This document shows, in pieces, positions 1 through 64,000 of a stretch of DNA of 64,000 nt. This stretch comes from Thermomonas beijingensis (lineage in GTDB: Bacteria; Pseudomonadota; Gammaproteobacteria; Xanthomonadales; Xanthomonadaceae): positions 930,001-994,000 of the forward strand of contig NZ_JAIQDJ010000001.1 in assembly GCF_020034655.1 (NCBI RefSeq), in the 5' to 3' direction. Position 1 is the stretch's first letter; each line of letters begins with the position of its first letter. Under the pieces are notes generated by a model, which made no database searches, had not been told where the DNA came from, and saw nothing but the letters and a program-made list of their open reading frames with translations. Position numbers and translations under genes: made by a program.

Positions 1-48
1 GGCATCTCGCAGTGGTCGGTGCAGGTGGGCTTCAAGTACAAATTCTGA
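1..48 (+). CDS. C-terminal end of an outer-membrane beta-barrel protein (partial)
   Basis: Only the last 15 codons are present; they read through frame 1 to a TGA at 46-48. The peptide ends in an alternating hydrophobic and aromatic strand (QWSVQVGFKYKF) with a terminal phenylalanine, the signature recognised by the BAM complex on outer-membrane beta-barrels. It could be the end of a TonB-dependent receptor or a porin; the rest lies outside the window. A strong hairpin terminator follows at 71-96, which supports this being the true 3' end of a gene. Confidence 0.55.
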   Translation, partial: GISQWSVQVGFKYKF

Positions 49-70
49 TCTTCAGCACCATTGCGGTACC

Positions 71-96
71 AAACGCCCGGGGAAACCCGGGCGTTT
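71..96 (+). terminator. Perfect 11-bp hairpin terminator with GAAA loop
   Basis: AAACGCCCGGG (71-81), loop GAAA (82-85) and CCCGGGCGTTT (86-96) form a perfect stem ending in a T-rich stretch, 22 bases after the stop of the upstream barrel-protein fragment. The flanking A and T runs make it usable in both directions. Confidence 0.8.
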
Positions 97-285
97 GCGT
101 TTGCACGCATTCTCTTCGAATCCCCGCTGGTCGTGCGTCAAGGTGCAGGCATCGTTGCAAGATTCTTGCCCGCTGATTGCGCATCATGAAGTCATGGCCT
201 GCATTTGTTGCAAGATTGCTCGGATGGCGATTCGCCAAGAACATCCTTGACCCGAAACACCCCCCGCCTCGGTTAGACTGCAAGT

Positions 286-1692
286 ATGAATACGACTATC
301 GATACGCCGCAATCGGCGGCCAGCCAATCCACCTCCACCCTTCCCACCATCAGCACCCACATCTACCCAAAAGGTGCGCTTGATGTGCTTTCGCGCGAGG
401 AAGTCGCGCGCTTGCGTGATGCCTCCGCGGGTGGCCTGCACGACCTGCTGCGCCGCTGCGCGCTGGCGGTACTCACCTCAGGCAGTGCGTCCGACGACCC
501 GCGCGCGGCGGCAGAGCTGTACCCTGAATTCGATATCGAAGTGGGGCAACAGGATCGCGGTGTGCGCATTGAATTGAAGCATGCACCTGCGATGGCGTTT
601 GTGGATGGGCAGATCATTGCCGGTGTCGCCGAGTTGCTGTTTGCGGTAGTGCGTGATTTGGCATTCACCGCGATCGACCTCAATGGCGATACCGAGTTGG
701 AGACTTCGAACGGCATCACCGATGCGGTATTTCGCTTGCTGCGCAATGCGCGCGTGCTGCACCCGGCTGACCCGAACCTGGTGGTGTGTTGGGGCGGGCA
801 TTCGATCGGGCAGGATGAGTACAAATACACCAAGCAGGTGGGCTATGAATTGGGTCTGCGCGGCTTGGATATCTGCACCGGTTGCGGCCCGGGGGCGATG
901 AAAGGGCCGATGAAAGGCGCCACCATTGCGCATGCCAAGCAACGTCGCCGGCGTACCCGCTATATCGGCATCACCGAGCCGGGGATCATCGCGGCCGAAT
1001 CGCCCAACCCCATCGTCAATCATCTGGTGATCATGCCGGATATTGAGAAGCGGCTGGAGAGCTTCGTGCGCTTGGGCCACGGCATCATCGTGTTTCCCGG
1101 TGGCGTGGGGACTTGCGAGGAAATTCTGTACTTGCTGGGAATTTTGCTGCGTGAAGAGAATTCACACCTACGCTTTCCGTTCATTCTTACCGGCCCAACG
1201 GCCGCAGCGCCGTACTTCGAACAAATCGACAAATTCATCCGCCTGACCTTGGGAGATGAAGCCGCGAACTTGTACCAGATCATCGTGGCCGACCCTGCCA
1301 AGGTGGCGAAGACGATGGACAGCGGCATCCTCAAGGTGAAGGAGCAGCGTATCGCGCAGCGTGATTCATTCTTCTTCAATTGGGCGTTGCATGTGCCGTT
1401 GGATTTGCAACAACCCTTCGTGCCCACCCACGAGCTGATGGCGGGGCTGGACCTGCACCACGGCCGCAAACCGCACGAATTGGCGGCCGACCTGCGCCGT
1501 GCGTTCTCCGGCATCGTCGCCGGCAACGTGAAGGAAGACGGCATGCGCCGGATCGAGGCGCATGGCCCATTCGAGATCCATGGCGATCCAGACATCATGC
1601 AGGCGCTGGATGCGCTGTTGCGCGCATTCGTGCAGCAGCGACGCATGAAGATTTCGGGTGACTACAAGCCCTGTTACAAGGTGGTGGGGTAA
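286..1692 (+). CDS. ppnN: Nucleotide 5'-monophosphate nucleosidase PpnN (LOG family)
   Basis: This 468-residue protein matches the PpnN/YgdH family in length (E. coli about 454). The family hydrolyses purine and pyrimidine nucleoside monophosphates to base and ribose 5-phosphate in the cytosol, and the E. coli enzyme is stimulated by (p)ppGpp. The Rossmann-like core shows VVCWGGHSIG near residue 165, a GCGPGAMKG turn near 197 and the LOG signature PGGVGTCEE near 271-279. The long N- and C-terminal extensions are those of PpnN, not of the short LOG cytokinin enzymes. The ATG at 286 is used; there is only a weak purine stretch upstream. The gene stands alone on its strand and is convergent with the RnfB-like gene, 9 bases from stop to stop. 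Confidence 0.93.
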   Translation: MNTTIDTPQSAASQSTSTLPTISTHIYPKGALDVLSREEVARLRDASAGGLHDLLRRCALAVLTSGSASDDPRAAAELYPEFDIEVGQQDRGVRIELKHAPAMAFVDGQIIAGVAELLFAVVRDLAFTAIDLNGDTELETSNGITDAVFRLLRNARVLHPADPNLVVCWGGHSIGQDEYKYTKQVGYELGLRGLDICTGCGPGAMKGPMKGATIAHAKQRRRRTRYIGITEPGIIAAESPNPIVNHLVIMPDIEKRLESFVRLGHGIIVFPGGVGTCEEILYLLGILLREENSHLRFPFILTGPTAAAPYFEQIDKFIRLTLGDEAANLYQIIVADPAKVAKTMDSGILKVKEQRIAQRDSFFFNWALHVPLDLQQPFVPTHELMAGLDLHHGRKPHELAADLRRAFSGIVAGNVKEDGMRRIEAHGPFEIHGDPDIMQALDALLRAFVQQRRMKISGDYKPCYKVVG

Positions 1693-1701
1693 CCGGTTGA
1701 T

Positions 1702-2121
1702 TCAACCGGATTGCATCTCGATGCAATCCACTGGGCAGGCCGGGATGCACAGCGCGCATCCCGTGCACAGGTCATCCAGTACGGTGTGCATGAATTTGGC
1801 GCCGCCCACAATCGCATCCACCGGACAGGCTTGGATGCATTTGGTGCAGCCGATGCAGTCGGCCTCGATGATGAGCGCCAATTCGCCGGGCCTGTGTTCG
1901 CCGCGACTACGGTCGTAGGGCTTGGCATCCACACCCAGGAGTTTTGCGAGTGCGCGTGCACCGGCATCGCCGCCCGGCGGGCAGTGGTCGATGTCCGCTT
2001 CGCCACGTGCCATCGCCTGTGCATACGGGCGGCAACCCTCAAAGCCGCACTGTCCGCACTGGGTTTGCGGTAGCAGGCGGTCGAGACGTTCGATCAGGCT
2101 GGCGGCGTTGGGCGAGGTCAT
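1702..2121 (-). CDS. RnfB-like ferredoxin (three Fe-S motifs, no membrane anchor)
   Basis: A 139-residue iron-sulfur protein. Residues 22-30 (CGQCGFEGC) plus Cys47 form the four-cysteine RnfB-type cluster motif. Two bacterial ferredoxin motifs follow, [12 protein letters not shown] near 89-100 and [12 protein letters not shown] near 119-130, each binding a 4Fe-4S cluster. RnfB proper is about 190 residues with an N-terminal membrane helix; that helix is absent here and no other rnf genes are in the window, so the protein is probably a soluble electron carrier. It lies downstream of metG on the same strand, separated by a long nested palindrome. The electron partner is unknown. Confidence 0.85.
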
Positions 2122-2140
2122 AAGCGTGAAGATAGCAAGT

Positions 2141-2238
2141 GCCGTGGTGGCGTATCTGCTGCCGCGAAGTCAAGGAGGAGATGCCGGCATAGTGCCGGCA
2201 TCGGGGGCCATGAGCGGAAGTAGATACGCCACCACGGC
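2141..2238. repeat. Long nested palindrome between metG and the RnfB-like gene
   Basis: GCCGTGGTGGCGTATCT (2141-2157) is the exact reverse complement of 2222-2238, a 17-bp outer stem that extends inward with a few mismatches. Inside it GATGCCGGCA (2180-2189) pairs with TGCCGGCATC (2193-2202) around a TAG loop. The roughly 98-base element fills most of the gap between two minus-strand genes. It may be a transcript-stabilising or attenuating hairpin or a small non-autonomous repeat. It is unrelated to the REP sequences at 57-59 kb. Confidence 0.7.
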
Positions 2239-2255
2239 GCGTGAGATGCGCAATA

Positions 2256-4322
2256 TCAGCGCACCGGCATACCCGGTTGTGCGCCGGTATCGGCATCCAG
2301 CAGTGCCAATGCGCCACCATCAAATCCGGCCGACAGAATCATGCCCTCGCTGATGCCAAAGCGCATTTTGCGTGGGGCTAAGTTGGCGATGAACACCACG
2401 CTGCGGCCGATGAGTTTTTCCGGCTCGCCATAACTGGTGCGAATGCCCGAGAAAATCTGCCGCTGGCCGAGTGTGCCGGCATCCAATACAAAGCGCAGCA
2501 ACTTGTCCGAGCCATCCACGAAGCCGCATTCCAGCACTTTGCCAATACGCAAATCGAGCTTGGCGAAGTCGTCGATACCGATGCAGGCAGTCGTATCCGT
2601 GGGTACAGCGGTCTTGGCAGGTTGCGGCGCAGACTTGATTTCAGCTGGTGTTGCGCGGGGGGCTGGCGTGGCGAGTGTGTCCTTTGAAGCGTTCACCATC
2701 GCGGCAATCTGCTTCGGGTCGATACGGGTAAACAACGCCATGTAGGGCTGGATTGAACATCCCAGCAACGGCTCGACCACATCGTCCCAATGCGTGATCG
2801 GGGCAGCCAGGAAAGCTTCGGCTTGCGCTACCGTGCCCGGCAGCACCGGCTTCAAGGCCGCAGCCAACACCCGGAACAGGTTCAAGCCTTGCGTGCAGAC
2901 TGCCTGTAACTGCGCATCAGCACCGTCTTGCTTGGCCAGCACCCACGGCTTCTGATCGTCGATGTATTTGTTCGCTTCATCGGCCAGTGCCATGGTCAGC
3001 CGCAGTGCGCTGGCGGCTTCGTTGCGTTCATACGCATCGCGCACAGCCGTCAGCGCCTCCACGAAGCGCGTGTACTGTGCGGTGTCAGGCAGGCTCACGG
3101 CCAGTTGGCCATTGAAACGTTTTTCGATAAAGCCGGCGCAGCGGCTGGCCAGATTCACGAACTTGCCCACCACGTCGCTGTTCACCCGCGCCACAAAATC
3201 GGCAAGGTTCAAATCCACGTCGTCCACCCCGCCCGAGGTTTTGCCGGCGAAGTAATAGCGCAGCGCTTCAGGGTCCAGGCCTGCATCCAAGTAAGTGCGC
3301 GCCATGATGAAGGTGCCACGTGACTTGCTCATCTTCGCGCCATCCACCGTGAGGTAGCCGTTGACGTGCAAACGCGTGGGCGCGCGGTGGCCACTGCCGT
3401 GCAGCACCGCCGGCCAGAACAGGCCGTGGAAATTGACGATGTCCTTGCCGATGAAGTGGTGCAGCTCGGCCTGCGAATTAGTTTGCAGGTAGCTGTCGTA
3501 AGCAATCCCGGTTTGGGCGCAATAGTTGCTGAAGCTGGATAGATAGCCAATGGGCGCATCCAGCCAGACATAGAAATACTTGCCGGGTGCACCGGGGATT
3601 TCAAAACCGAAGTAGGGCGCATCGCGCGAGATATCCCACGCACGCAGGCCGCCTTCGGCATCCAGCCATTCCATCAGTTTGGCTTTGACTCCCGGCAGCG
3701 CGGTGTCGCCGGCTAGCCACTCGCGCAAGAAGGCTTCGAAGCGACCGACTTCAAAAAAATAATGCTCGGAATCACGTATTTCCGGTGTGGCCCCGGAGAC
3801 CGCCGACCTGGGGTCGATCAAATCCGTGGGGCCATAGGCCGCCCCACAAACTTCGCAATTGTCACCGTACTGGTCGGGCGATTTGCAGTTTGGGCAAGTG
3901 CCCTTGACGTAGCGATCAGGCAAGAACATGCCTTTGGCCGGGTCATAAAACTGCGCCACGCTGCGTTGGCTGATGTGGCCTGCGGCAAGCAGCTTTGCGT
4001 AAATCTGCTGGGTGATCTCGCGATTGGTCTGCGAATGGGTGGAGTCGTAGTGGTCGAAGGCCACGCCAAATGCGGCAAAGTCGCGCTCATGGCTGTCTTT
4101 GATGCGGGCGATGAAGTCCTCGGGGCTCACCCCGGCTTTTTCGGCTGCCAGCATGATGGGCGTGCCGTGAGTGTCATCGGCGCAGACGTAATGCACGCTG
4201 TCGCCTCGCATACGCCGTGCGCGCACCCAGATATCGGCCTGGATGTAACCCACCAGGTGCCCAAGGTGTAGCGGGCCATTGGCATAGGGCAGGGCGTTGG
4301 TGACAAGTGCAGTACGCGACAT
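2256..4322 (-). CDS. metG: Methionine--tRNA ligase
   Basis: Class I aminoacyl-tRNA synthetase of 688 residues that charges tRNA-Met using ATP. The HIGH-type motif HLGH is at residues 19-22 and KMSKS near 331-335. A zinc knuckle is visible between them (CPNC and CEVC near residues 143-159). From about residue 586 the sequence becomes the C-terminal tRNA-binding OB-fold (FAKLDLRIGKVLECGFVDG), preceded by an Ala/Pro-rich linker. This is the long, dimerising MetRS form typical of gammaproteobacteria. The RnfB-like gene follows on the same strand and a strong terminator lies upstream between it and the DUF2147 gene. Confidence 0.98.
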   Translation of the reverse strand: MSRTALVTNALPYANGPLHLGHLVGYIQADIWVRARRMRGDSVHYVCADDTHGTPIMLAAEKAGVSPEDFIARIKDSHERDFAAFGVAFDHYDSTHSQTNREITQQIYAKLLAAGHISQRSVAQFYDPAKGMFLPDRYVKGTCPNCKSPDQYGDNCEVCGAAYGPTDLIDPRSAVSGATPEIRDSEHYFFEVGRFEAFLREWLAGDTALPGVKAKLMEWLDAEGGLRAWDISRDAPYFGFEIPGAPGKYFYVWLDAPIGYLSSFSNYCAQTGIAYDSYLQTNSQAELHHFIGKDIVNFHGLFWPAVLHGSGHRAPTRLHVNGYLTVDGAKMSKSRGTFIMARTYLDAGLDPEALRYYFAGKTSGGVDDVDLNLADFVARVNSDVVGKFVNLASRCAGFIEKRFNGQLAVSLPDTAQYTRFVEALTAVRDAYERNEAASALRLTMALADEANKYIDDQKPWVLAKQDGADAQLQAVCTQGLNLFRVLAAALKPVLPGTVAQAEAFLAAPITHWDDVVEPLLGCSIQPYMALFTRIDPKQIAAMVNASKDTLATPAPRATPAEIKSAPQPAKTAVPTDTTACIGIDDFAKLDLRIGKVLECGFVDGSDKLLRFVLDAGTLGQRQIFSGIRTSYGEPEKLIGRSVVFIANLAPRKMRFGISEGMILSAGFDGGALALLDADTGAQPGMPVR

Positions 4323-4380
4323 CGGGGGGTCTATCAGGAAACGGGGTTTCGATTATCGCACGCAAGCGCGTTGCCCCTGC

Positions 4381-4413
4381 ACGCAAAACCCCGGGCAAGC
4401 CGGGGTTTTGCGT
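4381..4413 (-). terminator. 14-bp hairpin terminator after the DUF2147 gene
   Basis: ACGCAAAACCCCGG (4381-4394) pairs perfectly with CCGGGGTTTTGCGT (4400-4413) around a 5-base loop. It lies between the stop of the minus-strand DUF2147 gene and the start of metG, so it ends DUF2147 transcription and makes metG independently expressed. Confidence 0.85.
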
Positions 4414-4433
4414 CACACCGAACCTCAATGCAG

Positions 4434-4868
4434 TCAGTCCGCGCGTACCCAAGTGGCCGTGCGGCAAATGAAAGCCACGCAGCCTTTCACCTCCAGTTTC
4501 TTGCCACCATCGATCAGTTTGATCGACTTGGCATTGAAATTACGGTCTTCAGACGGCTTATAGCCCTTGCCGTCGCCCCATGTGCCGTCTTTTTGCGCCT
4601 TCAGATTCCACAAGGTGACGATGCCTACATAGGGCTTGCCTTTGTACTGCCCACTGCATTCATCGCAAGTGGCTGGCATGCCTAGGTTTTCGGTGATCTT
4701 GGCAGCCAGTGTCCCGTTCTTGGCCTCGTAGACTTCTGAAATTGTCATGGCCTTGCCGGATTTGTCGTCCAGTGTCTTCCACTTGCCAACCGGCGAGGTG
4801 GCATGTTGTTGCGCCGAAGCTGCGAATGCGAAGGATGCCAACAGTGTTGCCAAAATGATCTTGCGCAT
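4434..4868 (-). CDS. DUF2147 family secreted protein
   Basis: A 144-residue protein with a clear signal peptide (MRKIILATLLASFAFAASA, cleavage near residue 19-20). The mature part shows the DUF2147 pattern: VGKWKTLDDKSGKAMTISEVYE near the start and GTLAAKI, followed by two cysteine pairs (CDECSG, and GCVAFIC near the end) likely to form disulfides in the periplasm. The family has a lipocalin-like small beta-barrel and no firmly assigned biochemical role. It is a single-gene unit, divergent from the sulfotransferase gene and closed by a strong terminator. Confidence 0.85.
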   Translation of the reverse strand: MRKIILATLLASFAFAASAQQHATSPVGKWKTLDDKSGKAMTISEVYEAKNGTLAAKITENLGMPATCDECSGQYKGKPYVGIVTLWNLKAQKDGTWGDGKGYKPSEDRNFNAKSIKLIDGGKKLEVKGCVAFICRTATWVRAD

Positions 4869-5057
4869 GGATGTCCCCTCCCAGGGATGAGCAAGAGCGC
4901 GGCGCGCTCCTAATTGGCGTTATACCCCATTCGTAGGGGTATGGGGATCTGCCGGGATTGCCTGGCCAGTCGGGATTGAGCTGGCTTGGGGCTAAACTTG
5001 CGGGTTCGGATCATGCGGAAGAGGCAGGTGAATAACGTGGTTGATCGCAAGGATGAG

Positions 5058-6644
5058 ATGGCAGGTGCGTTTGATCCGCGGCCTATCTATCAGGCAGCCG
5101 TAGAGGCCTTGAACCGAGGGGATTGGCGGCAAGCAGCCGAACTGGCGCACAGGTTGTTGCAGCATTTGCCCGGGCATGCCGGGGTGCAGTTCGTTGCGGG
5201 TGTGGCAGCGATGAATCTGCAGCAGATGCCTCAGGCCATGCAGCATTTGCAGCAGGCGGTACGGCTGAATCCCGCACGTGCCGACTATGCCGCGCAATTG
5301 GCCAAGCTGTTGTCGGACGGGCGTATGTTGCGAGAAGCACTGACGGTTGCTGATGCTGCGGTCAACGCCGGTCCAACCGATGCGATGACCGCCGATACCC
5401 TTGGCGTGGTGTACACGCGCGGCAACGAGCACACCAAGGCCGTAGCAATGTTTGAACGTGCGGTTGCGCTGTTCCCGCAGCAGGCCGCGTTTCGCTTCAA
5501 TCTGGCAACCTCGCTGACGTTTGCCGGCCGACTGGAGGATGCCGAGCGCGAATATGAAGCCTGCTTGAGCCGGCAGCCACACTACTGGAAGGCCCATTTG
5601 GCCTTGGCGAAATTGCGCAAATCCGGACCGGACAACAATCACCTGAGTAGGTTGCAAACCCTGCTCGCCAGTTGTCCCGAAGCAGATAACGAAGCGCGCA
5701 TGTATTTGAATTTGGCACTGTCGGCCGAGTTGGAAGACTTGCGTGATGACGCGGCCGCGTTCAACCACCTGGTCGCCGGAAAGCAGGCCGGCGGAGTGGG
5801 CCGAAAAGGCAGTCGCGCCCGCGATGCCGCTCTTTTTGCGGCTGTACGTGAAGCCTTTCCAGAGTCGATTGCAGACAGCGCCATCGGGAGTGACAACGCG
5901 GAGCCGATTTTCATCGTGGGCATGCCACGCAGTGGTACCACCTTGATGGATCGCATCCTGTCCAGCCACTCGCAGGTGCATTCGGCAGGGGAGTTGCAGA
6001 ACTTCGGTGTCGTCCTCAAACGTGCATCGGGCAGCATCACGCCGGAGTTGATCGACGTGGACTGCATCCAGCGGGCGCGGCATTTGCCTTGGCAAAAAGT
6101 GGGCGATGCCTATGTGGCCAGCACCCGTCCTGGCACCGCCAGCAAACCACGGTTCACGGATAAATTGCCGCACAATTTCTTGTATTTGGGGCATATCGCG
6201 CAAGCCTTGCCGAAGGCGCGCATCCTCTGCATGCGGCGCAACCCGATGGACACTTGCCTGGGCAACTTCCGCCAGTTGTTCGCACAAAGTACGCCGTATT
6301 ACGACTACTCGTTTGATCTGCTGGATACTGGCGCTTATTACCTGCAATTTGATGCACTGCTGCGGCACTGGCAGCAGGTGATGCCCGGACGGATTCTGGA
6401 AGTGCACTACGAGGACTTGGTGGACGCACCAGAGGCCACCATGCGTATGGCGCTGGCGCATTGCGGTCTGCCGTGGGAAGACGCGTGCTTGCAGTTTCAA
6501 GACAACACCGCCCCCGTGGCCACCGCCAGTGCGGTGCAAGTGCGCGAGCCGCTGCATCGCGGTGCAATGCAACGTTGGAAACGTTTCGAACCACAACTTC
6601 AGCCATTGCGTGAATTGTTGGAGCAAGGCGGTATCGAAATTTGA
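5058..6644 (+). CDS. TPR-repeat sulfotransferase
   Basis: From the preferred ATG at 5058 (AAGGA four bases upstream) the protein has 528 residues. In-frame alternatives are ATG 5013, GTG 5028 and TTG 4986. The N-terminal half, about residues 10-220, is a tetratricopeptide-repeat solenoid (for example AMFERAVALFPQQAAFRFNL). The C-terminal half is a PAPS-dependent sulfotransferase domain: 5'-phosphosulfate loop VGMPRSGTTLMDR near residue 287, 3'-phosphate motif MRRNPMDTCLG near 393. The layout resembles bacterial relatives of tyrosylprotein sulfotransferase. It transfers sulfate from PAPS to an unknown acceptor, possibly a peptide. It is convergent with a TonB-dependent receptor and shares its terminator. 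Confidence 0.88.
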   Translation: MAGAFDPRPIYQAAVEALNRGDWRQAAELAHRLLQHLPGHAGVQFVAGVAAMNLQQMPQAMQHLQQAVRLNPARADYAAQLAKLLSDGRMLREALTVADAAVNAGPTDAMTADTLGVVYTRGNEHTKAVAMFERAVALFPQQAAFRFNLATSLTFAGRLEDAEREYEACLSRQPHYWKAHLALAKLRKSGPDNNHLSRLQTLLASCPEADNEARMYLNLALSAELEDLRDDAAAFNHLVAGKQAGGVGRKGSRARDAALFAAVREAFPESIADSAIGSDNAEPIFIVGMPRSGTTLMDRILSSHSQVHSAGELQNFGVVLKRASGSITPELIDVDCIQRARHLPWQKVGDAYVASTRPGTASKPRFTDKLPHNFLYLGHIAQALPKARILCMRRNPMDTCLGNFRQLFAQSTPYYDYSFDLLDTGAYYLQFDALLRHWQQVMPGRILEVHYEDLVDAPEATMRMALAHCGLPWEDACLQFQDNTAPVATASAVQVREPLHRGAMQRWKRFEPQLQPLRELLEQGGIEI

Positions 6645-6656
6645 AGTAACAATAAA

Positions 6657-6683
6657 AAAAACCCCGCCATAGGCGGGGTTTTT
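6657..6683. terminator. Bidirectional terminator between sulfotransferase and TonB receptor
   Basis: AAAAACCCCGCC (6657-6668), loop ATA, GGCGGGGTTTTT (6672-6683): a perfect 12-bp stem with A and T runs on both sides. It lies between two convergent genes and gives each a T tail. Confidence 0.92.
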
Positions 6684-6705
6684 GGTAACACATGGACTTG
6701 GGCGA

Positions 6706-9624
6706 TTACTTGCCCTTGCCGAAGCTCCACTTGGCTTCCAGATAGTACGCACGGCCCAGCACGTCGAAATTGCTGCTGTTGTACGGCGCACCAGTGTTGC
6801 CCGCGTAACCGCTGACATCCATGGTCGGCATGCGGTTGGCCAAGTTATTGACCAGGAACGACAACTTGAAGTCCTCGGTGACGGCAAAGTTCACGCTGCC
6901 ATTGAGGGTGGTGTACGAGCCCAGCTTGGCGGCACCGTAGTTGTTGTAGCCATCGATCGGCTTGCCCCACTTGTCCACGGTACCCAGCTTATTCAGCGAA
7001 GCGCGGTAGTTCGGGGTCTGGCCGATGTAGTTGGCATACAGCGTGGTGGTCCAGCGATCCTTGTTCCAGCCCAACGACGCACTGGCTTTGATCTTGGGAT
7101 CGGTGCTGTAGTACGGGTCGTTCAGTGCATCAGCAATCGGGTCGGTTGGGTACTGCTGGAACTCATGCTTGAGATTGCGGGTCCACGAACCACCCATGTT
7201 CAAGGTGCCGTAAGCGCCCAGATCCTGGCGATAGTTGGCGTCCAAGGTCACCGCATTCAAGGTTTCCTTGGCAACGTTGACTTTCTGGATGCTGATTTTC
7301 TGAATTACGCCCGTGGGGCCACGCACGACTTGCGACAGCGCAGCCACACAAGTGCCGGAGCTGGCCGGCAACTTGCCCAGACGGCAGTCGGCCTCATCAC
7401 GCATCAGCTGATCCACGTTCTGGGTTGCGACTTCATCGCGGATATCCCAGTGGTGATAGTCGGCACTGAACGAGAGCTTGGCGGTGGGTGCCCACACCAC
7501 ACCGTAGCTCCACACCTTGGCATTGATGGGTTTCAGGTTGACGTTGCCGGACTGCTCGCCTTTGTACTGAGCATTGGAGAACGTGGTCGGGCAGCTGACG
7601 ATATTGCCCGGGTCGAAGCCCAGCTTGGCGCAGTTGTAGTAGTCCACCGTGGTGCTATAAAAGCCACTTTGGCCTTGGAACTGGTCAGCCAAGGTTGGTG
7701 CCTTGAATGCAGTGCCGTACTTGCCGCGGAACAGCAAGGATTCAAACGGACGGAACTCCATACCCAGTGCATAGGTGGGCTTGTCGATGGTCTTGCCGGC
7801 CGCGCGGAACGCGTCATAACGGGCAGATGCGGTGACCGTCAGCGGTTCCCACAGCGGCAGGCGCAATTCGCTGGTGACCGCATAACGGGTACGGCTGCCA
7901 TTCCCGCTGACTGCGGTGGTGCCCCAAATCTTGCCGTTCAGCAGCAACGGATCCGGATCATAGCGCCAGCCTTGGCTGCCGGCTTCCACTGCCAACGCGA
8001 AGCCCGCGTCACCGCCGGGCAGCGAGAACAGCGATCCATTGGTCAGCTGCGCGCGCAGCATGTTGTCATAGGTGCGGCTACGCGAATTGGTTTGGCCCAT
8101 GAAGCTGTAGAAATCGGTGGGCGACAACAATTTGTAGAACGCGGCGTAGTCCGGGGTGAATACCGGATAGGCGTTGTAGTAGGGATCCCAACCCTGTTGT
8201 GGGCCCAACACATGATCCTGGAAGTATTTATCGATCGGGTCGCCCAAACGAGCCAGGTCGGTTTCGGTGAGCTTGTACTCGGTACGGGTAAAGCCGACGT
8301 CGTAATCCCAGTTCGAGCCTTCGCCCAAGGTGCCGTTGACACCCAAGGTGACCGCATACGACGAGCTGACATTGCGGCCCATGGTCTGTTTCCAATCACC
8401 CATGTCTTCCGGGGTGAAGGCACGTTGCAGGTTCAGCAAGTCGTCCAGGTTCGGGTCATAAAAATAACCCCATTTCAGGCTGGTGCCCCACCAGGTGTAG
8501 TTGGAGCCGATGTGGTACTTGACCTTTTCGTGGCTCAACAGCACGTCAGCATACAACTGTGCATTGTCATTGAAGTCGTAGGTGGAGTGCGCATAGAACT
8601 GCACGCTTTCCTTGCCGTTCTTCAAGGTGCGATAGCCGGGGGTGGACATCGAGCCGCAGTACTTGGCATCGCCAAAGCCCGGGCGCGTCTGCAAGCCTGC
8701 CGTACCACCGAAACCAGCCGTCACATTGGCGCAGTTGGCGGGGTCAAGGAACTTGTAGCTGGTGAACGGGCTGTACACCAGCCAATCGCGGCTGGCCAGC
8801 GCCGGTGAAGCAACGCGGTCGTAGGTCTTGGTTGCGTTATTGGCAACCCAAGTGGTGCCTTGGGTATTGAAATGGCTGGTCAAGTCGCGGTCTGCAGACC
8901 ACACCGGATCGGTGATTTCCGCCTGCAAGCCGAGCAGGGTGTTCCAGCGGTTGTCGGCGTTGTGCAGGCTGGTAGCGGCGCTGAAACGACCGCTGCGGCC
9001 ACCACCCTCGGCGTAACCCCCCAAACGGGTGCTGATCACGCTGCCTTCCATGTTCTTCTTGAGGATGATGTTGACCACACCGGCAATGGCGTCCGAGCCA
9101 TACAGTGAGGACTGGCCACCGGGCAGGATTTCAATGCGCTCGACCAACTCCACCGGAATACCGCTGATGTTGTTGAACACGTCCGAACCGTTGTACAGCG
9201 CCGGATAGTTGGCCATCGGGCGGCCGTCGATCAGGTATTTGACATAGCTGGCGGACAGACCAAACAGGCTCAAGGTTTCGGCACCCTGGGTGAACGAAGC
9301 CGAGCTCTGGTTGTTCTGCACGCCACCGGTGGCGAAGCTGCTCTTCTGCAACACTTCCGCCACGTTGCTGAAGCCGCGGGCTTGAATGTCCTCGGCCGAA
9401 ATGATGGTGACCGGAACGAAGGTTTCGACTTGGGTCTGCGGGATCAGCGAACCGGTCACGGTGACCTTGTCCAGATTCTTCGCCTTTTCGTCGGACTTCT
9501 GCTGGGTGTCGGTCTTGGTGGCAGCTTGGTCTTGCGCATAGGCAGCGACCGGCAGCATCAAGGCTGCGGCAAGCGCCAGCGTCAGCTGGCTGCGAACAAT
9601 GGTATTGCGGTGGCGAAGAGCCAT
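6706..9624 (-). CDS. TonB-dependent outer-membrane receptor
   Basis: From the ATG at 9624 (AAGGA at good spacing) the protein has 972 residues; an upstream TTG at 9717 would add an implausible pre-signal extension. A signal peptide ends at AAYAQD near residue 30. A linker rich in Lys, Asp and Gln precedes the plug domain (VTVTGSLIP, then SAEDIQARGFSNVAEVLQ and LPGGQSSLYGSDAIAGVVNIILKK). The rest alternates aromatic-rich strands of a 22-strand barrel and ends EAKWSFGKGK. These receptors import siderophores, cobalamin, sugars or peptides using TonB energy; the substrate is not readable here. No FecI/FecR or TonB genes adjoin it; the neighbour is a convergent sulfotransferase. Confidence 0.94.
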   Translation of the reverse strand: MALRHRNTIVRSQLTLALAAALMLPVAAYAQDQAATKTDTQQKSDEKAKNLDKVTVTGSLIPQTQVETFVPVTIISAEDIQARGFSNVAEVLQKSSFATGGVQNNQSSASFTQGAETLSLFGLSASYVKYLIDGRPMANYPALYNGSDVFNNISGIPVELVERIEILPGGQSSLYGSDAIAGVVNIILKKNMEGSVISTRLGGYAEGGGRSGRFSAATSLHNADNRWNTLLGLQAEITDPVWSADRDLTSHFNTQGTTWVANNATKTYDRVASPALASRDWLVYSPFTSYKFLDPANCANVTAGFGGTAGLQTRPGFGDAKYCGSMSTPGYRTLKNGKESVQFYAHSTYDFNDNAQLYADVLLSHEKVKYHIGSNYTWWGTSLKWGYFYDPNLDDLLNLQRAFTPEDMGDWKQTMGRNVSSSYAVTLGVNGTLGEGSNWDYDVGFTRTEYKLTETDLARLGDPIDKYFQDHVLGPQQGWDPYYNAYPVFTPDYAAFYKLLSPTDFYSFMGQTNSRSRTYDNMLRAQLTNGSLFSLPGGDAGFALAVEAGSQGWRYDPDPLLLNGKIWGTTAVSGNGSRTRYAVTSELRLPLWEPLTVTASARYDAFRAAGKTIDKPTYALGMEFRPFESLLFRGKYGTAFKAPTLADQFQGQSGFYSTTVDYYNCAKLGFDPGNIVSCPTTFSNAQYKGEQSGNVNLKPINAKVWSYGVVWAPTAKLSFSADYHHWDIRDEVATQNVDQLMRDEADCRLGKLPASSGTCVAALSQVVRGPTGVIQKISIQKVNVAKETLNAVTLDANYRQDLGAYGTLNMGGSWTRNLKHEFQQYPTDPIADALNDPYYSTDPKIKASASLGWNKDRWTTTLYANYIGQTPNYRASLNKLGTVDKWGKPIDGYNNYGAAKLGSYTTLNGSVNFAVTEDFKLSFLVNNLANRMPTMDVSGYAGNTGAPYNSSNFDVLGRAYYLEAKWSFGKGK

Positions 9625-9947
9625 GGGAATTCCTTCTTTTTGGAAACGGTTAAACAGAACCAACTGAGGTGATCGATGAGACACCGGAACCAGCCGGGCC
9701 CGAAGGGTAACATTCATTTAACATGCTTTGCCTGAATACGTAATACTTGCGTGCCGTATGGTGGGGCTTTTGTTAAATTGTGTGGCTGCGAATGCACCGT
9801 AGGCGTCAAGCTGTTTTGACGGCAGCTTTGGGGATATTCGAGAGCAGGTGCTGGGCAATGTCCATTTCACGAACGTAAATGGAACATGAATGGCAAACTC
9901 GGGGACTCGGCTAACATTGTCGTTCCATTAACCGAGGCCATCGGCCC

Positions 9948-10799
9948 ATGTCACGTTTGCCCTCCCATGCCGTCCAAGGTGAACTTAAGCCGTTGGCCAA
10001 TGCGCACAACATCATTGCCGTGGGCTCAGGCAAAGGCGGCGTAGGTAAATCCACGACGGCAGTGAATTTGGCATTGGCACTGGCGGCGGAAGGCCTGAAG
10101 GTTGGTGTGCTGGATGCCGATGTGTATGGCCCCAGCATTCCCACCATGTTGGGTTTGTCTGGAAAGCCGGACAGTCCGGATGGCAAGAGCATCCTGCCGA
10201 TGCGGGCCTACGGGATCGAAGCGATGTCGATTGGCCTGCTGGTGGGCGACGATACGCCGATGATCTGGCGTGGGCCAATGGCTACCCAGGCGCTGACCCA
10301 ATTGCTGCGGGATACCTGCTGGAGCGATCTGGATGTGTTGATCGTGGATCTGCCACCCGGGACGGGCGATATTCAATTGACCATGGCGCAAAAGATCCCG
10401 GTGGCCGGTGCGGTGGTGGTGACCACACCGCAGGAAGTGGCCACCATGGATGCGCGCAAAGCATTGAAAATGTTTGAAAAAGTGGAAATTCCTGTGCTTG
10501 GTTTGGTGGAAAACATGGCGGTGCATGTGTGCAGTCAGTGCGGCCATGCCGAACACATCTTTGGCAGTGGCGGGGCACAGTGGATGTCGCAACAGTACGA
10601 CGTGCCGGTATTGGGCTCGCTGCCGCTGCAACGCTCGATTCGTGAGCAGGGCGATGCAGGTAAACCCATCGTGGCCGCGCAGCCGGACTCCGCCGCAGCG
10701 CAGGCCTATCGGATGACCGCACGTGCCTTGCTGGCGCGCTTGGCGCAACGGCCGAAGGTACGAACCGGGATTGCTGCGGCGCTGCTGGGGGCAGGCTGA
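9948..10799 (+). CDS. mrp: Mrp/NBP35-family iron-sulfur carrier ATPase
   Basis: A 283-residue P-loop ATPase with the deviant Walker A GSGKGGVGKST near residues 26-36, the switch region DADVYGPSIPTMLG, Walker B-like VDLPPGTGDIQLT, and the CxxC pair CSQCG near 195-198 that holds a bridging 4Fe-4S cluster in the dimer. Mrp/ApbC proteins carry or insert Fe-S clusters into apoproteins in the cytosol. It lacks the N-terminal DUF59 domain found in longer homologues. It is divergent from the TonB receptor across about 320 bases with no recognisable regulator site. Confidence 0.95.
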   Translation: MSRLPSHAVQGELKPLANAHNIIAVGSGKGGVGKSTTAVNLALALAAEGLKVGVLDADVYGPSIPTMLGLSGKPDSPDGKSILPMRAYGIEAMSIGLLVGDDTPMIWRGPMATQALTQLLRDTCWSDLDVLIVDLPPGTGDIQLTMAQKIPVAGAVVVTTPQEVATMDARKALKMFEKVEIPVLGLVENMAVHVCSQCGHAEHIFGSGGAQWMSQQYDVPVLGSLPLQRSIREQGDAGKPIVAAQPDSAAAQAYRMTARALLARLAQRPKVRTGIAAALLGAG

Positions 10800-10893
10800 A
10801 TAGCAGCGGTTTGGTGATGTTGCAGACTGCTATTTCCGTGTGCTATTTTCTTCTCATCTGCCGTCTGACGGCGTTGCGATGGTGGGGTTCAAG

Positions 10894-11346
10894 ATGCGTA
10901 AGTATCCTTTGGCAGCGACATTCCTTGCCGCAGTCTGTGCACTGCCCGCCTTTGCGCAATCCCAATCCAGCAATGATTGGGACAAAATCGTGCTGGAGCA
11001 GGCCAACGGCAGCGTGATGACCAGCACCGGCGGTGATTACCGTTCGGCGGCGATTGGTGACCAGCTGACGGTGGGCCAATACATGATGCTCTCTGGTGCG
11101 CAGCCGGGTGCCAAGCTGGTGTATTACAAGTTGGATGACAAAGGCCGCGTAATCCACAAGTGCGTGCGTGATTACGACCAGGCCAACACCTATGTGGTGG
11201 ACGCCAGTTGCAAAATCGCTGCCGGATGGGCCCATTCGGGTGGGATGAACGGTGCCAACGTCGGCATGATTGCCGGGGCTGTGCTTGTCGGGGCGGCTTT
11301 GCTTGGTTCGGAAAAAAATACGCCGATCAGTAGCGGGAGGCGTTGA
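10894..11346 (+). CDS. Small exported protein of unknown function
   Basis: The likely start is the ATG at 10894, giving 150 residues with a classical signal peptide (MRKYPLAATFLAAVCALPAFA, cleaved before QSQSS). Upstream in-frame starts at 10840 and 10879 would bury the signal peptide. The mature domain contains one pair of cysteines (HKCVRDYDQANTYVVDASCK) and a glycine/alanine-rich hydrophobic segment near the end (GMIAGAVLVGAALLG) that could be a membrane helix. No family is recognised. It sits 94 bases after mrp and before an O-antigen ligase-like gene; no functional link is visible. Confidence 0.7.
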   Translation: MRKYPLAATFLAAVCALPAFAQSQSSNDWDKIVLEQANGSVMTSTGGDYRSAAIGDQLTVGQYMMLSGAQPGAKLVYYKLDDKGRVIHKCVRDYDQANTYVVDASCKIAAGWAHSGGMNGANVGMIAGAVLVGAALLGSEKNTPISSGRR

Positions 11347-11467
11347 GGTCGCAGCCCTGCAACATCGGTTGACGAGCATCAAGGCAAGCTATCCGGCTTG
11401 CCTTGATGCGTTTAGGGGACATGGGATTACATTGACCCGCAGTATTGGCCTGGCAAGGAGTTCGTAA

Positions 11468-12862
11468 GTGTCAAGCGATGTCGCGCGCAGGTGGCTGCTG
11501 CCCGCGCTGTCAGCGCTGCTGGCGGCGCTGTGGCTGGGGGGCGGAGTGACCCAAGACGGCACGTCGATGGACGAGTGGTTGCAACTGCTGGCACTGCCTG
11601 TGCTGTGGATGTCGGTGCGAGTCTTGTTGGTCGAGTTTCCAGCGGATCGGCTGTCTCGCTGCGGTATCGCGTTAGCGGTCGCTCTCGTTCTGTTGTTGGC
11701 CTTGCAGTTGTTGCCGCTCCCCGCATCGATCTGGAACCTGCCCGCAGCTCGTGGCGCACTGACGCAGGACTTGCAACAGGCAGGGGTGGATACCTTGCGT
11801 CGCCATTGGAGCCTTGCACCGGCCGCCACCGAACAGGGGTTGTGGGCGCTATTGCCTGCCTTGGCTTGCTTCTTTGCGGCAATAACCCTGGATAAGTTCC
11901 AGCGGCGACGCGTGTTACAGGTTGTGATTGTACTGGCAGCCTTCAATGTCCTGTTTGCATTTTTCCAGGCCGGGTTGCCGTTGGACAGCGCGTTGCGGCT
12001 CTATGATTTTGATGCGGGGTTTGGTGGGTTGTTTGCCAATACCAATCATCAGGCAACTGCCTGCATCGCGGGCATGGTGCTGGCGACGGGTTTGGGCGCG
12101 GATGCGCGCTTTCGGGCGCGGTGCGAGGGAGTGCACCTGCATGCCGTGTGGGGGTACTTCCTGCTGGCGGGCATGTTTTTGCTGGCCACACCCTTGAGTA
12201 CCTCGCGTGCAGGCATGGCCATTGCGTTGCCGGCCTTGGCGTTGGCTTTGGTGCTGAGCGGAGCGGTGCCATTGCGCAGGATGAAACGCAATAAGGCGGC
12301 ATTGGGACTGGCTGCGGGCATAGTGTTATTGATGCTGCTTGGAATGCAGGCGGCGTTGGGCTGGATGGCGATTGATCTTGCCGAAGAGCAACGCCATGTG
12401 TTCGCTGAAATCACATTCCAGTTAGGGTTGGCGCATGCGCCGCTGGGCAGTGGCGTTGGCAGTTTCGTGCCGTTGTTTGCTGCCGCCAGCCCACTGCAGA
12501 TGCAAGATGTGTATTACGTCAATCATGCGCATAATGAATACGTGCAGTGGTGGCTGGAAACCGGCTGGCTGGGCATGCTGCTGCTGGTTGGCGTGCTGGC
12601 GGTACTGGCGGTAGCCGTCAAACGCTTGCTGCAACAGCGGCGACGTGGCTCGCAGGTGATATTGGCGGCATCGGCTTGGGTGGCGATTGCCGCAGTATTG
12701 GCGCATTCGTGGGCAGACTATCCCTTGCGCACGCTCAGTTTGATGAGCACTACCGCAGCACTGGCGGGGGTGATGTTGGCGGCGCTTGCGGATATCGGTC
12801 AACGTCGGCACATGCCCGAGGATGCACGGGATCAGGCTGCTCCCAACGCACTTGCTGATTGA
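11468..12862 (+). CDS. O-antigen ligase / polymerase-like membrane protein
   Basis: A 464-residue polytopic membrane protein starting at a GTG with AAGGAG eight bases upstream. It has about a dozen hydrophobic segments and the Wzy_C/O-antigen ligase region in the second half. The large periplasmic loop carries [20 protein letters not shown] near residues 352-371, the conserved H-NE pattern of WaaL/Wzy-type glycosyltransferases acting on undecaprenyl-linked glycans. It may join or polymerise glycan made by the EPS locus 24 kb away, or act on another polymer. It is a single gene between unrelated housekeeping genes. Confidence 0.8.
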
Positions 12863-12933
12863 GCGCAGCGCTGGGCAGATGTGGCAACATTCCTTACACT
12901 TGCGGGCTTGACCGACGCCAGAAAGCAACCCGC

Positions 12934-13521
<588 letters not shown>

Positions 13522-14803
13522 TTCGAAGTTTGCAGCCATTTTGCCGCGCCGCGCCCGGCACGCAGGCCGCTGGCAAAGCACGCGGTGAGCAGATAGCCGC
13601 CGGTCGGGGCTTCCCAGTCCAGCATTTCCCCGGCGCAGAACAGCCCGGGGTGTTGCTTCACCATCAGCGCATCATCCAGTGCGTGCAGGCGCACGCCGCC
13701 GGCGGTGGAAATGGTTTCGGCCAGCGGACGCGGGCGCAACAAGCGCAGCGGCAGTGATTTCAGTGCGCCAGCCACCTGCGTCATATCCTGCTGCGCGGGT
13801 TGGTCCAGAACTTCAAATACCAGCGCGGCCTTGGCGGCGTCGATGCCGGTTTGCCGGCGCAAATGTTCACCCAAACTGCGGCCGTTGCGTGGTTTTGCAA
13901 GATCGTTTTGCAGGCGTTCCAGCGTGCGTCCTGGCACCAGGTCCAGATGCAGCGTCGCTTCGCCGTTGCGGGCAATGCGGTCGCGCAGTTCGGCACTGAT
14001 CGCATAAATCAAGCTGCCTTCGATGCCGTGTTCGGTCAGTACGCACTCACCTTGCAAGGCGTGTGTGGTGTTGTCGATATCAGGCCAATGGGCAATGACG
14101 GGTTTGAGCGGCGCGCCAGCAAATTTGTTCGCAATGAAATCGCTCCACCCAATATCGAATCCGCAGTTGGCCGGCTGCAAGGGTGCAATGTCGATGCCGC
14201 GTGCCGTCAGTGCATCTACCCATGCGCCATCCGAGCCTAACTGCGGCCAACTGCCGCCGCCCAGTGCCAGCACGGTGGCGTCGGCAGTGAAACTGGCCTC
14301 ACCACTGGGCGTTGCAAAGCGTAGCGCGCCGTTGGCGTCCCAGCCCAACCAGCGGTGCTGCACATGGAACTGCACGCCGGCAACTTTCAGGCGGTGCACC
14401 CAGCCGCGCAGCAAGGGCGCGGCCTTGCGATCGGTGGGGAACACCCGGCCCGAACTGCCCACGAAGGTGTCGATGCCCAGCCCGCGCGCCCATGCGCGCA
14501 AAGCATCGGCATCGAAGCTGTCCAGCCATGTTGCGATGTCATTGGCGCGCTCACGGTAGCGGCCATCAAAGTTCGGACGCGGCTCGGAATGGGTGAGATT
14601 CAGGCCACCTTTGCCGGCGATCAGGAATTTGCGCCCAACCGATCCCTTGGCTTCGAATAGATGCACTGGGAGGCCGGTGCCGCACGCGGCTTCGGCGGCC
14701 ATCAAACCGGCAGGGCCACCGCCGATGATGGCAAGCGTAGGAGTTGGGAGGTTCGACATGCCGCCATGATCCCATGCCGGCAAGGCCCGATTACAATACG
14801 CGG

Positions 14804-15550
14804 ATGATCTTGAATATTGCCGCCTACCTGTTTGTTGCGATTGATGATGCCGATGCCTTGGCACTGCGCCTGCGTGAGCGCGCCGAGGCGGACGGCCTGC
14901 GTGGCAGCATGTTGGTGACCCCCGAGGGCGTGAACCTGTTTCTGGCCGCCGCAGAGGTACCCTTGCGCGGTTTCCTGGCGTGGCTGCGCGAAGATGCACG
15001 GTTTGCCGATCTGCACGCGAAAGAGAGCTGGAGCGAAGCCGTGCCGTTTGCGCGGTTGAAGGTCAAGCGCAAGGCCGAAATCATCAGCTTTCGGCGCACG
15101 CATGCCTCGCCGCTGGAACTGGGGGAGCGCGCCCCTGCAGTCGCCCCTCGCACCTTGGCGCGTTGGATTGCGCAAGGCCATGACGATGCCGGCAAGCGGT
15201 TGGTGTTGTTGGATACGCGCAACCAGCAGGAAGTGGCCTACGGCACCTTTCACAATGCCCTGACCTTGCCCATTGATAAATTCACCGACTTGCCTGCGGC
15301 GCTTGCACCGCACCGCGAAGGCTTGCGCGATGCCACCATCGTCAGTTTTTGTACCGGTGGCATCCGCTGTGAAAAAGCGGCGTTGTGGTTGCAGCAAGAG
15401 GGCTGGGACAACCTGCTGCAACTGGATGACGGCATCCTGGGTTATTTCGAACAGGTTGGCGGCGCAGGCTACGACGGTGGTTGCTTCGTGTTTGATCAGC
15501 GCATCAGCCTGGATCCGGCACTACGCCCATTGCAGGAGGGTGCGGCATGA
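14804..15550 (+). CDS. trhO: tRNA uridine(34) hydroxylase (rhodanese family)
   Basis: A 248-residue protein starting at ATG 14804. The N-terminal part (NIAAYLFVAIDD to about residue 95) is the acylphosphatase-like TrhO/YceA domain. Residues about 125-235 form a rhodanese domain with the active-site loop CTGGIRCEKA near 183. TrhO uses oxygen to hydroxylate U34 of several tRNAs, the first step to cmo5U and mo5U. It is shorter than the E. coli protein (about 350), lacking the C-terminal extension, as in several xanthomonad homologues. The stop overlaps the start of a 50-residue membrane protein (ATGA). Confidence 0.88.
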   Translation: MILNIAAYLFVAIDDADALALRLRERAEADGLRGSMLVTPEGVNLFLAAAEVPLRGFLAWLREDARFADLHAKESWSEAVPFARLKVKRKAEIISFRRTHASPLELGERAPAVAPRTLARWIAQGHDDAGKRLVLLDTRNQQEVAYGTFHNALTLPIDKFTDLPAALAPHREGLRDATIVSFCTGGIRCEKAALWLQQEGWDNLLQLDDGILGYFEQVGGAGYDGGCFVFDQRISLDPALRPLQEGAA

Positions 15551-15699
15551 GCTGGCTTGCGATCGCGATGATCGTCATCGGGGTTTGGGTGGCCATCAAG
15601 GTAGCCGGCGCATTGCTGAAACTGGTGTGCTGGGGTGTGGTCCTGATCGGAATTTATTGGTTTGTCGCGCCGATCATGCATTGGCCGCGGTTGTTCTGA
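15547..15699 (+). CDS. 50-residue membrane protein translationally coupled to trhO
   Basis: ATG 15547 overlaps the trhO stop codon in an ATGA. The 50-residue product is almost entirely hydrophobic (MSWLAIAMIVIGVWVAIKVA then LVCWGVVLIGIYWFVAPI) and forms one or two membrane helices with a short basic tail. Small proteins of this kind are common and usually unannotated; no function can be assigned. The coupling suggests translation together with trhO. Confidence 0.6.
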   Translation: MSWLAIAMIVIGVWVAIKVAGALLKLVCWGVVLIGIYWFVAPIMHWPRLF

Positions 15700-15713
15700 T
15701 TGCAGCGGCGTGA

Positions 15714-16910
15714 TCAACCGCCAATCGCCATGCCCGCGGCGTGGCCCGATGCCCATGCCCACTGGAAATTGTAGCCGCCCAGCCAGCCGGTCACGTCCAC
15801 CACTTCACCGATGAAATACAGGCCTGGGATGGTCTTGGATTGCAGCGTGCTGGATGACAGGCCATCCGTATCCACTCCTCCCAAGGTCACTTCGGCGGTG
15901 CGATAGCCTTCGCTGCCGCTGGCGATCAATGGCCATGCCGCTAACAGTTCGGCAATCGCGTGCAGTTCTGCCGGTGTGTATTGGCGCAGCGGTTTATTGA
16001 TCATCCAGTGTTCGCACAGGCGCTGGGCAAAACGTTTTGGCAGGACCTCGCCCAGCACGGTTTTCAACTCTGTGTCGCGCCGTGTGCGTTGCCAATCGGC
16101 AAGTTGTTGCGCGCCATCAATGCCGGGCAACAGATCCAGCCGCAGGTCATCACCGGGCTGCCAATACGAGCTGATTTGCAAAATCGACGGGCCGCTGATG
16201 CCGCGGTGGGTGATCAGCATGAAGTTGCGAAAACTCACACCATTGCACGTCGCCTCGACCGGCAATGACACCCCCGCCAAGTCCTGCAGGCGCTCGGCAT
16301 GTTTGCCACTCAAGGTCAGTGGCACCAAGCCGGCGCGGGTGGGCAACACGTGCTGCCCAAACTGTTTGGCAAGCTGATAGCCAAATCCCGACGCGCCCAT
16401 GCTGGGGATCGATAGCCCGCCACTGGCCACCACCAGTGCGGCGCTTGTAAAATGCCCTTGTGGCGTGTGCAGGCGGTAGTGGCCGGCATCGGTGTGTTCG
16501 ACACGTTCAATCGTGCAATGCGTGCGAATCTCCACGCCGGCATGCGCGCATTCGGCCAGCAGCATCGCCACGATCTGTTTGGACGAATCATCGCAAAACA
16601 ACTGCCCCAGCTCTTTTTCGTGATAAGCAATCCGGTGGCGCTCGACCAGCGCGATGAAATGCCACGGCGTGTAGCGCGCCAGCGCAGATTTGCAAAAATG
16701 CTTGTTGGCTGACACAAAGTTGGCGGGCGATGCGCCGGTGTTGGTGAAATTGCAGCGGCCTCCCCCGGACATCAGTATTTTTTTGCCTGCTTTATTGGCG
16801 TGATCCAGCACCAGCACGCGCAAGCCGCGTTGGCCAGCGGTGAGCGCGCACATCAGCCCGGCGGCACCGGCACCGATGACGATGGCATCAAATTGGGTGT
16901 TCACACCCAT
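15714..16910 (-). CDS. BaiN/RdsA-family FAD-dependent oxidoreductase
   Basis: A 398-residue flavoprotein of the HI0933/YhiN family. The dinucleotide motif VIGAGAAGLMCAL is at residues 11-23, the family hallmark GKKILMSGGGRCNFTN at about 43-58, and the C-terminal FAD motif GLYFIGEVVDVTGWLGGYN near 370. E. coli YhiN (RdsA) has been linked to dihydrouridine formation in 23S rRNA; other family members act on steroids, so the role here is likely but not certain. Its start codon overlaps the stop of the upstream glutamine amidotransferase gene by 10 bases, so the two form an operon. Confidence 0.9.
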   Translation of the reverse strand: MGVNTQFDAIVIGAGAAGLMCALTAGQRGLRVLVLDHANKAGKKILMSGGGRCNFTNTGASPANFVSANKHFCKSALARYTPWHFIALVERHRIAYHEKELGQLFCDDSSKQIVAMLLAECAHAGVEIRTHCTIERVEHTDAGHYRLHTPQGHFTSAALVVASGGLSIPSMGASGFGYQLAKQFGQHVLPTRAGLVPLTLSGKHAERLQDLAGVSLPVEATCNGVSFRNFMLITHRGISGPSILQISSYWQPGDDLRLDLLPGIDGAQQLADWQRTRRDTELKTVLGEVLPKRFAQRLCEHWMINKPLRQYTPAELHAIAELLAAWPLIASGSEGYRTAEVTLGGVDTDGLSSSTLQSKTIPGLYFIGEVVDVTGWLGGYNFQWAWASGHAAGMAIGG

Positions 16911-17656
16911 TCACGCGACGGCAGGGTGTGGCGGCGCTGCGGGCGACCTGCAAGGTCGAGGAAATTGTTGAACACGGCATCGGCTTGTTGCTGCATGGCG
17001 GCGATGTGTTGCTGCGTTTGCGTACGGATGGTGGCTTCATCGTGCAGCAAACCGGAGCTTGCCAATTCTTCGCGATATGCAGGATTGGCCAGCCAGCGCT
17101 CGATCAACGGCTGATCCATTTCCAGATGGAATTGGAAGCCATAGGCATTGTCGCCGTAGCGAAACGCCTGTTGTGCGCAGTCGGCGCTGGTGGCCAGATG
17201 GGTGGCCGATTGCGGGATGTCGAAGCGGCAGCCATGCCACTGGAACACCGGTGTGGCGGGCTGCAGCGGGGCCAATACGGGGTCATCCATCCCTGCCGCG
17301 GTTTTATGCAGGGGGTACCAGCCAATTTCCTGCACGGGATTGCGCCGCACGGGCGCGCCCAGCACATGCGCGAGAAGTTGCGCACCCAAGCAGATGCCCA
17401 GCACGGGTTTTCCCTGCGCCAACATGGTTTCGATGGCGCGCATTTCGTTGCGCAGATGCGCACGCTGCGGGTGGTCTTCGACATTCATCGGCCCGCCCAG
17501 CACGATCAATCCACGATAGCGGTCAACGTTGAGTTGGGCATCGGGATGGCGTTCGAAATTCTTGAACCGGATGCGATGACCGCGTCGCCGGATCAGTGGA
17601 TCCAGCGTACCCAGTGGTTCGGCAGCAACGTGTTGGAAGACGAGAAGACGGGACAT
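16901..17656 (-). CDS. Class I glutamine amidotransferase
   Basis: ATG 17656 gives 251 residues; a TTG six bases earlier is less likely. The triad-type GATase fold is clear: LGGPMNVED near residue 54, nucleophile elbow GICLGAQLLAHVLG with the catalytic cysteine near 88, and YGFQFHLEM with the catalytic His/Glu pair near 175. There is no synthetase domain, so this is a stand-alone GMP synthase-like amidase that releases ammonia from glutamine for, or hydrolyses a gamma-glutamyl bond in, an unknown substrate. It overlaps the following flavoprotein gene. Confidence 0.9.
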   Translation of the reverse strand: MSRLLVFQHVAAEPLGTLDPLIRRRGHRIRFKNFERHPDAQLNVDRYRGLIVLGGPMNVEDHPQRAHLRNEMRAIETMLAQGKPVLGICLGAQLLAHVLGAPVRRNPVQEIGWYPLHKTAAGMDDPVLAPLQPATPVFQWHGCRFDIPQSATHLATSADCAQQAFRYGDNAYGFQFHLEMDQPLIERWLANPAYREELASSGLLHDEATIRTQTQQHIAAMQQQADAVFNNFLDLAGRPQRRHTLPSREWV

Positions 17657-17760
17657 GTGCAAACTATGCCAAAGGCGGCGACGAGCGGCGAATCGCCGCT
17701 CATCATGCGGCTATGGCCTGCGTCCCGATCGCACCAGCAATGGTTGCAGCCATGACCCCC

Positions 17761-17786
17761 CCTGCGGGGCAGACCCATCCCGCAGG
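17761..17786. terminator. Possible terminator hairpin after the DEAD-box helicase gene
   Basis: CCTGCGGG (17761-17768) and CCCGCAGG (17779-17786) form an 8-bp stem with a 10-base loop in the gap between the helicase and amidotransferase genes, both on the minus strand. There is no clear T run, so the function is uncertain. Confidence 0.35.
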
Positions 17787-17809
17787 AGCACGCCATGCGC
17801 CATGAAGCC

Positions 17810-19666
17810 TTAGCGCGGGCTGCGGGGCTTGAAGCCGCCCGGTTTGCCGCCAGCAGGCTTGAAGCCGCCCGGCTTGCCGCCACCGGGTTTGAAGCCGCCC
17901 GGTTTGCGCGGGCGATCGTCACCACGCGGCGGGCCGAAGCTGCGCTTGCGCGAGGGGGCGTCGATATCGGTGCTGCTGGCGGGCTTCATGCGCAGTGGCT
18001 TGCTGGCCACCCGCACGTTCTGCATGTGTTCCAGCAATTCCGGCGGCATGCCATCGGGCAGATCCACCAAGGTGTAATCATCGCGAATATCAATGCGGCC
18101 GATATAGCGGCTTTCCAGATCGGCTTCGTTGGCAATCGCGCCCACGATATGCCCCGGCTGCGCGCCATGTTGGTGGCCCACTTCAATGCGGTAGGTGCGC
18201 ATGCCGGCTTCTGGAGCGCCGTGTTCACGCGGTGTGCGTTCACGCGGCTCCCTCGGCTCACGTTGCGGCCGTTCACCGCGCTCGCTGCGATCGCGGGTGG
18301 GGCGGGCATCACGTGCTTCGAAAGCGCGTTCCGAAACCGCCGGTTTGGCCAGCAGCAAAGGGGCCTTGCCCTGTACCAGCTTGGCCAGCGCGGCGGCGAC
18401 TTCCACCGCCGGCACGTTCTTCTCGCGCTCGTAGCGTTCCACCAGATCGCGGAAGATCGCGAGGTCATCGCTGGCCAGTGCGGCTTCGATCTTGTCGAGA
18501 AACTTGGCTACCCGGCGCTCATTCACGGCATCCACGCTGGGCAGGTTCATCTGCTCGATCTTCTGCCGGGTGGCACGTTCAATCGCCCCCAGCATGCCGC
18601 GCTCACGCGGGGCCACAAACAGGATCGCCTCGCCCTTGCGCCCGGCACGGCCGGTGCGGCCAATCCGGTGCACATAGCTTTCGGTGTCGTAGGGGATGTC
18701 GTAATTGAGCACGTGGCTGATGCGATCCACATCCAGCCCGCGCGCGGCCACGTCGGTGGCCACCAGCACGTCAAGCTGGCCATCCTTCAAGCGCTGGATG
18801 GTGCGCTCACGGGTTTTCTGTTCCACATCCCCATTGATGGCGGCGGCGCTGAAGCCGCGTGCGGCGAGTTTTTCGGCCAGCTCATCGGTGCCCAACTTGG
18901 TGCGGGCGAAAATGATCATGGCATCGAACGGCTCGGCTTCCATGATCCGGGTCAGCGCGTCCAGCTTGTTGATGCCACTCACCATCCAGAACCGTTGGCG
19001 GATATTTTCGGCGGTGGACGTCTGCGATTTGATCGCGATTTCGGTCGGATCTTTCAGATACGTCTGCGCGATGCGCCTGATCTGGTTGGGCATGGTGGCC
19101 GAGAACAGCGCCACTTGCCGTGTTTCCGGGGTCTTTTTCAGCACCGCTTCCACGTCGTCGATGAATCCCATCCGCAGCATTTCGTCGGCCTCATCCAGCA
19201 CCAGCATGCGCAATTGCGACAGATCCAGCGAGCCGCGTTCCAAATGGTCAATCACCCGGCCCGGCGTACCTACCACCACATGCACGCCGCGTTTCAATGC
19301 CGTCAGCTGCGGCAAATAGCTTTGCCCGCCGTAGATCGGCAGCACTTGGAAGCCGGGAATATGGTGGGCGTATTTCTGGAACGCCTCGGCGACCTGAATG
19401 GCCAGCTCACGGGTGGGTGCCAGCACCAGCACTTGCGGCTTGCTGGCCGGCGATTCCAGCAGGGCCAGCGCCGGCAGGGCGAATGCTGCTGTTTTGCCGG
19501 TGCCTGTCTGCGCTTGCCCGATCATGTCGCGGCCTGCCAGCAGGGCCGGAATGGTGGCGGCCTGGATCGGTGAAGGGGTTTCGTAGCCTACTTCGCGAAG
19601 CGCGGCCAGCAGGCTTTGCGGCAGGCCAAGATCAGAAAATGTCACAGGTGCGGTATCGCCGCTCAT
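17810..19666 (-). CDS. deaD: DEAD-box ATP-dependent RNA helicase (DeaD/CsdA type)
   Basis: The preferred ATG 19666 (AGAGGC upstream) gives 618 residues. RecA-like domain 1 carries the Q motif (TFSDLGLPQSLLAALREVGYE cut here to its family position near 9-29), Walker A AQTGTGKT at 52-59, PTRELA, TPGRV and LVLDEADEML. Domain 2 carries HRIGRTGRAGRKG. After about residue 480 comes a DbpA/CsdA-like RNA-binding domain, then a basic Gly/Lys/Phe/Pro-rich tail with repeats of GGFKP. Such helicases remodel structured RNA during ribosome assembly and cold adaptation. It is divergent from nuoA. Confidence 0.95.
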   Translation of the reverse strand: MSGDTAPVTFSDLGLPQSLLAALREVGYETPSPIQAATIPALLAGRDMIGQAQTGTGKTAAFALPALALLESPASKPQVLVLAPTRELAIQVAEAFQKYAHHIPGFQVLPIYGGQSYLPQLTALKRGVHVVVGTPGRVIDHLERGSLDLSQLRMLVLDEADEMLRMGFIDDVEAVLKKTPETRQVALFSATMPNQIRRIAQTYLKDPTEIAIKSQTSTAENIRQRFWMVSGINKLDALTRIMEAEPFDAMIIFARTKLGTDELAEKLAARGFSAAAINGDVEQKTRERTIQRLKDGQLDVLVATDVAARGLDVDRISHVLNYDIPYDTESYVHRIGRTGRAGRKGEAILFVAPRERGMLGAIERATRQKIEQMNLPSVDAVNERRVAKFLDKIEAALASDDLAIFRDLVERYEREKNVPAVEVAAALAKLVQGKAPLLLAKPAVSERAFEARDARPTRDRSERGERPQREPREPRERTPREHGAPEAGMRTYRIEVGHQHGAQPGHIVGAIANEADLESRYIGRIDIRDDYTLVDLPDGMPPELLEHMQNVRVASKPLRMKPASSTDIDAPSRKRSFGPPRGDDRPRKPGGFKPGGGKPGGFKPAGGKPGGFKPRSPR

Positions 19667-19970
19667 GGTGCCTCTGGGCGGGTTCGCCGGAAGATTCAAG
19701 GACGCATAGTGTACGCGTCTGCCGCTGAGTCGGCGCTCAACAGACTAAAGCGCGTTTTGATTCCCCCGGGTGTTTTGCAGAGCGGGATCGAAATAATCCT
19801 GCTGTGAATGCGAACGATTCTTGGCAATGGCGGATTTGCACTGATTTTGGCTGCTTTCGCTGGTTTTGTGGCACGCAAGGTCTGGTCGTCACTGCATATC
19901 GGCAGGTACAATGTGCGGCTGTTGCGAGTGGCTTTGGGTTCACTCGCGCCCACAGAAGACAGAGGCACGC
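19667..19970. other. Divergent intergenic region between deaD and nuoA
   Basis: About 300 bases with no convincing gene. It must hold the promoters of deaD (minus) and of the nuo operon (plus). The clearest element is the TACAAT at 19907-19912. Open frames here are short, lack ribosome-binding sites and run into nuoA out of frame. Confidence 0.6.
19883..19912 (+). promoter_or_regulatory. Candidate promoter of the nuo operon
   Basis: TACAAT (19907-19912) matches the sigma-70 -10 consensus at five of six positions, with a weak TGGTCG 18 bases upstream as -35. It lies 58 bases before the nuoA start. A call from consensus matching only. Confidence 0.35.
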
Positions 19971-20327
19971 GTGCTGGCCGAATATTTGCCCACTCTGCTG
20001 TTTTTGATCGTCGCCACCGGGATCGGCATTGCGCTGATCGTGATTGGCAACGTGATTGGCCCCAAGCGGCCGTCCGCCGAGAAGCTGTCGCCCTATGAGT
20101 GCGGCTTTGGTGCATTCGAGAACGCGCGCATGCCGTTCGACGTGCGCTACTACCTGGTCGCGATTTTGTTCATCGTGTTCGACCTGGAAATCGCCTTCGT
20201 GTTCCCGTGGGCCGTGGTATTCCGCGAGCTTGGGGTGTTTGGCCTGATCGAAATGGGCGTGTTCCTTGCGCTGTTGGTGATCGGCTTCGTGTACGTGTGG
20301 AAGCGCGGCGCGCTGGAGTGGGAATGA
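19971..20327 (+). CDS. nuoA: NADH-quinone oxidoreductase subunit A
   Basis: First gene of the complex I operon. A GTG at 19971 preceded by AGAGG gives 118 residues beginning [19 protein letters not shown]; longer in-frame starts add non-conserved sequence. Three membrane helices and the conserved loop [20 protein letters not shown] identify ND3/NuoA, whose loop changes conformation with the active/deactive state near the quinone site. Its stop overlaps nuoB (ATGA). Confidence 0.96.
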
Positions 20328-20914
20328 GCAATATCGTCCAGAATGTTTTGGAAGCCGCCAGCAACCCGTTGCCGGAGGGTCGGCTGGACGACATCCTGCG
20401 CCCCGATGGCGACAACCCGCTGCTGCAAAACGGCTATGTGACGACCAGCCTGGATGCGCTGTGGAATTGGGCGCGTACCGGTTCGATGTGGCCGATGACT
20501 TTTGGCTTGGCCTGTTGCGCAGTGGAAATGATGCATGCCGGCGCAGCGCGTCTGGATCTGGATCGTTATGGCGTGGTGTTCCGCCCGTCGCCACGCCAGT
20601 CCGACGTGATGATCGTGGCCGGCACCTTGGTCAACAAAATGGCCCCGGCGCTGCGCAAGGTCTATGACCAGATGCCCGACCCCAAGTGGGTGATTTCGAT
20701 GGGTAGCTGCGCCAACGGCGGCGGCTACTACCATTACTCGTACTCCGTCGTGCGTGGTTGCGACCGCGTGGTGCCGGTGGATGTGTACGTGCCCGGCTGT
20801 CCGCCGACCGCCGAGGCGCTGGTGTACGGCATTTTGCAACTGCAGAAAAAAATCCGCCGCATGGAGCAAAACCCGTTCTCGAAGACGGCCAAGCCGGAGG
20901 GCGCGCGCGCATGA
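20324..20914 (+). CDS. nuoB: NADH-quinone oxidoreductase subunit B
   Basis: A 196-residue peripheral-arm subunit carrying the terminal Fe-S cluster N2 that passes electrons to ubiquinone. The ligands are the tandem cysteines of [10 protein letters not shown], the cysteine of [17 protein letters not shown] and [13 protein letters not shown]. The N-terminus has the amphipathic [20 protein letters not shown] segment that contacts the membrane arm. Overlaps nuoA and nuoC by four bases each. Confidence 0.98.
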
Positions 20915-21672
20915 GCACGCAATTATCCGAGCAGCTCATCGCCCGCTTTGGTGCCGATGCCGTGCATGTGGCGCAACCGCATGGTGAAGTCACCCTGGAA
21001 GTGACCGCCAGTGCATGGCTGGCCACCTGCAAGGCGGTGCGCGACGAATTGGGCTTCGATACCTTCATCGACCTCTGCGGCATCGATTATCTGGGTTACG
21101 GCAATGACGAGTGGGATACCGTCGGGGTGTCCTCGGAAGGCTTCAGTCGTGGCGTGGAGGGGCAGGGCCCCGGCCGCTTCAACTGGGGCCAGCAACCCAG
21201 CCATCAGGTTGCCGATGCTGCTTCGGCCGCATTGGATGCGCGCGTCAGCAAGCGCTTTGCGGTGGTGCTGCACCTGTTGTCGATTCGCCATAACCAGCGT
21301 CTGCGCCTGCGTTGCTATACGCCAGACGACGGCTTGCCGGTGGTGGCGTCGGTCACCGGCCTGTGGGTGGGGGCCAACTGGTTTGAGCGCGAAGCGTTTG
21401 ACCTGTACGGCATCATTTTTGAAGGCCACCCGGATCTGCGCCGGATTCTCACCGATTACGGTTTTGTGGGGCATCCGTTCCGCAAGGATTTCCCGCTGAT
21501 CGGCAATGTGGAAGTGCATTACGACGAGGAGAAAAAGCGCGTGGTGTATGCGCCCGTCACCAGCGTCGAGCCGCGCGTGGGTGTGGCCCGCGTGATTCGC
21601 GACGATGCAGGCCTTGCCACCGCGCAAGCGGAAAGCAATAGCCGTATCTTGCAGCGGGAGGCGCGTCGATGA
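20911..21672 (+). CDS. nuoC: NADH-quinone oxidoreductase subunit C
   Basis: The 30-kDa subunit of complex I, 253 residues, separate from nuoD, unlike the fused NuoCD of enterobacteria. The family signature is visible as [20 protein letters not shown] followed by [20 protein letters not shown] near residues 150-193. The C-terminus continues about 60 residues beyond the signature. Its stop overlaps nuoD (ATGA). Confidence 0.96.
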
Positions 21673-22979
21673 ACGACTTGCTGACCCCCAATAGCGACAC
21701 GTTCGCCAGTAATCCTGCGGAAGCCGCGCAAGAAATTCGCAACTACACGCTGAACTTCGGCCCGCAGCATCCGGCCGCGCACGGTGTGTTGCGCTTGATT
21801 CTGGAAATGGACGGCGAAGTGGTGCGCCGCTGCGACCCGCATATCGGGCTGCTGCATCGCGGTACTGAAAAACTGGCCGAATCCAAGCCGTTCAACCAGT
21901 CGATTCCGTATATGGATCGTCTGGATTACTGCTCGATGATGTGCAACGAGCACGCCTATGTGTTGGCGATTGAAAATTTGCTGGGCGTGCAGGCACCCGA
22001 ACGCGCGCAGTGGATCCGCACGATGTTCGACGAGATCACCCGTATCCTCAACCACTTGATGTGGTTAGGTTCCAACGGACTGGATCTGGGCGCGATGGCG
22101 GTGTTCCTGTACGCCTTCCGCGAACGCGAAGAATTGATGGACACCTATGAAGCGGTGTCTGGCGCACGCATGCACGCCGCCTACTACCGCCCCGGCGGCG
22201 TGTATCGCGACTTGCCCGACGTGATGCCCAAGTACAAGGAATCGCCGTGGCGCAAAGGGCAAAAGCTCAAGCGCTTCAACGAGGCGCGTGAAGGTTCACT
22301 GCTGGATTACCTGGAGCAGTTCACCAAGGACTTCCCGGGCCGGGTGGACGAGTACGAAACCCTGCTGACCGGGAACCGTATCTGGAAGCAGCGCACCGTC
22401 GGCATTGGCGTGGTGACCCCCGAACAAGCCAAGGCCTGGGGCATGAGCGGCGCGATGTTGCGCGGTTCAGGCATTGAATGGGACCTGCGCAAGAAGCAGC
22501 CTTACGCCAAGTACGCGGAAGTGGATTTCGATATCCCGGTCGGCGTCAACGGCGACTGCTACGACCGCTATCTGGTGCGTGTTGCCGAAATGCGCCAATC
22601 CAACCGCATCATCGCGCAATGCGTGCAATGGCTGAAGGCCAACCCCGGCCCGGTGATGCTGAACAATTACAAGGTGTCACCGCCCAGCCGCGGCGAAATG
22701 AAGCACAGCATGGAAGCGCTGATCCACCACTTCAAATTGTTCTCGGAAGGCTATTGCGTACCTGCCGGCGAGACCTATGCCGCGGTTGAAGCACCCAAGG
22801 GCGAGTTTGGCTGCTATCTGGTGTCGGACGGCGCCAACAAACCGTTCCGCGTGCATCTGCGTGCACCGGGGTTTGCGCATTTGTCGTCGATGGATGACAT
22901 CACCAAGGGACACATGCTGTCCGACGTCGTGGCCATGATCGGCACCTACGACATCGTGTTCGGCGAGGTTGATCGATGA
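21669..22979 (+). CDS. nuoD: NADH-quinone oxidoreductase subunit D
   Basis: The 49-kDa subunit, 436 residues, which with NuoB forms the quinone-binding cavity. It is related to NiFe-hydrogenase large subunits. Conserved stretches include [15 protein letters not shown] near residue 32, [11 protein letters not shown] with the quinone-site region, and the C-terminal [20 protein letters not shown] followed by EVDR. Start and stop overlap nuoC and nuoE. Confidence 0.98.
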
Positions 22980-23503
22980 AAGCAACAGGCAATTTCGAAG
23001 CGTGCCGCAACGTGGATCCGATGGTGGCATTGTCGGACGCAACCCGTGCGCATATCGACCACTGGTTGACCAAGTTCCCACCGGAGCGCAAGCGCTCGGC
23101 GGTGCTGCAGGGTTTGTATGCCGCGCAGGAGCAAAACCAGGGCTGGCTGACCGATGCGCTGATCGCCGCGGTGGCCAAGTACCTGGACCTGCCGCCGGTG
23201 TGGGCCTATGAAGTGGCCACGTTCTACTCGATGTTCGAAACCAAGCCGGTGGGCCGCAACAATGTGGCGTTTTGCACCAATATCAGTTGCTGGCTCAACG
23301 GTGCGCAGGAATTGCTGGCGCATGCCGAGCAGAAGCTGGGTTGCAAGCTGGGCGAGTCCTCCGCCGATGGCCGCGTGTACCTGAAGAACGAAGAAGAATG
23401 TGTCGCCGCGTGCTGCGGCGCGCCGGTGGTGGTGATCAACGGCCATTACCACGAAAAACTCACGCCACAAAAAGTGGATGCGCTGCTGGATGGGCTGAAG
23501 TAA
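22976..23503 (+). CDS. nuoE: NADH-quinone oxidoreductase subunit E
   Basis: The 24-kDa thioredoxin-like subunit, 175 residues, binding the 2Fe-2S cluster N1a near FMN. The four cysteine ligands are in FCTNISC and ECVAACC near residues 98-147. The first 20 residues are variable. Its stop codon shares a base with the nuoF start (TAATG). Confidence 0.97.
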
Positions 23504-24870
23504 TGGGCGTTCACTCTCACTATTCGGAAGGCTATGGTCCGGTCGGTCCCGCACCGAAAGAGCATCAGGCCGTGTATACCACGCTGCATTTCGACAAGCC
23601 GTGGTCGTATGAAAATTACCTCAAGACCGGCGGCTACCAGGCGCTGCGCAAAATCCTGACCGAAAAGATCCCGCCCGCCGACATCATCGAGCTGGTCAAG
23701 GCTTCCGGTCTGCGCGGGCGTGGCGGCGCGGGCTTCCCCACTGGCCTCAAGTGGAGCTTCATGCCCAAGCACGAGGGTGAAAAATACATCCTGTGCAATT
23801 CGGACGAGTCCGAACCGGGGACCTGCAAGGACCGCGACATCCTGCGCTACAACCCGCACGCAGTGCTGGAAGGGCTGGCCATCGCCTGCTACGCCACCAA
23901 TACCAAGGCGGCCTACAACTACATGCGTGGCGAGTTCCACCACGAGCCGTTCGAACATATCGAAGAGGCGCTGGCCGAGGCTTACAAACACGGCTGGCTG
24001 GGCAAAAATATTCTGGGTTCGGGTATCGATATCGATATCTATAACGCCCTTGGTGCCGGTGCTTACATCTGCGGCGAAGAAACCGCATTGATGGAATCGC
24101 TGGAAGGCAAGAAAGGCCAGCCGCGCTACAAGCCGCCGTTCCCGGCCAATTTCGGCCTGTACGGCAAGCCCACCACGATCAACAACACCGAGACCTATGC
24201 CTCGGTGCCGGCCATCGTGCGCAATGGCGCCGAATGGTTCATGAGTTTGGGCAAGCCCAACAACGGCGGCTGCAAGATTTTCTCGGTCTCCGGCCATGTA
24301 GCCAATCCGGGCAATCATGAAATCCGCCTTGGCACGCCGTTCCCGGAATTGCTGGCGATGTGTGGCGGTATCCGCAATGGTCACAAGATCAAGGCGGTGA
24401 TTCCCGGTGGTTCCTCGATGCCGGTGCTGCCGGGCGAGGTGATGCTGCAGTTGACCATGGACTACGACGCGATCCAGAAAGCGGGCTCGGGCCTGGGCTC
24501 CGGCGCGGTGATCGTGATGGACGAAACCACCTGCATGGTGCGGGCCTGCCAACGCATCAGCCAGTTCTACAAAGCCGAAAGCTGCGGCCAGTGCACGCCA
24601 TGCCGCGAAGGCACCGGCTGGATGCATCGGATGTTGACCCGGATCGTCAACTTCGAGGCCACGCTGGACGATTTGCAGATGCTGCGCGCCTCGGCCGGGC
24701 AGATTGAAGGCCACACCATTTGTGCCTTCGGTGAAGCCGCCGCATGGCCGGTGCAGGGGTTCCTGCGCCATTACTGGCATGAATTCGAATATGCCATCGT
24801 GAACAAGCGCTTCTACGTCGATGACGAGCGCGCCGGCACGCTGGTTCAGTCTGAAAAGGTGGTTGCGTGA
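23503..24870 (+). CDS. nuoF: NADH-quinone oxidoreductase subunit F
   Basis: The 51-kDa subunit, 455 residues, that oxidises NADH with FMN and passes electrons to cluster N3. The NADH/FMN glycine-rich loop is [15 protein letters not shown] near residue 70, a second is [16 protein letters not shown] (here [14 protein letters not shown]), and the 4Fe-4S ligands are in [15 protein letters not shown] near 364. It begins at ATG 23503 with [20 protein letters not shown]. Confidence 0.98.
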
Positions 24871-27095
24871 GCGCACAACCCGTCAATCCGAATCTGCCGC
24901 CCGACCACGTCACCGTCTTCATCGACGGTGTCGAGATGGCCGCGCCCAAAGGCTCGATGATTATCCAGGCCGCCGACAAGGCCGGTATCCCGATTCCGCG
25001 TTTCTGCTACCACGAGAAACTGCCGATTGCCGCCAATTGCCGCATGTGCATGGTGGATACCGAAGTGGGGGGCCGCGCCGCGCCCAAGCCGTCGCCGGCT
25101 TGCGCCACGCCGGTGATGGATGGCATGAAGATCTACACGCGCAACGACAAGGCGCTGAAAGCGCAGCGCAATGTGATGGAGTTTTTGCTGATCAACCATC
25201 CGCTGGACTGCCCGGTGTGTGACCAGGGCGGCGAATGCGAGTTGCAGGATCTGTCGTTGGGCTATGGCCGTTCGGTCAACCGGTTTGTCGAGCGCAAGCG
25301 CACCGTGGCCGATGAGGATCTGGGTCCGCTGGTCGCCAGCGAAATGACCCGCTGCATCCAGTGCACCCGCTGCATCCGTGTCACTGCCGAAATCGCCGGC
25401 ACCTACGAGCTGGGTGGCATGTATCGTGGCGAAAACCTGCAGATCGGCACCTTCGACGGCAAGCCGCTGACCACCGAGTTGTCCGGCAACGTGATCGACG
25501 TGTGCCCGGTGGGCGCGCTGACCAACAAAGTGTTCCGCTTCAAGGCGCGTCCGTGGGAACTCACCGCGCGGCCATCGCTGGGGTATCACGATGCGCTGGG
25601 CAGCAACCTGTTCCATCACGTGCGCCGTGGCGAACTGTTGCGCAGCGTGCCGCGTGACAACGAAGCGGTCAACGAATGCTGGCTGTCCGACCGTGACCGC
25701 TATGCGCACGCAGGCTTGACCGCCGGCGACCGCGCCACCGTGCCGCTGATCCGTGATGGTGAAAACTTCCGCGAAGCGTCGTGGGAAGAAGCGCTGGCCA
25801 AGGCCGCACAGATTCTGCAAGACAATGCCGGCGACAATTTGGGCGTGCTGGTGCATCCGGCAACCTCGAATGAAGAGGGTGCGTTGTTGGCGCGTCTGGC
25901 CGCAGGCTTGGGCACCGGCAATCTCGATCACCGCATCGCCCAGCAAGACCTGTCCGATGGTGCGCAAGCACAAGCGTTTGCAATGCCGGTGGCCGAGATC
26001 GAACAAGCCGATGTCATCGTGATCGTGGGTAGCCACCTGCGCTTCGAAGTGCCGTTGCTGCACCAGCGGGTGCGCAAGGCGGTCAAGCGCGGCGCACGCG
26101 TGTTCGTGGTCAATCCGGTGGATTTCGAGTTCACCTTTGCCATTGCCGGCAAGCAGATCGTGCCGCCGTCGCAATTGGCGTCGGCGCTGGCCAATGTCGA
26201 TGTCGGCGATACTGGCAATGTTGCGGTAATCGTTGGCGGCGTGGCTGAAAACAGCCCGTATGCCGCCGCGATTCGCAGTGCAGCCACCGCCTTTGCCGCG
26301 GCCAGGAACGCCAGGCTGTGCCGCATCCCGCAAGGGGCCAATGCGTTGGGTCTCAGCCGTGCCGGGGTGCTGCCCAGTACACGCGATGCACAAACCATGC
26401 TGCGCGAACCGCGCAAGGCCTATGTGCTGTACGGCATCGAGCCGGGCCTGGATTTTGCCGATCAGCAAGTCGCGATGAAAGCGCTGGGCCCCGCGCAGGT
26501 GGTGGCGTTCAGCCAGTTTGCCTGTACCTCCACCCGTGCGGTGGCCGATGTGGTTCTGCCGATTGGCGCGCTGCCGGAAATCGACGCCAGCCTGACCAAT
26601 CTGGATGGCATCGAGCAGCAAGCACAGCCCGCTGGCAAATTGCCGGGGCAGGCGCATTCGGGCTGGCGCGTGTTGCGTGCACTCGGCGGCGATCTGCACG
26701 TAGCCGGTTTTGAGTTCACCGATCTGGTCGGCTTGCGCGCCAGTCTTGCGCCGCAGGCGGTGCAGGTGGCCAAGGGGGCAGCGGTGGCGGTCAGCGGCAG
26801 CGGTTTGGACGTGGTGGTATCGCAAGCCATCTATCGGGTGGATGCGGTGACCCGGCGCTGCGACGCCTTGCAAGCGCATCCGCTGACCACCGGTCCACGC
26901 GCCGTGCTGCACCCCGTCGATGCGGCAGGGATGGCCGATGGTGCGATGGTGCAACTGGCCACGGGGTCCGGGAAGGCCACCTTGCCGGTGCGGCTGGATG
27001 TGCGCGTTGCCGCAGGCAGTGTGTGGATTGAATCGGGCTACGGTGCCACTGCACCGCTGCTGACCGCAGGCAAGCTGGAGGTCGTACGCGCATGA
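24867..27095 (+). CDS. nuoG: NADH-quinone oxidoreductase subunit G
   Basis: The 75-kDa subunit, 742 residues, GTG start overlapping the nuoF stop. The N-terminal ferredoxin domain carries the N1b ligands ([18 protein letters not shown]), the His-Cys N5 cluster ([18 protein letters not shown]) and the N4 ligands ([20 protein letters not shown]). The remaining 500 residues are a molybdopterin-oxidoreductase-like domain without a cofactor site. It is an electron wire between NuoF and NuoI. Confidence 0.97.
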
Positions 27096-28216
27096 CTATC
27101 GCGATGAACCTCGCGGCCAACCCGCTGATGCAATACGCCATTGATCCCTTGCGTGAATTGCTGTTGTCGTTCGGCACATTGGGCATGCTGGTGTGGGTCG
27201 TGCTGAAGATCCTCGCCATCGCCGTGCCGGTGATCGTGTCCGTGGCCTTCTACGTGGTCTGGGAGCGCAAGCTGATCGGCTGGATGCACGTCCGCCATGG
27301 GCCGATGTACGTCGGCTGGGGCGTGCTCCAAGCCTTCGCCGACGTGTTCAAACTGTTGTTCAAGGAAGTGGTGCAACCCACCGTTGCGCATCCGGTACTG
27401 TATCGCCTGGCCCCCATGTTGGCGCTGGTGCCGGCATTTGCGGCGTGGGCAGTGGTGCCGTTTGACACCCGGGTGGTGCTGTCCAATGCCAATGCCGGTT
27501 TGCTGTACCTGTTGGCGATGACCTCGCTGGGGATCTATGGCGTGATCATTGCCGGTTGGGCGTCGAACTCGAAGTACGCCTTCCTCGGCGCGATGCGCGC
27601 TTCGGCGCAGATGATCAGCTACGAAATCGCGATGGGATTCTCGCTGGTCGGTGTACTGATCGCCGCGGGCAGCTTGAACCTGTCCGAAATCGTGATGGCG
27701 CAATCCGGCAAGGGCTTGGTCAGTTGGTTCTTTATCCCGCTGGCCCCGCTGTTTGTGGTGTATTTCGTGTCCGGTGTGGCCGAAACCAACCGCGCACCGT
27801 TCGACGTGGTGGAAGGCGAATCGGAAATCGTTGCCGGGCACATGGTCGAATATTCCGGCTCGCAGTTCGCGCTGTTCTTCCTGGCCGAATACGCCAACAT
27901 GCTGCTGGTCAGCTTCCTGACCGCAACCTTCTTCATGGGCGGCTGGCTGTCCCCCATCCCGCCGTCGTGGACGGCCAACATTCCGCTGCTTGGGGTGGTG
28001 CTGGGTGATGGTTGGTGGTGGTTGCTGCTCAAGGTGGGTTTCTTCGCCACCTGCTTCATCTGGTTCCGCGCCGCGTTCCCGCGCTACCGCTATGACCAGA
28101 TCATGCGGCTGGGTTGGAAGGTCTTTATCCCGATCACCATCGCTTGGATTTTTGTCACCGCACTGCTGGTGTACTTCGGCGTGATTGGTGGCCATGCAAT
28201 GGGAGCGGTGGCATGA
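27092..28216 (+). CDS. nuoH: NADH-quinone oxidoreductase subunit H
   Basis: The membrane subunit that forms the floor of the quinone chamber and the first proton path, 374 residues with about eight helices. The signature [20 protein letters not shown] is near residue 52, and the acidic loop [20 protein letters not shown] near 230 is the conserved NuoH/ND1 motif. Overlaps nuoG and nuoI. Confidence 0.98.
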
Positions 28217-28704
28217 GCAAGGTTGTGCAATACCTCAAAAGCTTGCTGCTGCTGGAATTGCTCGGCGGCCTGTGGCTGACGTTGAAGTATCTGTTCCGTC
28301 CCAAGTACACCTTGATGTACCCGATGGAAAAGACCCCGGCGTCGCCGCGTTTCCGTGGGGTGCACGCACTGCGCCGCTACGCCAATGGCGAAGAGCGCTG
28401 CATCGCCTGCAAATTGTGCGAAGCGGTGTGCCCGGCCTTGGCCATCACCATTGAAGCGGCACCGCGTGCGGATGACGGCACCCGCCGCACCACCCGCTAT
28501 GAAATCGATTTGTTCAAATGCATTTTCTGCGGCTTCTGCGAAGAGTCTTGCCCCACCGACTCGATCGTGGAAACCCACATCCACGAATACCATTTCGACC
28601 AGCGCGACCAAAGCGTGCTGACCAAGCAGAAATTGCTGGCCATTGGCGACCGCCTCGAGGCGGAGATCGCCGAACGTCGCGCCGCCGACGCCCCGTATCG
28701 CTGA
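28213..28704 (+). CDS. nuoI: NADH-quinone oxidoreductase subunit I
   Basis: A 163-residue 8Fe ferredoxin subunit carrying clusters N6a and N6b. The two motifs are [12 protein letters not shown] near residue 60 and [12 protein letters not shown] near 99, separated by the usual insertion. An N-terminal amphipathic helix anchors it to the membrane arm. Starts at ATG 28213 overlapping the nuoH stop; 13 bases separate it from nuoJ. Confidence 0.98.
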
Positions 28705-28717
28705 GGCAGACCTGAGC

Positions 28718-29359
28718 ATGGACTTCGATTTTCAAACCCTTGCTTTCCTCACCTTCGCCGCGGTTGCGGCGGCGGCAGGGCTGGCTGCAATCACCGCCCG
28801 CAATGCGGTGCACGCCGTACTGTGGCTGGTGCTGACGTTTTTCTCGGTGGCCTGTACCTGGATCGTGGGCGGGGCCGAGTTTCTTGGCGTTGCCCTGGTG
28901 CTGGTGTATGTCGGCGCGGTGATGGTGCTGTTCCTGTTCGTGGTGATGATGCTGGACATGGACAAAACACCGATGCGGCAAGGCTATGTGCGCTATCTGC
29001 CGGTCGGGCTGGTGGTGGCGGTGCTGATGCTGGTGCAGATGCTGGCCTTGATCGGTGTGCGCAGCGCCGTACAGACGCCGCTGGCCGACAACGCCGCGGT
29101 GGCTGCCGACATCCCCAACACCACCTGGCTGGCGCGCGCCCTGTTCACCGAATTCATGCTGCCGTTTGAAGTGGCCGCGGTGATTTTGACGGTCGCGGTG
29201 GTGGCTGCGGTGATGTTGACCTTGCGTCGGCGCCCGGGTGCCAAGCACCAAAACCCGGCCGAACAAGTTCGCGCACGCCCGGCCGACCGCGTACGCATGG
29301 TGAAGATGGCAGCAGTGCAAGCAGCCACGCAAGCCAAGCCGGAGGAGGGCACGCCATGA
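28718..29359 (+). CDS. nuoJ: NADH-quinone oxidoreductase subunit J
   Basis: ND6-like membrane subunit, 213 residues, five helices. The conserved helix 3 with its pi-bulge is [20 protein letters not shown] near residues 50-70, known to connect the quinone chamber to the proton channels. After the last helix a basic tail of about 45 residues ([20 protein letters not shown] and onward) extends into the cytoplasm. Overlaps nuoK (ATGA). Confidence 0.97.
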
Positions 29360-29679
29360 CCAATCTCATCTCGGCCCTGACCCTGGGCCATTACCTGACG
29401 CTGGGCGCGGTACTGTTTTGCATCAGCGTGGCGGGGCTGTTCTTGAACCGCAAGAACGTGATCATGCTGCTGGTGTCGCTGGAGCTGATGCTGCTCTCGG
29501 TCAACATCAATTTCGTCGCGTTCTCGCGTTCGCTGGGCGATGCCGCGGGGCAGGTGTTCGTGTTCTTCATCCTGACCGTGGCTGCTGCCGAGGCCGCGAT
29601 TGGCTTGGCCATCCTGGTCACCTTGTTCCGCAACCGCCGCAGCATTGATGTTGCGGACATTGATAGTTTGAAGGGCTGA
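29356..29679 (+). CDS. nuoK: NADH-quinone oxidoreductase subunit K
   Basis: ND4L subunit, 107 residues, three membrane helices. Two buried glutamates of the proton path are visible, in [16 protein letters not shown] and [13 protein letters not shown]. It overlaps nuoJ and lies four bases before nuoL. Confidence 0.98.
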
Positions 29680-29683
29680 CCTG

Positions 29684-31759
29684 ATGGATTCGGCAATCCT
29701 GATCTCCAAGACCCACCTGTTGCTGGTCGTCTTGCTGCCCTTGATCGGCAGCATCCTGGCCGGCTTGTTTGGTCGCCAAATCGGCCGCGCCGGTGCGCAC
29801 AGCGTCACCATCCTCGGCGTGGCTGCCAGCTGTGCGCTGTCGGCCCATGTGCTGTGGCAGTTGCTGCAAGGTGCCGCGCCATTCAACGAGAACCTGTACA
29901 CCTGGCTGCAAGCCGGCGACATCTCGGTCAATGTCGGTTTCATGGTCGACAAGCTGACTGCGATGATGATGGTGGTGGTCACCTTCGTGTCGCTGCTGGT
30001 GCACATCTACACCATCGGCTACATGGCCGAAGACGACGGCTACCAGCGCTTCTTCAGCTATATCTCGCTGTTCACCTTCAGCATGTTGATGCTGGTGATG
30101 AGCAACAACTTCATGCAGCTGTTCTTCGGCTGGGAAGCGGTGGGCCTGGTGTCGTACCTGCTGATTGGTTTCTGGTACAAGAAACCGACCGCCGTGTTTG
30201 CCAACCTGAAAGCCTTCCTGGTCAACCGCGTCGGTGACTTCGGCTTTTTGCTGGGGATCTCGGGCGTGCTGTACTGGATTGGCACGCTGGATTACGCCAC
30301 CGCGTTCGCCAATGCAGGCGTGATCAAGGACATGACCGTGCAAATCCTGCCCGGGCATACCTGGATGGTGCCCACCGTCATTTGCATCTGCCTGTTCATT
30401 GGTGCGATGGGCAAGTCGGCGCAGGTGCCGCTGCATGTGTGGCTGCCCGATTCGATGGAAGGCCCGACCCCCATCTCGGCGCTGATCCACGCCGCCACCA
30501 TGGTCACCGCCGGTATCTTCATGGTGGCGCGCATGTCGCCGCTGTTCGAGCTGTCGGAAACCGCGCTCAATTTCATCCTGTTCATCGGTGCCACCACCGC
30601 GTTCTGGACCGGTTTGATCGGCATGGTGCAAAACGACATCAAGCGCGTGGTGGCGTATTCCACCTTGTCGCAGCTGGGCTACATGACGGTGGCGTTGGGC
30701 GTGTCGGCGTATTCGGCGGCGGTCTATCACCTGATGACGCACGCCTTCTTCAAGGCGCTGCTGTTCCTGGGTGCCGGCTCGGTGATCATCGGCATGCACC
30801 ACGAGCAGGACATGACCAAGATGGGCGGTCTGCGCAAATACATGCCGATCACCCATATCACCATGTGGATTGGCACCCTGGCGCTGGTGGGCACACCGTT
30901 CTTCAGTGGCTTCTATTCGAAGGACACCATCATTGAAGCCGCCGCGCATCACGCCGCCGAAAATGCGGGCAGTTTCATCGCCCAATATGCCAACTGGGCG
31001 GTGTTGCTGGGTGCGTTTGTCACCAGTTTCTACAGCTTCCGTCTGCTGTATCTGACCTTCTTTGGCGAAGAACGCTTCCGCAACAACCACGCGCACGATG
31101 CACATGGCGCGCACGATGATGCGCATCACGATGCACATGGCCATCACGGCGTGCATGTGCCACACGAATCGCCATGGGTGGTGACCGTGCCACTGGTGCT
31201 GCTGGCGATTCCGTCGATGCTGATCGGCTTCTTCACGGTTGGTCCGATGTTGTTTGGCACCGACATGCTGGGCCACGTCAAGCAATTGCCGTTCTTCCTC
31301 GGCGCCATTGAAGTGCTGCAAGAGAACGACGTGATTGCGGCATTGGCGCACGAGTTCCATGGCCCGGTCGCGTTTGCCCTGCACGGGTTCATGGCGCCGG
31401 CCTTCATGCTGGCACTGATGGGCTTCTTCCTGGCCACCTTGCTGTACATGGTCAAGCCGGAATGGCGGGTGGCCATTACCCGCCATTTGGCGTGGCCGAT
31501 TCGCCTGCTGCAACGCAAGTACTACATGGACGATCTGTGGATTGGCGGGTTTGCCGGCGGTGGTTTGAAGATCGGCAAAGCGTCCAGTTCGATCGACAGC
31601 GGGCTGATCGACGGTGCCGTCAACGGCAGCGTCAGCTTCATCGGCATGGTGGCAGCGCTGGCCCGCAGGGTGCAGACCGGCTACCTGTACCACTATGCCT
31701 TCGCAATGATTTTGGGTTTGGTCGCGCTGCTGGCGATGGCCAAGTACTACTGGCTGTAA
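29684..31759 (+). CDS. nuoL: NADH-quinone oxidoreductase subunit L
   Basis: The distal antiporter-like subunit, 691 residues, with 14 core helices and the long lateral helix (the C-terminal 150 residues). Conserved features include FFGWEAVGLVSYLLIGFWY with the key glutamate near residue 150 and the lysine helix MGKSAQVPLHVWLPDSMEGP near 250. A loop near residues 468-494 contains 11 histidines in 27 residues, more than usual for the family. Confidence 0.98.
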   Translation: MDSAILISKTHLLLVVLLPLIGSILAGLFGRQIGRAGAHSVTILGVAASCALSAHVLWQLLQGAAPFNENLYTWLQAGDISVNVGFMVDKLTAMMMVVVTFVSLLVHIYTIGYMAEDDGYQRFFSYISLFTFSMLMLVMSNNFMQLFFGWEAVGLVSYLLIGFWYKKPTAVFANLKAFLVNRVGDFGFLLGISGVLYWIGTLDYATAFANAGVIKDMTVQILPGHTWMVPTVICICLFIGAMGKSAQVPLHVWLPDSMEGPTPISALIHAATMVTAGIFMVARMSPLFELSETALNFILFIGATTAFWTGLIGMVQNDIKRVVAYSTLSQLGYMTVALGVSAYSAAVYHLMTHAFFKALLFLGAGSVIIGMHHEQDMTKMGGLRKYMPITHITMWIGTLALVGTPFFSGFYSKDTIIEAAAHHAAENAGSFIAQYANWAVLLGAFVTSFYSFRLLYLTFFGEERFRNNHAHDAHGAHDDAHHDAHGHHGVHVPHESPWVVTVPLVLLAIPSMLIGFFTVGPMLFGTDMLGHVKQLPFFLGAIEVLQENDVIAALAHEFHGPVAFALHGFMAPAFMLALMGFFLATLLYMVKPEWRVAITRHLAWPIRLLQRKYYMDDLWIGGFAGGGLKIGKASSSIDSGLIDGAVNGSVSFIGMVAALARRVQTGYLYHYAFAMILGLVALLAMAKYYWL

Positions 31760-31777
31760 GCCGGTACCGATGACTGG

Positions 31778-33304
31778 ATGGAAACTGCAAGCGTGACCCA
31801 CTGGCCCCTGCTTAGTTTGTTGATCTGGCTGCCGATTCTTGGCGGCGTGTTCACCCTGATGGCTGGCAACAAGCGGCCGGATCTGGCGCGTTGGATTGCG
31901 CTGGGGTTTGCCTTGCTGACCTTCGTGGTGAGCTTGCCGCTGCTCACCGACTTCCAGATGGGGAGCGCGGCGATGCAGTTCGTCGAGCAGCGTGCGTGGA
32001 TTCCGGCGTATGACATCCAGTACCACTTGGGTGTGGATGGCCTGTCGGTGCCGCTGATCGTGCTGACCACCTTGGTGGGTGCATTGGTGCTGGTGGGCGC
32101 ATGGGGTTCGGTGAACAAGCGTGTGGCGCAGTACTACGCCAGCCTGATGATTCTGGAAGGCGCGATGATCGGCGTGTTCTGCGCGCTGGACTCGATGCTG
32201 TTCTATGTGTTCTTCGAAGCGATGCTGATCCCGATGTTCATCGTGATCGGCGTGTGGGGTGGCCCGCGCCGCATTTATGCGTCGATGAAGTTCTTCCTGT
32301 ACACCTTCATCGGTTCGGTGTTCATGCTGATTGGCCTGATCTACCTGTATCTGAAGGGCGGTAGCTGGCAGATCGCCGACATGGCCGCGCTGCCGCTCAG
32401 CATGACCGAGCAAACCTGGTTGTTCTGGGGCTTCTTCGCCGCGTTCGCGATCAAGGTGCCGATGTTCCCGGTGCACACCTGGTTGCCGGATGCGCACGTG
32501 GAAGCGCCCACCGGTGGTTCGGTGGTGCTGGCCGCGATCATGCTGAAAATTGGCGGCTACGGTTTCCTGCGCTTCACCCTGCCGATCGTGCCCGACGCCG
32601 GCCACGAATTTGCATGGTTGATGATCGCATTCAGCCTGATCGCCATTGTCTATGTGGGCATGGTGGCGCTGGTGCAGGCCGACATGAAGAAGCTGATCGT
32701 GTACTCGTCGGTCGCGCACATGGGCTTCGTGATTCTGGGCACCTTCATCGCATTTGCGCTGGTACGTGACCAGAACCTGGGCGATGCCGCACGCCTCGGT
32801 TTGCAGGGCGCCATGGTGCAGATGATTTCGCACGGTTTCATTTCCGGTGCGATGTTCTCCTGCGTGGGCGTGTTGTACGACCGCATGCATACCCGCATGA
32901 TCAAGGACTACGGCGGAGTCGCCAAGGTCATGCCGTGGTTCGCGCTGTTCTGGGTGTTCTTCGCCATGGCCAATTGCGGTCTGCCGGGTACCAGCGGTTT
33001 CGTGGGTGAATTCCTGGTGGTGTTGGCCAGCTTCCAGCAGAACCCGCTGATCGGTTTGGGTGCAGCCTTGACCTTGATCATCAGTGCGGCGTATTCGCTG
33101 TGGCTGACCAAGCGGATCATCTGGGGCGAGGTAGGCAACGCGCACGTGGCCGAGCTCACCGACATCAACGCACGCGAATGGATCGTGCTGGGCGTGTTCG
33201 CTGCCTTTACCCTGGCGCTGGGGGTGTATCCCAAGCCGCTGACCGATTTGATGGAGCCGTCCATCGCGCAACTGGCGGGTCAGCTCGCCGCGACCAAACT
33301 TTAA
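31778..33304 (+). CDS. nuoM: NADH-quinone oxidoreductase subunit M
   Basis: Antiporter-like subunit, 508 residues. The essential glutamate is in FYVFFEAMLIPMFIVIGVWG near residue 148 and the lysine path in AFAIKVPMFPVHTWLPDAHV near 230. An alternative GTG at 31793 would shorten it by five residues. It follows nuoL after 18 bases and precedes nuoN by four. Confidence 0.98.
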   Translation: METASVTHWPLLSLLIWLPILGGVFTLMAGNKRPDLARWIALGFALLTFVVSLPLLTDFQMGSAAMQFVEQRAWIPAYDIQYHLGVDGLSVPLIVLTTLVGALVLVGAWGSVNKRVAQYYASLMILEGAMIGVFCALDSMLFYVFFEAMLIPMFIVIGVWGGPRRIYASMKFFLYTFIGSVFMLIGLIYLYLKGGSWQIADMAALPLSMTEQTWLFWGFFAAFAIKVPMFPVHTWLPDAHVEAPTGGSVVLAAIMLKIGGYGFLRFTLPIVPDAGHEFAWLMIAFSLIAIVYVGMVALVQADMKKLIVYSSVAHMGFVILGTFIAFALVRDQNLGDAARLGLQGAMVQMISHGFISGAMFSCVGVLYDRMHTRMIKDYGGVAKVMPWFALFWVFFAMANCGLPGTSGFVGEFLVVLASFQQNPLIGLGAALTLIISAAYSLWLTKRIIWGEVGNAHVAELTDINAREWIVLGVFAAFTLALGVYPKPLTDLMEPSIAQLAGQLAATKL

Positions 33305-33308
33305 GGAC

Positions 33309-34775
33309 ATGACGACGATGCAGGCCACTCTCGCCATGCCGGCAGTCACCCAATTGCTGCCGCTGATTCCCGAACTGGTGCTGGTCGGCGCCGCGTTTGG
33401 ATTACTGATGCTGGATCTGTTCCTGAAGGACAGCCAGCGCGTGTTCACCCATGTGTTGTCGGTGCTGGCGCTGTTGCTGGTGGCCGGTTTGATTGCGTGC
33501 GGCGTGGGTGTGGGCGATGACACCAGCGTGCTCAACAACATGTTCGTGCGCGACACCATGGCCGATGTGCTGAAAATCAGTACCTGCCTGATTTCCGCAG
33601 TGGCCTTGCTGTTTGTGTGGCCGTACCTGCGTGATCGCGGCCTGTACAAAGGCGAAGTGTCGGTGCTGGTGCTGTTTGCGGTCCTCGGCATGCTGCTGCT
33701 GATCTCGGCCGGCAGCCTGATCATGGTGTATCTGGGCCTGGAGCTGCTGGCGTTGAGTTCGTACGCGCTGGTGGCCGTGGACCGCGACAGCAAGTTGGCG
33801 TCGGAAGCGGCGATGAAGTACTTCGTGCTGGGCGCGCTGGCCTCGGGCTTGCTGCTGTACGGCATGTCGTTGGTGTATGGCGCCACCGGCAGCCTGGATC
33901 TGGCCACCATTCGCGAGACCGCCCCCGGCGTGGCGCAGCCCATGCTGCTGCTCACCGGCGTGGTGTTCATGATCGCCGGCATCGCCTTCAAGTTTGGCGC
34001 AGCGCCGTTCCATATGTGGCTGCCCGACGTCTATCACGGCGCACCCACACCGATCACCTTGTTCATTGGTTCCGCGCCCAAACTGGCGGCGTTTGCCATG
34101 GTGGTGCGCCTGCTGGGCTTTGGGGCTTCGCCGCTGGCTGCGCAGTGGCAGCCGATGTTGGCGGTACTGGCAGCATTGTCGCTGGTGCTGGGCAATGTCA
34201 TCGCGTTGATGCAGACCAATCTCAAGCGCATGCTGGCGTATTTCACCATCTCGCATGTCGGCTTTTTGTTCCTCGGCCTTGCCGGCGGCGGCGCCGAAGG
34301 CTATGCCGCTTCGATGTTCTACGCGATCAGCTACGCGTTGATGGCGACCGCCGCGTTCGGGGTGATCGTGCTGTTGTCGCGCCGTGGGTTCGAGGCCGAC
34401 AACATCGACGACTTCAAGGGCCTGAACGCGCGCGACCCGTGGAGTGCCGGCATGGTGCTGTGCGTGATGGCCTCGCTGGCCGGTATCCCGCCGTTCCTCG
34501 GCTTCTGGGCCAAACTGGCGGTGCTGCGTGCGGCGATCCATGGCGGCATGCTGTGGCTGGCCATCGTCGGCGTGGTGTTCGCGGTGATCGGTGCGTTCTA
34601 CTACCTGCGCGTGATCAAGGTGATGTATTTCGATGAACCCGTCGGTGAGCCCGTGCTGCCGCGTGATGACCGTCTGCTGCGCCTTGTGTTTGCTGTCAAT
34701 GCACTGGGGCTGTTGGTGCTGGGGATGTTCTGGAGCCCGCTGATGGCGTGGTGCCAGGCCGCGTTCACCGGTTGA
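33309..34775 (+). CDS. nuoN: NADH-quinone oxidoreductase subunit N
   Basis: ND2-like antiporter subunit, 488 residues, ATG 33309 preceded by AAGGA. Conserved glutamate in MVYLGLELLALSSYALVAVD near residue 140 and lysine-bearing FKFGAAPFHMWLPDVYHGAP near 230. Last gene of the nuo operon; the next gene, an EPS regulator, is 91 bases downstream and no strong terminator is visible between them. Confidence 0.98.
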   Translation: MTTMQATLAMPAVTQLLPLIPELVLVGAAFGLLMLDLFLKDSQRVFTHVLSVLALLLVAGLIACGVGVGDDTSVLNNMFVRDTMADVLKISTCLISAVALLFVWPYLRDRGLYKGEVSVLVLFAVLGMLLLISAGSLIMVYLGLELLALSSYALVAVDRDSKLASEAAMKYFVLGALASGLLLYGMSLVYGATGSLDLATIRETAPGVAQPMLLLTGVVFMIAGIAFKFGAAPFHMWLPDVYHGAPTPITLFIGSAPKLAAFAMVVRLLGFGASPLAAQWQPMLAVLAALSLVLGNVIALMQTNLKRMLAYFTISHVGFLFLGLAGGGAEGYAASMFYAISYALMATAAFGVIVLLSRRGFEADNIDDFKGLNARDPWSAGMVLCVMASLAGIPPFLGFWAKLAVLRAAIHGGMLWLAIVGVVFAVIGAFYYLRVIKVMYFDEPVGEPVLPRDDRLLRLVFAVNALGLLVLGMFWSPLMAWCQAAFTG

Positions 34776-34866
34776 TTCAAGCCTGGCGGGCAGCTTCAGC
34801 GGTTGCACTTTGCATGGACGGCGGCTAAGGTGACGGCTGCCGTTCATTGGATGAACACCTGCTCGC

Positions 34867-35247
34867 ATGTCGTCGCCTGCCGATGAACTCGACATCGCCA
34901 TCCTGCGCCAGCTTGCCGACACGCCGCAGGCCAGCCAGCGTGATTTGGCGCGCCGCGCCGGGGTGTCGTTGGGCAGCCTCAACTATGCCCTGCGCGCCTT
35001 GATCGACAAGGGTTGGGTCAAGGTCGGCAATTTTGGCCGCAACCCCAACAAGCTGGGGTACGCCTATCTGCTGACACCGCATGGATTGGACGCCAAGGCG
35101 CGGCTCACCCGTGCGTTCCTGGCGCGCAAATTGCGCGAATACGACAACCTGCATCTGGAAATCCAGCGTCTGCAAGCCGAAATCGAAACCGAAGCCGAAG
35201 CCGCAACCGGGCAGGGCAGTGCCAGCCACAGGGGCAGCGCCGAATGA
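34867..35247 (+). CDS. MarR-family EPS-associated transcriptional regulator
   Basis: A 126-residue protein with a winged helix-turn-helix in its first 60 residues (ELDIAILRQLADTPQASQRD, then LARRAGVSLGSLNYALRALI). The rest is a wing and a predicted coiled coil (REYDNLHLEIQRLQAEIETE) suitable for dimerisation. It belongs to the small MarR-like group found at the start of exopolysaccharide loci. It opens the locus and overlaps the RfaH-like gene by four bases, so both regulators are co-translated. Its DNA target is not known from the sequence. Confidence 0.85.
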   Translation: MSSPADELDIAILRQLADTPQASQRDLARRAGVSLGSLNYALRALIDKGWVKVGNFGRNPNKLGYAYLLTPHGLDAKARLTRAFLARKLREYDNLHLEIQRLQAEIETEAEAATGQGSASHRGSAE

Positions 35248-35792
35248 CCGCGCCGGTCGCCGTGCAACGCAATCAAACCGCCCATTGGTATTGCGTGCAT
35301 ACCAAGCCGCGTGCGGAAGCACAGGCGTTGGAGCATTTGCAGCGGCAGGCGTTTGAATGCCTGCTGCCGCGCATCCAGCACAGCGTGCTGCGTGGCGGCC
35401 GCCGCCAGCGCGTGGTGGAGCCGCTGTTTCCGCGGTACTTGTTTTTGCGCGCCAACCCGGAACAGCAAAGCCTGGCGGCAGTGCGTTCCACGCGTGGCGC
35501 ACTGGGCCTGGTGCGGTTTGCCAATCTGCCCGGCATCGTGCCGCAAAGCTTGATCGACGGCCTGCACCGCGATACCGATGCGCAAGGTGTCATCGTGCAA
35601 GCCGACGCCCACCCGCAACCGGGTGATGCGGTGACCGTCATTGCCGGTGCATTGGCGGGTCTGCGCGGCGTGTATTGGCAGATGCGTGGCGACCAGCGCG
35701 CCGAGGTATTGCTGCAACTGCTGGGCGGCGCGCAACGCGTGCTGCTGGCGCAGGAAAGTTTGCAAAAAGCAGGGCCTGCCCAGCTGTCATAA
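35244..35792 (+). CDS. rfaH: RfaH/NusG-family transcription antiterminator
   Basis: A 182-residue NusG paralogue. The NGN domain spans about residues 14-115 (HWYCVHTKPRAEAQALEHL, then PLFPRYLFLRANPEQQSLAA), and a KOW region follows (GDAVTVIAGALAGLRGVYW, about 130-148). RfaH is recruited to RNA polymerase paused at an ops element and prevents Rho-dependent and intrinsic termination in long polysaccharide operons. An exact ops sequence lies 60 bases after this gene and 23 bases before tviB. The start overlaps the MarR-type regulator (ATGA). Confidence 0.88.
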   Translation: MTAPVAVQRNQTAHWYCVHTKPRAEAQALEHLQRQAFECLLPRIQHSVLRGGRRQRVVEPLFPRYLFLRANPEQQSLAAVRSTRGALGLVRFANLPGIVPQSLIDGLHRDTDAQGVIVQADAHPQPGDAVTVIAGALAGLRGVYWQMRGDQRAEVLLQLLGGAQRVLLAQESLQKAGPAQLS

Positions 35793-35852
35793 ACGGCCGG
35801 CTTCGCACAATCCATGCCCCACGGCCCGACGGACACGCCGATGCAACCGTAG

Positions 35853-35864
35853 GGCGGTAGCGTG
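35853..35864 (+). promoter_or_regulatory. ops element (RfaH recruitment/pause site)
   Basis: GGCGGTAGCGTG matches the enterobacterial ops consensus at all 12 positions. It lies in the leader between the rfaH-like gene and tviB, on the coding strand. In the known mechanism the exposed non-template strand binds RfaH while polymerase is paused. Context, strand and match all agree. Confidence 0.85.
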
Positions 35865-35887
35865 CCAAACACGGGATCAACCTTTCG

Positions 35888-37162
<1,275 letters not shown>

Positions 37163-37168
<6 letters not shown>

Positions 37169-37212
37169 AACAATCGAATTTGCATGAATAATCGGAATAA
37201 ATCCGATTATTC
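37163..37212 (+). promoter_or_regulatory. Promoter and perfect dyad operator of the AbiE pair
   Basis: GAATAATCGGA (37186-37196) and TCCGATTATTC (37202-37212) form a perfect 11-bp inverted repeat with a 5-base spacer, 18 bases before the antitoxin start. A possible -35 TTGTGA (37163-37168) and -10 AATAAT (37187-37192) place the -10 inside the left arm. AbiEi antitoxins repress their own promoter through inverted repeats, so this is the likely operator. Promoter boxes are inferred. Confidence 0.6.
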
Positions 37213-37230
37213 GCTCATTCTTTAAGAACG

Positions 37231-37860
37231 ATGGACGCCACACTCGCCCGCTTCGGAACGGTCCCCTTCAGTCACGGTGCCCTGCTGCCGCTGCTGAAGG
37301 ACTACCGGCGCCCGAACGACAAGATCGCCGAATGGCTGCGGCAGGGCGTGCTGTTGCCGCTCAAGCGTGGCCACTACGTGCTGGGCGATGCCGGGCGCGC
37401 GCCCAGCCTGCCACTGGTGGCCAACCACCTGTACGGCCCCTCCTGCGTCTCGCTGGAGTATGCGCTGGCCTGGCACGGGCTGATCCCCGAGCGCGTGCAC
37501 GAAATCACCTCCGTCTGCACCGGCCGCGGCCGCGTCATCGACAACGTATTGGGGCGCTTCTCCTACACCCGGCTGCCCGCCGACGTGTACCCCTGCGGCA
37601 TCACCCAGGCCAGCGCCTCGGCGCAGGAAACCTTCCTGATCGCCTCACCGGCCAAGGCGCTGTGCGACAAGGTCCTGCTGACGCCCGGGCTGCGCGCCAG
37701 CAGCCGCGCAGCCATGCAACGCTTCCTGTTCGAAGACCTGCGGCTGGACGCCGCCGCCCTGGCCAGCCTGGACCTCGACGTCATCCGCACCTATGCCGCC
37801 TGCGGCCGCAAGACCGCGCAACTGCGCGTGCTGCTGCAGTGCGTGGAGGCGGCACATTGA
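37231..37860 (+). CDS. AbiEi-family antitoxin / transcriptional repressor
   Basis: A 209-residue protein of the type IV AbiE system. The N-terminal part is a winged-helix (KIAEWLRQGVLLPLKRGHYV near residues 31-50), typical of AbiEi autorepressors. The middle carries SLEYALAWHGLIPERVHEIT and the conserved SPAKALCDKVLL. AbiEi counteracts the nucleotidyltransferase toxin indirectly, without stable binding to it, and represses the promoter. The toxin gene overlaps its stop codon (TTGA). The pair sits between tviB and galE in the EPS operon with its own operator. Confidence 0.88.
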   Translation: MDATLARFGTVPFSHGALLPLLKDYRRPNDKIAEWLRQGVLLPLKRGHYVLGDAGRAPSLPLVANHLYGPSCVSLEYALAWHGLIPERVHEITSVCTGRGRVIDNVLGRFSYTRLPADVYPCGITQASASAQETFLIASPAKALCDKVLLTPGLRASSRAAMQRFLFEDLRLDAAALASLDLDVIRTYAACGRKTAQLRVLLQCVEAAH

Positions 37861-38678
37861 ACGTGGTCGAGCAGATGCTGGCGCGCTATCCCGCGCAAGA
37901 GCGCGAACACGCCCTGCGCGAAGTGATGCAGGAAATCGCGCTGGCCGGCCTGCAACGTGGCGGCTTCTTTGATAAAGCCGCGTTCTATGGCGGCACCTGC
38001 CTGCGCATCGTCCATGGTCTACCGCGGTTTTCGGAGGACTTGGACTTCTCCCTGCTCACCCCGGACCACGCCTTCACCCTGGCGCCGTACTTCGACGCCA
38101 TGCGCAGCGAGTTCGACGCCTTCGGATTCGAGGTGACCATCACCGCCCACGCGAAATCGGTGGAATCGGCGGTGGTCTCCGCCTTCGTGAAACAGGGCAC
38201 CTCGATCTACGACGTGCAGGTGCGCGGCCAACGCACGCTCAAGATCAAGTTCGAAGTGGACACCCAGCCGCCCCCGGGTTTCGCCACCGAGGAACGCCTG
38301 CTGCTCCAGCCATACTCGTTTTATGCCAAGTGCTACGCCCTGCCGGACCTGCATGCCGGCAAGCTGCACGCCCTGCTGTTCCGCAAGTGGAAGAACCGGG
38401 TCAAGGGCCGCGACTGGTTCGATTTCGAATGGTATATACGCAACGCAGTGCCGCTGCATCTGGCGCACCTGGACCAACGCGCACGTCAAAGCGGCGATTG
38501 GGATGGGTCTGCGATGCAACAGACAGACCTGCAGCACCTACTGTTGCAACGCATCGAGTCTCTTGATTTCGAGCAAGCCCGTGCCGACGTGCGCCCCTTC
38601 CTGCGCGATGCCCATGCGCTGGATATTTGGTCGCCGCGCTATTTCCGCGACCTCGCTGGCAAGCTCATATACGCATGA
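37857..38678 (+). CDS. AbiEii/AbiGii-type nucleotidyltransferase toxin
   Basis: Start is a TTG at 37857 overlapping the antitoxin stop, with GGAGG seven bases upstream; 273 residues. The DNA polymerase beta-like nucleotidyltransferase core shows FYGGTCLRIVHGLPRFSEDLD near residue 43 (written here in part), with the metal-binding Asp pair in SEDLDFSLL, and later KLHALLFRKWKNRVKGRDWFD near residue 180. The family transfers nucleotides to tRNA or similar RNA and stops growth when not neutralised. The catalytic residues are intact, so the toxin is probably functional. Confidence 0.88.
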   Translation: MNVVEQMLARYPAQEREHALREVMQEIALAGLQRGGFFDKAAFYGGTCLRIVHGLPRFSEDLDFSLLTPDHAFTLAPYFDAMRSEFDAFGFEVTITAHAKSVESAVVSAFVKQGTSIYDVQVRGQRTLKIKFEVDTQPPPGFATEERLLLQPYSFYAKCYALPDLHAGKLHALLFRKWKNRVKGRDWFDFEWYIRNAVPLHLAHLDQRARQSGDWDGSAMQQTDLQHLLLQRIESLDFEQARADVRPFLRDAHALDIWSPRYFRDLAGKLIYA

Positions 38679-38712
38679 AACCCCATATCACCGACCACGC
38701 CGCGCTTGCCCT

Positions 38713-38736
38713 GTAGGAGCGGCCCCTGGCCGCGAC
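38713..38736 (+). repeat. Single REP-type palindrome
   Basis: GTAGGAGCGGCCCCTGGCC followed by GCGAC: a hairpin GCGGCC-CCT-GGCCGC. It is the same element, in the same orientation, as the repeat units of the array at 57.7-58.1 kb, with one base changed. It lies in the gap between the toxin gene and galE. Confidence 0.85.
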
Positions 38737-38761
38737 CCACCCACCCAATACAATCCCCCCC

Positions 38762-39769
38762 ATGAACCTTCTCGTCACCGGCGGTGCCGGCTACATCGGC
38801 AGCCACACCTGCGTCTTGCTGCTTGAGGCAGGCCACACCGTCACCGTCATCGACAACCTGTGCAACAGCTCCGCCACCGCGCTGGAACGCGTGCAGGAAC
38901 TGGCCGGCAAACCCCTGTGCTTTGTCGAAGGCGACATCCGCAATCCGGATGATCTGGCCCGCGCCTTCGAAGGCGGTATCGACGCTGTGATCCACTTCGC
39001 CGCATTGAAAGCCGTCGGCGAAAGCTGTGAACAGCCACTGCGCTACTTCGACAACAACATCGGCGGCACTATCGCCCTGATGCAGGCCATGCAGGATCAC
39101 GGCGTGCACCACCTGGTGTTCTCGTCCTCCGCCACCGTGTACGGCCAGCCTGATCAGGTACCGGTCACCGAAGACGCTCCGCTGCGCGTCACCAACCCCT
39201 ACGGTCGCAGCAAACTGGTAATGGAAGACCTGATCCGCGACTGGTGCGCGGCGCGGCCCGAGGCCAGCGCGGTGCTGCTGCGCTACTTCAACCCGGTGGG
39301 TGCCCACCCCAGCGGCCGCATCGGCGAAGACCCGCGTGGCGAGCCCAACAACCTGATGCCGTATATCGCCCAGGTCGCTATCGGCCGGCGCGAACGTCTG
39401 CAGGTCTTCGGCAGCGATTACCCCACGCCGGATGGTACCGGTGTTCGGGATTACCTGCATGTGATGGATCTGGCGGATGCCCACGTGAAAGCGTTAGTTC
39501 GCGCCGCGCATGAGCCGGGCAGTCGCGTCTTCAATCTAGGCACTGGACGCGGTCACAGTGTTCTGGAGCTTGTCCGCGCATTCGAGCAGGCCAGTGGTCG
39601 CGAGGTGCCCTATACGATTACCGCTCGTCGTCCCGGCGATGTCGCTGAATTATGGGCCGACCCGTCCCGTGCCAAGGAGTTGCTGGGCTGGCACCCCCAG
39701 TTCAGTCTGGCAGACATGTGCGCCGATACATGGCGCTGGCAGTCGCTCAACCCGCAAGGCTACGCGTGA
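38762..39769 (+). CDS. galE: UDP-glucose 4-epimerase
   Basis: A 335-residue extended short-chain dehydrogenase/reductase. The NAD loop LVTGGAGYIGSHTCVLLLEA is at residues 4-23, the catalytic serine region is HLVFSSSATVYGQPDQVPVT near 118, and the YxxxK pair is in TNPYGRSKLVMEDLI near 147. The segment LRYFNPVGAHPSGRIGEDPR is diagnostic for GalE. It interconverts UDP-glucose and UDP-galactose, supplying galactose residues for the polymer. Its TGA overlaps a GTG start of the next epimerase. Confidence 0.95.
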   Translation: MNLLVTGGAGYIGSHTCVLLLEAGHTVTVIDNLCNSSATALERVQELAGKPLCFVEGDIRNPDDLARAFEGGIDAVIHFAALKAVGESCEQPLRYFDNNIGGTIALMQAMQDHGVHHLVFSSSATVYGQPDQVPVTEDAPLRVTNPYGRSKLVMEDLIRDWCAARPEASAVLLRYFNPVGAHPSGRIGEDPRGEPNNLMPYIAQVAIGRRERLQVFGSDYPTPDGTGVRDYLHVMDLADAHVKALVRAAHEPGSRVFNLGTGRGHSVLELVRAFEQASGREVPYTITARRPGDVAELWADPSRAKELLGWHPQFSLADMCADTWRWQSLNPQGYA

Positions 39770-40779
39770 AAATCCTCGTCACTGGCACCGCCGGCTTCAT
39801 CGGTTCCCATCTCGCCATGCGCCTGCTTGAGCGCGGTGATCACGTCATCGGCATCGACAACCTGTCCGACTACTACGACGTAAACCTGAAGAAGGCGCGT
39901 CTGGCGCGCTTCGCCGATCACCCCAACTACACCTACCTCCATGCGGACCTGGCCGACCGCACGGGCATCGAAACTGCATTCGCCACCCACAAACCGCAGC
40001 GTGTGGTGAACCTTGCCGCGCAGAACCCGCATGTATATGTGGACACCAATGTGGTCGGTTTCCTACACATTCTGGAAGGCTGCCCGCACCACGGCGTGGA
40101 GCACTTGGTGTTCGCATCGACCAGCTCGGTGTATGGCGCGAATACGACGATGCCGTTTTCCGAGCACCAGCCCACCGAGCACCCGCTGACCCTGTACGCG
40201 GCCAGCAAGAAAGCCAATGAAATGATGGCGCACAGCTATGCGCACCTCTACGGTATTCCGTGCACTGGTCTGCGCTTTTTCACTGTGTATGGCCCATGGG
40301 GTAGGCCTGACATGGCGTTATTCCTGTTCACCAAGGCCATCCTGGCCGCCGAGCCCATCAAGGTCTTCAACCGCGGCAAGCACAAACGCAGCTTTACTTA
40401 CGTCGATGACATCGTGGAAGGCGTGATTCGCACGCTGGACAAAGTGCCGGGCAAGGATGCGCGCTGGGACGGCCATGCACCCGATCCGGGTACCAGCGGC
40501 ATTGCCCCATATCGCCTCTACAACATCGGCAACGAACAGCCGGTTGAACCACTGCGCTATATCGAAGTGCTGGAGCACTGTCTCGGCAAGAAGGCAATCA
40601 TGGAGATGTTGCCCTTACATGCCGGCGATGTACCGGATACCGAAGCGGATGTGTCGGCGTTAATCGAGGATACTGGCTATCGGCCGGTGGTGTCAGTGGA
40701 GGAAGGGGGGGGGGATTTCGTGGATTGGTTTCGAGATTATGTACGGCAACGAAGCCTGATGGCGCGGTGCGTGCAATGA
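39766..40779 (+). CDS. CapI-like nucleotide-sugar 4-epimerase, internally deleted copy
   Basis: GTG 39766 gives 337 residues. It is closely similar over its whole length to the gene at 59485 and belongs to the UDP-glucuronate 4-epimerase (CapI) group: [20 protein letters not shown] at residues 4-23, STSSVYGAN and the LTLYAASKKANEMMAHSYAH motif with the catalytic Tyr and Lys. The conserved AGVRY segment following NLAAQ is missing: AAQ joins directly to NPHVYV, an in-frame loss of eight residues (24 bases, junction near 40023) relative to the other copy. That loop lies at the cofactor and substrate site, so activity may be lost or altered. Near the 3' end is a 10-G run. Confidence 0.85.
   Translation: MKILVTGTAGFIGSHLAMRLLERGDHVIGIDNLSDYYDVNLKKARLARFADHPNYTYLHADLADRTGIETAFATHKPQRVVNLAAQNPHVYVDTNVVGFLHILEGCPHHGVEHLVFASTSSVYGANTTMPFSEHQPTEHPLTLYAASKKANEMMAHSYAHLYGIPCTGLRFFTVYGPWGRPDMALFLFTKAILAAEPIKVFNRGKHKRSFTYVDDIVEGVIRTLDKVPGKDARWDGHAPDPGTSGIAPYRLYNIGNEQPVEPLRYIEVLEHCLGKKAIMEMLPLHAGDVPDTEADVSALIEDTGYRPVVSVEEGGGDFVDWFRDYVRQRSLMARCVQ
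40705..40714. repeat. Ten-G homopolymer tract
   Basis: A run of 10 guanines inside the 3' part of the epimerase gene encodes Gly-Gly-Gly and the first base of Asp. The duplicate gene at 59485 has no such run in the corresponding place. Such tracts can slip and cause phase variation, and they also cause sequencing errors. Confidence 0.9.
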
Positions 40780-42725
40780 CTACTCTCGCCTATCGCAAAG
40801 ATATCGATGGTCTGCGCGCGATCGCAGTGCTTGCAGTTGTGCTGTATCACTACGGAATTGGCCCGCTGCATGGCGGGTTTGTCGGCGTCGATATCTTCTT
40901 TGTCATTTCCGGTTACTTGATTACCGGTATCATCAACAAGGAGATCGAGCAAGGCTCTTTTACCTTCTCTGGCTTTTACGAACGCCGCATACGAAGAATT
41001 TTTCCCGCATTGTTCGCGATGTTATTTGCGACGCTTGCGGTCGGCGCCTGGCTGTTGTTGCCCAGTGATCTGGTACGTTTGGGTAATTCGACGGTGGCAA
41101 CACTCCTGTTTGGTTCGAACATCCTGTTCCGGCGGCAAAGCGGGTACTTCGATACCAGTTCCGAATACAACCCGTTGCTGCACACTTGGTCGCTGGCAGT
41201 GGAGGAGCAGTTCTACATCGGACTGCCCATCCTGCTGCTCCTGCTGCATCGCTTCATGAGGGGAGAGGGGCTGAAGCTGGCGCTGCTAATCTGCGCTGTG
41301 GTGTCCTTCGTACTGTGTTTTTGGGTGCAATTGCTGCGGCCGACGGCGACTTTCTTCCTGGCGCCCTTCCGTGCCTGGGAATTGCTACTGGGTAGTTTGC
41401 TGGCGGTGGGTGCGCTGCCCCCGCTGAGGCATGCAGTCGCGCGTACGTCAGTATCGTGGCTCGCGTTGGCGGCATTGCTGTGGTCGCTGTGGTGGATCAA
41501 GACCGGCGCGGCGTTTCCGGGCTGGCAGGCGGCGATTCCTGTCCTGGCAACTGCTGGACTCCTGCACGCAGGCGCACATGGGGGCTCGCCGGTGCAGCGC
41601 CTGTTGTCGGTGCGGCCCGTCGTATTTATTGGACTAATCTCTTATTCGCTGTATCTCTGGCACTGGCCGTTGCTGGTTTTTGTGCGTTACAGAAATGCCA
41701 TGCAACCGCTCGAACCAGCCATAAAATGGCCGCTGTTTGCGCTGGCGCTTGCACTGGCCGCGACCAGTTACCGCTGGGTGGAAACACCGTTCCGGCGACG
41801 GAAGCAAGCTACTGGACACGATCCGCGGCGCACACTATTTGCGAGTGCAGCCGTGGCCGGTCTGGTGATCGCCTCAGCGGCCGCTACGACTCGCATCGAT
41901 GCGGGTTGGCAGGCGCGGTTCACTCCGGAGGTGGTTGCACTGGATGCAGCGCGGCATCCGCTCATCCCGTTTCAGGAATGCGATGGGCACGAGCCGGACA
42001 TCCATGGCACCACGTGCCGGCTTGGCGTGGGTAGCGGCGCACCAACGGTCTTGCTATGGGGTGATAGCCATGCACTGGCCTGGGCACCTGCGCTAGATGC
42101 GGTGTTAAAACGCGAAGGAAAAGCGGGGCTGCTTGCGCCTAATTCCGCTTGTCCGCCACTGTTGGGCGTTGGCAATCCTGTTGATCCTGCCTGTCACGAC
42201 GATAACAGCAAGATCATGCGCATCATTCATGCGCACCATTTCGAGATGATCGTGCTCCATGCGTCCTGGGCCAGCTACTCTGCGCCCAATGGGAAATACT
42301 CTCTCTTCGATGACGAGGGGCACACCGGTAATGACGCAGTATTCCCTCAAGCGCTGCGACGTACGCTCGATGCCCTTGTGCCACTAACGGGAAGGATCCT
42401 CCTTATTGGCCCAACGCCGCGAGCGCCCGGAGATATCCCGTTCTTACTTGCGATAGCTAGAAGATTTGATCGACCTGCTCCACCCGAGCTTTCAAAAAAT
42501 TGGATGCACCTTAAGACGGCATGGTATTGGAAGGCAGCAAATCGCTTTCGTGGGAGCAAAAATATTGAGCTGATCAACCCTGAGCCTTGGTTTTGTGATG
42601 ACATCAAATGCCGTTATTTAGATAGCAGTGGGGAGTTGCTTTACCGCGATGATGGTCATCTGAGCCTTGCAGGAGCCTCTCTCATCGCTGATAAGATGGA
42701 ACGCGATGGTGCAACAGGTAAGTGA
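40776..42725 (+). CDS. Membrane O-acyltransferase with SGNH domain (OafA-type)
   Basis: ATG 40776 overlaps the epimerase stop; 649 residues. Residues 1-345 are an acyltransferase-3 domain with about 10 membrane helices, starting YRKDIDGLRAIAVLAVVLYH and including GGFVGVDIFFVISGYLITGI. Residues about 420-640 form an SGNH-hydrolase-like periplasmic domain with block I LLWGDSHALAW near 431 and DDGHLSLAG near the end. This fused arrangement is that of enzymes that O-acetylate O-antigen or EPS sugars. The C-terminal third is lower in GC than the first part, where the variable cassette begins. Confidence 0.92.
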   Translation: MTTLAYRKDIDGLRAIAVLAVVLYHYGIGPLHGGFVGVDIFFVISGYLITGIINKEIEQGSFTFSGFYERRIRRIFPALFAMLFATLAVGAWLLLPSDLVRLGNSTVATLLFGSNILFRRQSGYFDTSSEYNPLLHTWSLAVEEQFYIGLPILLLLLHRFMRGEGLKLALLICAVVSFVLCFWVQLLRPTATFFLAPFRAWELLLGSLLAVGALPPLRHAVARTSVSWLALAALLWSLWWIKTGAAFPGWQAAIPVLATAGLLHAGAHGGSPVQRLLSVRPVVFIGLISYSLYLWHWPLLVFVRYRNAMQPLEPAIKWPLFALALALAATSYRWVETPFRRRKQATGHDPRRTLFASAAVAGLVIASAAATTRIDAGWQARFTPEVVALDAARHPLIPFQECDGHEPDIHGTTCRLGVGSGAPTVLLWGDSHALAWAPALDAVLKREGKAGLLAPNSACPPLLGVGNPVDPACHDDNSKIMRIIHAHHFEMIVLHASWASYSAPNGKYSLFDDEGHTGNDAVFPQALRRTLDALVPLTGRILLIGPTPRAPGDIPFLLAIARRFDRPAPPELSKNWMHLKTAWYWKAANRFRGSKNIELINPEPWFCDDIKCRYLDSSGELLYRDDGHLSLAGASLIADKMERDGATGK

Positions 42726-42736
42726 TGATCTGAGAC

Positions 42737-43018
42737 ATGAAGAGCGCCACGTCATCAAAATTTACAGGCCTCGAGTCATGGAAGGTAACTATCTTTGGCG
42801 ATCGATGCGCAGGACTTCAATTTATGCGGACATGCATGAAAAGCGATGTTGACAGTTCATGGGGTATCTATGAAATAGAAAGCCAACCGCGGTGCAGCCT
42901 GCATCGGAATCTAAACCTGCGACGTTCCTCCGTAAGCTTGTCACGCGTTCTCAGTGGTGCGGCCGGGGTGGTATCTAAAAGTATTTGCACTATGGCCACC
43001 GTTGGGATTGGGCGGTGA
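42737..43018 (+). CDS. Small ORF between acyltransferase and flippase (doubtful)
   Basis: An open frame of 93 residues starting MKSATSSKFTGLESWKVTIF. No family is recognised and the ribosome-binding site is weak. The one favourable sign is that its TGA (43016-43018) overlaps a GTG start of the flippase, the same coupling style as elsewhere in the operon. The alternative is that this 290-base stretch is a remnant of a deleted gene. Confidence 0.25.
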   Translation: MKSATSSKFTGLESWKVTIFGDRCAGLQFMRTCMKSDVDSSWGIYEIESQPRCSLHRNLNLRRSSVSLSRVLSGAAGVVSKSICTMATVGIGR

Positions 43019-44271
43019 TAGTCGTTACAAGAAAGGCACGGAATGTAATGCAATCCGTCGGGATGCTTGTAGGCGGGACGGGCGCCGCACAGGCCATCAC
43101 ACTGCTAGTTCTCCCCGTTATTTCTAGAATTTATACGCCTTCAGAATATGGTGAATTCAGCACGCTTCTGGTGTCGATCGGTCTGGCAACGATCATTGCA
43201 ACCCTGCAGATGCAGCATGCTGTAGTTTTACCGAAATCTGATTCGCAGGCGCTGCATATATTCTCTGCTGGCCTAGTGATGGTGGTGGTGACTGCTTTGT
43301 TGATGTTTCCAATCACGCTGGTCGTAATGTCGGTTATCGGAAGGCAGAGCAGCGCCATCGTCGTTGCGGTACTAGTTGCCGGTATCACATTCGCAATAAG
43401 CCTCGGCCAGCTACTTCAGGGGCTGGGTATTCGTTACGGCATTTTCTCCAGCATTGCGCAGGCATCCGTTCTCCGATCAGGGGTGATTGCAGCATTGCAG
43501 TGCTATATGGGCTGGCTAGGCTATGGTGTCAATGGTCTGTTATTAGCATGTTTCGTGGGCGAAATATCCCTGGCCTTTTTTCTATGGCGCAGTTTGCCAT
43601 TACCGCGTAAGCACATTCGTACTATTTTTCGTTCGCGGACAAGGTTGATTGTTGTCGCGCGACAGTACCGGGATTTCGGCCAATTTGGCGTTCCTCAGGA
43701 ACTTCTTAGCTCCCTCTCTCAGGGGCTGCCTGTGTTGATTCTGGGCGCCGGCTACGGACAAGCTGTGGCTGGCGCCTATGCGATGGTAATGCGTGTTTTG
43801 GGTGCCCCCGTACAGTTGATTGGAAACGCAGTACGACAAGTGATCTACAGAGAGTTCGCAGGTAAGTCCAGTGGCGCTGAAAAAAAGCGAGTATTCGTCA
43901 TGGCGACGCTTTGCCTCGCTATCCCCGCATTGACAGCTGCTGCTCTCTTATCTCCGTTTTTACCGAGCCTCATTCCTGCTGCGCTAGGTGATGATTGGAT
44001 TGTTGCGGGGCAATACTCAGTCCCACTTGTATTTCTAATAGCGCTTTCAATGTCAAATCCGCCGGCAGGTGCAATTTTTCGGGTTGCTCGAAGGCAAAAG
44101 CTCAATTTGCTATATAATTTAATTTTAATGGTCTCCCGATTGGCCGCTCTTTATTTGGCAGCTATATATTTGTCGAGCGTGGCAGCAGTATCTATATACG
44201 CCGCCGTCAGCGTCGCGATGAACGTTGTTTATATTTTTCTTGGATATCAAATAGTCAAGTCATTGAATTGA
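43015..44271 (+). CDS. wzx: Polysaccharide flippase (Wzx-like)
   Basis: Taking GTG 43015 as start gives 418 residues; ATG 43048 (408 residues) is also possible. About 12 membrane helices, with the family N-terminus LVGGTGAAQAITLLVLPVIS followed by RIYTPSEYGEFSTLLV. It belongs to the MOP/polysaccharide-biosynthesis exporter group and should flip undecaprenyl-linked repeat units to the periplasm. The base composition here is clearly more AT-rich than in the flanking nuo and FucNAc genes, as is usual for the exchangeable heart of such loci. Confidence 0.9.
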   Translation: MIVVTRKARNVMQSVGMLVGGTGAAQAITLLVLPVISRIYTPSEYGEFSTLLVSIGLATIIATLQMQHAVVLPKSDSQALHIFSAGLVMVVVTALLMFPITLVVMSVIGRQSSAIVVAVLVAGITFAISLGQLLQGLGIRYGIFSSIAQASVLRSGVIAALQCYMGWLGYGVNGLLLACFVGEISLAFFLWRSLPLPRKHIRTIFRSRTRLIVVARQYRDFGQFGVPQELLSSLSQGLPVLILGAGYGQAVAGAYAMVMRVLGAPVQLIGNAVRQVIYREFAGKSSGAEKKRVFVMATLCLAIPALTAAALLSPFLPSLIPAALGDDWIVAGQYSVPLVFLIALSMSNPPAGAIFRVARRQKLNLLYNLILMVSRLAALYLAAIYLSSVAAVSIYAAVSVAMNVVYIFLGYQIVKSLN

Positions 44272-44352
44272 CAAAGTGGCCAATATCGAGATTTTGTATT
44301 CATTTGTACCTAGGCTGACGCAATATCGGATGGATGGCAGCGTTACCGAAAC

Positions 44353-44361
44353 TGGTATAAT
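44353..44361 (+). promoter_or_regulatory. Extended -10 promoter element upstream of the polymerase gene
   Basis: TGGTATAAT is a perfect extended -10 (TGnTATAAT). No good -35 is present at 17 bases. Transcription would start around 44368, after the ribosome-binding site of the small ORF at 44375 but before the polymerase gene. Consensus evidence only. Confidence 0.4.
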
Positions 44362-44374
44362 TCGGAGTATTTGA

Positions 44375-44539
44375 ATGAGTAAACGATCCATAGTTGAAAC
44401 TTACTCCTCTACTCCATTCAAGGTCGAGAAGTTCTACGGGCCACCATGGCACTCAACGCCAGAATTCACTTGGCTGATGGGACAGGTGCCAGCACGGGAT
44501 ATTATCCCTATCAATCTTATGGTGAGAATTGGTCTATGA
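44375..44539 (+). CDS. 54-residue leader-like ORF before the polymerase gene
   Basis: ATG 44375 has a good GGAG seven bases upstream and encodes 54 residues beginning MSKRSIVETYSSTPFKVEKF. The stop (44537-44539) overlaps the ATG at 44536 of the polymerase gene in an ATGA, as at most junctions of this operon. No family is recognised. It may be a small protein, a translational coupler, or the end of a vanished gene. Confidence 0.4.
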   Translation: MSKRSIVETYSSTPFKVEKFYGPPWHSTPEFTWLMGQVPARDIIPINLMVRIGL

Positions 44540-45789
44540 TGGGCGGGGTTATCAGATCGTCCTGGTTATACACTTTCGGTGTCTTTGGGTTCGTATTCTT
44601 TGGGTTAGCGGTGTCCGGAATACCGGGCTGGTCGCGGCTAGTTTTTGCATTTTCTGGATTGTTGGCATTGCTGACGTTCACCGATCTGACGTTGAATAAG
44701 GTGCGGCTGGGACGTTGGCTGCTCTTCCCATCAGCTTTCCTTCTGATCGCTATAGTGGGGGGCGTTGCGCGTTATCCGGCCTCACAAGAAGCGGTGGTGC
44801 GCTTGCTCGGTACCTGGAGCGGTGTGCTGCTTGTCGTCGACGCAGTACGGCGAGGCGTCCCGATAAAAATCATCATAAATGCGATGTTCTGGGCGTCGTT
44901 TGCAAATGCTGCTGCTGTTGCCATGGGGTTTGATGCCGGCCTAGCCTATGGAGATAATACAAATCAGGATGCTTATTATGTGCGCATAATAGAGCGTCAA
45001 TCAGGGCTGGTGGGTAACGCAAATTTGATGGCGGTTCAGGCATTTTTGCCGCTATTCGCTACCATTATTTGGCGAAGCGAAATTTCCAGATTAATGATTG
45101 CAGCTGGGGGGCTATGCGCGATATATGCATTTTTCATAACGGGATCGCGTACTTCCATCGTCCTTGTCTTTTTTTTAGTATCCGCTTTATGCTTTCGATA
45201 TTCTCACGGTCACCGATGGGTGCTATTAGGTGCAGTGGCAGTGCTTTTCTTCGGTCTACTTTCTTTGGTGTGGGAAATGATGCCTTCAACTGAATTGGGG
45301 GTGATGGCTAGGCAAGTCGTTGCGATTGATAGATTGTTTGAAGGGATTGAGGGCACGGATAGTTCACTGATAGTGCGTATGAATATGATTGAAGTTGCAA
45401 AAAGAATGTTTTTTGAAAATCCTGTAATTGGTCATGGGTTGGGTTATTTTGCGGATGCGGGTGGGTTTGGTGTCTACGCCCACAACAACTATTTAGAGCT
45501 TCTTGTTTCGGGTGGGGCCCTATTGTTCGCAATTTATTATTTTATGTACTTTTTTGTCCTGATTCGCTGCATGCTAGGAGAAATTAAAGGAAATGGTGTG
45601 CGGGCCGCCTGTGTAACCGTCTTTGCCTTACTAGCGGTTGATTATACGTTGGTGAGCTACGACCAAAAATCTATAGCACTCATGATAGCATTGCTATTCA
45701 TGACGGCTTCAAACCGAAGCATTGGCACGGCGGCGTTTCCAGAAGAAAGAAAGTATGTTAGTCATGAAATAAACGAGGGGCTAACGTGA
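44536..45789 (+). CDS. wzy: O-antigen/EPS polymerase (Wzy-like)
   Basis: With the ATG at 44536 the protein has 417 residues; an in-frame ATG at 44446 would add 30 polar residues that overlap a separate small ORF. It has about 11 membrane helices and a periplasmic loop with NPVIGHGLGYFADAGGFGVY followed by AHNNYLELLVSGG near residue 327, the ligase/polymerase pattern. It would polymerise the flipped repeat units. The DNA is AT-rich. Its TGA overlaps the GTG of the next gene. Confidence 0.85.
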   Translation: MMGGVIRSSWLYTFGVFGFVFFGLAVSGIPGWSRLVFAFSGLLALLTFTDLTLNKVRLGRWLLFPSAFLLIAIVGGVARYPASQEAVVRLLGTWSGVLLVVDAVRRGVPIKIIINAMFWASFANAAAVAMGFDAGLAYGDNTNQDAYYVRIIERQSGLVGNANLMAVQAFLPLFATIIWRSEISRLMIAAGGLCAIYAFFITGSRTSIVLVFFLVSALCFRYSHGHRWVLLGAVAVLFFGLLSLVWEMMPSTELGVMARQVVAIDRLFEGIEGTDSSLIVRMNMIEVAKRMFFENPVIGHGLGYFADAGGFGVYAHNNYLELLVSGGALLFAIYYFMYFFVLIRCMLGEIKGNGVRAACVTVFALLAVDYTLVSYDQKSIALMIALLFMTASNRSIGTAAFPEERKYVSHEINEGLT

Positions 45790-46907
45790 AGTTTCTGCTG
45801 ATAATTGATAGCCTTGGATCGGGTGGTGCGCAGCGACAGATGGTCACTTTGGCTGCTGGACTCGCCGCGCGCGGTCATCACGTCGAGATGTTCACGTACT
45901 ACGATGACGGTCATTTCGCGCATTTTGCACAACGTGCAGGGGTAGTTCTGCATGTCCAAGCCAAGGCATCGCGCTTCTCTCTCCAGCCAGTCGTCGCGTT
46001 GCGGAATCTTTTTAAGCAAGGACGATTCGATTGTGCGCTCGCCTTCTTGGAGACGCCCAGCGTATATGCGGAGCTTGCGCGTCTAGGGCGTTCAGGGCCA
46101 CCTCTCGTCGTAAGTGAACGTTTCTGTTATTCACCCGCTACCCTGGGTTGGCGGGGCCGTCTGCAGCAGGAACTGCATCGCCTGGCAGACTGGATCACGG
46201 TCAATTCGTTCCACCAGAAAGAAGTCATGGTGAAGATGTTCCCATGGATGGCGTCAAGGATCAGCGTTATCTGGAATGGGGTGGATACAGACCACTTCGC
46301 AACTCAGCCGCTGCCAGTTCCGGTTGAGGGTAAGTTGCGGGTACAGGTATTGGCCTCTTTGGCGAGCAAGAAGAATCCACTTGGCCTTGCTAAGGCTGTA
46401 GGGCTCTGTCGCGACGAGTACGGACTGTTGGTGGAAGTAAACTGGGCGGGGGTTCAGACTGTCAGTGCTGAAGGCGGAAAGGCTCGACAAGATGCGGATG
46501 CATTCTTGAAGGCACACAACCTGGCTGATCAGTGGTGCTGGACGGGTGAGGTTCGGGATGTCCGTCCGCTATTGGCGGATTGTGATGTGGCGGTACACCC
46601 ATCATTCGCGGAAGGGTTGCCGAATGCCCTCTGTGAAGCATTGAGCTGCGGGCGACCAGTGCTGGCGAGCAATATCGGCGATCACGCTCTGCTGGTGGAC
46701 GGCGGTGCTAACGGCGCGTTGTTCGATCCAAGCAGTCCAAGCGCCATTGCGGCGGCGCTGTATGCTCACTCGATGCTGAGCGAAGACGAGCGGATACGCA
46801 AGGCGGCGTCGGCGCGCCGATACGCGGAGATGCAGCTTTCGAGGTTGCGGTATGTAGATGCCTACGAAAGCAAGTTCGCTGCATTGCTGAAGGGATCAAA
46901 GAAATGA
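45786..46907 (+). CDS. Glycosyltransferase family 4
   Basis: GTG start overlapping the polymerase stop, 373 residues. It has a GT-B fold with N-terminal IDSLGSGGAQRQMVTLAAGL (residues 7-26), characteristic of GT4, and the C-terminal nucleotide-sugar motif HPSFAEGLPNALCEALSCGR near 276-295 holding the EX7E glutamates. It transfers a sugar from a nucleotide donor to the lipid-linked repeat unit at the cytoplasmic face. Donor and linkage cannot be read from the sequence. Confidence 0.92.
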   Translation: MKFLLIIDSLGSGGAQRQMVTLAAGLAARGHHVEMFTYYDDGHFAHFAQRAGVVLHVQAKASRFSLQPVVALRNLFKQGRFDCALAFLETPSVYAELARLGRSGPPLVVSERFCYSPATLGWRGRLQQELHRLADWITVNSFHQKEVMVKMFPWMASRISVIWNGVDTDHFATQPLPVPVEGKLRVQVLASLASKKNPLGLAKAVGLCRDEYGLLVEVNWAGVQTVSAEGGKARQDADAFLKAHNLADQWCWTGEVRDVRPLLADCDVAVHPSFAEGLPNALCEALSCGRPVLASNIGDHALLVDGGANGALFDPSSPSAIAAALYAHSMLSEDERIRKAASARRYAEMQLSRLRYVDAYESKFAALLKGSKK

Positions 46908-47464
46908 TTATACGAAGCATCCCCTGTTTTCTCATTTTTGTTCAAAAGGTAATCCGAAGACTATGCATGTACATCATGCGGCCCCACTTCGGATCTTGCG
47001 GTCGCAGGGTGAAGTTCAGCCCATTCGATCATTTTACCTATCCCACAATCTTCATTGGAAATGACGTTTCCATAGGTGTCGGCGCCCACTTTTCTGCTAC
47101 ACACAGTCAGATTAGGATCGGAAGCAAAGTTATGTTCGGGCCCAATGTCACAATTATAGGCGGCGACCACAATATATCTTTGGTCGGTCGCTTCATGTTC
47201 GACGTCAAGGAAAAGCTGCCGGAAAATGATCTGACTGTCCAGGTTGAAAGTGATGTTTGGGTCGGGGCTGGCGCGATAATTCTGAAGGGCGTTACAGTGG
47301 GGCGTGGCGCTGTGATTGCCGCGGGGGCTGTGGTAAATCGTGATGTGCCTCCATACGCAATTGTTGGCGGCGTGCCGGCGCGAGTGTTGCGCATGCGATG
47401 GAGCGAAGAGCAAATCGCAAAGCACGAGGAGATCGTGGGCGCGGCACCCGTGCAGTTCGATTGA
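46904..47464 (+). CDS. Left-handed beta-helix acyltransferase (WcaF/NodL-like)
   Basis: A 186-residue hexapeptide-repeat acetyltransferase overlapping the previous gene (ATGA). Repeats are visible from FIGNDVSIGVGAHF through VWVGAGAIILKGVTVGRGAV to IVGGVPARVLR, the usual C-terminal signature. The loop PNVTIIGGDHNISLVGRFMF carries the histidine expected for catalysis. It probably O-acetylates a sugar of the repeat unit in the cytosol. An N-terminal hydrophobic stretch may bind the membrane. Confidence 0.9.
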   Translation: MIIRSIPCFLIFVQKVIRRLCMYIMRPHFGSCGRRVKFSPFDHFTYPTIFIGNDVSIGVGAHFSATHSQIRIGSKVMFGPNVTIIGGDHNISLVGRFMFDVKEKLPENDLTVQVESDVWVGAGAIILKGVTVGRGAVIAAGAVVNRDVPPYAIVGGVPARVLRMRWSEEQIAKHEEIVGAAPVQFD

Positions 47465-47493
47465 TCATGATTCTTGACGTATCCATCTAGCCA

Positions 47494-48597
47494 ATGATCA
47501 ATAATTTGCTCCCGCGTATTTGCTTTGTGGCGCCGCTTCCCCCGCCGTACGGGGGGATCGCTCACTGGCTTTCGCTCGTTCTGGCTCGCGCGACTGCCTT
47601 GGACATGAAGGGATGCTATGTCGTGGATATCGCACCTCGATGGCGTCCCGTGCATGCGGTCAATGCATTAGTGCGAGCAGTTGGCGGTGGCTTGCAGCTT
47701 GTAAGAGACATCTTTCTGCTGGTCTTGACGTTTGCGAGAAGGGAGGTCGATGTTGTTCACCTGACCACGCCTGGAAGCATGGCGGTTGTCCGTGATCTTT
47801 TCGTTGCTGGGCTTTGTCGTTTGATTGGCAAACCATTTGTCTACCATATCCATAACGGGCGAATCCCCGTAGTTGCGACAACGGGATCGTTCGAGTGGAG
47901 ACTGACTCGAAAGGTCATGCTGAGCGCCTCCAAAGTAATTCTCTTGGACAAAGGTTCTCTGGATTCCCTGAAGCTGGCGGCTCCCGTGGTTGACGCGGTT
48001 GTGGTACCAAACTGTATTTCACATCAGTCCCTCCCGCAGCCAGGGCTTGGGAGAGGTAATGAAAGGACGATTCTTTTTTTGGGCTGGGTTGTGCCTACCA
48101 AAGGGATATCGGAACTTGTTGAGTGCTGGTCGAAACTTCAAGTAGAAGGTTGGCGACTTGATATTGTTGGTCCATACGATGAGGAATACCGGAAGCATTT
48201 GGCGTCCATCTATCCCTCTGACAACCTGTTCTACCTTGGCGAGTTGCCGCATGGCGAGGCGATGGCCCGGATGGCCGAATGTGACCTTTTTGTGCTGCCG
48301 AGTTACACCGAAGGCTTTCCAAACGTAGTGCTGGAGGCTATGGCATTGGCTCGGCCGATTGTCGCAACCAAGGTGGGTGCAGTTGAGGAAATGCTGTCTG
48401 GCGGTGCTGGTATGGTTATCGAGGCAAGGAGCGTTGAGGCGTTGTCAAAGGCTCTTTCTGCTGCGATGGACGACGAAGGGTTGAGGCGGCAAATGGGCCA
48501 TAACGCTCAGTTAAAAGCGAAAAGTCTTTATGCAATCGAGTCCGTGTTTGACGTTTATTTGGACATATGGCGAAAAGCTGCACTGACAGCTCGATGA
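47494..48597 (+). CDS. Glycosyltransferase family 4
   Basis: A 367-residue GT-B enzyme with N-terminal ICFVAPLPPPYGGIAHWLSL and C-terminal PSYTEGFPNVVLEAMALARP near residues 269-288 containing the EX7E pair. It acts in repeat-unit assembly; donor and acceptor are unknown. It is the last gene of the AT-rich cassette and is separated from the upstream acyltransferase gene by only 29 bases. Confidence 0.92.
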   Translation: MINNLLPRICFVAPLPPPYGGIAHWLSLVLARATALDMKGCYVVDIAPRWRPVHAVNALVRAVGGGLQLVRDIFLLVLTFARREVDVVHLTTPGSMAVVRDLFVAGLCRLIGKPFVYHIHNGRIPVVATTGSFEWRLTRKVMLSASKVILLDKGSLDSLKLAAPVVDAVVVPNCISHQSLPQPGLGRGNERTILFLGWVVPTKGISELVECWSKLQVEGWRLDIVGPYDEEYRKHLASIYPSDNLFYLGELPHGEAMARMAECDLFVLPSYTEGFPNVVLEAMALARPIVATKVGAVEEMLSGGAGMVIEARSVEALSKALSAAMDDEGLRRQMGHNAQLKAKSLYAIESVFDVYLDIWRKAALTAR

Positions 48598-48617
48598 TCA
48601 ATTTTATAGGGTTTTCC

Positions 48618-49652
48618 ATGTTTGCTCAGAATACGCTCCTTATTTCCGGAGGTACCGGCTCGTTCGGAAACGCCGTCCTCCGCCGTTTCCTGCAAACGGA
48701 TATCGGCGAAATCCGCATCCTCAGCCGCGATGAAAAGAAACAGGACGACATGCGCAAGCGCTACGCGTCCGACAAACTGAAGTTCTACATCGGTGACGTG
48801 CGCGATCCAGCCAGCGTGATGAATGCCATGCGCGGGGTGGACTACGTATTCCACGCGGCGGCGCTGAAACAGGTGCCGTCCTGCGAGTTCCATCCGATGG
48901 AAGCGGTGAAGACCAACGTCATCGGCACGGAGAACGCTACCGAGGCGGCGATCCAGTGCGGCGTGAAGCGCATGATCTGCCTGAGCACGGACAAGGCCGT
49001 GTATCCCATCAATGCCATGGGCATTTCCAAGGCGATGATGGAAAAGGTGTTCGTGGCCAAGTCACGCAATGCTGACCCGGCCAAGACCACTATTTGTGGT
49101 ACCCGCTACGGCAACGTGATGGCTTCACGCGGCTCGGTCATTCCGTTGTTCGTGAACCAGATCAACGCCGGGCAACCCATCACCATCACTGATCCGGACA
49201 TGACCCGGTTCATGATGACGCTGGACGATGCGGTGGATCTGGTGCTGTACGCCTTTCAGCATGGCAACAGCGGTGACATCTTCGTGCAGAAGGCGCCAGC
49301 GGCCACGATTGAGGTCCTGGCGCGTGCGCTGACCGAACTGCTGGGCAAGCCCGACCACCCGATCAATGTCATTGGCACCCGCCACGGCGAGAAGAAGCAC
49401 GAAACGTTGTTGAGCCGCGAGGAAATGGCCCAGGCGCAGGATTTGCCGGGCTACTTCCGCGTGCCGCCGGACCTGCGTGACCTGAACTACGGCAAGTACA
49501 TGGAGCAGGGCGAGAAGCGCATCAGCGAGGCGCAGGACTACACCTCGGCCAATACCCGTCGGCTGGATGTGGAGGGCATGAAGCAACTGCTGCTCAAGCT
49601 CGACTTCATTCGTGACCTGGTGGCCGGCCGGCCGGCCGTGCCGGTGGATTGA
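48618..49652 (+). CDS. wbjB: UDP-GlcNAc 4,6-dehydratase / 5-epimerase (WbjB/CapE/FnlA)
   Basis: ATG 48618 gives 344 residues. Extended SDR with ISGGTGSFGNAVLRRFLQTD near residues 9-28 and the S-M-K catalytic set seen in STDKAVYPINAMGISKAMMEK, where Met replaces the usual Tyr as in CapE. It performs the first step to UDP-L-FucNAc, and the next two genes complete the pathway. GC content returns to the chromosomal level from this gene on. Confidence 0.93.
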   Translation: MFAQNTLLISGGTGSFGNAVLRRFLQTDIGEIRILSRDEKKQDDMRKRYASDKLKFYIGDVRDPASVMNAMRGVDYVFHAAALKQVPSCEFHPMEAVKTNVIGTENATEAAIQCGVKRMICLSTDKAVYPINAMGISKAMMEKVFVAKSRNADPAKTTICGTRYGNVMASRGSVIPLFVNQINAGQPITITDPDMTRFMMTLDDAVDLVLYAFQHGNSGDIFVQKAPAATIEVLARALTELLGKPDHPINVIGTRHGEKKHETLLSREEMAQAQDLPGYFRVPPDLRDLNYGKYMEQGEKRISEAQDYTSANTRRLDVEGMKQLLLKLDFIRDLVAGRPAVPVD

Positions 49653-49654
49653 CC

Positions 49655-50761
49655 ATGAAAGTTCTGGTGACCGGCGCCGATGGGTTTATCGGCAAGAACC
49701 TGCGCGTGTTCCTGGGCGAGCGTCCGGGCTTCGATGTGCTGCCCATCACCCGCGCCAGCAGCGCAGAAGCACTGGCGCAGGCCGCGAATGAGGCGGATGC
49801 CGTGATCCATCTGGCCGGCGTGAACCGGCCGGAGGATCCGGCCGAGTTCGGCGCAGGCAACGCGGACTTCACCGCCGCCCTGTGCCAGGCCTTGGCGGCG
49901 ACGGGCCGCGCCATCCCGGTGGCGTTCGCCTCGTCCATCCAGGCCGAACGCGACAATCCCTACGGCCTGAGCAAGCGCGAGGCCGAACGGCATTTGTCGG
50001 CTTACAGTGAAAGCAGTGGCGCCCCGGTGGCGCTTTATCGCTTGGCCAACGTGTTCGGCAAGTGGAGCCGGCCGGACTACAACTCCGCCGTCGCCACGTT
50101 CTGCCACAACATCGCCCGTGGCCTGCCTATCCGCATCGACAACCCGGATGCGCCGGTACAGTTGGTCTATATCGACGATGTGGTGGCCGAGCTGATCGGT
50201 TTCCTGGCGGCGCCGGGGCAGGGTGCGCGGTTTGCCGGGGCCGGGCCGGTGTACGCCACCACGGTGGGTGAGTTGGCGCGCCAGATTGAAGCGTTCCGCG
50301 ACATGCGCCACACGCTGGTCGCCGAGCGCGTGGGCACCGGGCTGGTGCGGGCGTTGTATGCCACCTACGTCAGCTTCCTGCCGCCGGAGGCCTTCAGCTA
50401 CGAAGTGCCGAAGTACGGCGACGCCCGCGGCGTGTTCGTGGAGATGCTGAAGACCCCGGACTGCGGACAGTTCTCCTTCTTTACCGCACACCCGGGTATT
50501 ACCCGTGGCGGCCATTACCACCACACCAAGACCGAGAAATTCCTGGTGATCAAGGGCAGGGCGCGCTACCGCTTCCGCCACCTGATCACCGATGAGACCT
50601 TCGAGGTGGAGAGCAGCGGCGAGGAACCGTTGGTGGTGGATACCATCCCGGGCTGGTCCCACGACATCACCAACATCGGCGACGACGAGCTGGTGGTCAT
50701 GCTGTGGGCGAATGAAATCTTCGACCGGCAAAAACCGGACACGGTGGCAAGCAAGGTATGA
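49655..50761 (+). CDS. wbjC: CapF-like reductase with cupin domain (UDP-L-FucNAc pathway)
   Basis: A 368-residue bifunctional protein. The N-terminal SDR domain (LVTGADGFIGKNLRVFLGER at 4-23, NPYGLSKREAERHL) reduces the 4-keto intermediate. The C-terminal cupin has the metal-binding cluster GGHYHHTKTEKFLVIKGRAR near 288 and resembles CapF. It follows the dehydratase by two bases and overlaps the epimerase gene wecB, as in other L-FucNAc loci. Confidence 0.93.
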   Translation: MKVLVTGADGFIGKNLRVFLGERPGFDVLPITRASSAEALAQAANEADAVIHLAGVNRPEDPAEFGAGNADFTAALCQALAATGRAIPVAFASSIQAERDNPYGLSKREAERHLSAYSESSGAPVALYRLANVFGKWSRPDYNSAVATFCHNIARGLPIRIDNPDAPVQLVYIDDVVAELIGFLAAPGQGARFAGAGPVYATTVGELARQIEAFRDMRHTLVAERVGTGLVRALYATYVSFLPPEAFSYEVPKYGDARGVFVEMLKTPDCGQFSFFTAHPGITRGGHYHHTKTEKFLVIKGRARYRFRHLITDETFEVESSGEEPLVVDTIPGWSHDITNIGDDELVVMLWANEIFDRQKPDTVASKV

Positions 50762-51909
50762 ACGAGTACGCCATGGGCACCCGCAAACTGAAAGTCGCCA
50801 CCATCGTGGGCACCCGCCCGGAAATCATTCGCCTGTCGCGGGTGCTGGCCGCGCTGGATACCCATTGCGACCACGTGCTGGTTCACACCGGCCAGAACTA
50901 CGACTACGAACTCAACGGGATCTTTTTCGAGGACCTGGGCATCCGCAAGCCGGATGTCTTCCTGGAAGCGGCCGGCGCCTCCGGCGCGGAAACCATCGGC
51001 AAGGTGATTATCGCCGTGGATGCCGCGCTGGCGGATATCCAGCCCGATGCGGTGCTGGTGCTGGGCGATACCAACAGCTGCCTGGCGGTGATCCCGGCCA
51101 AGCGTCGCAAGATCCCCACCTTCCACATGGAGGCCGGCAACCGCTGCTTCGACATGCGCGTGCCGGAAGAAATCAACCGCCGCATCGTGGACCACACCGC
51201 CGACATCAACCTCACCTACAGCGATATCGCCCGCGAATATCTGCTGGCCGAGGGCCTGCCTGCGGATCGCGTGATCAAGACCGGCAGCCCGATGTGTGAG
51301 GTGCTGGCGCACTACGCGCCGAAAATCGCCGCCTCCGACGTGCTGGCGCGGTTGGGCCTGCAATCCAATGGCTACTTCGTGGTCAGCGCGCACCGCGAGG
51401 AAAACATCGAGTCCGATGCCAATTTCGCCGGGCTGGTGGAAACGCTCAACACCGTGGCCAGGGTCTATGGCCTGCCGGTGGTGGTGTCCACCCATCCGCG
51501 CACCCGCAAGCGCATCGATGCCATGGGGGTAGTGCTGGACGAGCGCGTGCAGTTGCTGAAGCCGTTGGGGTTCAGTGACTACGTGCGTTTGCAGCAAGAG
51601 GCCAAGGCGGTGTTGTCCGATAGCGGCACCATCAACGAGGAGGCCTCCATCCTCAACTTCCGCGCACTCAACCTGCGCGATGCGCACGAGCGTCCGGAAG
51701 GCATGGAGGAAGCGGCGGTGATGATGACCGGCATGAACCCGGAGCGGGTGATGCAGGGGCTGGCCATCCTTGAATCGCAGCCAGTGGGGGCCGAGCGCCT
51801 GCTGCGGCAGGTGGCGGACTACTCCATGCCGAATGTGTCGGAGAAGGTGGTGCGGATCCTCCACAGCTACGTGGATTATGTGAACCGGGTGGTCTGGAAG
51901 CGGTACTGA
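50758..51909 (+). CDS. wecB: UDP-N-acetylglucosamine 2-epimerase family (WbjD/CapG)
   Basis: A 383-residue enzyme of the WecB superfamily. Visible motifs are VGTRPEIIRLSRVLAAL near residue 15, THPRTRKRI, and SDSGTINEEA, holding the active-site region near 288. In this three-gene setting it is the C2 epimerase that finishes UDP-L-FucNAc. A second ATG (MGTRKLK) five codons downstream is possible. Overlaps wbjC (ATGA). Confidence 0.94.
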   Translation: MNEYAMGTRKLKVATIVGTRPEIIRLSRVLAALDTHCDHVLVHTGQNYDYELNGIFFEDLGIRKPDVFLEAAGASGAETIGKVIIAVDAALADIQPDAVLVLGDTNSCLAVIPAKRRKIPTFHMEAGNRCFDMRVPEEINRRIVDHTADINLTYSDIAREYLLAEGLPADRVIKTGSPMCEVLAHYAPKIAASDVLARLGLQSNGYFVVSAHREENIESDANFAGLVETLNTVARVYGLPVVVSTHPRTRKRIDAMGVVLDERVQLLKPLGFSDYVRLQQEAKAVLSDSGTINEEASILNFRALNLRDAHERPEGMEEAAVMMTGMNPERVMQGLAILESQPVGAERLLRQVADYSMPNVSEKVVRILHSYVDYVNRVVWKRY

Positions 51910-53123
51910 TGCGCATCCTGTTCTTGTCCCAGCTGTTCGATCCTGAAAACGCCATCAAGGGATTGTCATTCGTCAAAGCGTTGGCCGCGGCCGGCCATGA
52001 CGTCGACGTGATTACGGCTTTTCCGAGCTATCCGGGCGGAAAGGTGTATCCCGGGTTTCGACAGCGCTGGCGGCAGGTGGAGAAGGCGGCCCCCCGCGTC
52101 CGGGTGACGCGCGTGGCGACATACATCAGCCAGGATCGTTCCGGACTCAAGCGCTTGCTTGGCTATGCCAGCTTTGCGGCCATGGCCTTTGTGCAGGCAC
52201 TGTTCCATAAGCGGCCCGATGTCGTCTACGCCTACTATCCACCAGTGGTCGGTGGGGTGGCGGCCATTACCTTGGGTGCCTGCAAGCGTGCCCCCGTCGT
52301 GTACGACGTTCAGGACTTGTGGCCGGAAGCGGTTGTCGCGTCCGGCATGGTGCGAGAAGGTTGGCTGACGCTTGTCATTGAGGGCATGGCGGGGTTCATC
52401 TATCGCAGGGCGGCAGCGGTCGTTACGCTTTCAGATGGCTACCGCACTGCCTTGCTAAAGAAGGGCGTGGCATCTGGAAAGGTGTTCAGGATCTACAACT
52501 GGTGCGACGAGGCCCGCATTAGCGTCGATGACGATGTGCGGAGCGATAACCAGGTTTTCAGCGTGGTTTACGCTGGCAATCTCGGCGCGGCGCAAGGTTT
52601 GGATGCAGTCGTAAGGGCGGCCGGGATCGTGGCGGAACGTGGCCATGCCAACGTGCGGTTTGACTTCATCGGTGACGGTGTTGAGAAGCCTGTTCTCCAG
52701 GAGCTTGTCAGCAGCATGGGCTTGGAGAACGTCAGATTCGTCGACAAGGTACCTCCGGAACAGATCGGCGCCCTGCTGGGCCAGGCTGGTGCGTTGGTCG
52801 CCCATCTGCGCGATGATCCCGTCTTCTCCATTACCGTGCCGCAGAAAACGCAAGCTTATTTGCTTGCAGGCCGTCCTTTGCTGATGGCGATAGGCGGCGA
52901 GTCGGCCGATATCATCCGCCGAGCCAATGCCGGTGTCGTTGCAGAACCCGGAAGTCCCGCGCAGATCGCGGAGGCGGCAATACATCTCAGCGGTTTGTCG
53001 GTAATCGAAAGGCAGGAAATGGGCAAGCGCGGCAGGGCGTTCTACAAGCAACACATGTCACAGGAAAATGGCGTCGGACAGACGCTCGCCCTACTTGAGC
53101 AGGTTGCGAGGCCGCGGGCATGA
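51909..53123 (+). CDS. Glycosyltransferase family 4 (WbuB-like)
   Basis: A 404-residue GT-B transferase that starts MRILFLSQLFDPENAIKGLS and contains YDVQDLWPEAVVASG and VYAGNLGAAQGLDAVV near residue 219. The C-terminal segment DPVFSITVPQKTQAYLLAGR resembles the amino-sugar transferases found with UDP-L-FucNAc genes, so it probably adds FucNAc. It shares one base with the upstream gene and overlaps the acetyltransferase gene. Confidence 0.9.
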   Translation: MRILFLSQLFDPENAIKGLSFVKALAAAGHDVDVITAFPSYPGGKVYPGFRQRWRQVEKAAPRVRVTRVATYISQDRSGLKRLLGYASFAAMAFVQALFHKRPDVVYAYYPPVVGGVAAITLGACKRAPVVYDVQDLWPEAVVASGMVREGWLTLVIEGMAGFIYRRAAAVVTLSDGYRTALLKKGVASGKVFRIYNWCDEARISVDDDVRSDNQVFSVVYAGNLGAAQGLDAVVRAAGIVAERGHANVRFDFIGDGVEKPVLQELVSSMGLENVRFVDKVPPEQIGALLGQAGALVAHLRDDPVFSITVPQKTQAYLLAGRPLLMAIGGESADIIRRANAGVVAEPGSPAQIAEAAIHLSGLSVIERQEMGKRGRAFYKQHMSQENGVGQTLALLEQVARPRA

Positions 53124-53761
53124 CGCCGACGTTGCGGACACTTGCAGTGGGGGATCTGGATGATGTGGTTTCTGTTCATAGCACAGCCTTCCCCGGTTTC
53201 CTGATGACGCTCTTGGGCCCGGGTTTCCTTCGCAGCTACTATCAGGCCGTGCTGGATTGTGACGATGCAGTCTTCCTTGGCCAGTTTGGCGAAACAGGAC
53301 GTCTGCAGGGTTTTGTCGCGGGTTTCGCGAAACCGGCCTCGTTCTATGCACTGCTCTCTGGCCGCAAGAAGAAGATGCTCATAGCTGCCGCCTTCCACCT
53401 GCTGCGCCGCCCCAGTTTGTGGTCGCGGGTGCTGGAAAATGCCGGTGCCACCTCGCAACGTGCCACGGATAATGAGCCGGGTGCGGCCGAGCTTGCCTCG
53501 ATTGCCGTCTTGCCAACGGCCCAGGGCAGGGGTTACGGTCGGATGTTGATCGATGCATTCCTGTCGGCCGCGAGGCGGCACGATGCCAACAGGGTCTATC
53601 TCACAACGGACGCAGACAACAATGAGGCCGTCAATCGCCTGTATGCACGGGCTGGATTCCAGTTGGCAGGTACAAGCATGCGCAAAGGCGGACGCAAAAT
53701 GAATCACTACACGTTCCTGCTGGGCGACCAGTCGGGTAGGGACCAAAAAGGAGAAGCCTGA
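53120..53761 (+). CDS. GNAT-family N-acetyltransferase
   Basis: A 213-residue protein with the acetyl-CoA motif AQGRGYGRMLIDAFLSAARR near residues 134-153 and a typical C-terminal NRLYARAGFQLAG. In an operon with an aminotransferase and a 4,6-dehydratase it is well placed to acetylate the 4-amino sugar, a job done in Campylobacter and Neisseria by hexapeptide enzymes. The substrate is inferred from context only. Confidence 0.88.
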   Translation: MTPTLRTLAVGDLDDVVSVHSTAFPGFLMTLLGPGFLRSYYQAVLDCDDAVFLGQFGETGRLQGFVAGFAKPASFYALLSGRKKKMLIAAAFHLLRRPSLWSRVLENAGATSQRATDNEPGAAELASIAVLPTAQGRGYGRMLIDAFLSAARRHDANRVYLTTDADNNEAVNRLYARAGFQLAGTSMRKGGRKMNHYTFLLGDQSGRDQKGEA

Positions 53762-54903
53762 TGGAATGGAAAGTCCAACTTTTCAAGCTCAACTATGACC
53801 AGCGGGAAGCCGACGCGGTGGCGGATGTCATTCGTAGCGGTTGGCTGACGATGGGCGAGCGCACCGTGGCGTTCGAGCGGGAGTTCGCGGCCTATCTAGG
53901 TGCTGGCACCATGGCGGCAGCCGTTTCCAACGGCACTGCTGCGCTGCATCTCGCGCTCCTGGCGCTCGATATCGGGCCTGGCGACGAAGTCATCGTGCCT
54001 GCGCAGACGTTCGTGGCGGACATCAATGCGGTCATGCTGGTGGGTGCCACCCCGGTCATGGCGGACTGCACGTCGTTCGAAGACTGGAACATGGATCCAG
54101 CCGACATCGAACGTAAGATCACCGATAGGACTAGGGCGGTCTTGATCGTCCATTACGCCGGTGTGCCGTGCGACATGGATGCCATCGTGTCGCTGTGCCA
54201 GCGCAAAGGCTTGAAGCTGATCGAAGACTGCGCCCATGCGCCAGGTGCCAGCTACAAGGGGCGCAGCGTGGGTACGTTCGGTGATGTGGGCTGCTGGAGT
54301 TTCTTCACCAACAAGAACCTCTCCGTGGGTGAGGGGGGCATGGTTACAACCCGCTCGGACGATCTGGACCGCGAGATGCGTTACTTGCGTTCGCACGGCA
54401 TGACGACCCTGACGCTCGACAGACACAAGGGGCGGGCAGTGACTTATGACGTTGTGCGCCCCGGCTTGAACTACCGGATTGACGAAATACGCGCGGCCCT
54501 GGGTCTCGTGCAGCTTGCAAAGCTGGATGCAGCGAATGCGTCGCGCAGGAAAATCGTTGAAGCCTATCGACGGGAGATTGGCGGCCTTGAAGGCGTGGCG
54601 CTACCGTTCCCGGATCGAGATGACCGCGTGGCGTCCAGTCATATCTTCCCGATCCTGCTTCGCGAAGGCATAGAGCGCCTTGAAGTGGTGGAGTCGCTGA
54701 AGGCGGATGGAGTGCAGTCGAGCATCCACTATCCCGCGATCCATCACTTTACGGCTTACTCGGGGATGGATCTTGGTGCAACGCCAATCGCAGATGAAGT
54801 GGCCAAGAGGGAGTTGACCCTGCCGCTCTATCCGGACATGACGGAAGGGGATGTCCAGGTTGTAGCGGATGCCCTGCGCAAGGCGCTGGTGAAGATTGGC
54901 TGA
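53761..54903 (+). CDS. DegT/DnrJ/EryC1/StrS sugar aminotransferase (PglE-like)
   Basis: A 380-residue PLP enzyme. AVSNGTAALHLALLALDIGP near residue 57 and the PLP-lysine segment WSFFTNKNLSVGEGGMVTTR near 180 are characteristic. It should convert the 4-keto-6-deoxy sugar made by the following dehydratase to a 4-amino sugar using glutamate. It shares one base with the GNAT gene stop and ends two bases before the dehydratase gene. Confidence 0.93.
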   Translation: MEWKVQLFKLNYDQREADAVADVIRSGWLTMGERTVAFEREFAAYLGAGTMAAAVSNGTAALHLALLALDIGPGDEVIVPAQTFVADINAVMLVGATPVMADCTSFEDWNMDPADIERKITDRTRAVLIVHYAGVPCDMDAIVSLCQRKGLKLIEDCAHAPGASYKGRSVGTFGDVGCWSFFTNKNLSVGEGGMVTTRSDDLDREMRYLRSHGMTTLTLDRHKGRAVTYDVVRPGLNYRIDEIRAALGLVQLAKLDAANASRRKIVEAYRREIGGLEGVALPFPDRDDRVASSHIFPILLREGIERLEVVESLKADGVQSSIHYPAIHHFTAYSGMDLGATPIADEVAKRELTLPLYPDMTEGDVQVVADALRKALVKIG

Positions 54904-54905
54904 GC

Positions 54906-56093
54906 ATGGACATCCTTGAACTCATTGGTCGAACGGCGCCCCTATTTGATGCCGACATCACGAGACACGAGGACGAACTGTTGTCGCTGGTACGCTCCAG
55001 CCGCTTCCTCGTCATCGGTGGTGCCGGCTCCATCGGCCAGGCGGTGACGCGCGAGGTCTTCAAGCGCAAGCCGCGCGCCCTGCACGTGGTCGACATCAGT
55101 GAAAACAACATGGTCGAGCTGGTGCGGGACATCCGCAGCACGCTGGGCTACATCGATGGCGATTTCCGTACCTTTGCCCTTGACTGCGGCTCGCGCGAAT
55201 TCGCAGCGCTGCTGGCCGCTGGGTCCGGTTACGACTACGTGCTGAACCTGTCGGCGCTCAAGCACGTGCGTAGTGAGAAGGATCCGTTCACGCTGATGCG
55301 GATGATCGAGGTCAACGTGCTCAACACGATCTCGACCATTGCCCAGGCGCAGGCCGGCGGGGCGCGCAAGTATTTCTGCGTGTCCACGGACAAGGCGGCC
55401 AACCCGGTCAACATGATGGGTGCCAGCAAGCGGATCATGGAGATGTTCCTGATGCGCGCCAGCGAGTCGCTGCCCATTTCCACGGCCCGCTTCGCCAACG
55501 TGGCGTTCTCGGATGGGTCGCTGCTGCACGGCTTCAACCAGCGTTTCGCCAAGCGCCAACCGATTTCCGCGCCCAACGATGTGCGCCGCTACTTCGTGAC
55601 CCCGCAGGAATCCGGCGAGTTGTGCCTCAGCTCCTGCTTGTTGGGTGAGAACCGCGACATCTTCTTCCCCAAGCTCAGCGAGCAGCTGGACCTGACGCGG
55701 TTTTCCGACATCGCGGTGCGCTATCTGCAGGCGCTGGGCTTCGAGCCCTACCAGTGCGCCAGCGAGGACGAGGCCCGCGACCGGGCGGCCGAGTTGATCG
55801 CCAGCAAGAAGTGGCCGGTGTATTTCTTCGCCAGCGACACCACCGGCGAGAAGGATTTCGAGGAGTTCTACACCGGCACGGAGGTGCTGGACATGCAGCG
55901 CTTCGAGGCCATCGGCGTGATCAAGAACGCGCCGGTTTACGACGAAGGAAAGCTCGCCTACTTCCTGTCCACAATCGATCGAATCCGTGCACAACCCACT
56001 TGGGACAAGCCCGAATTGGTGGAACTGTTCAACCACATGATCCCGGAGTTCCAGCACAAGGACACCGGCAAGTACCTCGACGGCAGGATGTAA
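54906..56093 (+). CDS. UDP-sugar 4,6-dehydratase, soluble short form (PglF/CapD-related)
   Basis: A 395-residue SDR enzyme without membrane helices. NAD loop VIGGAGSIGQAVTREVFKRK near residue 38, then the S-M-K set in VSTDKAANPVNMMGASKRIM near 165, where Met replaces Tyr as in WbpM/PglF. Together with the adjacent aminotransferase and acetyltransferase it points to a bacillosamine or QuiNAc4NAc-type nucleotide sugar. Confidence 0.9.
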   Translation: MDILELIGRTAPLFDADITRHEDELLSLVRSSRFLVIGGAGSIGQAVTREVFKRKPRALHVVDISENNMVELVRDIRSTLGYIDGDFRTFALDCGSREFAALLAAGSGYDYVLNLSALKHVRSEKDPFTLMRMIEVNVLNTISTIAQAQAGGARKYFCVSTDKAANPVNMMGASKRIMEMFLMRASESLPISTARFANVAFSDGSLLHGFNQRFAKRQPISAPNDVRRYFVTPQESGELCLSSCLLGENRDIFFPKLSEQLDLTRFSDIAVRYLQALGFEPYQCASEDEARDRAAELIASKKWPVYFFASDTTGEKDFEEFYTGTEVLDMQRFEAIGVIKNAPVYDEGKLAYFLSTIDRIRAQPTWDKPELVELFNHMIPEFQHKDTGKYLDGRM

Positions 56094-56096
56094 GCC

Positions 56097-56762
56097 ATGC
56101 AGCGCCTCCTCGACATCCTGCTTTCCGGGCTGGCCCTGCTGGTGCTTTCGCCGCTGCTTCTGCCGGTCATGCTGATCCTGCGGCTAACCGGGGAGGGCGA
56201 GGTGTTCTTCATCCAGCAGCGCATCGGGCGTGGTGGCCAGCCGTTCGGTCTGTACAAGTTCGCCACCATGCTGAAGAACAGCCCCAGTATCGGCACCGGC
56301 ACGGTAACGGTGAAAGGCGACCCGCGGGTGCTGCCGTTCGGCCGCTTCCTGCGGAAATCAAAGATCAACGAGCTCCCGCAGTTACTCAATATTTTCAAGG
56401 GCGACATGAGCATCATCGGCCCGCGTCCGCAGACGCCGAGATGTTTCAACGCTTTTCCGCAGAGCACTCAGGATGTGATCGTGAGAGTGCGTCCCGGACT
56501 CTCTGGCATTGGTTCGATCATCTTCCGGGGCGAGGAAGACATGCTGCATCAGCATGCAGAGCCGATGCGATTTTACGATGATGTCATTGCTCCTTATAAG
56601 GGATTGCTTGAGGAGTGGTACGTCGAGAATCAAGGGATTTGGACGTACTTCATGTCGATTTTTGTCACCGCGTGGGTAGTGTTGTTCCCGTCGTCGCGCT
56701 TGGCATGGAGAATATTTCCGGCATTACCGGATCCCCCGCAAGAGTTGCGCAAGCTCCTTTGA
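56097..56762 (+). CDS. Initiating undecaprenyl-phosphate sugar-phosphate transferase (PglC-like)
   Basis: A 221-residue monotopic phosphoglycosyl transferase: N-terminal re-entrant helix MQRLLDILLSGLALLVLSPL, active-site region LRKSKINELPQLLNIFKGDM near residues 86-105 and SIIGPRPQTP. Small PglC-type enzymes without the extra WbaP/WcaJ helices often transfer diNAc-bacillosamine phosphate, which matches the upstream pathway genes. Last intact gene of the polysaccharide operon. Confidence 0.93.
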   Translation: MQRLLDILLSGLALLVLSPLLLPVMLILRLTGEGEVFFIQQRIGRGGQPFGLYKFATMLKNSPSIGTGTVTVKGDPRVLPFGRFLRKSKINELPQLLNIFKGDMSIIGPRPQTPRCFNAFPQSTQDVIVRVRPGLSGIGSIIFRGEEDMLHQHAEPMRFYDDVIAPYKGLLEEWYVENQGIWTYFMSIFVTAWVVLFPSSRLAWRIFPALPDPPQELRKLL

Positions 56763-56812
56763 GTGGTGGAACTAGGAATGCTTGCTAGGTAAGCTGGACT
56801 GCCTTGGTTTAA

Positions 56813-57271
56813 GTGTGGGATGGCCAATCTGGCCTGCCTCCCGCACTCGCATCACCAGTGACGGGGGGCAGTATTGAAGGCGCCGTGGGGGTAGGTCAGT
56901 TGTGTGATGCGGGGAAAAAGGGTTCTGTAGCATGTTCGGCTCCGTTGTCGGCATTTTATGTGATGCCTGCACACGGCACCCACAACATCCCCGGAAAGCT
57001 GCTGACCTACGTCCACGCAGGCCTGCCTGTGCTGGCGCGGGTCAACCCCAACAACGACCTTGTGTCGCTGGTTGAAGATGAAGCGGTCGGGCTGGTGGTG
57101 CCCGGCAACAGTGCCGCGCTGCTGCACGCACATGCGATGCGTCTGGCAGACGATGCCCGATTGCGTGCCGCAATGGGGCAGGCAGGCATTGCCCTGGCCA
57201 GGCGCATGTTTTCTCCGGAAAGTGCGGCGCGTGATGTAGCAGCGATGTTGGCTGTCAACGTCGACAGTTGA
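56813..57271 (+). pseudogene. 3' remnant of a glycosyltransferase family 4 gene
   Basis: An open frame ending at 57271 whose last 110 residues resemble the C-terminus of L-fucosamine-type GT4 enzymes: THNIPGKLLTYVHAGLPVLA near 56967-57026, then RVNPNNDLVSLVEDEAVGLV. Upstream of about 56940 the frame carries unrelated low-complexity sequence and the N-terminal GT-B domain is absent. This is most simply the tail of a transferase lost by deletion, left behind at the end of the operon. Confidence 0.7.
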
Positions 57272-57660
57272 CGCTTGGCTGCCTGCCATCTGGCCGCCCG
57301 AGTTGGCTGCGGCAATGCCTGATGCCGGGCAGCGTGTGGTGTCATGTTCGGGAACATGATGCGCGAGGTTCGGCAGTCTCACTTGTGATATTCGGCAGCG
57401 TGGCGCGCGCTATCCGATAGCGTGGCAGGTGATGTCTGCGATGTGGTGGGTCAGGGCCGGCATCATCAGGCGTGAGGCTGTGCCGCGCCTCGCGTGAGGT
57501 ATCTCAACGGGGTGCGTGCTGCTCAGCGGCATGGCGGGTGAGCAGTGGCAATCTGGCGCCTGATGGCTTGCAGCATGGTGCGCGATAGACCGGAGTATCG
57601 GCTGCCATGTCTTGGATCATCACCGGCGATGCTCATAACCATGGCTCCAGTGGAGCCCTG
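57272..57660. other. Intergenic region with short palindromes
   Basis: No convincing gene. Two tight palindromes are visible: TCATGTTC-GG-GAACATGA (57342-57359) and CGCTATC-C-GATAGCG (57408-57422). They could be terminators or protein-binding sites after the decayed gene. Confidence 0.5.
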
Positions 57661-58090
57661 GTGGGAGCTTTGCTCTTGTGGGAGCTTTGCTTTTGTGGGA
57701 GCGGCCCCTGGCCGCGACTTGAGCTGCCCTGTCGCGCGCAGGGCGCGCTCCTACAACAGCCAAAGCCATTGTGGGAGCTTTGCTCTTGTGGGAGCGGCCC
57801 CTGGCCGCGACTTGGGGTGCCTGTCGCGCGCAGGGCGCGCTCCTACACCATCCAAAGCTGCAGCTACTTGTGGGAGCTTTGCCCTGGTGGGAGCTTTGCC
57901 CTTGTGGGAGCGGCCCCTGGCCGCGACATGGGGTGCCCTGTCGCGCGCAGGGCGCGCTCCTACAACATCCAAAGCCAATGCCAAAGCCATTGTGGGAGCT
58001 TTGCTCTTGTGGGAGCGGCCCCTGGCCGCGACTTGAGCTGCCCTGTCGCGCGCAGGGCGCGCTCCCACACCATCCAAAGCTGCAGCTACT
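57661..58090 (+). repeat. REP/BIME array, orientation 1 (about four units)
   Basis: Four paired-palindrome units begin near 57695, 57788, 57904 and 58009. Each has an A hairpin (GCGGCC-CCT-GGCCGC, flanked by GTGGGA and GAC) and, about 12 bases on, an inverted B hairpin (GTC-GCGCGC-AGG-GCGCGC-TCCTAC). Extra half-repeats of GTGGGAGCTTTG precede them. A and B are homologous in opposite orientation, the organisation of bacterial interspersed mosaic elements. No RAYT transposase gene is in the window. Confidence 0.92.
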
Positions 58091-58116
58091 TGTGGGGTTG
58101 GCAGTCCCCTTCAAGA

Positions 58117-58142
58117 CGATCGGGCCCTTGCGGGCCCGATCG
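58117..58142 (-). terminator. Hairpin terminator after the 158-residue orphan gene
   Basis: CGATCGGGCCC (58117-58127) and GGGCCCGATCG (58132-58142) form a perfect 11-bp stem with a 4-base loop, about 50 bases after the stop of the minus-strand gene. Confidence 0.75.
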
Positions 58143-58192
58143 GTTTAGCGCCCCGGACAGCCTGGTCTGGGCCGGGGTATTGCTTCAGGCAG

Positions 58193-58669
58193 TCAAGCTG
58201 CCCCTTGCTCGTTGCTGTCGTCGTTGGCCGCCTTGGCCGGACGCTTCTTGAAACGTACTCCCAACGCCTGCCGCAGCGCGGTCAGGCCCTGGCGGTCACC
58301 GAACTCGCCCATGGCGTTGTAGCCTTGGCGTGCGGTGCTGGCCACGTCGGCCCCCAGCGCCACCTCGGTGTCCCGCATCCGTTCCGCAAGCCGCAGGATC
58401 TGCCTGGTGCGCGGACGCAGCTCGTCGATGGTGCGCAGGGCGGCCAGCGCCCCGTTCAGGTCCATCGCCGGCGAGGCCAACTGCCGGTTCTTGTCAAGTA
58501 CGGTCAGGGCTTCGCGACAGAACTTCTCTGTCTTGTTGCCCATCTTGTACAAGCGGCGGCGTTGCTTGCTATCCAGTGCAATCAGCTTGACGAAACGCTG
58601 CTCGAGCTGGGCGAGGGCCGCGTCAATTGCGGCCAGGTCTTCTTCGGTAAAGCGGGTTGAAATGCTCAT
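58193..58669 (-). CDS. Orphan 158-residue helical protein
   Basis: Encodes a mostly alpha-helical, charged protein (MSISTRFTEEDLAAIDAALA at the start; a basic tail RFKKRPAKAANDDSNE). No signal peptide, membrane helix or known catalytic motif is visible and no family is recognised. It is bounded by its own terminator and promoter region and enclosed between two REP arrays of opposite orientation. Its GC content and codon use look chromosomal, and the opposite-strand frame of similar length is a shadow. Confidence 0.75.
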   Translation of the reverse strand: MSISTRFTEEDLAAIDAALAQLEQRFVKLIALDSKQRRRLYKMGNKTEKFCREALTVLDKNRQLASPAMDLNGALAALRTIDELRPRTRQILRLAERMRDTEVALGADVASTARQGYNAMGEFGDRQGLTALRQALGVRFKKRPAKAANDDSNEQGAA

Positions 58670-59030
58670 GGGTTCTCCATATTGAGCGGTGATGTCCTGA
58701 CAGGAATTGTTAGGACATGCCCAGCGCCGACATGTCTGAAGTGTTAAGCGTTGGACAAGGTCAGTTTGACGGGCATCAATTCAACTGTGAACACCGTTGC
58801 AAATTCGTAAATACTTGGTATCTTGTTCGGCCAGTCTATTACTTCTGGCATAGGTCGACTAAGTCTTGACATGTTATGTTTAGAAGTAATGTTAACGGCG
58901 TGCTTGCCATGGTTTAGGCAGGTAGCATGAGGCGTAGGACTTCGCGCAGTTTGTGCGTTGCATCATCCGGTGGGTGTGTCCCGGACGTTAAAAATGCGCG
59001 AAACGGGTCACAATAAAGACTCAAGGGCTG
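58670..59030. other. AT-rich intergenic region upstream of the orphan gene
   Basis: About 360 bases with no gene. It holds an imperfect dyad TGTCCT(g)ACA-ggaat-TGT(t)AGGACA at 58693-58717, 24 bases before the orphan gene start, the palindrome GACATGTC (58729-58736), and on the plus strand a TTGACA at 58866. These suggest a regulated promoter for the orphan gene. Confidence 0.5.
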
Positions 59031-59462
59031 CAGCTTTGGATGTTGCAGGAGCGCGCCCTGCGCGCGACAGGCCCCCATGTCGCGGTATCCCTTGTGGGAG
59101 CGCGCCCTGCGCGCGACAGGGCACCCCAAGTCGCGGCCAGGGGCCGCTCCCACAAAAGCAAAGCTCCCACAAGGGCTTTGGCTTTGGATGTTGCAGGAGC
59201 GCGCCCTGCGCGCGACAGGGCATCCCAAGTCGCGGTATCCCTTGTGGGAGCGCGCCCTGCGCGCGACAGGCACCCCAAGTCGCGGCCAGGGGCCGCTCCC
59301 ACAAAAGCAAAGCTCCCACAAGGGCTTTGGCTTTGGATGTTGCAGGAGCGCGCCCTGCGCGCGACAGGCATCCCATGTCGCGGCCAGGGGCCGCTCCCAC
59401 AAAAGCAAAGCTCCCACAAGGGCTTTGGCTTTGGATGTTGTGGGAGCGCGCCCTGCGCGCGA
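59027..59462 (-). repeat. REP/BIME array, orientation 2 (mirror of the first)
   Basis: The same repeat family as at 57.7-58.1 kb, but reversed: B' hairpins (GGAGCGCGCCCTGCGCGCGAC in part, near 59047, 59095, 59194, 59248, 59344 and 59440) alternate with A' hairpins (GTCGCGGCCAGGGGCCGCTC in part, near 59130, 59279 and 59377). The joining sequence AAGGGCTTTGGCTTTGGATG recurs. The array ends 22 bases before the second epimerase gene. Confidence 0.92.
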
Positions 59463-59484
59463 TGCTTGTAAGTAGAATGCGCGG

Positions 59485-60507
59485 ATGAATACGAGCAAGA
59501 AGGTTCTGGTCACCGGCACCGCCGGTTTCATCGGTTCGCATGTGGCGCAGGTGTTGCTGGCGCGCGGTGATGAAGTCATCGGCTTTGACAGTCTCAATGA
59601 CTATTACGATGTCAGCCTGAAGCAGGCGCGCTTGGCGCGCTTCATGCAGCACCCTAACTACACCCATGTGCAGGCCGATCTGGCTGACCGTGCAGCAGTG
59701 GAGGCGGTGTTCGCCACCCACAAGCCGCAGCGGGTGGTGAATCTTGCGGCGCAGGCGGGGGTGCGTTACGCGGCGGAGAACCCGCATGTGTACGTGGCCA
59801 GCAACGTCACCGGCTTCCTGCACATCCTCGAGGGCTGCCGCTACCACGGCGTGGAGCATCTGGTGTATGCCTCCACCAGTTCGGTGTACGGGGCGAACCG
59901 GGCGATGCCGTTCTCCGAGCACTCGCCGGCCGAACATCCGCTGACCCTGTACGCGGCCACCAAGAAGGCCAACGAGCAGATGGCGCACAGCTACGCGCAC
60001 CTGTACGGCATCCCGTGCACGGGGCTGCGCTTCTTCACCGTGTATGGCCCGTGGGGGCGCCCGGACATGGCGCTGTTCCTGTTCACCAAGGCCATCCTGG
60101 ACGGCCAGCCGATCCGGGTGTTCAACCACGGCCACCACAAGCGCAGCTTCACCTATGTCGATGACATCGTGGAGGGCATCGTGCGTGCGCTGGACCGGGT
60201 GCCGGGCAAGGATCCGGACTGGTCGGGCGAACGCCCGGACCCGGCCACCAGCGGGGTGGCACCGTACCGCCTCTACAACATCGGCAATGAACAGCCGGTG
60301 GAGCTGCTGCGCTACATCGAGGTGCTGGAGGAGTGCCTGGGCCGCAAGGCTGTGATGGAAATGCTCCCGCTGCAGCCTGGCGACGTGCCGGATACCGAGG
60401 CCGATGTCTCCGACCTGATCGCCAATGTGGGGTATCGCCCGGTGGTGCCGGTGGAGCAGGGCGTGGCCAATTTCGTGGCCTGGTATCGGGATTATCATCA
60501 AGTTTGA
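59485..60507 (+). CDS. CapI-like UDP-hexuronate 4-epimerase, complete copy
   Basis: A 340-residue extended SDR epimerase closely related to the gene at 39766 but with the full [19 protein letters not shown] segment near residue 88. The NAD loop is [20 protein letters not shown] and the Tyr/Lys pair is in [20 protein letters not shown]. It belongs to the UDP-glucuronate 4-epimerase group. It is preceded by the second REP array and followed, with a TGATG overlap, by the nucleotidyltransferase frame. It could replace the function of the damaged copy in the EPS operon. Confidence 0.92.
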
Positions 60508-60548
60508 TGGCGCATGAATTCGCCGGTATTTCCAGCAAAGGAATGACC

Positions 60549-61652
60549 ATGGACGATGCCTGCATGCTTGATTGGCTGACGGCGGCGCTTCGCGGTGATG
60601 TCCGATTGTCGGCACTTGCGGCGATTGCGCCGGATCAACTGATTGTGTTCGCCAAGGATCAAGGAGTGTTGCCGCTGCTGGAATCACAGTTACGCGCAAC
60701 CGGGCACTTTGCCAGCATCCCCCTATCGTTGCAGCAGGCATTGATTCCACATGTGCGCGAGGCCGTGGTGCAGGACTTGTTCCGCACCGGTGAGATGCGC
60801 AAGCTGGCCTCTGCATTGCAGGCTGCGGGTATTCGTGCATTGTTGCTGAAGGGCAATGCCGTAGCGCAATGGTTGTATCCGGAGTCCCATCTGCGGCCCA
60901 GTTCGGATATTGACTTGCTGTTATCCAGTCGCGCCGATGCGGAACGTGCTGCGTGTGCAGCGCAGCCACTGGGCTATGCGCTTGGCTTTCATCCCAACAG
61001 CAGCAACTTCGAAATGGCCGCGCAACGCGTGGTTGATGGCGTGAGCCGTAGCGAGCTGGATTTGCATTGCCGGCTGTTGAACTCGGCTGCGTATGCGGAC
61101 ATTTTTTCGTTTGCTGAGTTATGGCAGGAATCCATCGCATTGCCGGCACTGGGCGAGGGGTTGCGTGGTTTGTCGCTGCGCCACGCGCTGGCGCATGCTT
61201 GCCTGAATCGCGCGTTGGACATGCAAATCGGGGTGCCCGACCAGTTGAAGTTGCTGTACGACATTCATCTGATGGTGGAGCGCATGCATGAGGCCGATTG
61301 GGCCGAAGTTCTGGCAATGGCCCAACACAAAGCCATCAATGGAGTCTGCTTGCGATCCATCGTCGATGCGCGCACGCGTTTCCATTCCGACGTGCCTGCC
61401 CATGTGATGGAGGCACTGCAGCGCAATGCCGATGCAGAGTCTATCGATTGGCACCGGCTTGACGACTGGCGTTACATGCAGTGGCGGAACCTGAAGGCGC
61501 TGCCGACCACTGGCGCACGGTTGCGTTGGCTGTGGCAGCGGCTTGCGCCCAGCAGCAGTCATCTGCGGTATATGTACGGCGAAGGCAGCTGGCTGGGGCT
61601 GATGGGGCTTAGGCTGTGGCGTGGGGTGGGGCGGTTGCATGCCAAGCGATAG
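60549..61652 (+). CDS. Nucleotidyltransferase-fold protein (PF14907-like)
   Basis: ATG 60549 with AAGGA six bases upstream gives 367 residues; ATG 60507 and 60543 are alternatives. A nucleotidyltransferase core is visible in LLLKGNAVAQWLYPESHLRP near residue 99 followed by SSDIDLLLSS, the G..(R).SDxDLL arrangement. The rest is helical with many His and Trp. Members of this uncharacterised family occur in polysaccharide and peptide-maturation loci; the substrate is unknown. Confidence 0.8.
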   Translation: MDDACMLDWLTAALRGDVRLSALAAIAPDQLIVFAKDQGVLPLLESQLRATGHFASIPLSLQQALIPHVREAVVQDLFRTGEMRKLASALQAAGIRALLLKGNAVAQWLYPESHLRPSSDIDLLLSSRADAERAACAAQPLGYALGFHPNSSNFEMAAQRVVDGVSRSELDLHCRLLNSAAYADIFSFAELWQESIALPALGEGLRGLSLRHALAHACLNRALDMQIGVPDQLKLLYDIHLMVERMHEADWAEVLAMAQHKAINGVCLRSIVDARTRFHSDVPAHVMEALQRNADAESIDWHRLDDWRYMQWRNLKALPTTGARLRWLWQRLAPSSSHLRYMYGEGSWLGLMGLRLWRGVGRLHAKR

Positions 61653-61886
61653 GTTGATCGCATGCCGTTCAGGCCAAAACAGGCCGCACTAGCCACGTCC
61701 CGCTAGCCAGCCTCGCCATCGGGAGGTTGCAACAGTCCGTGCTCGGAGTGACTTGCAGGGTGTGTTAGCGTGGGGTCGAGTTGATCGGACATGGGGTGCG
61801 GGCGTGGCCCTGCAGGCAATGGGAACAACGGGCGCGGTCGGGTGGTGCGGGTGGGCAGGCCAAGCCGCAGGCAGGGGCACATTGGC

Positions 61887-63536
61887 GTGAATCGTGTGGG
61901 GCCACAGGGTTGGCGTTTGCTGCTGCGCCTGATCACGCCTTGGCGCGGGTCATTGGCGCTCACGTTGCTGCTGCTGCTGATCCAGGGCACGGTCACCCTG
62001 CTGCAGCCGTGGCTGGGTGGGGTGCTGACCGACCGGTTGCTGCTCAATCAGCACCTGGGGCTGTTGCTGGGGCTGTTGTTCGCCCTGATCTGCGCACAGC
62101 AGGGTTTGAGTTATGTGACCGCGCTGCAGTTGCAGAAGGTGTCGGGACGGCTGCAGGCTGATGCCGGTGCCGAGCTGTATGCGCATCTGCAGGCGTTGCC
62201 GTTGGAATGGCACAACGCGCGTCAGCGCGGTGACGTGTTGGCACTGTTGTACGTGGATATCCATCGAATCGGGCGTTACGTGACCGGCACGCTGCTGCCG
62301 CTGCTGCCGCTGCTGTTTACGCTGGTGGGTGCGCTGGCGATGATGCTGTACTTGGCACCGCTGATTGCGGTGATGGTGGCGGTGTTGATGCCGCTGATGT
62401 TCCTTGCGTTGAAGTTGGTCGGCCGCAAGTTGCGGCCGTTATCGCATGCCTCGGCGCAGGCCTGGGCCGAACAATCGGCGCTGGCCGAACAGAATCTGGA
62501 ATCGCTGGCGCTGATCAAGGCGTTCGGCACGGAGGCTGCGGAACGCACGAATTTCCGCCAGCGCGTGGATGCGGTGTATGCCGCGGATCTGCGGCTGGAG
62601 AAATTGCAAGGTGCGATCAATCCGGTGGTGTATATGATCGGTGCCGGTGCGATTTTGTTGCTACTGGGGCTGGGTGGGCATTGGGTCATTCGCAGCGAAA
62701 TGCGGATGGGCGAGTTGGTCAGCGTGTTCTTGTACGGCTTGGTGCTGGTGGGGCCGGTAGGCAGTCTGGCTTCGGTGTATGGCAGCACGATGGCGGCAAT
62801 GGGTTCGCTGCAGCGCTTATCCGATGCACTGGATGCGCGTCCGGAAGTGGACATCGGCAGGCAGCAAGTGGTGCCGGTTGCCGGCGACATCGTGTATTCG
62901 CAGGTCGACTTCACCTATCCCGGGCGCGAACCGCTGTTCCGCAGCCTGGAGCTGACTATTCGCGCTGGCCAGACGGTGGCGCTGACCGGCGTCAACGGCG
63001 CCGGCAAAAGCACCCTCGTGCATCTGCTGCTGCGGTTGGTCGAGCCGCAGGCCGGCAGCGTCACCATTGGCGGGATTGATCTGCGCGAGTTCCAGCTGCA
63101 GGCCCTGCGCGCGCAGATTGGCCTGGTGGCACAACAAGTGCTGCTGTTCAATGCCAGCGTGCGCGACAACATCGCCTATGGCCGCGTGGATGCCGCGCAG
63201 GAGGCAATCGAGCGTGCGGCGCGTGCGGCGCGGGCGCATGATTTTATCTGTAGCTTGCCGGATGGCTACGACACTTTGGTGGGTGACAATGGGGTGCGCT
63301 TATCGGGGGGGCAAAAGCAGCGACTGGCACTGGCGCGTGCGTTGGTGAAAGACCCGCCCATCCTGATTTTGGATGAAGCCACTGCGATGTTCGACCCGGA
63401 AGGCGAGTTGGAATTCATCGAGGAATGTCGTGATGTGCTGGCCAGCCGCACGGTGATTTTGATCACCCATCGCCCTGCTAGTTTGGCCTTGGCCGATCGC
63501 ATTGTGCGCTTGGATAGCGGGCAGGTTCAGGGGTAA
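61887..63536 (+). CDS. ABC exporter (fused permease and ATPase, MsbA-like)
   Basis: GTG 61887 is preferred (549 residues); an in-frame ATG at 61791 would add 32 glycine/arginine-rich residues. Six membrane helices occupy residues 1-290. The ATPase domain has Walker A TGVNGAGKST near 370, Q-loop VAQQVLLFN, signature LSGGQKQRLALARALV and Walker B ILILDEAT, then H-loop ITHRPAS. The substrate (lipid, glycolipid or peptide) is not readable. It stands 234 bases after the nucleotidyltransferase gene, but may belong with it. Confidence 0.92.
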   Translation: MNRVGPQGWRLLLRLITPWRGSLALTLLLLLIQGTVTLLQPWLGGVLTDRLLLNQHLGLLLGLLFALICAQQGLSYVTALQLQKVSGRLQADAGAELYAHLQALPLEWHNARQRGDVLALLYVDIHRIGRYVTGTLLPLLPLLFTLVGALAMMLYLAPLIAVMVAVLMPLMFLALKLVGRKLRPLSHASAQAWAEQSALAEQNLESLALIKAFGTEAAERTNFRQRVDAVYAADLRLEKLQGAINPVVYMIGAGAILLLLGLGGHWVIRSEMRMGELVSVFLYGLVLVGPVGSLASVYGSTMAAMGSLQRLSDALDARPEVDIGRQQVVPVAGDIVYSQVDFTYPGREPLFRSLELTIRAGQTVALTGVNGAGKSTLVHLLLRLVEPQAGSVTIGGIDLREFQLQALRAQIGLVAQQVLLFNASVRDNIAYGRVDAAQEAIERAARAARAHDFICSLPDGYDTLVGDNGVRLSGGQKQRLALARALVKDPPILILDEATAMFDPEGELEFIEECRDVLASRTVILITHRPASLALADRIVRLDSGQVQG

Positions 63537-63572
63537 AAACAGGAGCCAAGTGCGCAGGTTGCGTGCCTAGGT

Positions 63573-64000
63573 TCAACGCGACAACAAGGTTTGCTGGATG
63601 GCAATATCCAGTGCGCGTGTTGCGTCCGTATCCAGTGGCGCAGCGCGCAGCGCTTGCACGGCCTGCGCCAGCTGCGCCGCGCCCACAAAGCCGCAGCTGG
63701 CGCTGAGTTTGTGCAGCTCGGCACGCACGGTGGTGGCATCGCCATGCTTGGCGGCATCCAGGATGCGCGCTTGTTGAGCGGGCAATTCCTGCAGGAACAA
63801 TGCCCGCAACGCAGTCACATGCTCTGGGTTGCCGCCCAGTGCAGCCAGTGCGGTGGCATCGTCCCAGAGTACGGGCCGCTGCAGGCCAGCCGGCAAGTGC
63901 CGTTGCAAGGCGGCGTGCAAACTCGCCAGCGGTATCGGTTTGCACAATACTTCGACAAAGCCGCAAGCCTGCAACGCGGCGCAGCTGGCGGCAGTGGCCG
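63573..64000 (-). CDS. Receiver-Hpt signalling protein, C-terminal part (partial)
   Basis: The frame runs off the window at 64000. The first visible residues (ATAASCAALQACGFVEVLCK followed by PIPLASLHAAL) are the end of a receiver domain with its KP motif. The last 90 residues form a histidine phosphotransfer domain, with the phospho-accepting His in AELHKLSASCGFVGAAQLAQ. It is probably the C-terminus of a hybrid sensor kinase or REC-Hpt protein. Confidence 0.85.
   Translation of the reverse strand, partial: ATAASCAALQACGFVEVLCKPIPLASLHAALQRHLPAGLQRPVLWDDATALAALGGNPEHVTALRALFLQELPAQQARILDAAKHGDATTVRAELHKLSASCGFVGAAQLAQAVQALRAAPLDTDATRALDIAIQQTLLSR

Follow-up and report, generated by a model that had tools for sequence, protein, structure and literature searches.

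The solved structure closest to the two epimerase homologues described here is that of the NAD-dependent epimerase of Klebsiella pneumoniae (PDB 5u4q), which is 56% and 58% identical to them in structural alignments. A second known relative is UGAepi, the UDP-glucuronic acid 4-epimerase of Bacillus cereus (PDB 6zl6, 6zlk and 6zll). Its loop Pro85-Trp91 shifts upon substrate binding and R88, within that loop, is the alpha-phosphate binder (PMC11519531, section 6). Single changes in the loop lower kcat 21- to 34-fold, from 0.56 per s in the wild type to 0.0262 per s in R88A and 0.0165 per s in P85G (PMC11519531). According to PMC7984243, a slow conformational step precedes hydride transfer. We describe here a gene of Thermomonas beijingensis whose product, as read from the genome assembly, is a homologue of these enzymes that is without the entire loop. 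When the literature was searched for epimerases of this kind with in-frame deletions, nothing relevant stood among the matches listed.

The window, by which we mean the whole stretch of 64,000 nucleotides that was analysed, contains two such homologues: a short gene lacking eight codons and, 20 kb from it, an intact long gene (Table 1). The two are mutually closest relatives within their own genome, a 2.79-Mb draft. Both genes belong to one cluster for O-antigen or capsule, of which the short gene occupies the left end. At its start the short gene shares 4 bases with the galE stop (GTGA), and at its stop another 4 with the acyltransferase ATG (ATGA). A longer open reading frame, from 39652, extends into galE in a different frame, and the GTG at 39766 was taken as the start instead. 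An RfaH-like gene, scoring 135 bits and so below the model cut-off of 144.5, lies immediately upstream of tviB. A second NDP-sugar dehydrogenase is encoded on contig C7 and might be a source of UDP-GlcA. The G+C content is 52% and 47% in two 2-kb segments over the flippase and polymerase genes (42001-46000 of the window); low G+C is common in exchanged O-antigen cores. Just upstream of the long gene there are GC-rich repeat arrays with periods of 17, 51, 98, 105 and 149 bp (57661-59462).

Table 1. Positions in the window of the two epimerase homologues, their sequence features and the genes around the short one.
Feature	Position	Strand	Remarks
tviB-like UDP-GlcNAc 6-dehydrogenase gene	35888..37168	+	NF011729, 629.6 bits (cut-off 592)
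AbiEi/AbiEii pair	37231..38678	+	between tviB and galE
galE (UDP-glucose 4-epimerase)	38762..39769	+	TIGR01179, 446.6 bits (cut-off 262.3)
Short gene	39766..40779	+	UDP-uronate 4-epimerase homologue without eight codons; GTG start; 337 aa
Sole remaining unit of presumed 9-bp repeat, short gene	40015..40023	+	GCCGCGCAG; junction directly after
Run of ten G, short gene	40705..40714	+	GVAN of relatives reads GGGD; frame kept
Acyltransferase gene (AT3 + SGNH)	40776..42725	+	Pfam
Long gene	59485..60507	+	intact homologue; usual genus lineage; 340 aa
First 9-bp repeat unit, long gene	59746..59754	+	GCGGCGCAG (AAQ)
24 bases of long gene without counterpart in short gene	59755..59778	+	AGVRYAAE
Second 9-bp repeat unit, long gene	59770-59778	+	GCGGCGGAG; last nine of the 24 bases

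The original prediction held that the gene at 39766 had suffered an in-frame deletion of 24 bases and that its frame was otherwise open, and the assembly bears out both statements. When the two genes are compared, the eight missing codons leave a junction between 40023 and 40024, where LAAQ is followed directly by NPHVY; elsewhere the short gene has no internal stop and no frameshift, and its overlaps with both neighbours are kept. Slippage had been proposed on the strength of the near-repeats GCGCAG/GCGGAG. Slippage, or some other deletion at short repeats, does fit the sequence well as a cause of the loss, but the repeat is of 9 bp and not of six. In the long gene its units, GCGGCGCAG and GCGGCGGAG, stand 24 bp apart and are identical at 8 of 9 positions, while in a related gene, L009, both units are identical and have the sequence, GCCGCGCAG, that is left once in the short gene. 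Agreement between the two 9-mers ranges from 5 to 9 of 9 positions in the 26 loop-bearing genes of the same clade, being perfect in L009, and from 1 to 9 positions over all 103 loop-bearing genes. The ten-G run further along the short gene is the longest homopolymer of the window and may be either prone to slippage or an artefact of sequencing. A hidden frameshift at this tract was considered and rejected, the homologous frame being retained on both sides.

Homologues were gathered from 25 genomes of the genus and from the best 80 of at least 590 matching stretches in 84,980 species genomes. The alignment has 104 rows, made up of the short gene, the long gene, 22 genus loci and 80 others. Five entries (L001, L002, L004, L008 and L033) were dropped before the tree was built as repeats of the window's own genes, more distant SDR matches were left outside the alignment, and an internal stop in L076 was read as X. 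Two genus genomes are outside the 104 rows: G007, with a contig-end fragment, and G020, with no close homologue. The motif AG[VI]R[YH] occupies the site in 103 of the 104 rows (99 AGVRY and 4 AGVRH), with the short gene as the sole exception, and the loop is present in the G007 fragment too. Relatives sharing the short form were sought in the 102 other loci (the 22 of the genus and the best 80 of at least 590 elsewhere) and were not found. A degenerate pattern for the junction, of a kind that misses short forms with other flanking codons, was also run over 395 genomes of the family and 369 of the class, 4 of which are shared, giving 760 distinct genomes. It matched 7 genomes in each search and 13 distinct places in total, of which 12 proved to be non-homologous when the fetched loci were compared by tblastn; the window's own junction was the only one in an epimerase homologue. 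The 12 other matches are plausibly due to chance, because a reversed control pattern also matched, at two places in the 369 class genomes and at none among the 395 of the family. Within the reach of these searches, the loss looks private to the short gene, since almost every aligned row keeps the loop and the pattern gave no homologous match elsewhere.

Residues 91-98 of the long protein align with P85-K93 of UGAepi (6zl6, residues counted by hand), A91, R94 and E98 being opposite P85, R88 and K93. The original prediction had put the eight lost residues, AGVRYAAE, in a cofactor/substrate loop, and this alignment identifies them with the mobile substrate loop. The long protein shares the loop with UGAepi, its Arg94 corresponding to R88. 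The short protein resembles it in its SDR fold (TMq 0.80-0.81), NAD motif and Tyr/Lys pair, at about 30% identity, but differs from it in being without the whole of P85-W91; it differs likewise from the Klebsiella protein in the absence of the AGVRY..E region. By analogy with the B. cereus enzyme, loss of the whole loop should be worse than R88A or P85G alone, and the short gene would have lost an element that its activity needs, as an inactivated gene copy is expected to have done. The loss of activity may fall short of total, since the R88A and P85G variants of UGAepi retain a few percent.

The short protein keeps the NAD and catalytic motifs of the extended SDR class of UDP-uronate 4-epimerases. 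The residues T6, G7, G10, F11, I12 and G13 of its Rossmann NAD motif (TGxxGFIG) are invariant in a 54-row alignment that includes it, as are Y144 and K148 of the catalytic YxxxK and the serines S118 and S120, and it matches PF01370 with 171.3 bits against a cut-off of 20.9. None of the NCBIfam matches listed for the two copies (25 of 32 and 25 of 49) reached its curated cut-off. Structure prediction, which had been suggested as a check, gave confident folds for both copies. The mean AlphaFold pLDDT is 87.7 for the short protein and 85.4 for the long one, falling to 73 in the block around the junction (residues 81-90) and to 71 in the block of the long protein that contains most of the loop (residues 91-100). 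In the long model a short helix, residues 93-98, stands between a strand and a long helix; in the short model this helix is gone and a short turn joins the strand to the long helix. Both models find their best structural match in 5u4q (TMq 0.89 and 0.86). There is no sign of structural collapse in the AlphaFold model of the short protein, which on this prediction should be able to fold and perhaps also to bind NAD; such models speak to fold and not to activity.

Selection was assessed by a codon test on 16 of the 27 rows of the clade, chosen for spread, with gapped columns and the first codon removed (321 sites), and the fits are conditional on one assumed tree. A dN/dS comparison was among the checks suggested with the original prediction. 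Omega on the branch of the short gene, 0.101 (likelihood interval about 0.06-0.18), is the highest among the 16 terminal branches, but its rise over the background of 0.067 is not significant (2dlnL 2.1). It is unremarkable because rates differ among terminal branches, several of the others lying below the background and L013 most clearly so (2dlnL 15.2). An omega of 1 is rejected for the branch of the short gene under a two-rate codon model (2dlnL 34.6), so selection across the branch as a whole is purifying, and strong relaxed selection was not found by the codon models of these 16 rows. The neutral share of the branch has a best value of about 2% and an upper bound of about 9%, with zero within range. 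Since the branch is purifying overall, inactivation, if real, must be recent, occupying the last 9% or so at most. A leave-one-out comparison over the 104 rows was confined to columns with conservation of 98% or more among the other rows. At 103 such columns the short gene shows four deleted positions and, in addition, three substitutions (R>P, L>P and Q>H), against a median of 0 substitutions and no more than 1 in any other row of its 27-row clade; it is not the most deviant of all 104 rows, L113 having 5 substitutions and four distant rows having 3. These changes, together with the omega value and the G run, can be read as mild signs of relaxed constraint.

The long gene had been described as a complete duplicate of the short one, and this part of the original prediction does not hold. 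It would be in keeping with a recent duplication, in which the piece was lost after copying, that the two genes are closer to each other than to anything else in their genome. Their DNA is only 75.5% identical over 991 columns, however, and the short gene groups in the 104-row tree with a gene from an Arenimonas MAG, L038 (99/91, in a bootstrap that had not settled), and does so again in a 30-row tree (97/83). Forcing the short and long genes into one clade costs 39.7 log units in the 30-row tree and is rejected under the model used (p-AU 0.0009), which makes recent duplication hardly credible. The wider group around the short gene in the 104-row tree takes in L009 and L011, from the genus genomes G022 and G024, and L040, from a Rhodanobacter MAG. 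In L038 and L040 the epimerase gene directly follows tviB, one gene intervenes in G022 and two in G024, and in the window the AbiE pair and galE stand between them. The long gene is of the type usual in the genus, 92% identical to the gene of G018, where the counterpart also adjoins glycosylphosphotransferase and 4,6-dehydratase genes; the G006 epimerase is identical to that of Thermomonas hydrothermalis. On the grounds of tree grouping and gene neighbourhood, then, the short gene can be seen as a divergent homologue that lies at the opposite end of the cluster from the long gene; either an old duplication or transfer could have put it there.

There are two further ways of accounting for the missing loop. 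The shortened protein might work, with an altered choice of substrate or as a non-catalytic partner of the long protein or GalE, and its open frame, its intact catalytic motif, the clean turn in a confidently predicted fold and a branch-wide omega far below 1 all agree with that. The low omega may nevertheless reflect nothing but the period that preceded the loss, and the loop and its Arg are kept in every aligned row but one, no relative with the short form having emerged from the 760-genome pattern search; changing single loop residues of the homologue is already costly to kcat (PMC11519531). We regard a working variant as unlikely. The altered specificity that the original prediction offered as its alternative has no positive support, the deletion having removed a loop and an Arg common to nearly all relatives, and a stable loop-less homologue with a new duty, such as tuning UDP-sugar supply through mixed dimers with the long protein or GalE, seems to us highly improbable. 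It is also quite improbable that the strain still has the 24 bases and that the assembly has dropped them. In favour of this are the draft state of the genome, in 60 contigs, and the ten-G run in the same gene; yet the loss is clean, in frame and at a 9-bp repeat, and 103 homologous rows are without one like it. Similar repeats are found with no loss in 18 other clade genes that agree at 7-8 of 9 positions (the long gene, with 8, among them) and in one that agrees at 9 of 9. We would not expect assembly collapse at a 9-bp repeat with units 24 bp apart, as this lies within the span of an ordinary read.

Other members of the genus provide a parallel, in that two of the 25 genomes, G011 and G018, also have a surplus, degenerating copy close to their intact gene. 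In G011 the second copy (C3:34777-35406, or L123:15778-16407) is truncated, with an internal deletion and a broken frame; it is about 94% identical in DNA to the intact copy (L123:7711-8724), and the starts of the two are about 8 kb apart. In G018 there is a mere remnant of 29 residues (C11:73528-73614), whereas the short gene extends over its full length and has a single in-frame loss. Spare copies of the epimerase gene have thus decayed more than once in the genus. In the few loci viewed, the polysaccharide clusters of the genus carry varied toxin-antitoxin or defence-like genes after tviB: the AbiEi/AbiEii pair in the window, a PDC-S27-like ATPase in G022 with, past the epimerase gene, an HTH gene and a weak AbiEii-like nucleotidyltransferase (L118:7402-8874, 10091-11274), and a pair in G024 that by eye resembles Phd/PIN (L119:8237-8865). 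In G010 and G006 tviB and galE are nearly adjacent. Judged from these loci only, the stretch after tviB may be an insertion hot spot.

We think it probable, on all of these observations, that the short gene is a spare UDP-uronate 4-epimerase gene that has undergone an in-frame loss and now most likely gives little or no activity, with the long gene as the probable supplier. It would formerly have encoded a normal NAD-dependent enzyme of the UDP-GlcA/UDP-GalA type, and 24 bases were probably lost by slippage across two near-identical 9-bp repeats. The product has neither the Arg for the alpha-phosphate nor the mobile loop with which such an enzyme closes on its nucleotide sugar, and it is most likely for this reason inactive or almost inactive. 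The long gene, intact and of another lineage, probably makes the same product, and the loss may have been tolerated because it can do so. The proposal that the gene is inactive and a distant copy supplies the activity survives in this altered form: the loop is gone and an intact homologue is present, but that homologue is not a duplicate and the inactivity is a deduction. The overlaps with both neighbours may help to keep the frame of the short gene open. We saw, by eye, no strong ribosome site ahead of the acyltransferase ATG, and given the overlap there, frameshifts in the short gene may be counter-selected for the sake of the acyltransferase.

The short gene is likely, then, to be a spare epimerase gene inactivated in frame, which is nothing out of the ordinary. 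It matches epimerase families well despite its missing substrate loop, and this is a warning for annotation. If the substrates of the short and long proteins differed, the loss would predict a changed surface polysaccharide. The short gene also points to a small built-in risk of deletion in its branch of the family, where the 26 loop-bearing clade genes carry, at a spacing of 24 bp, two repeat units with 5-9 of 9 positions in common.
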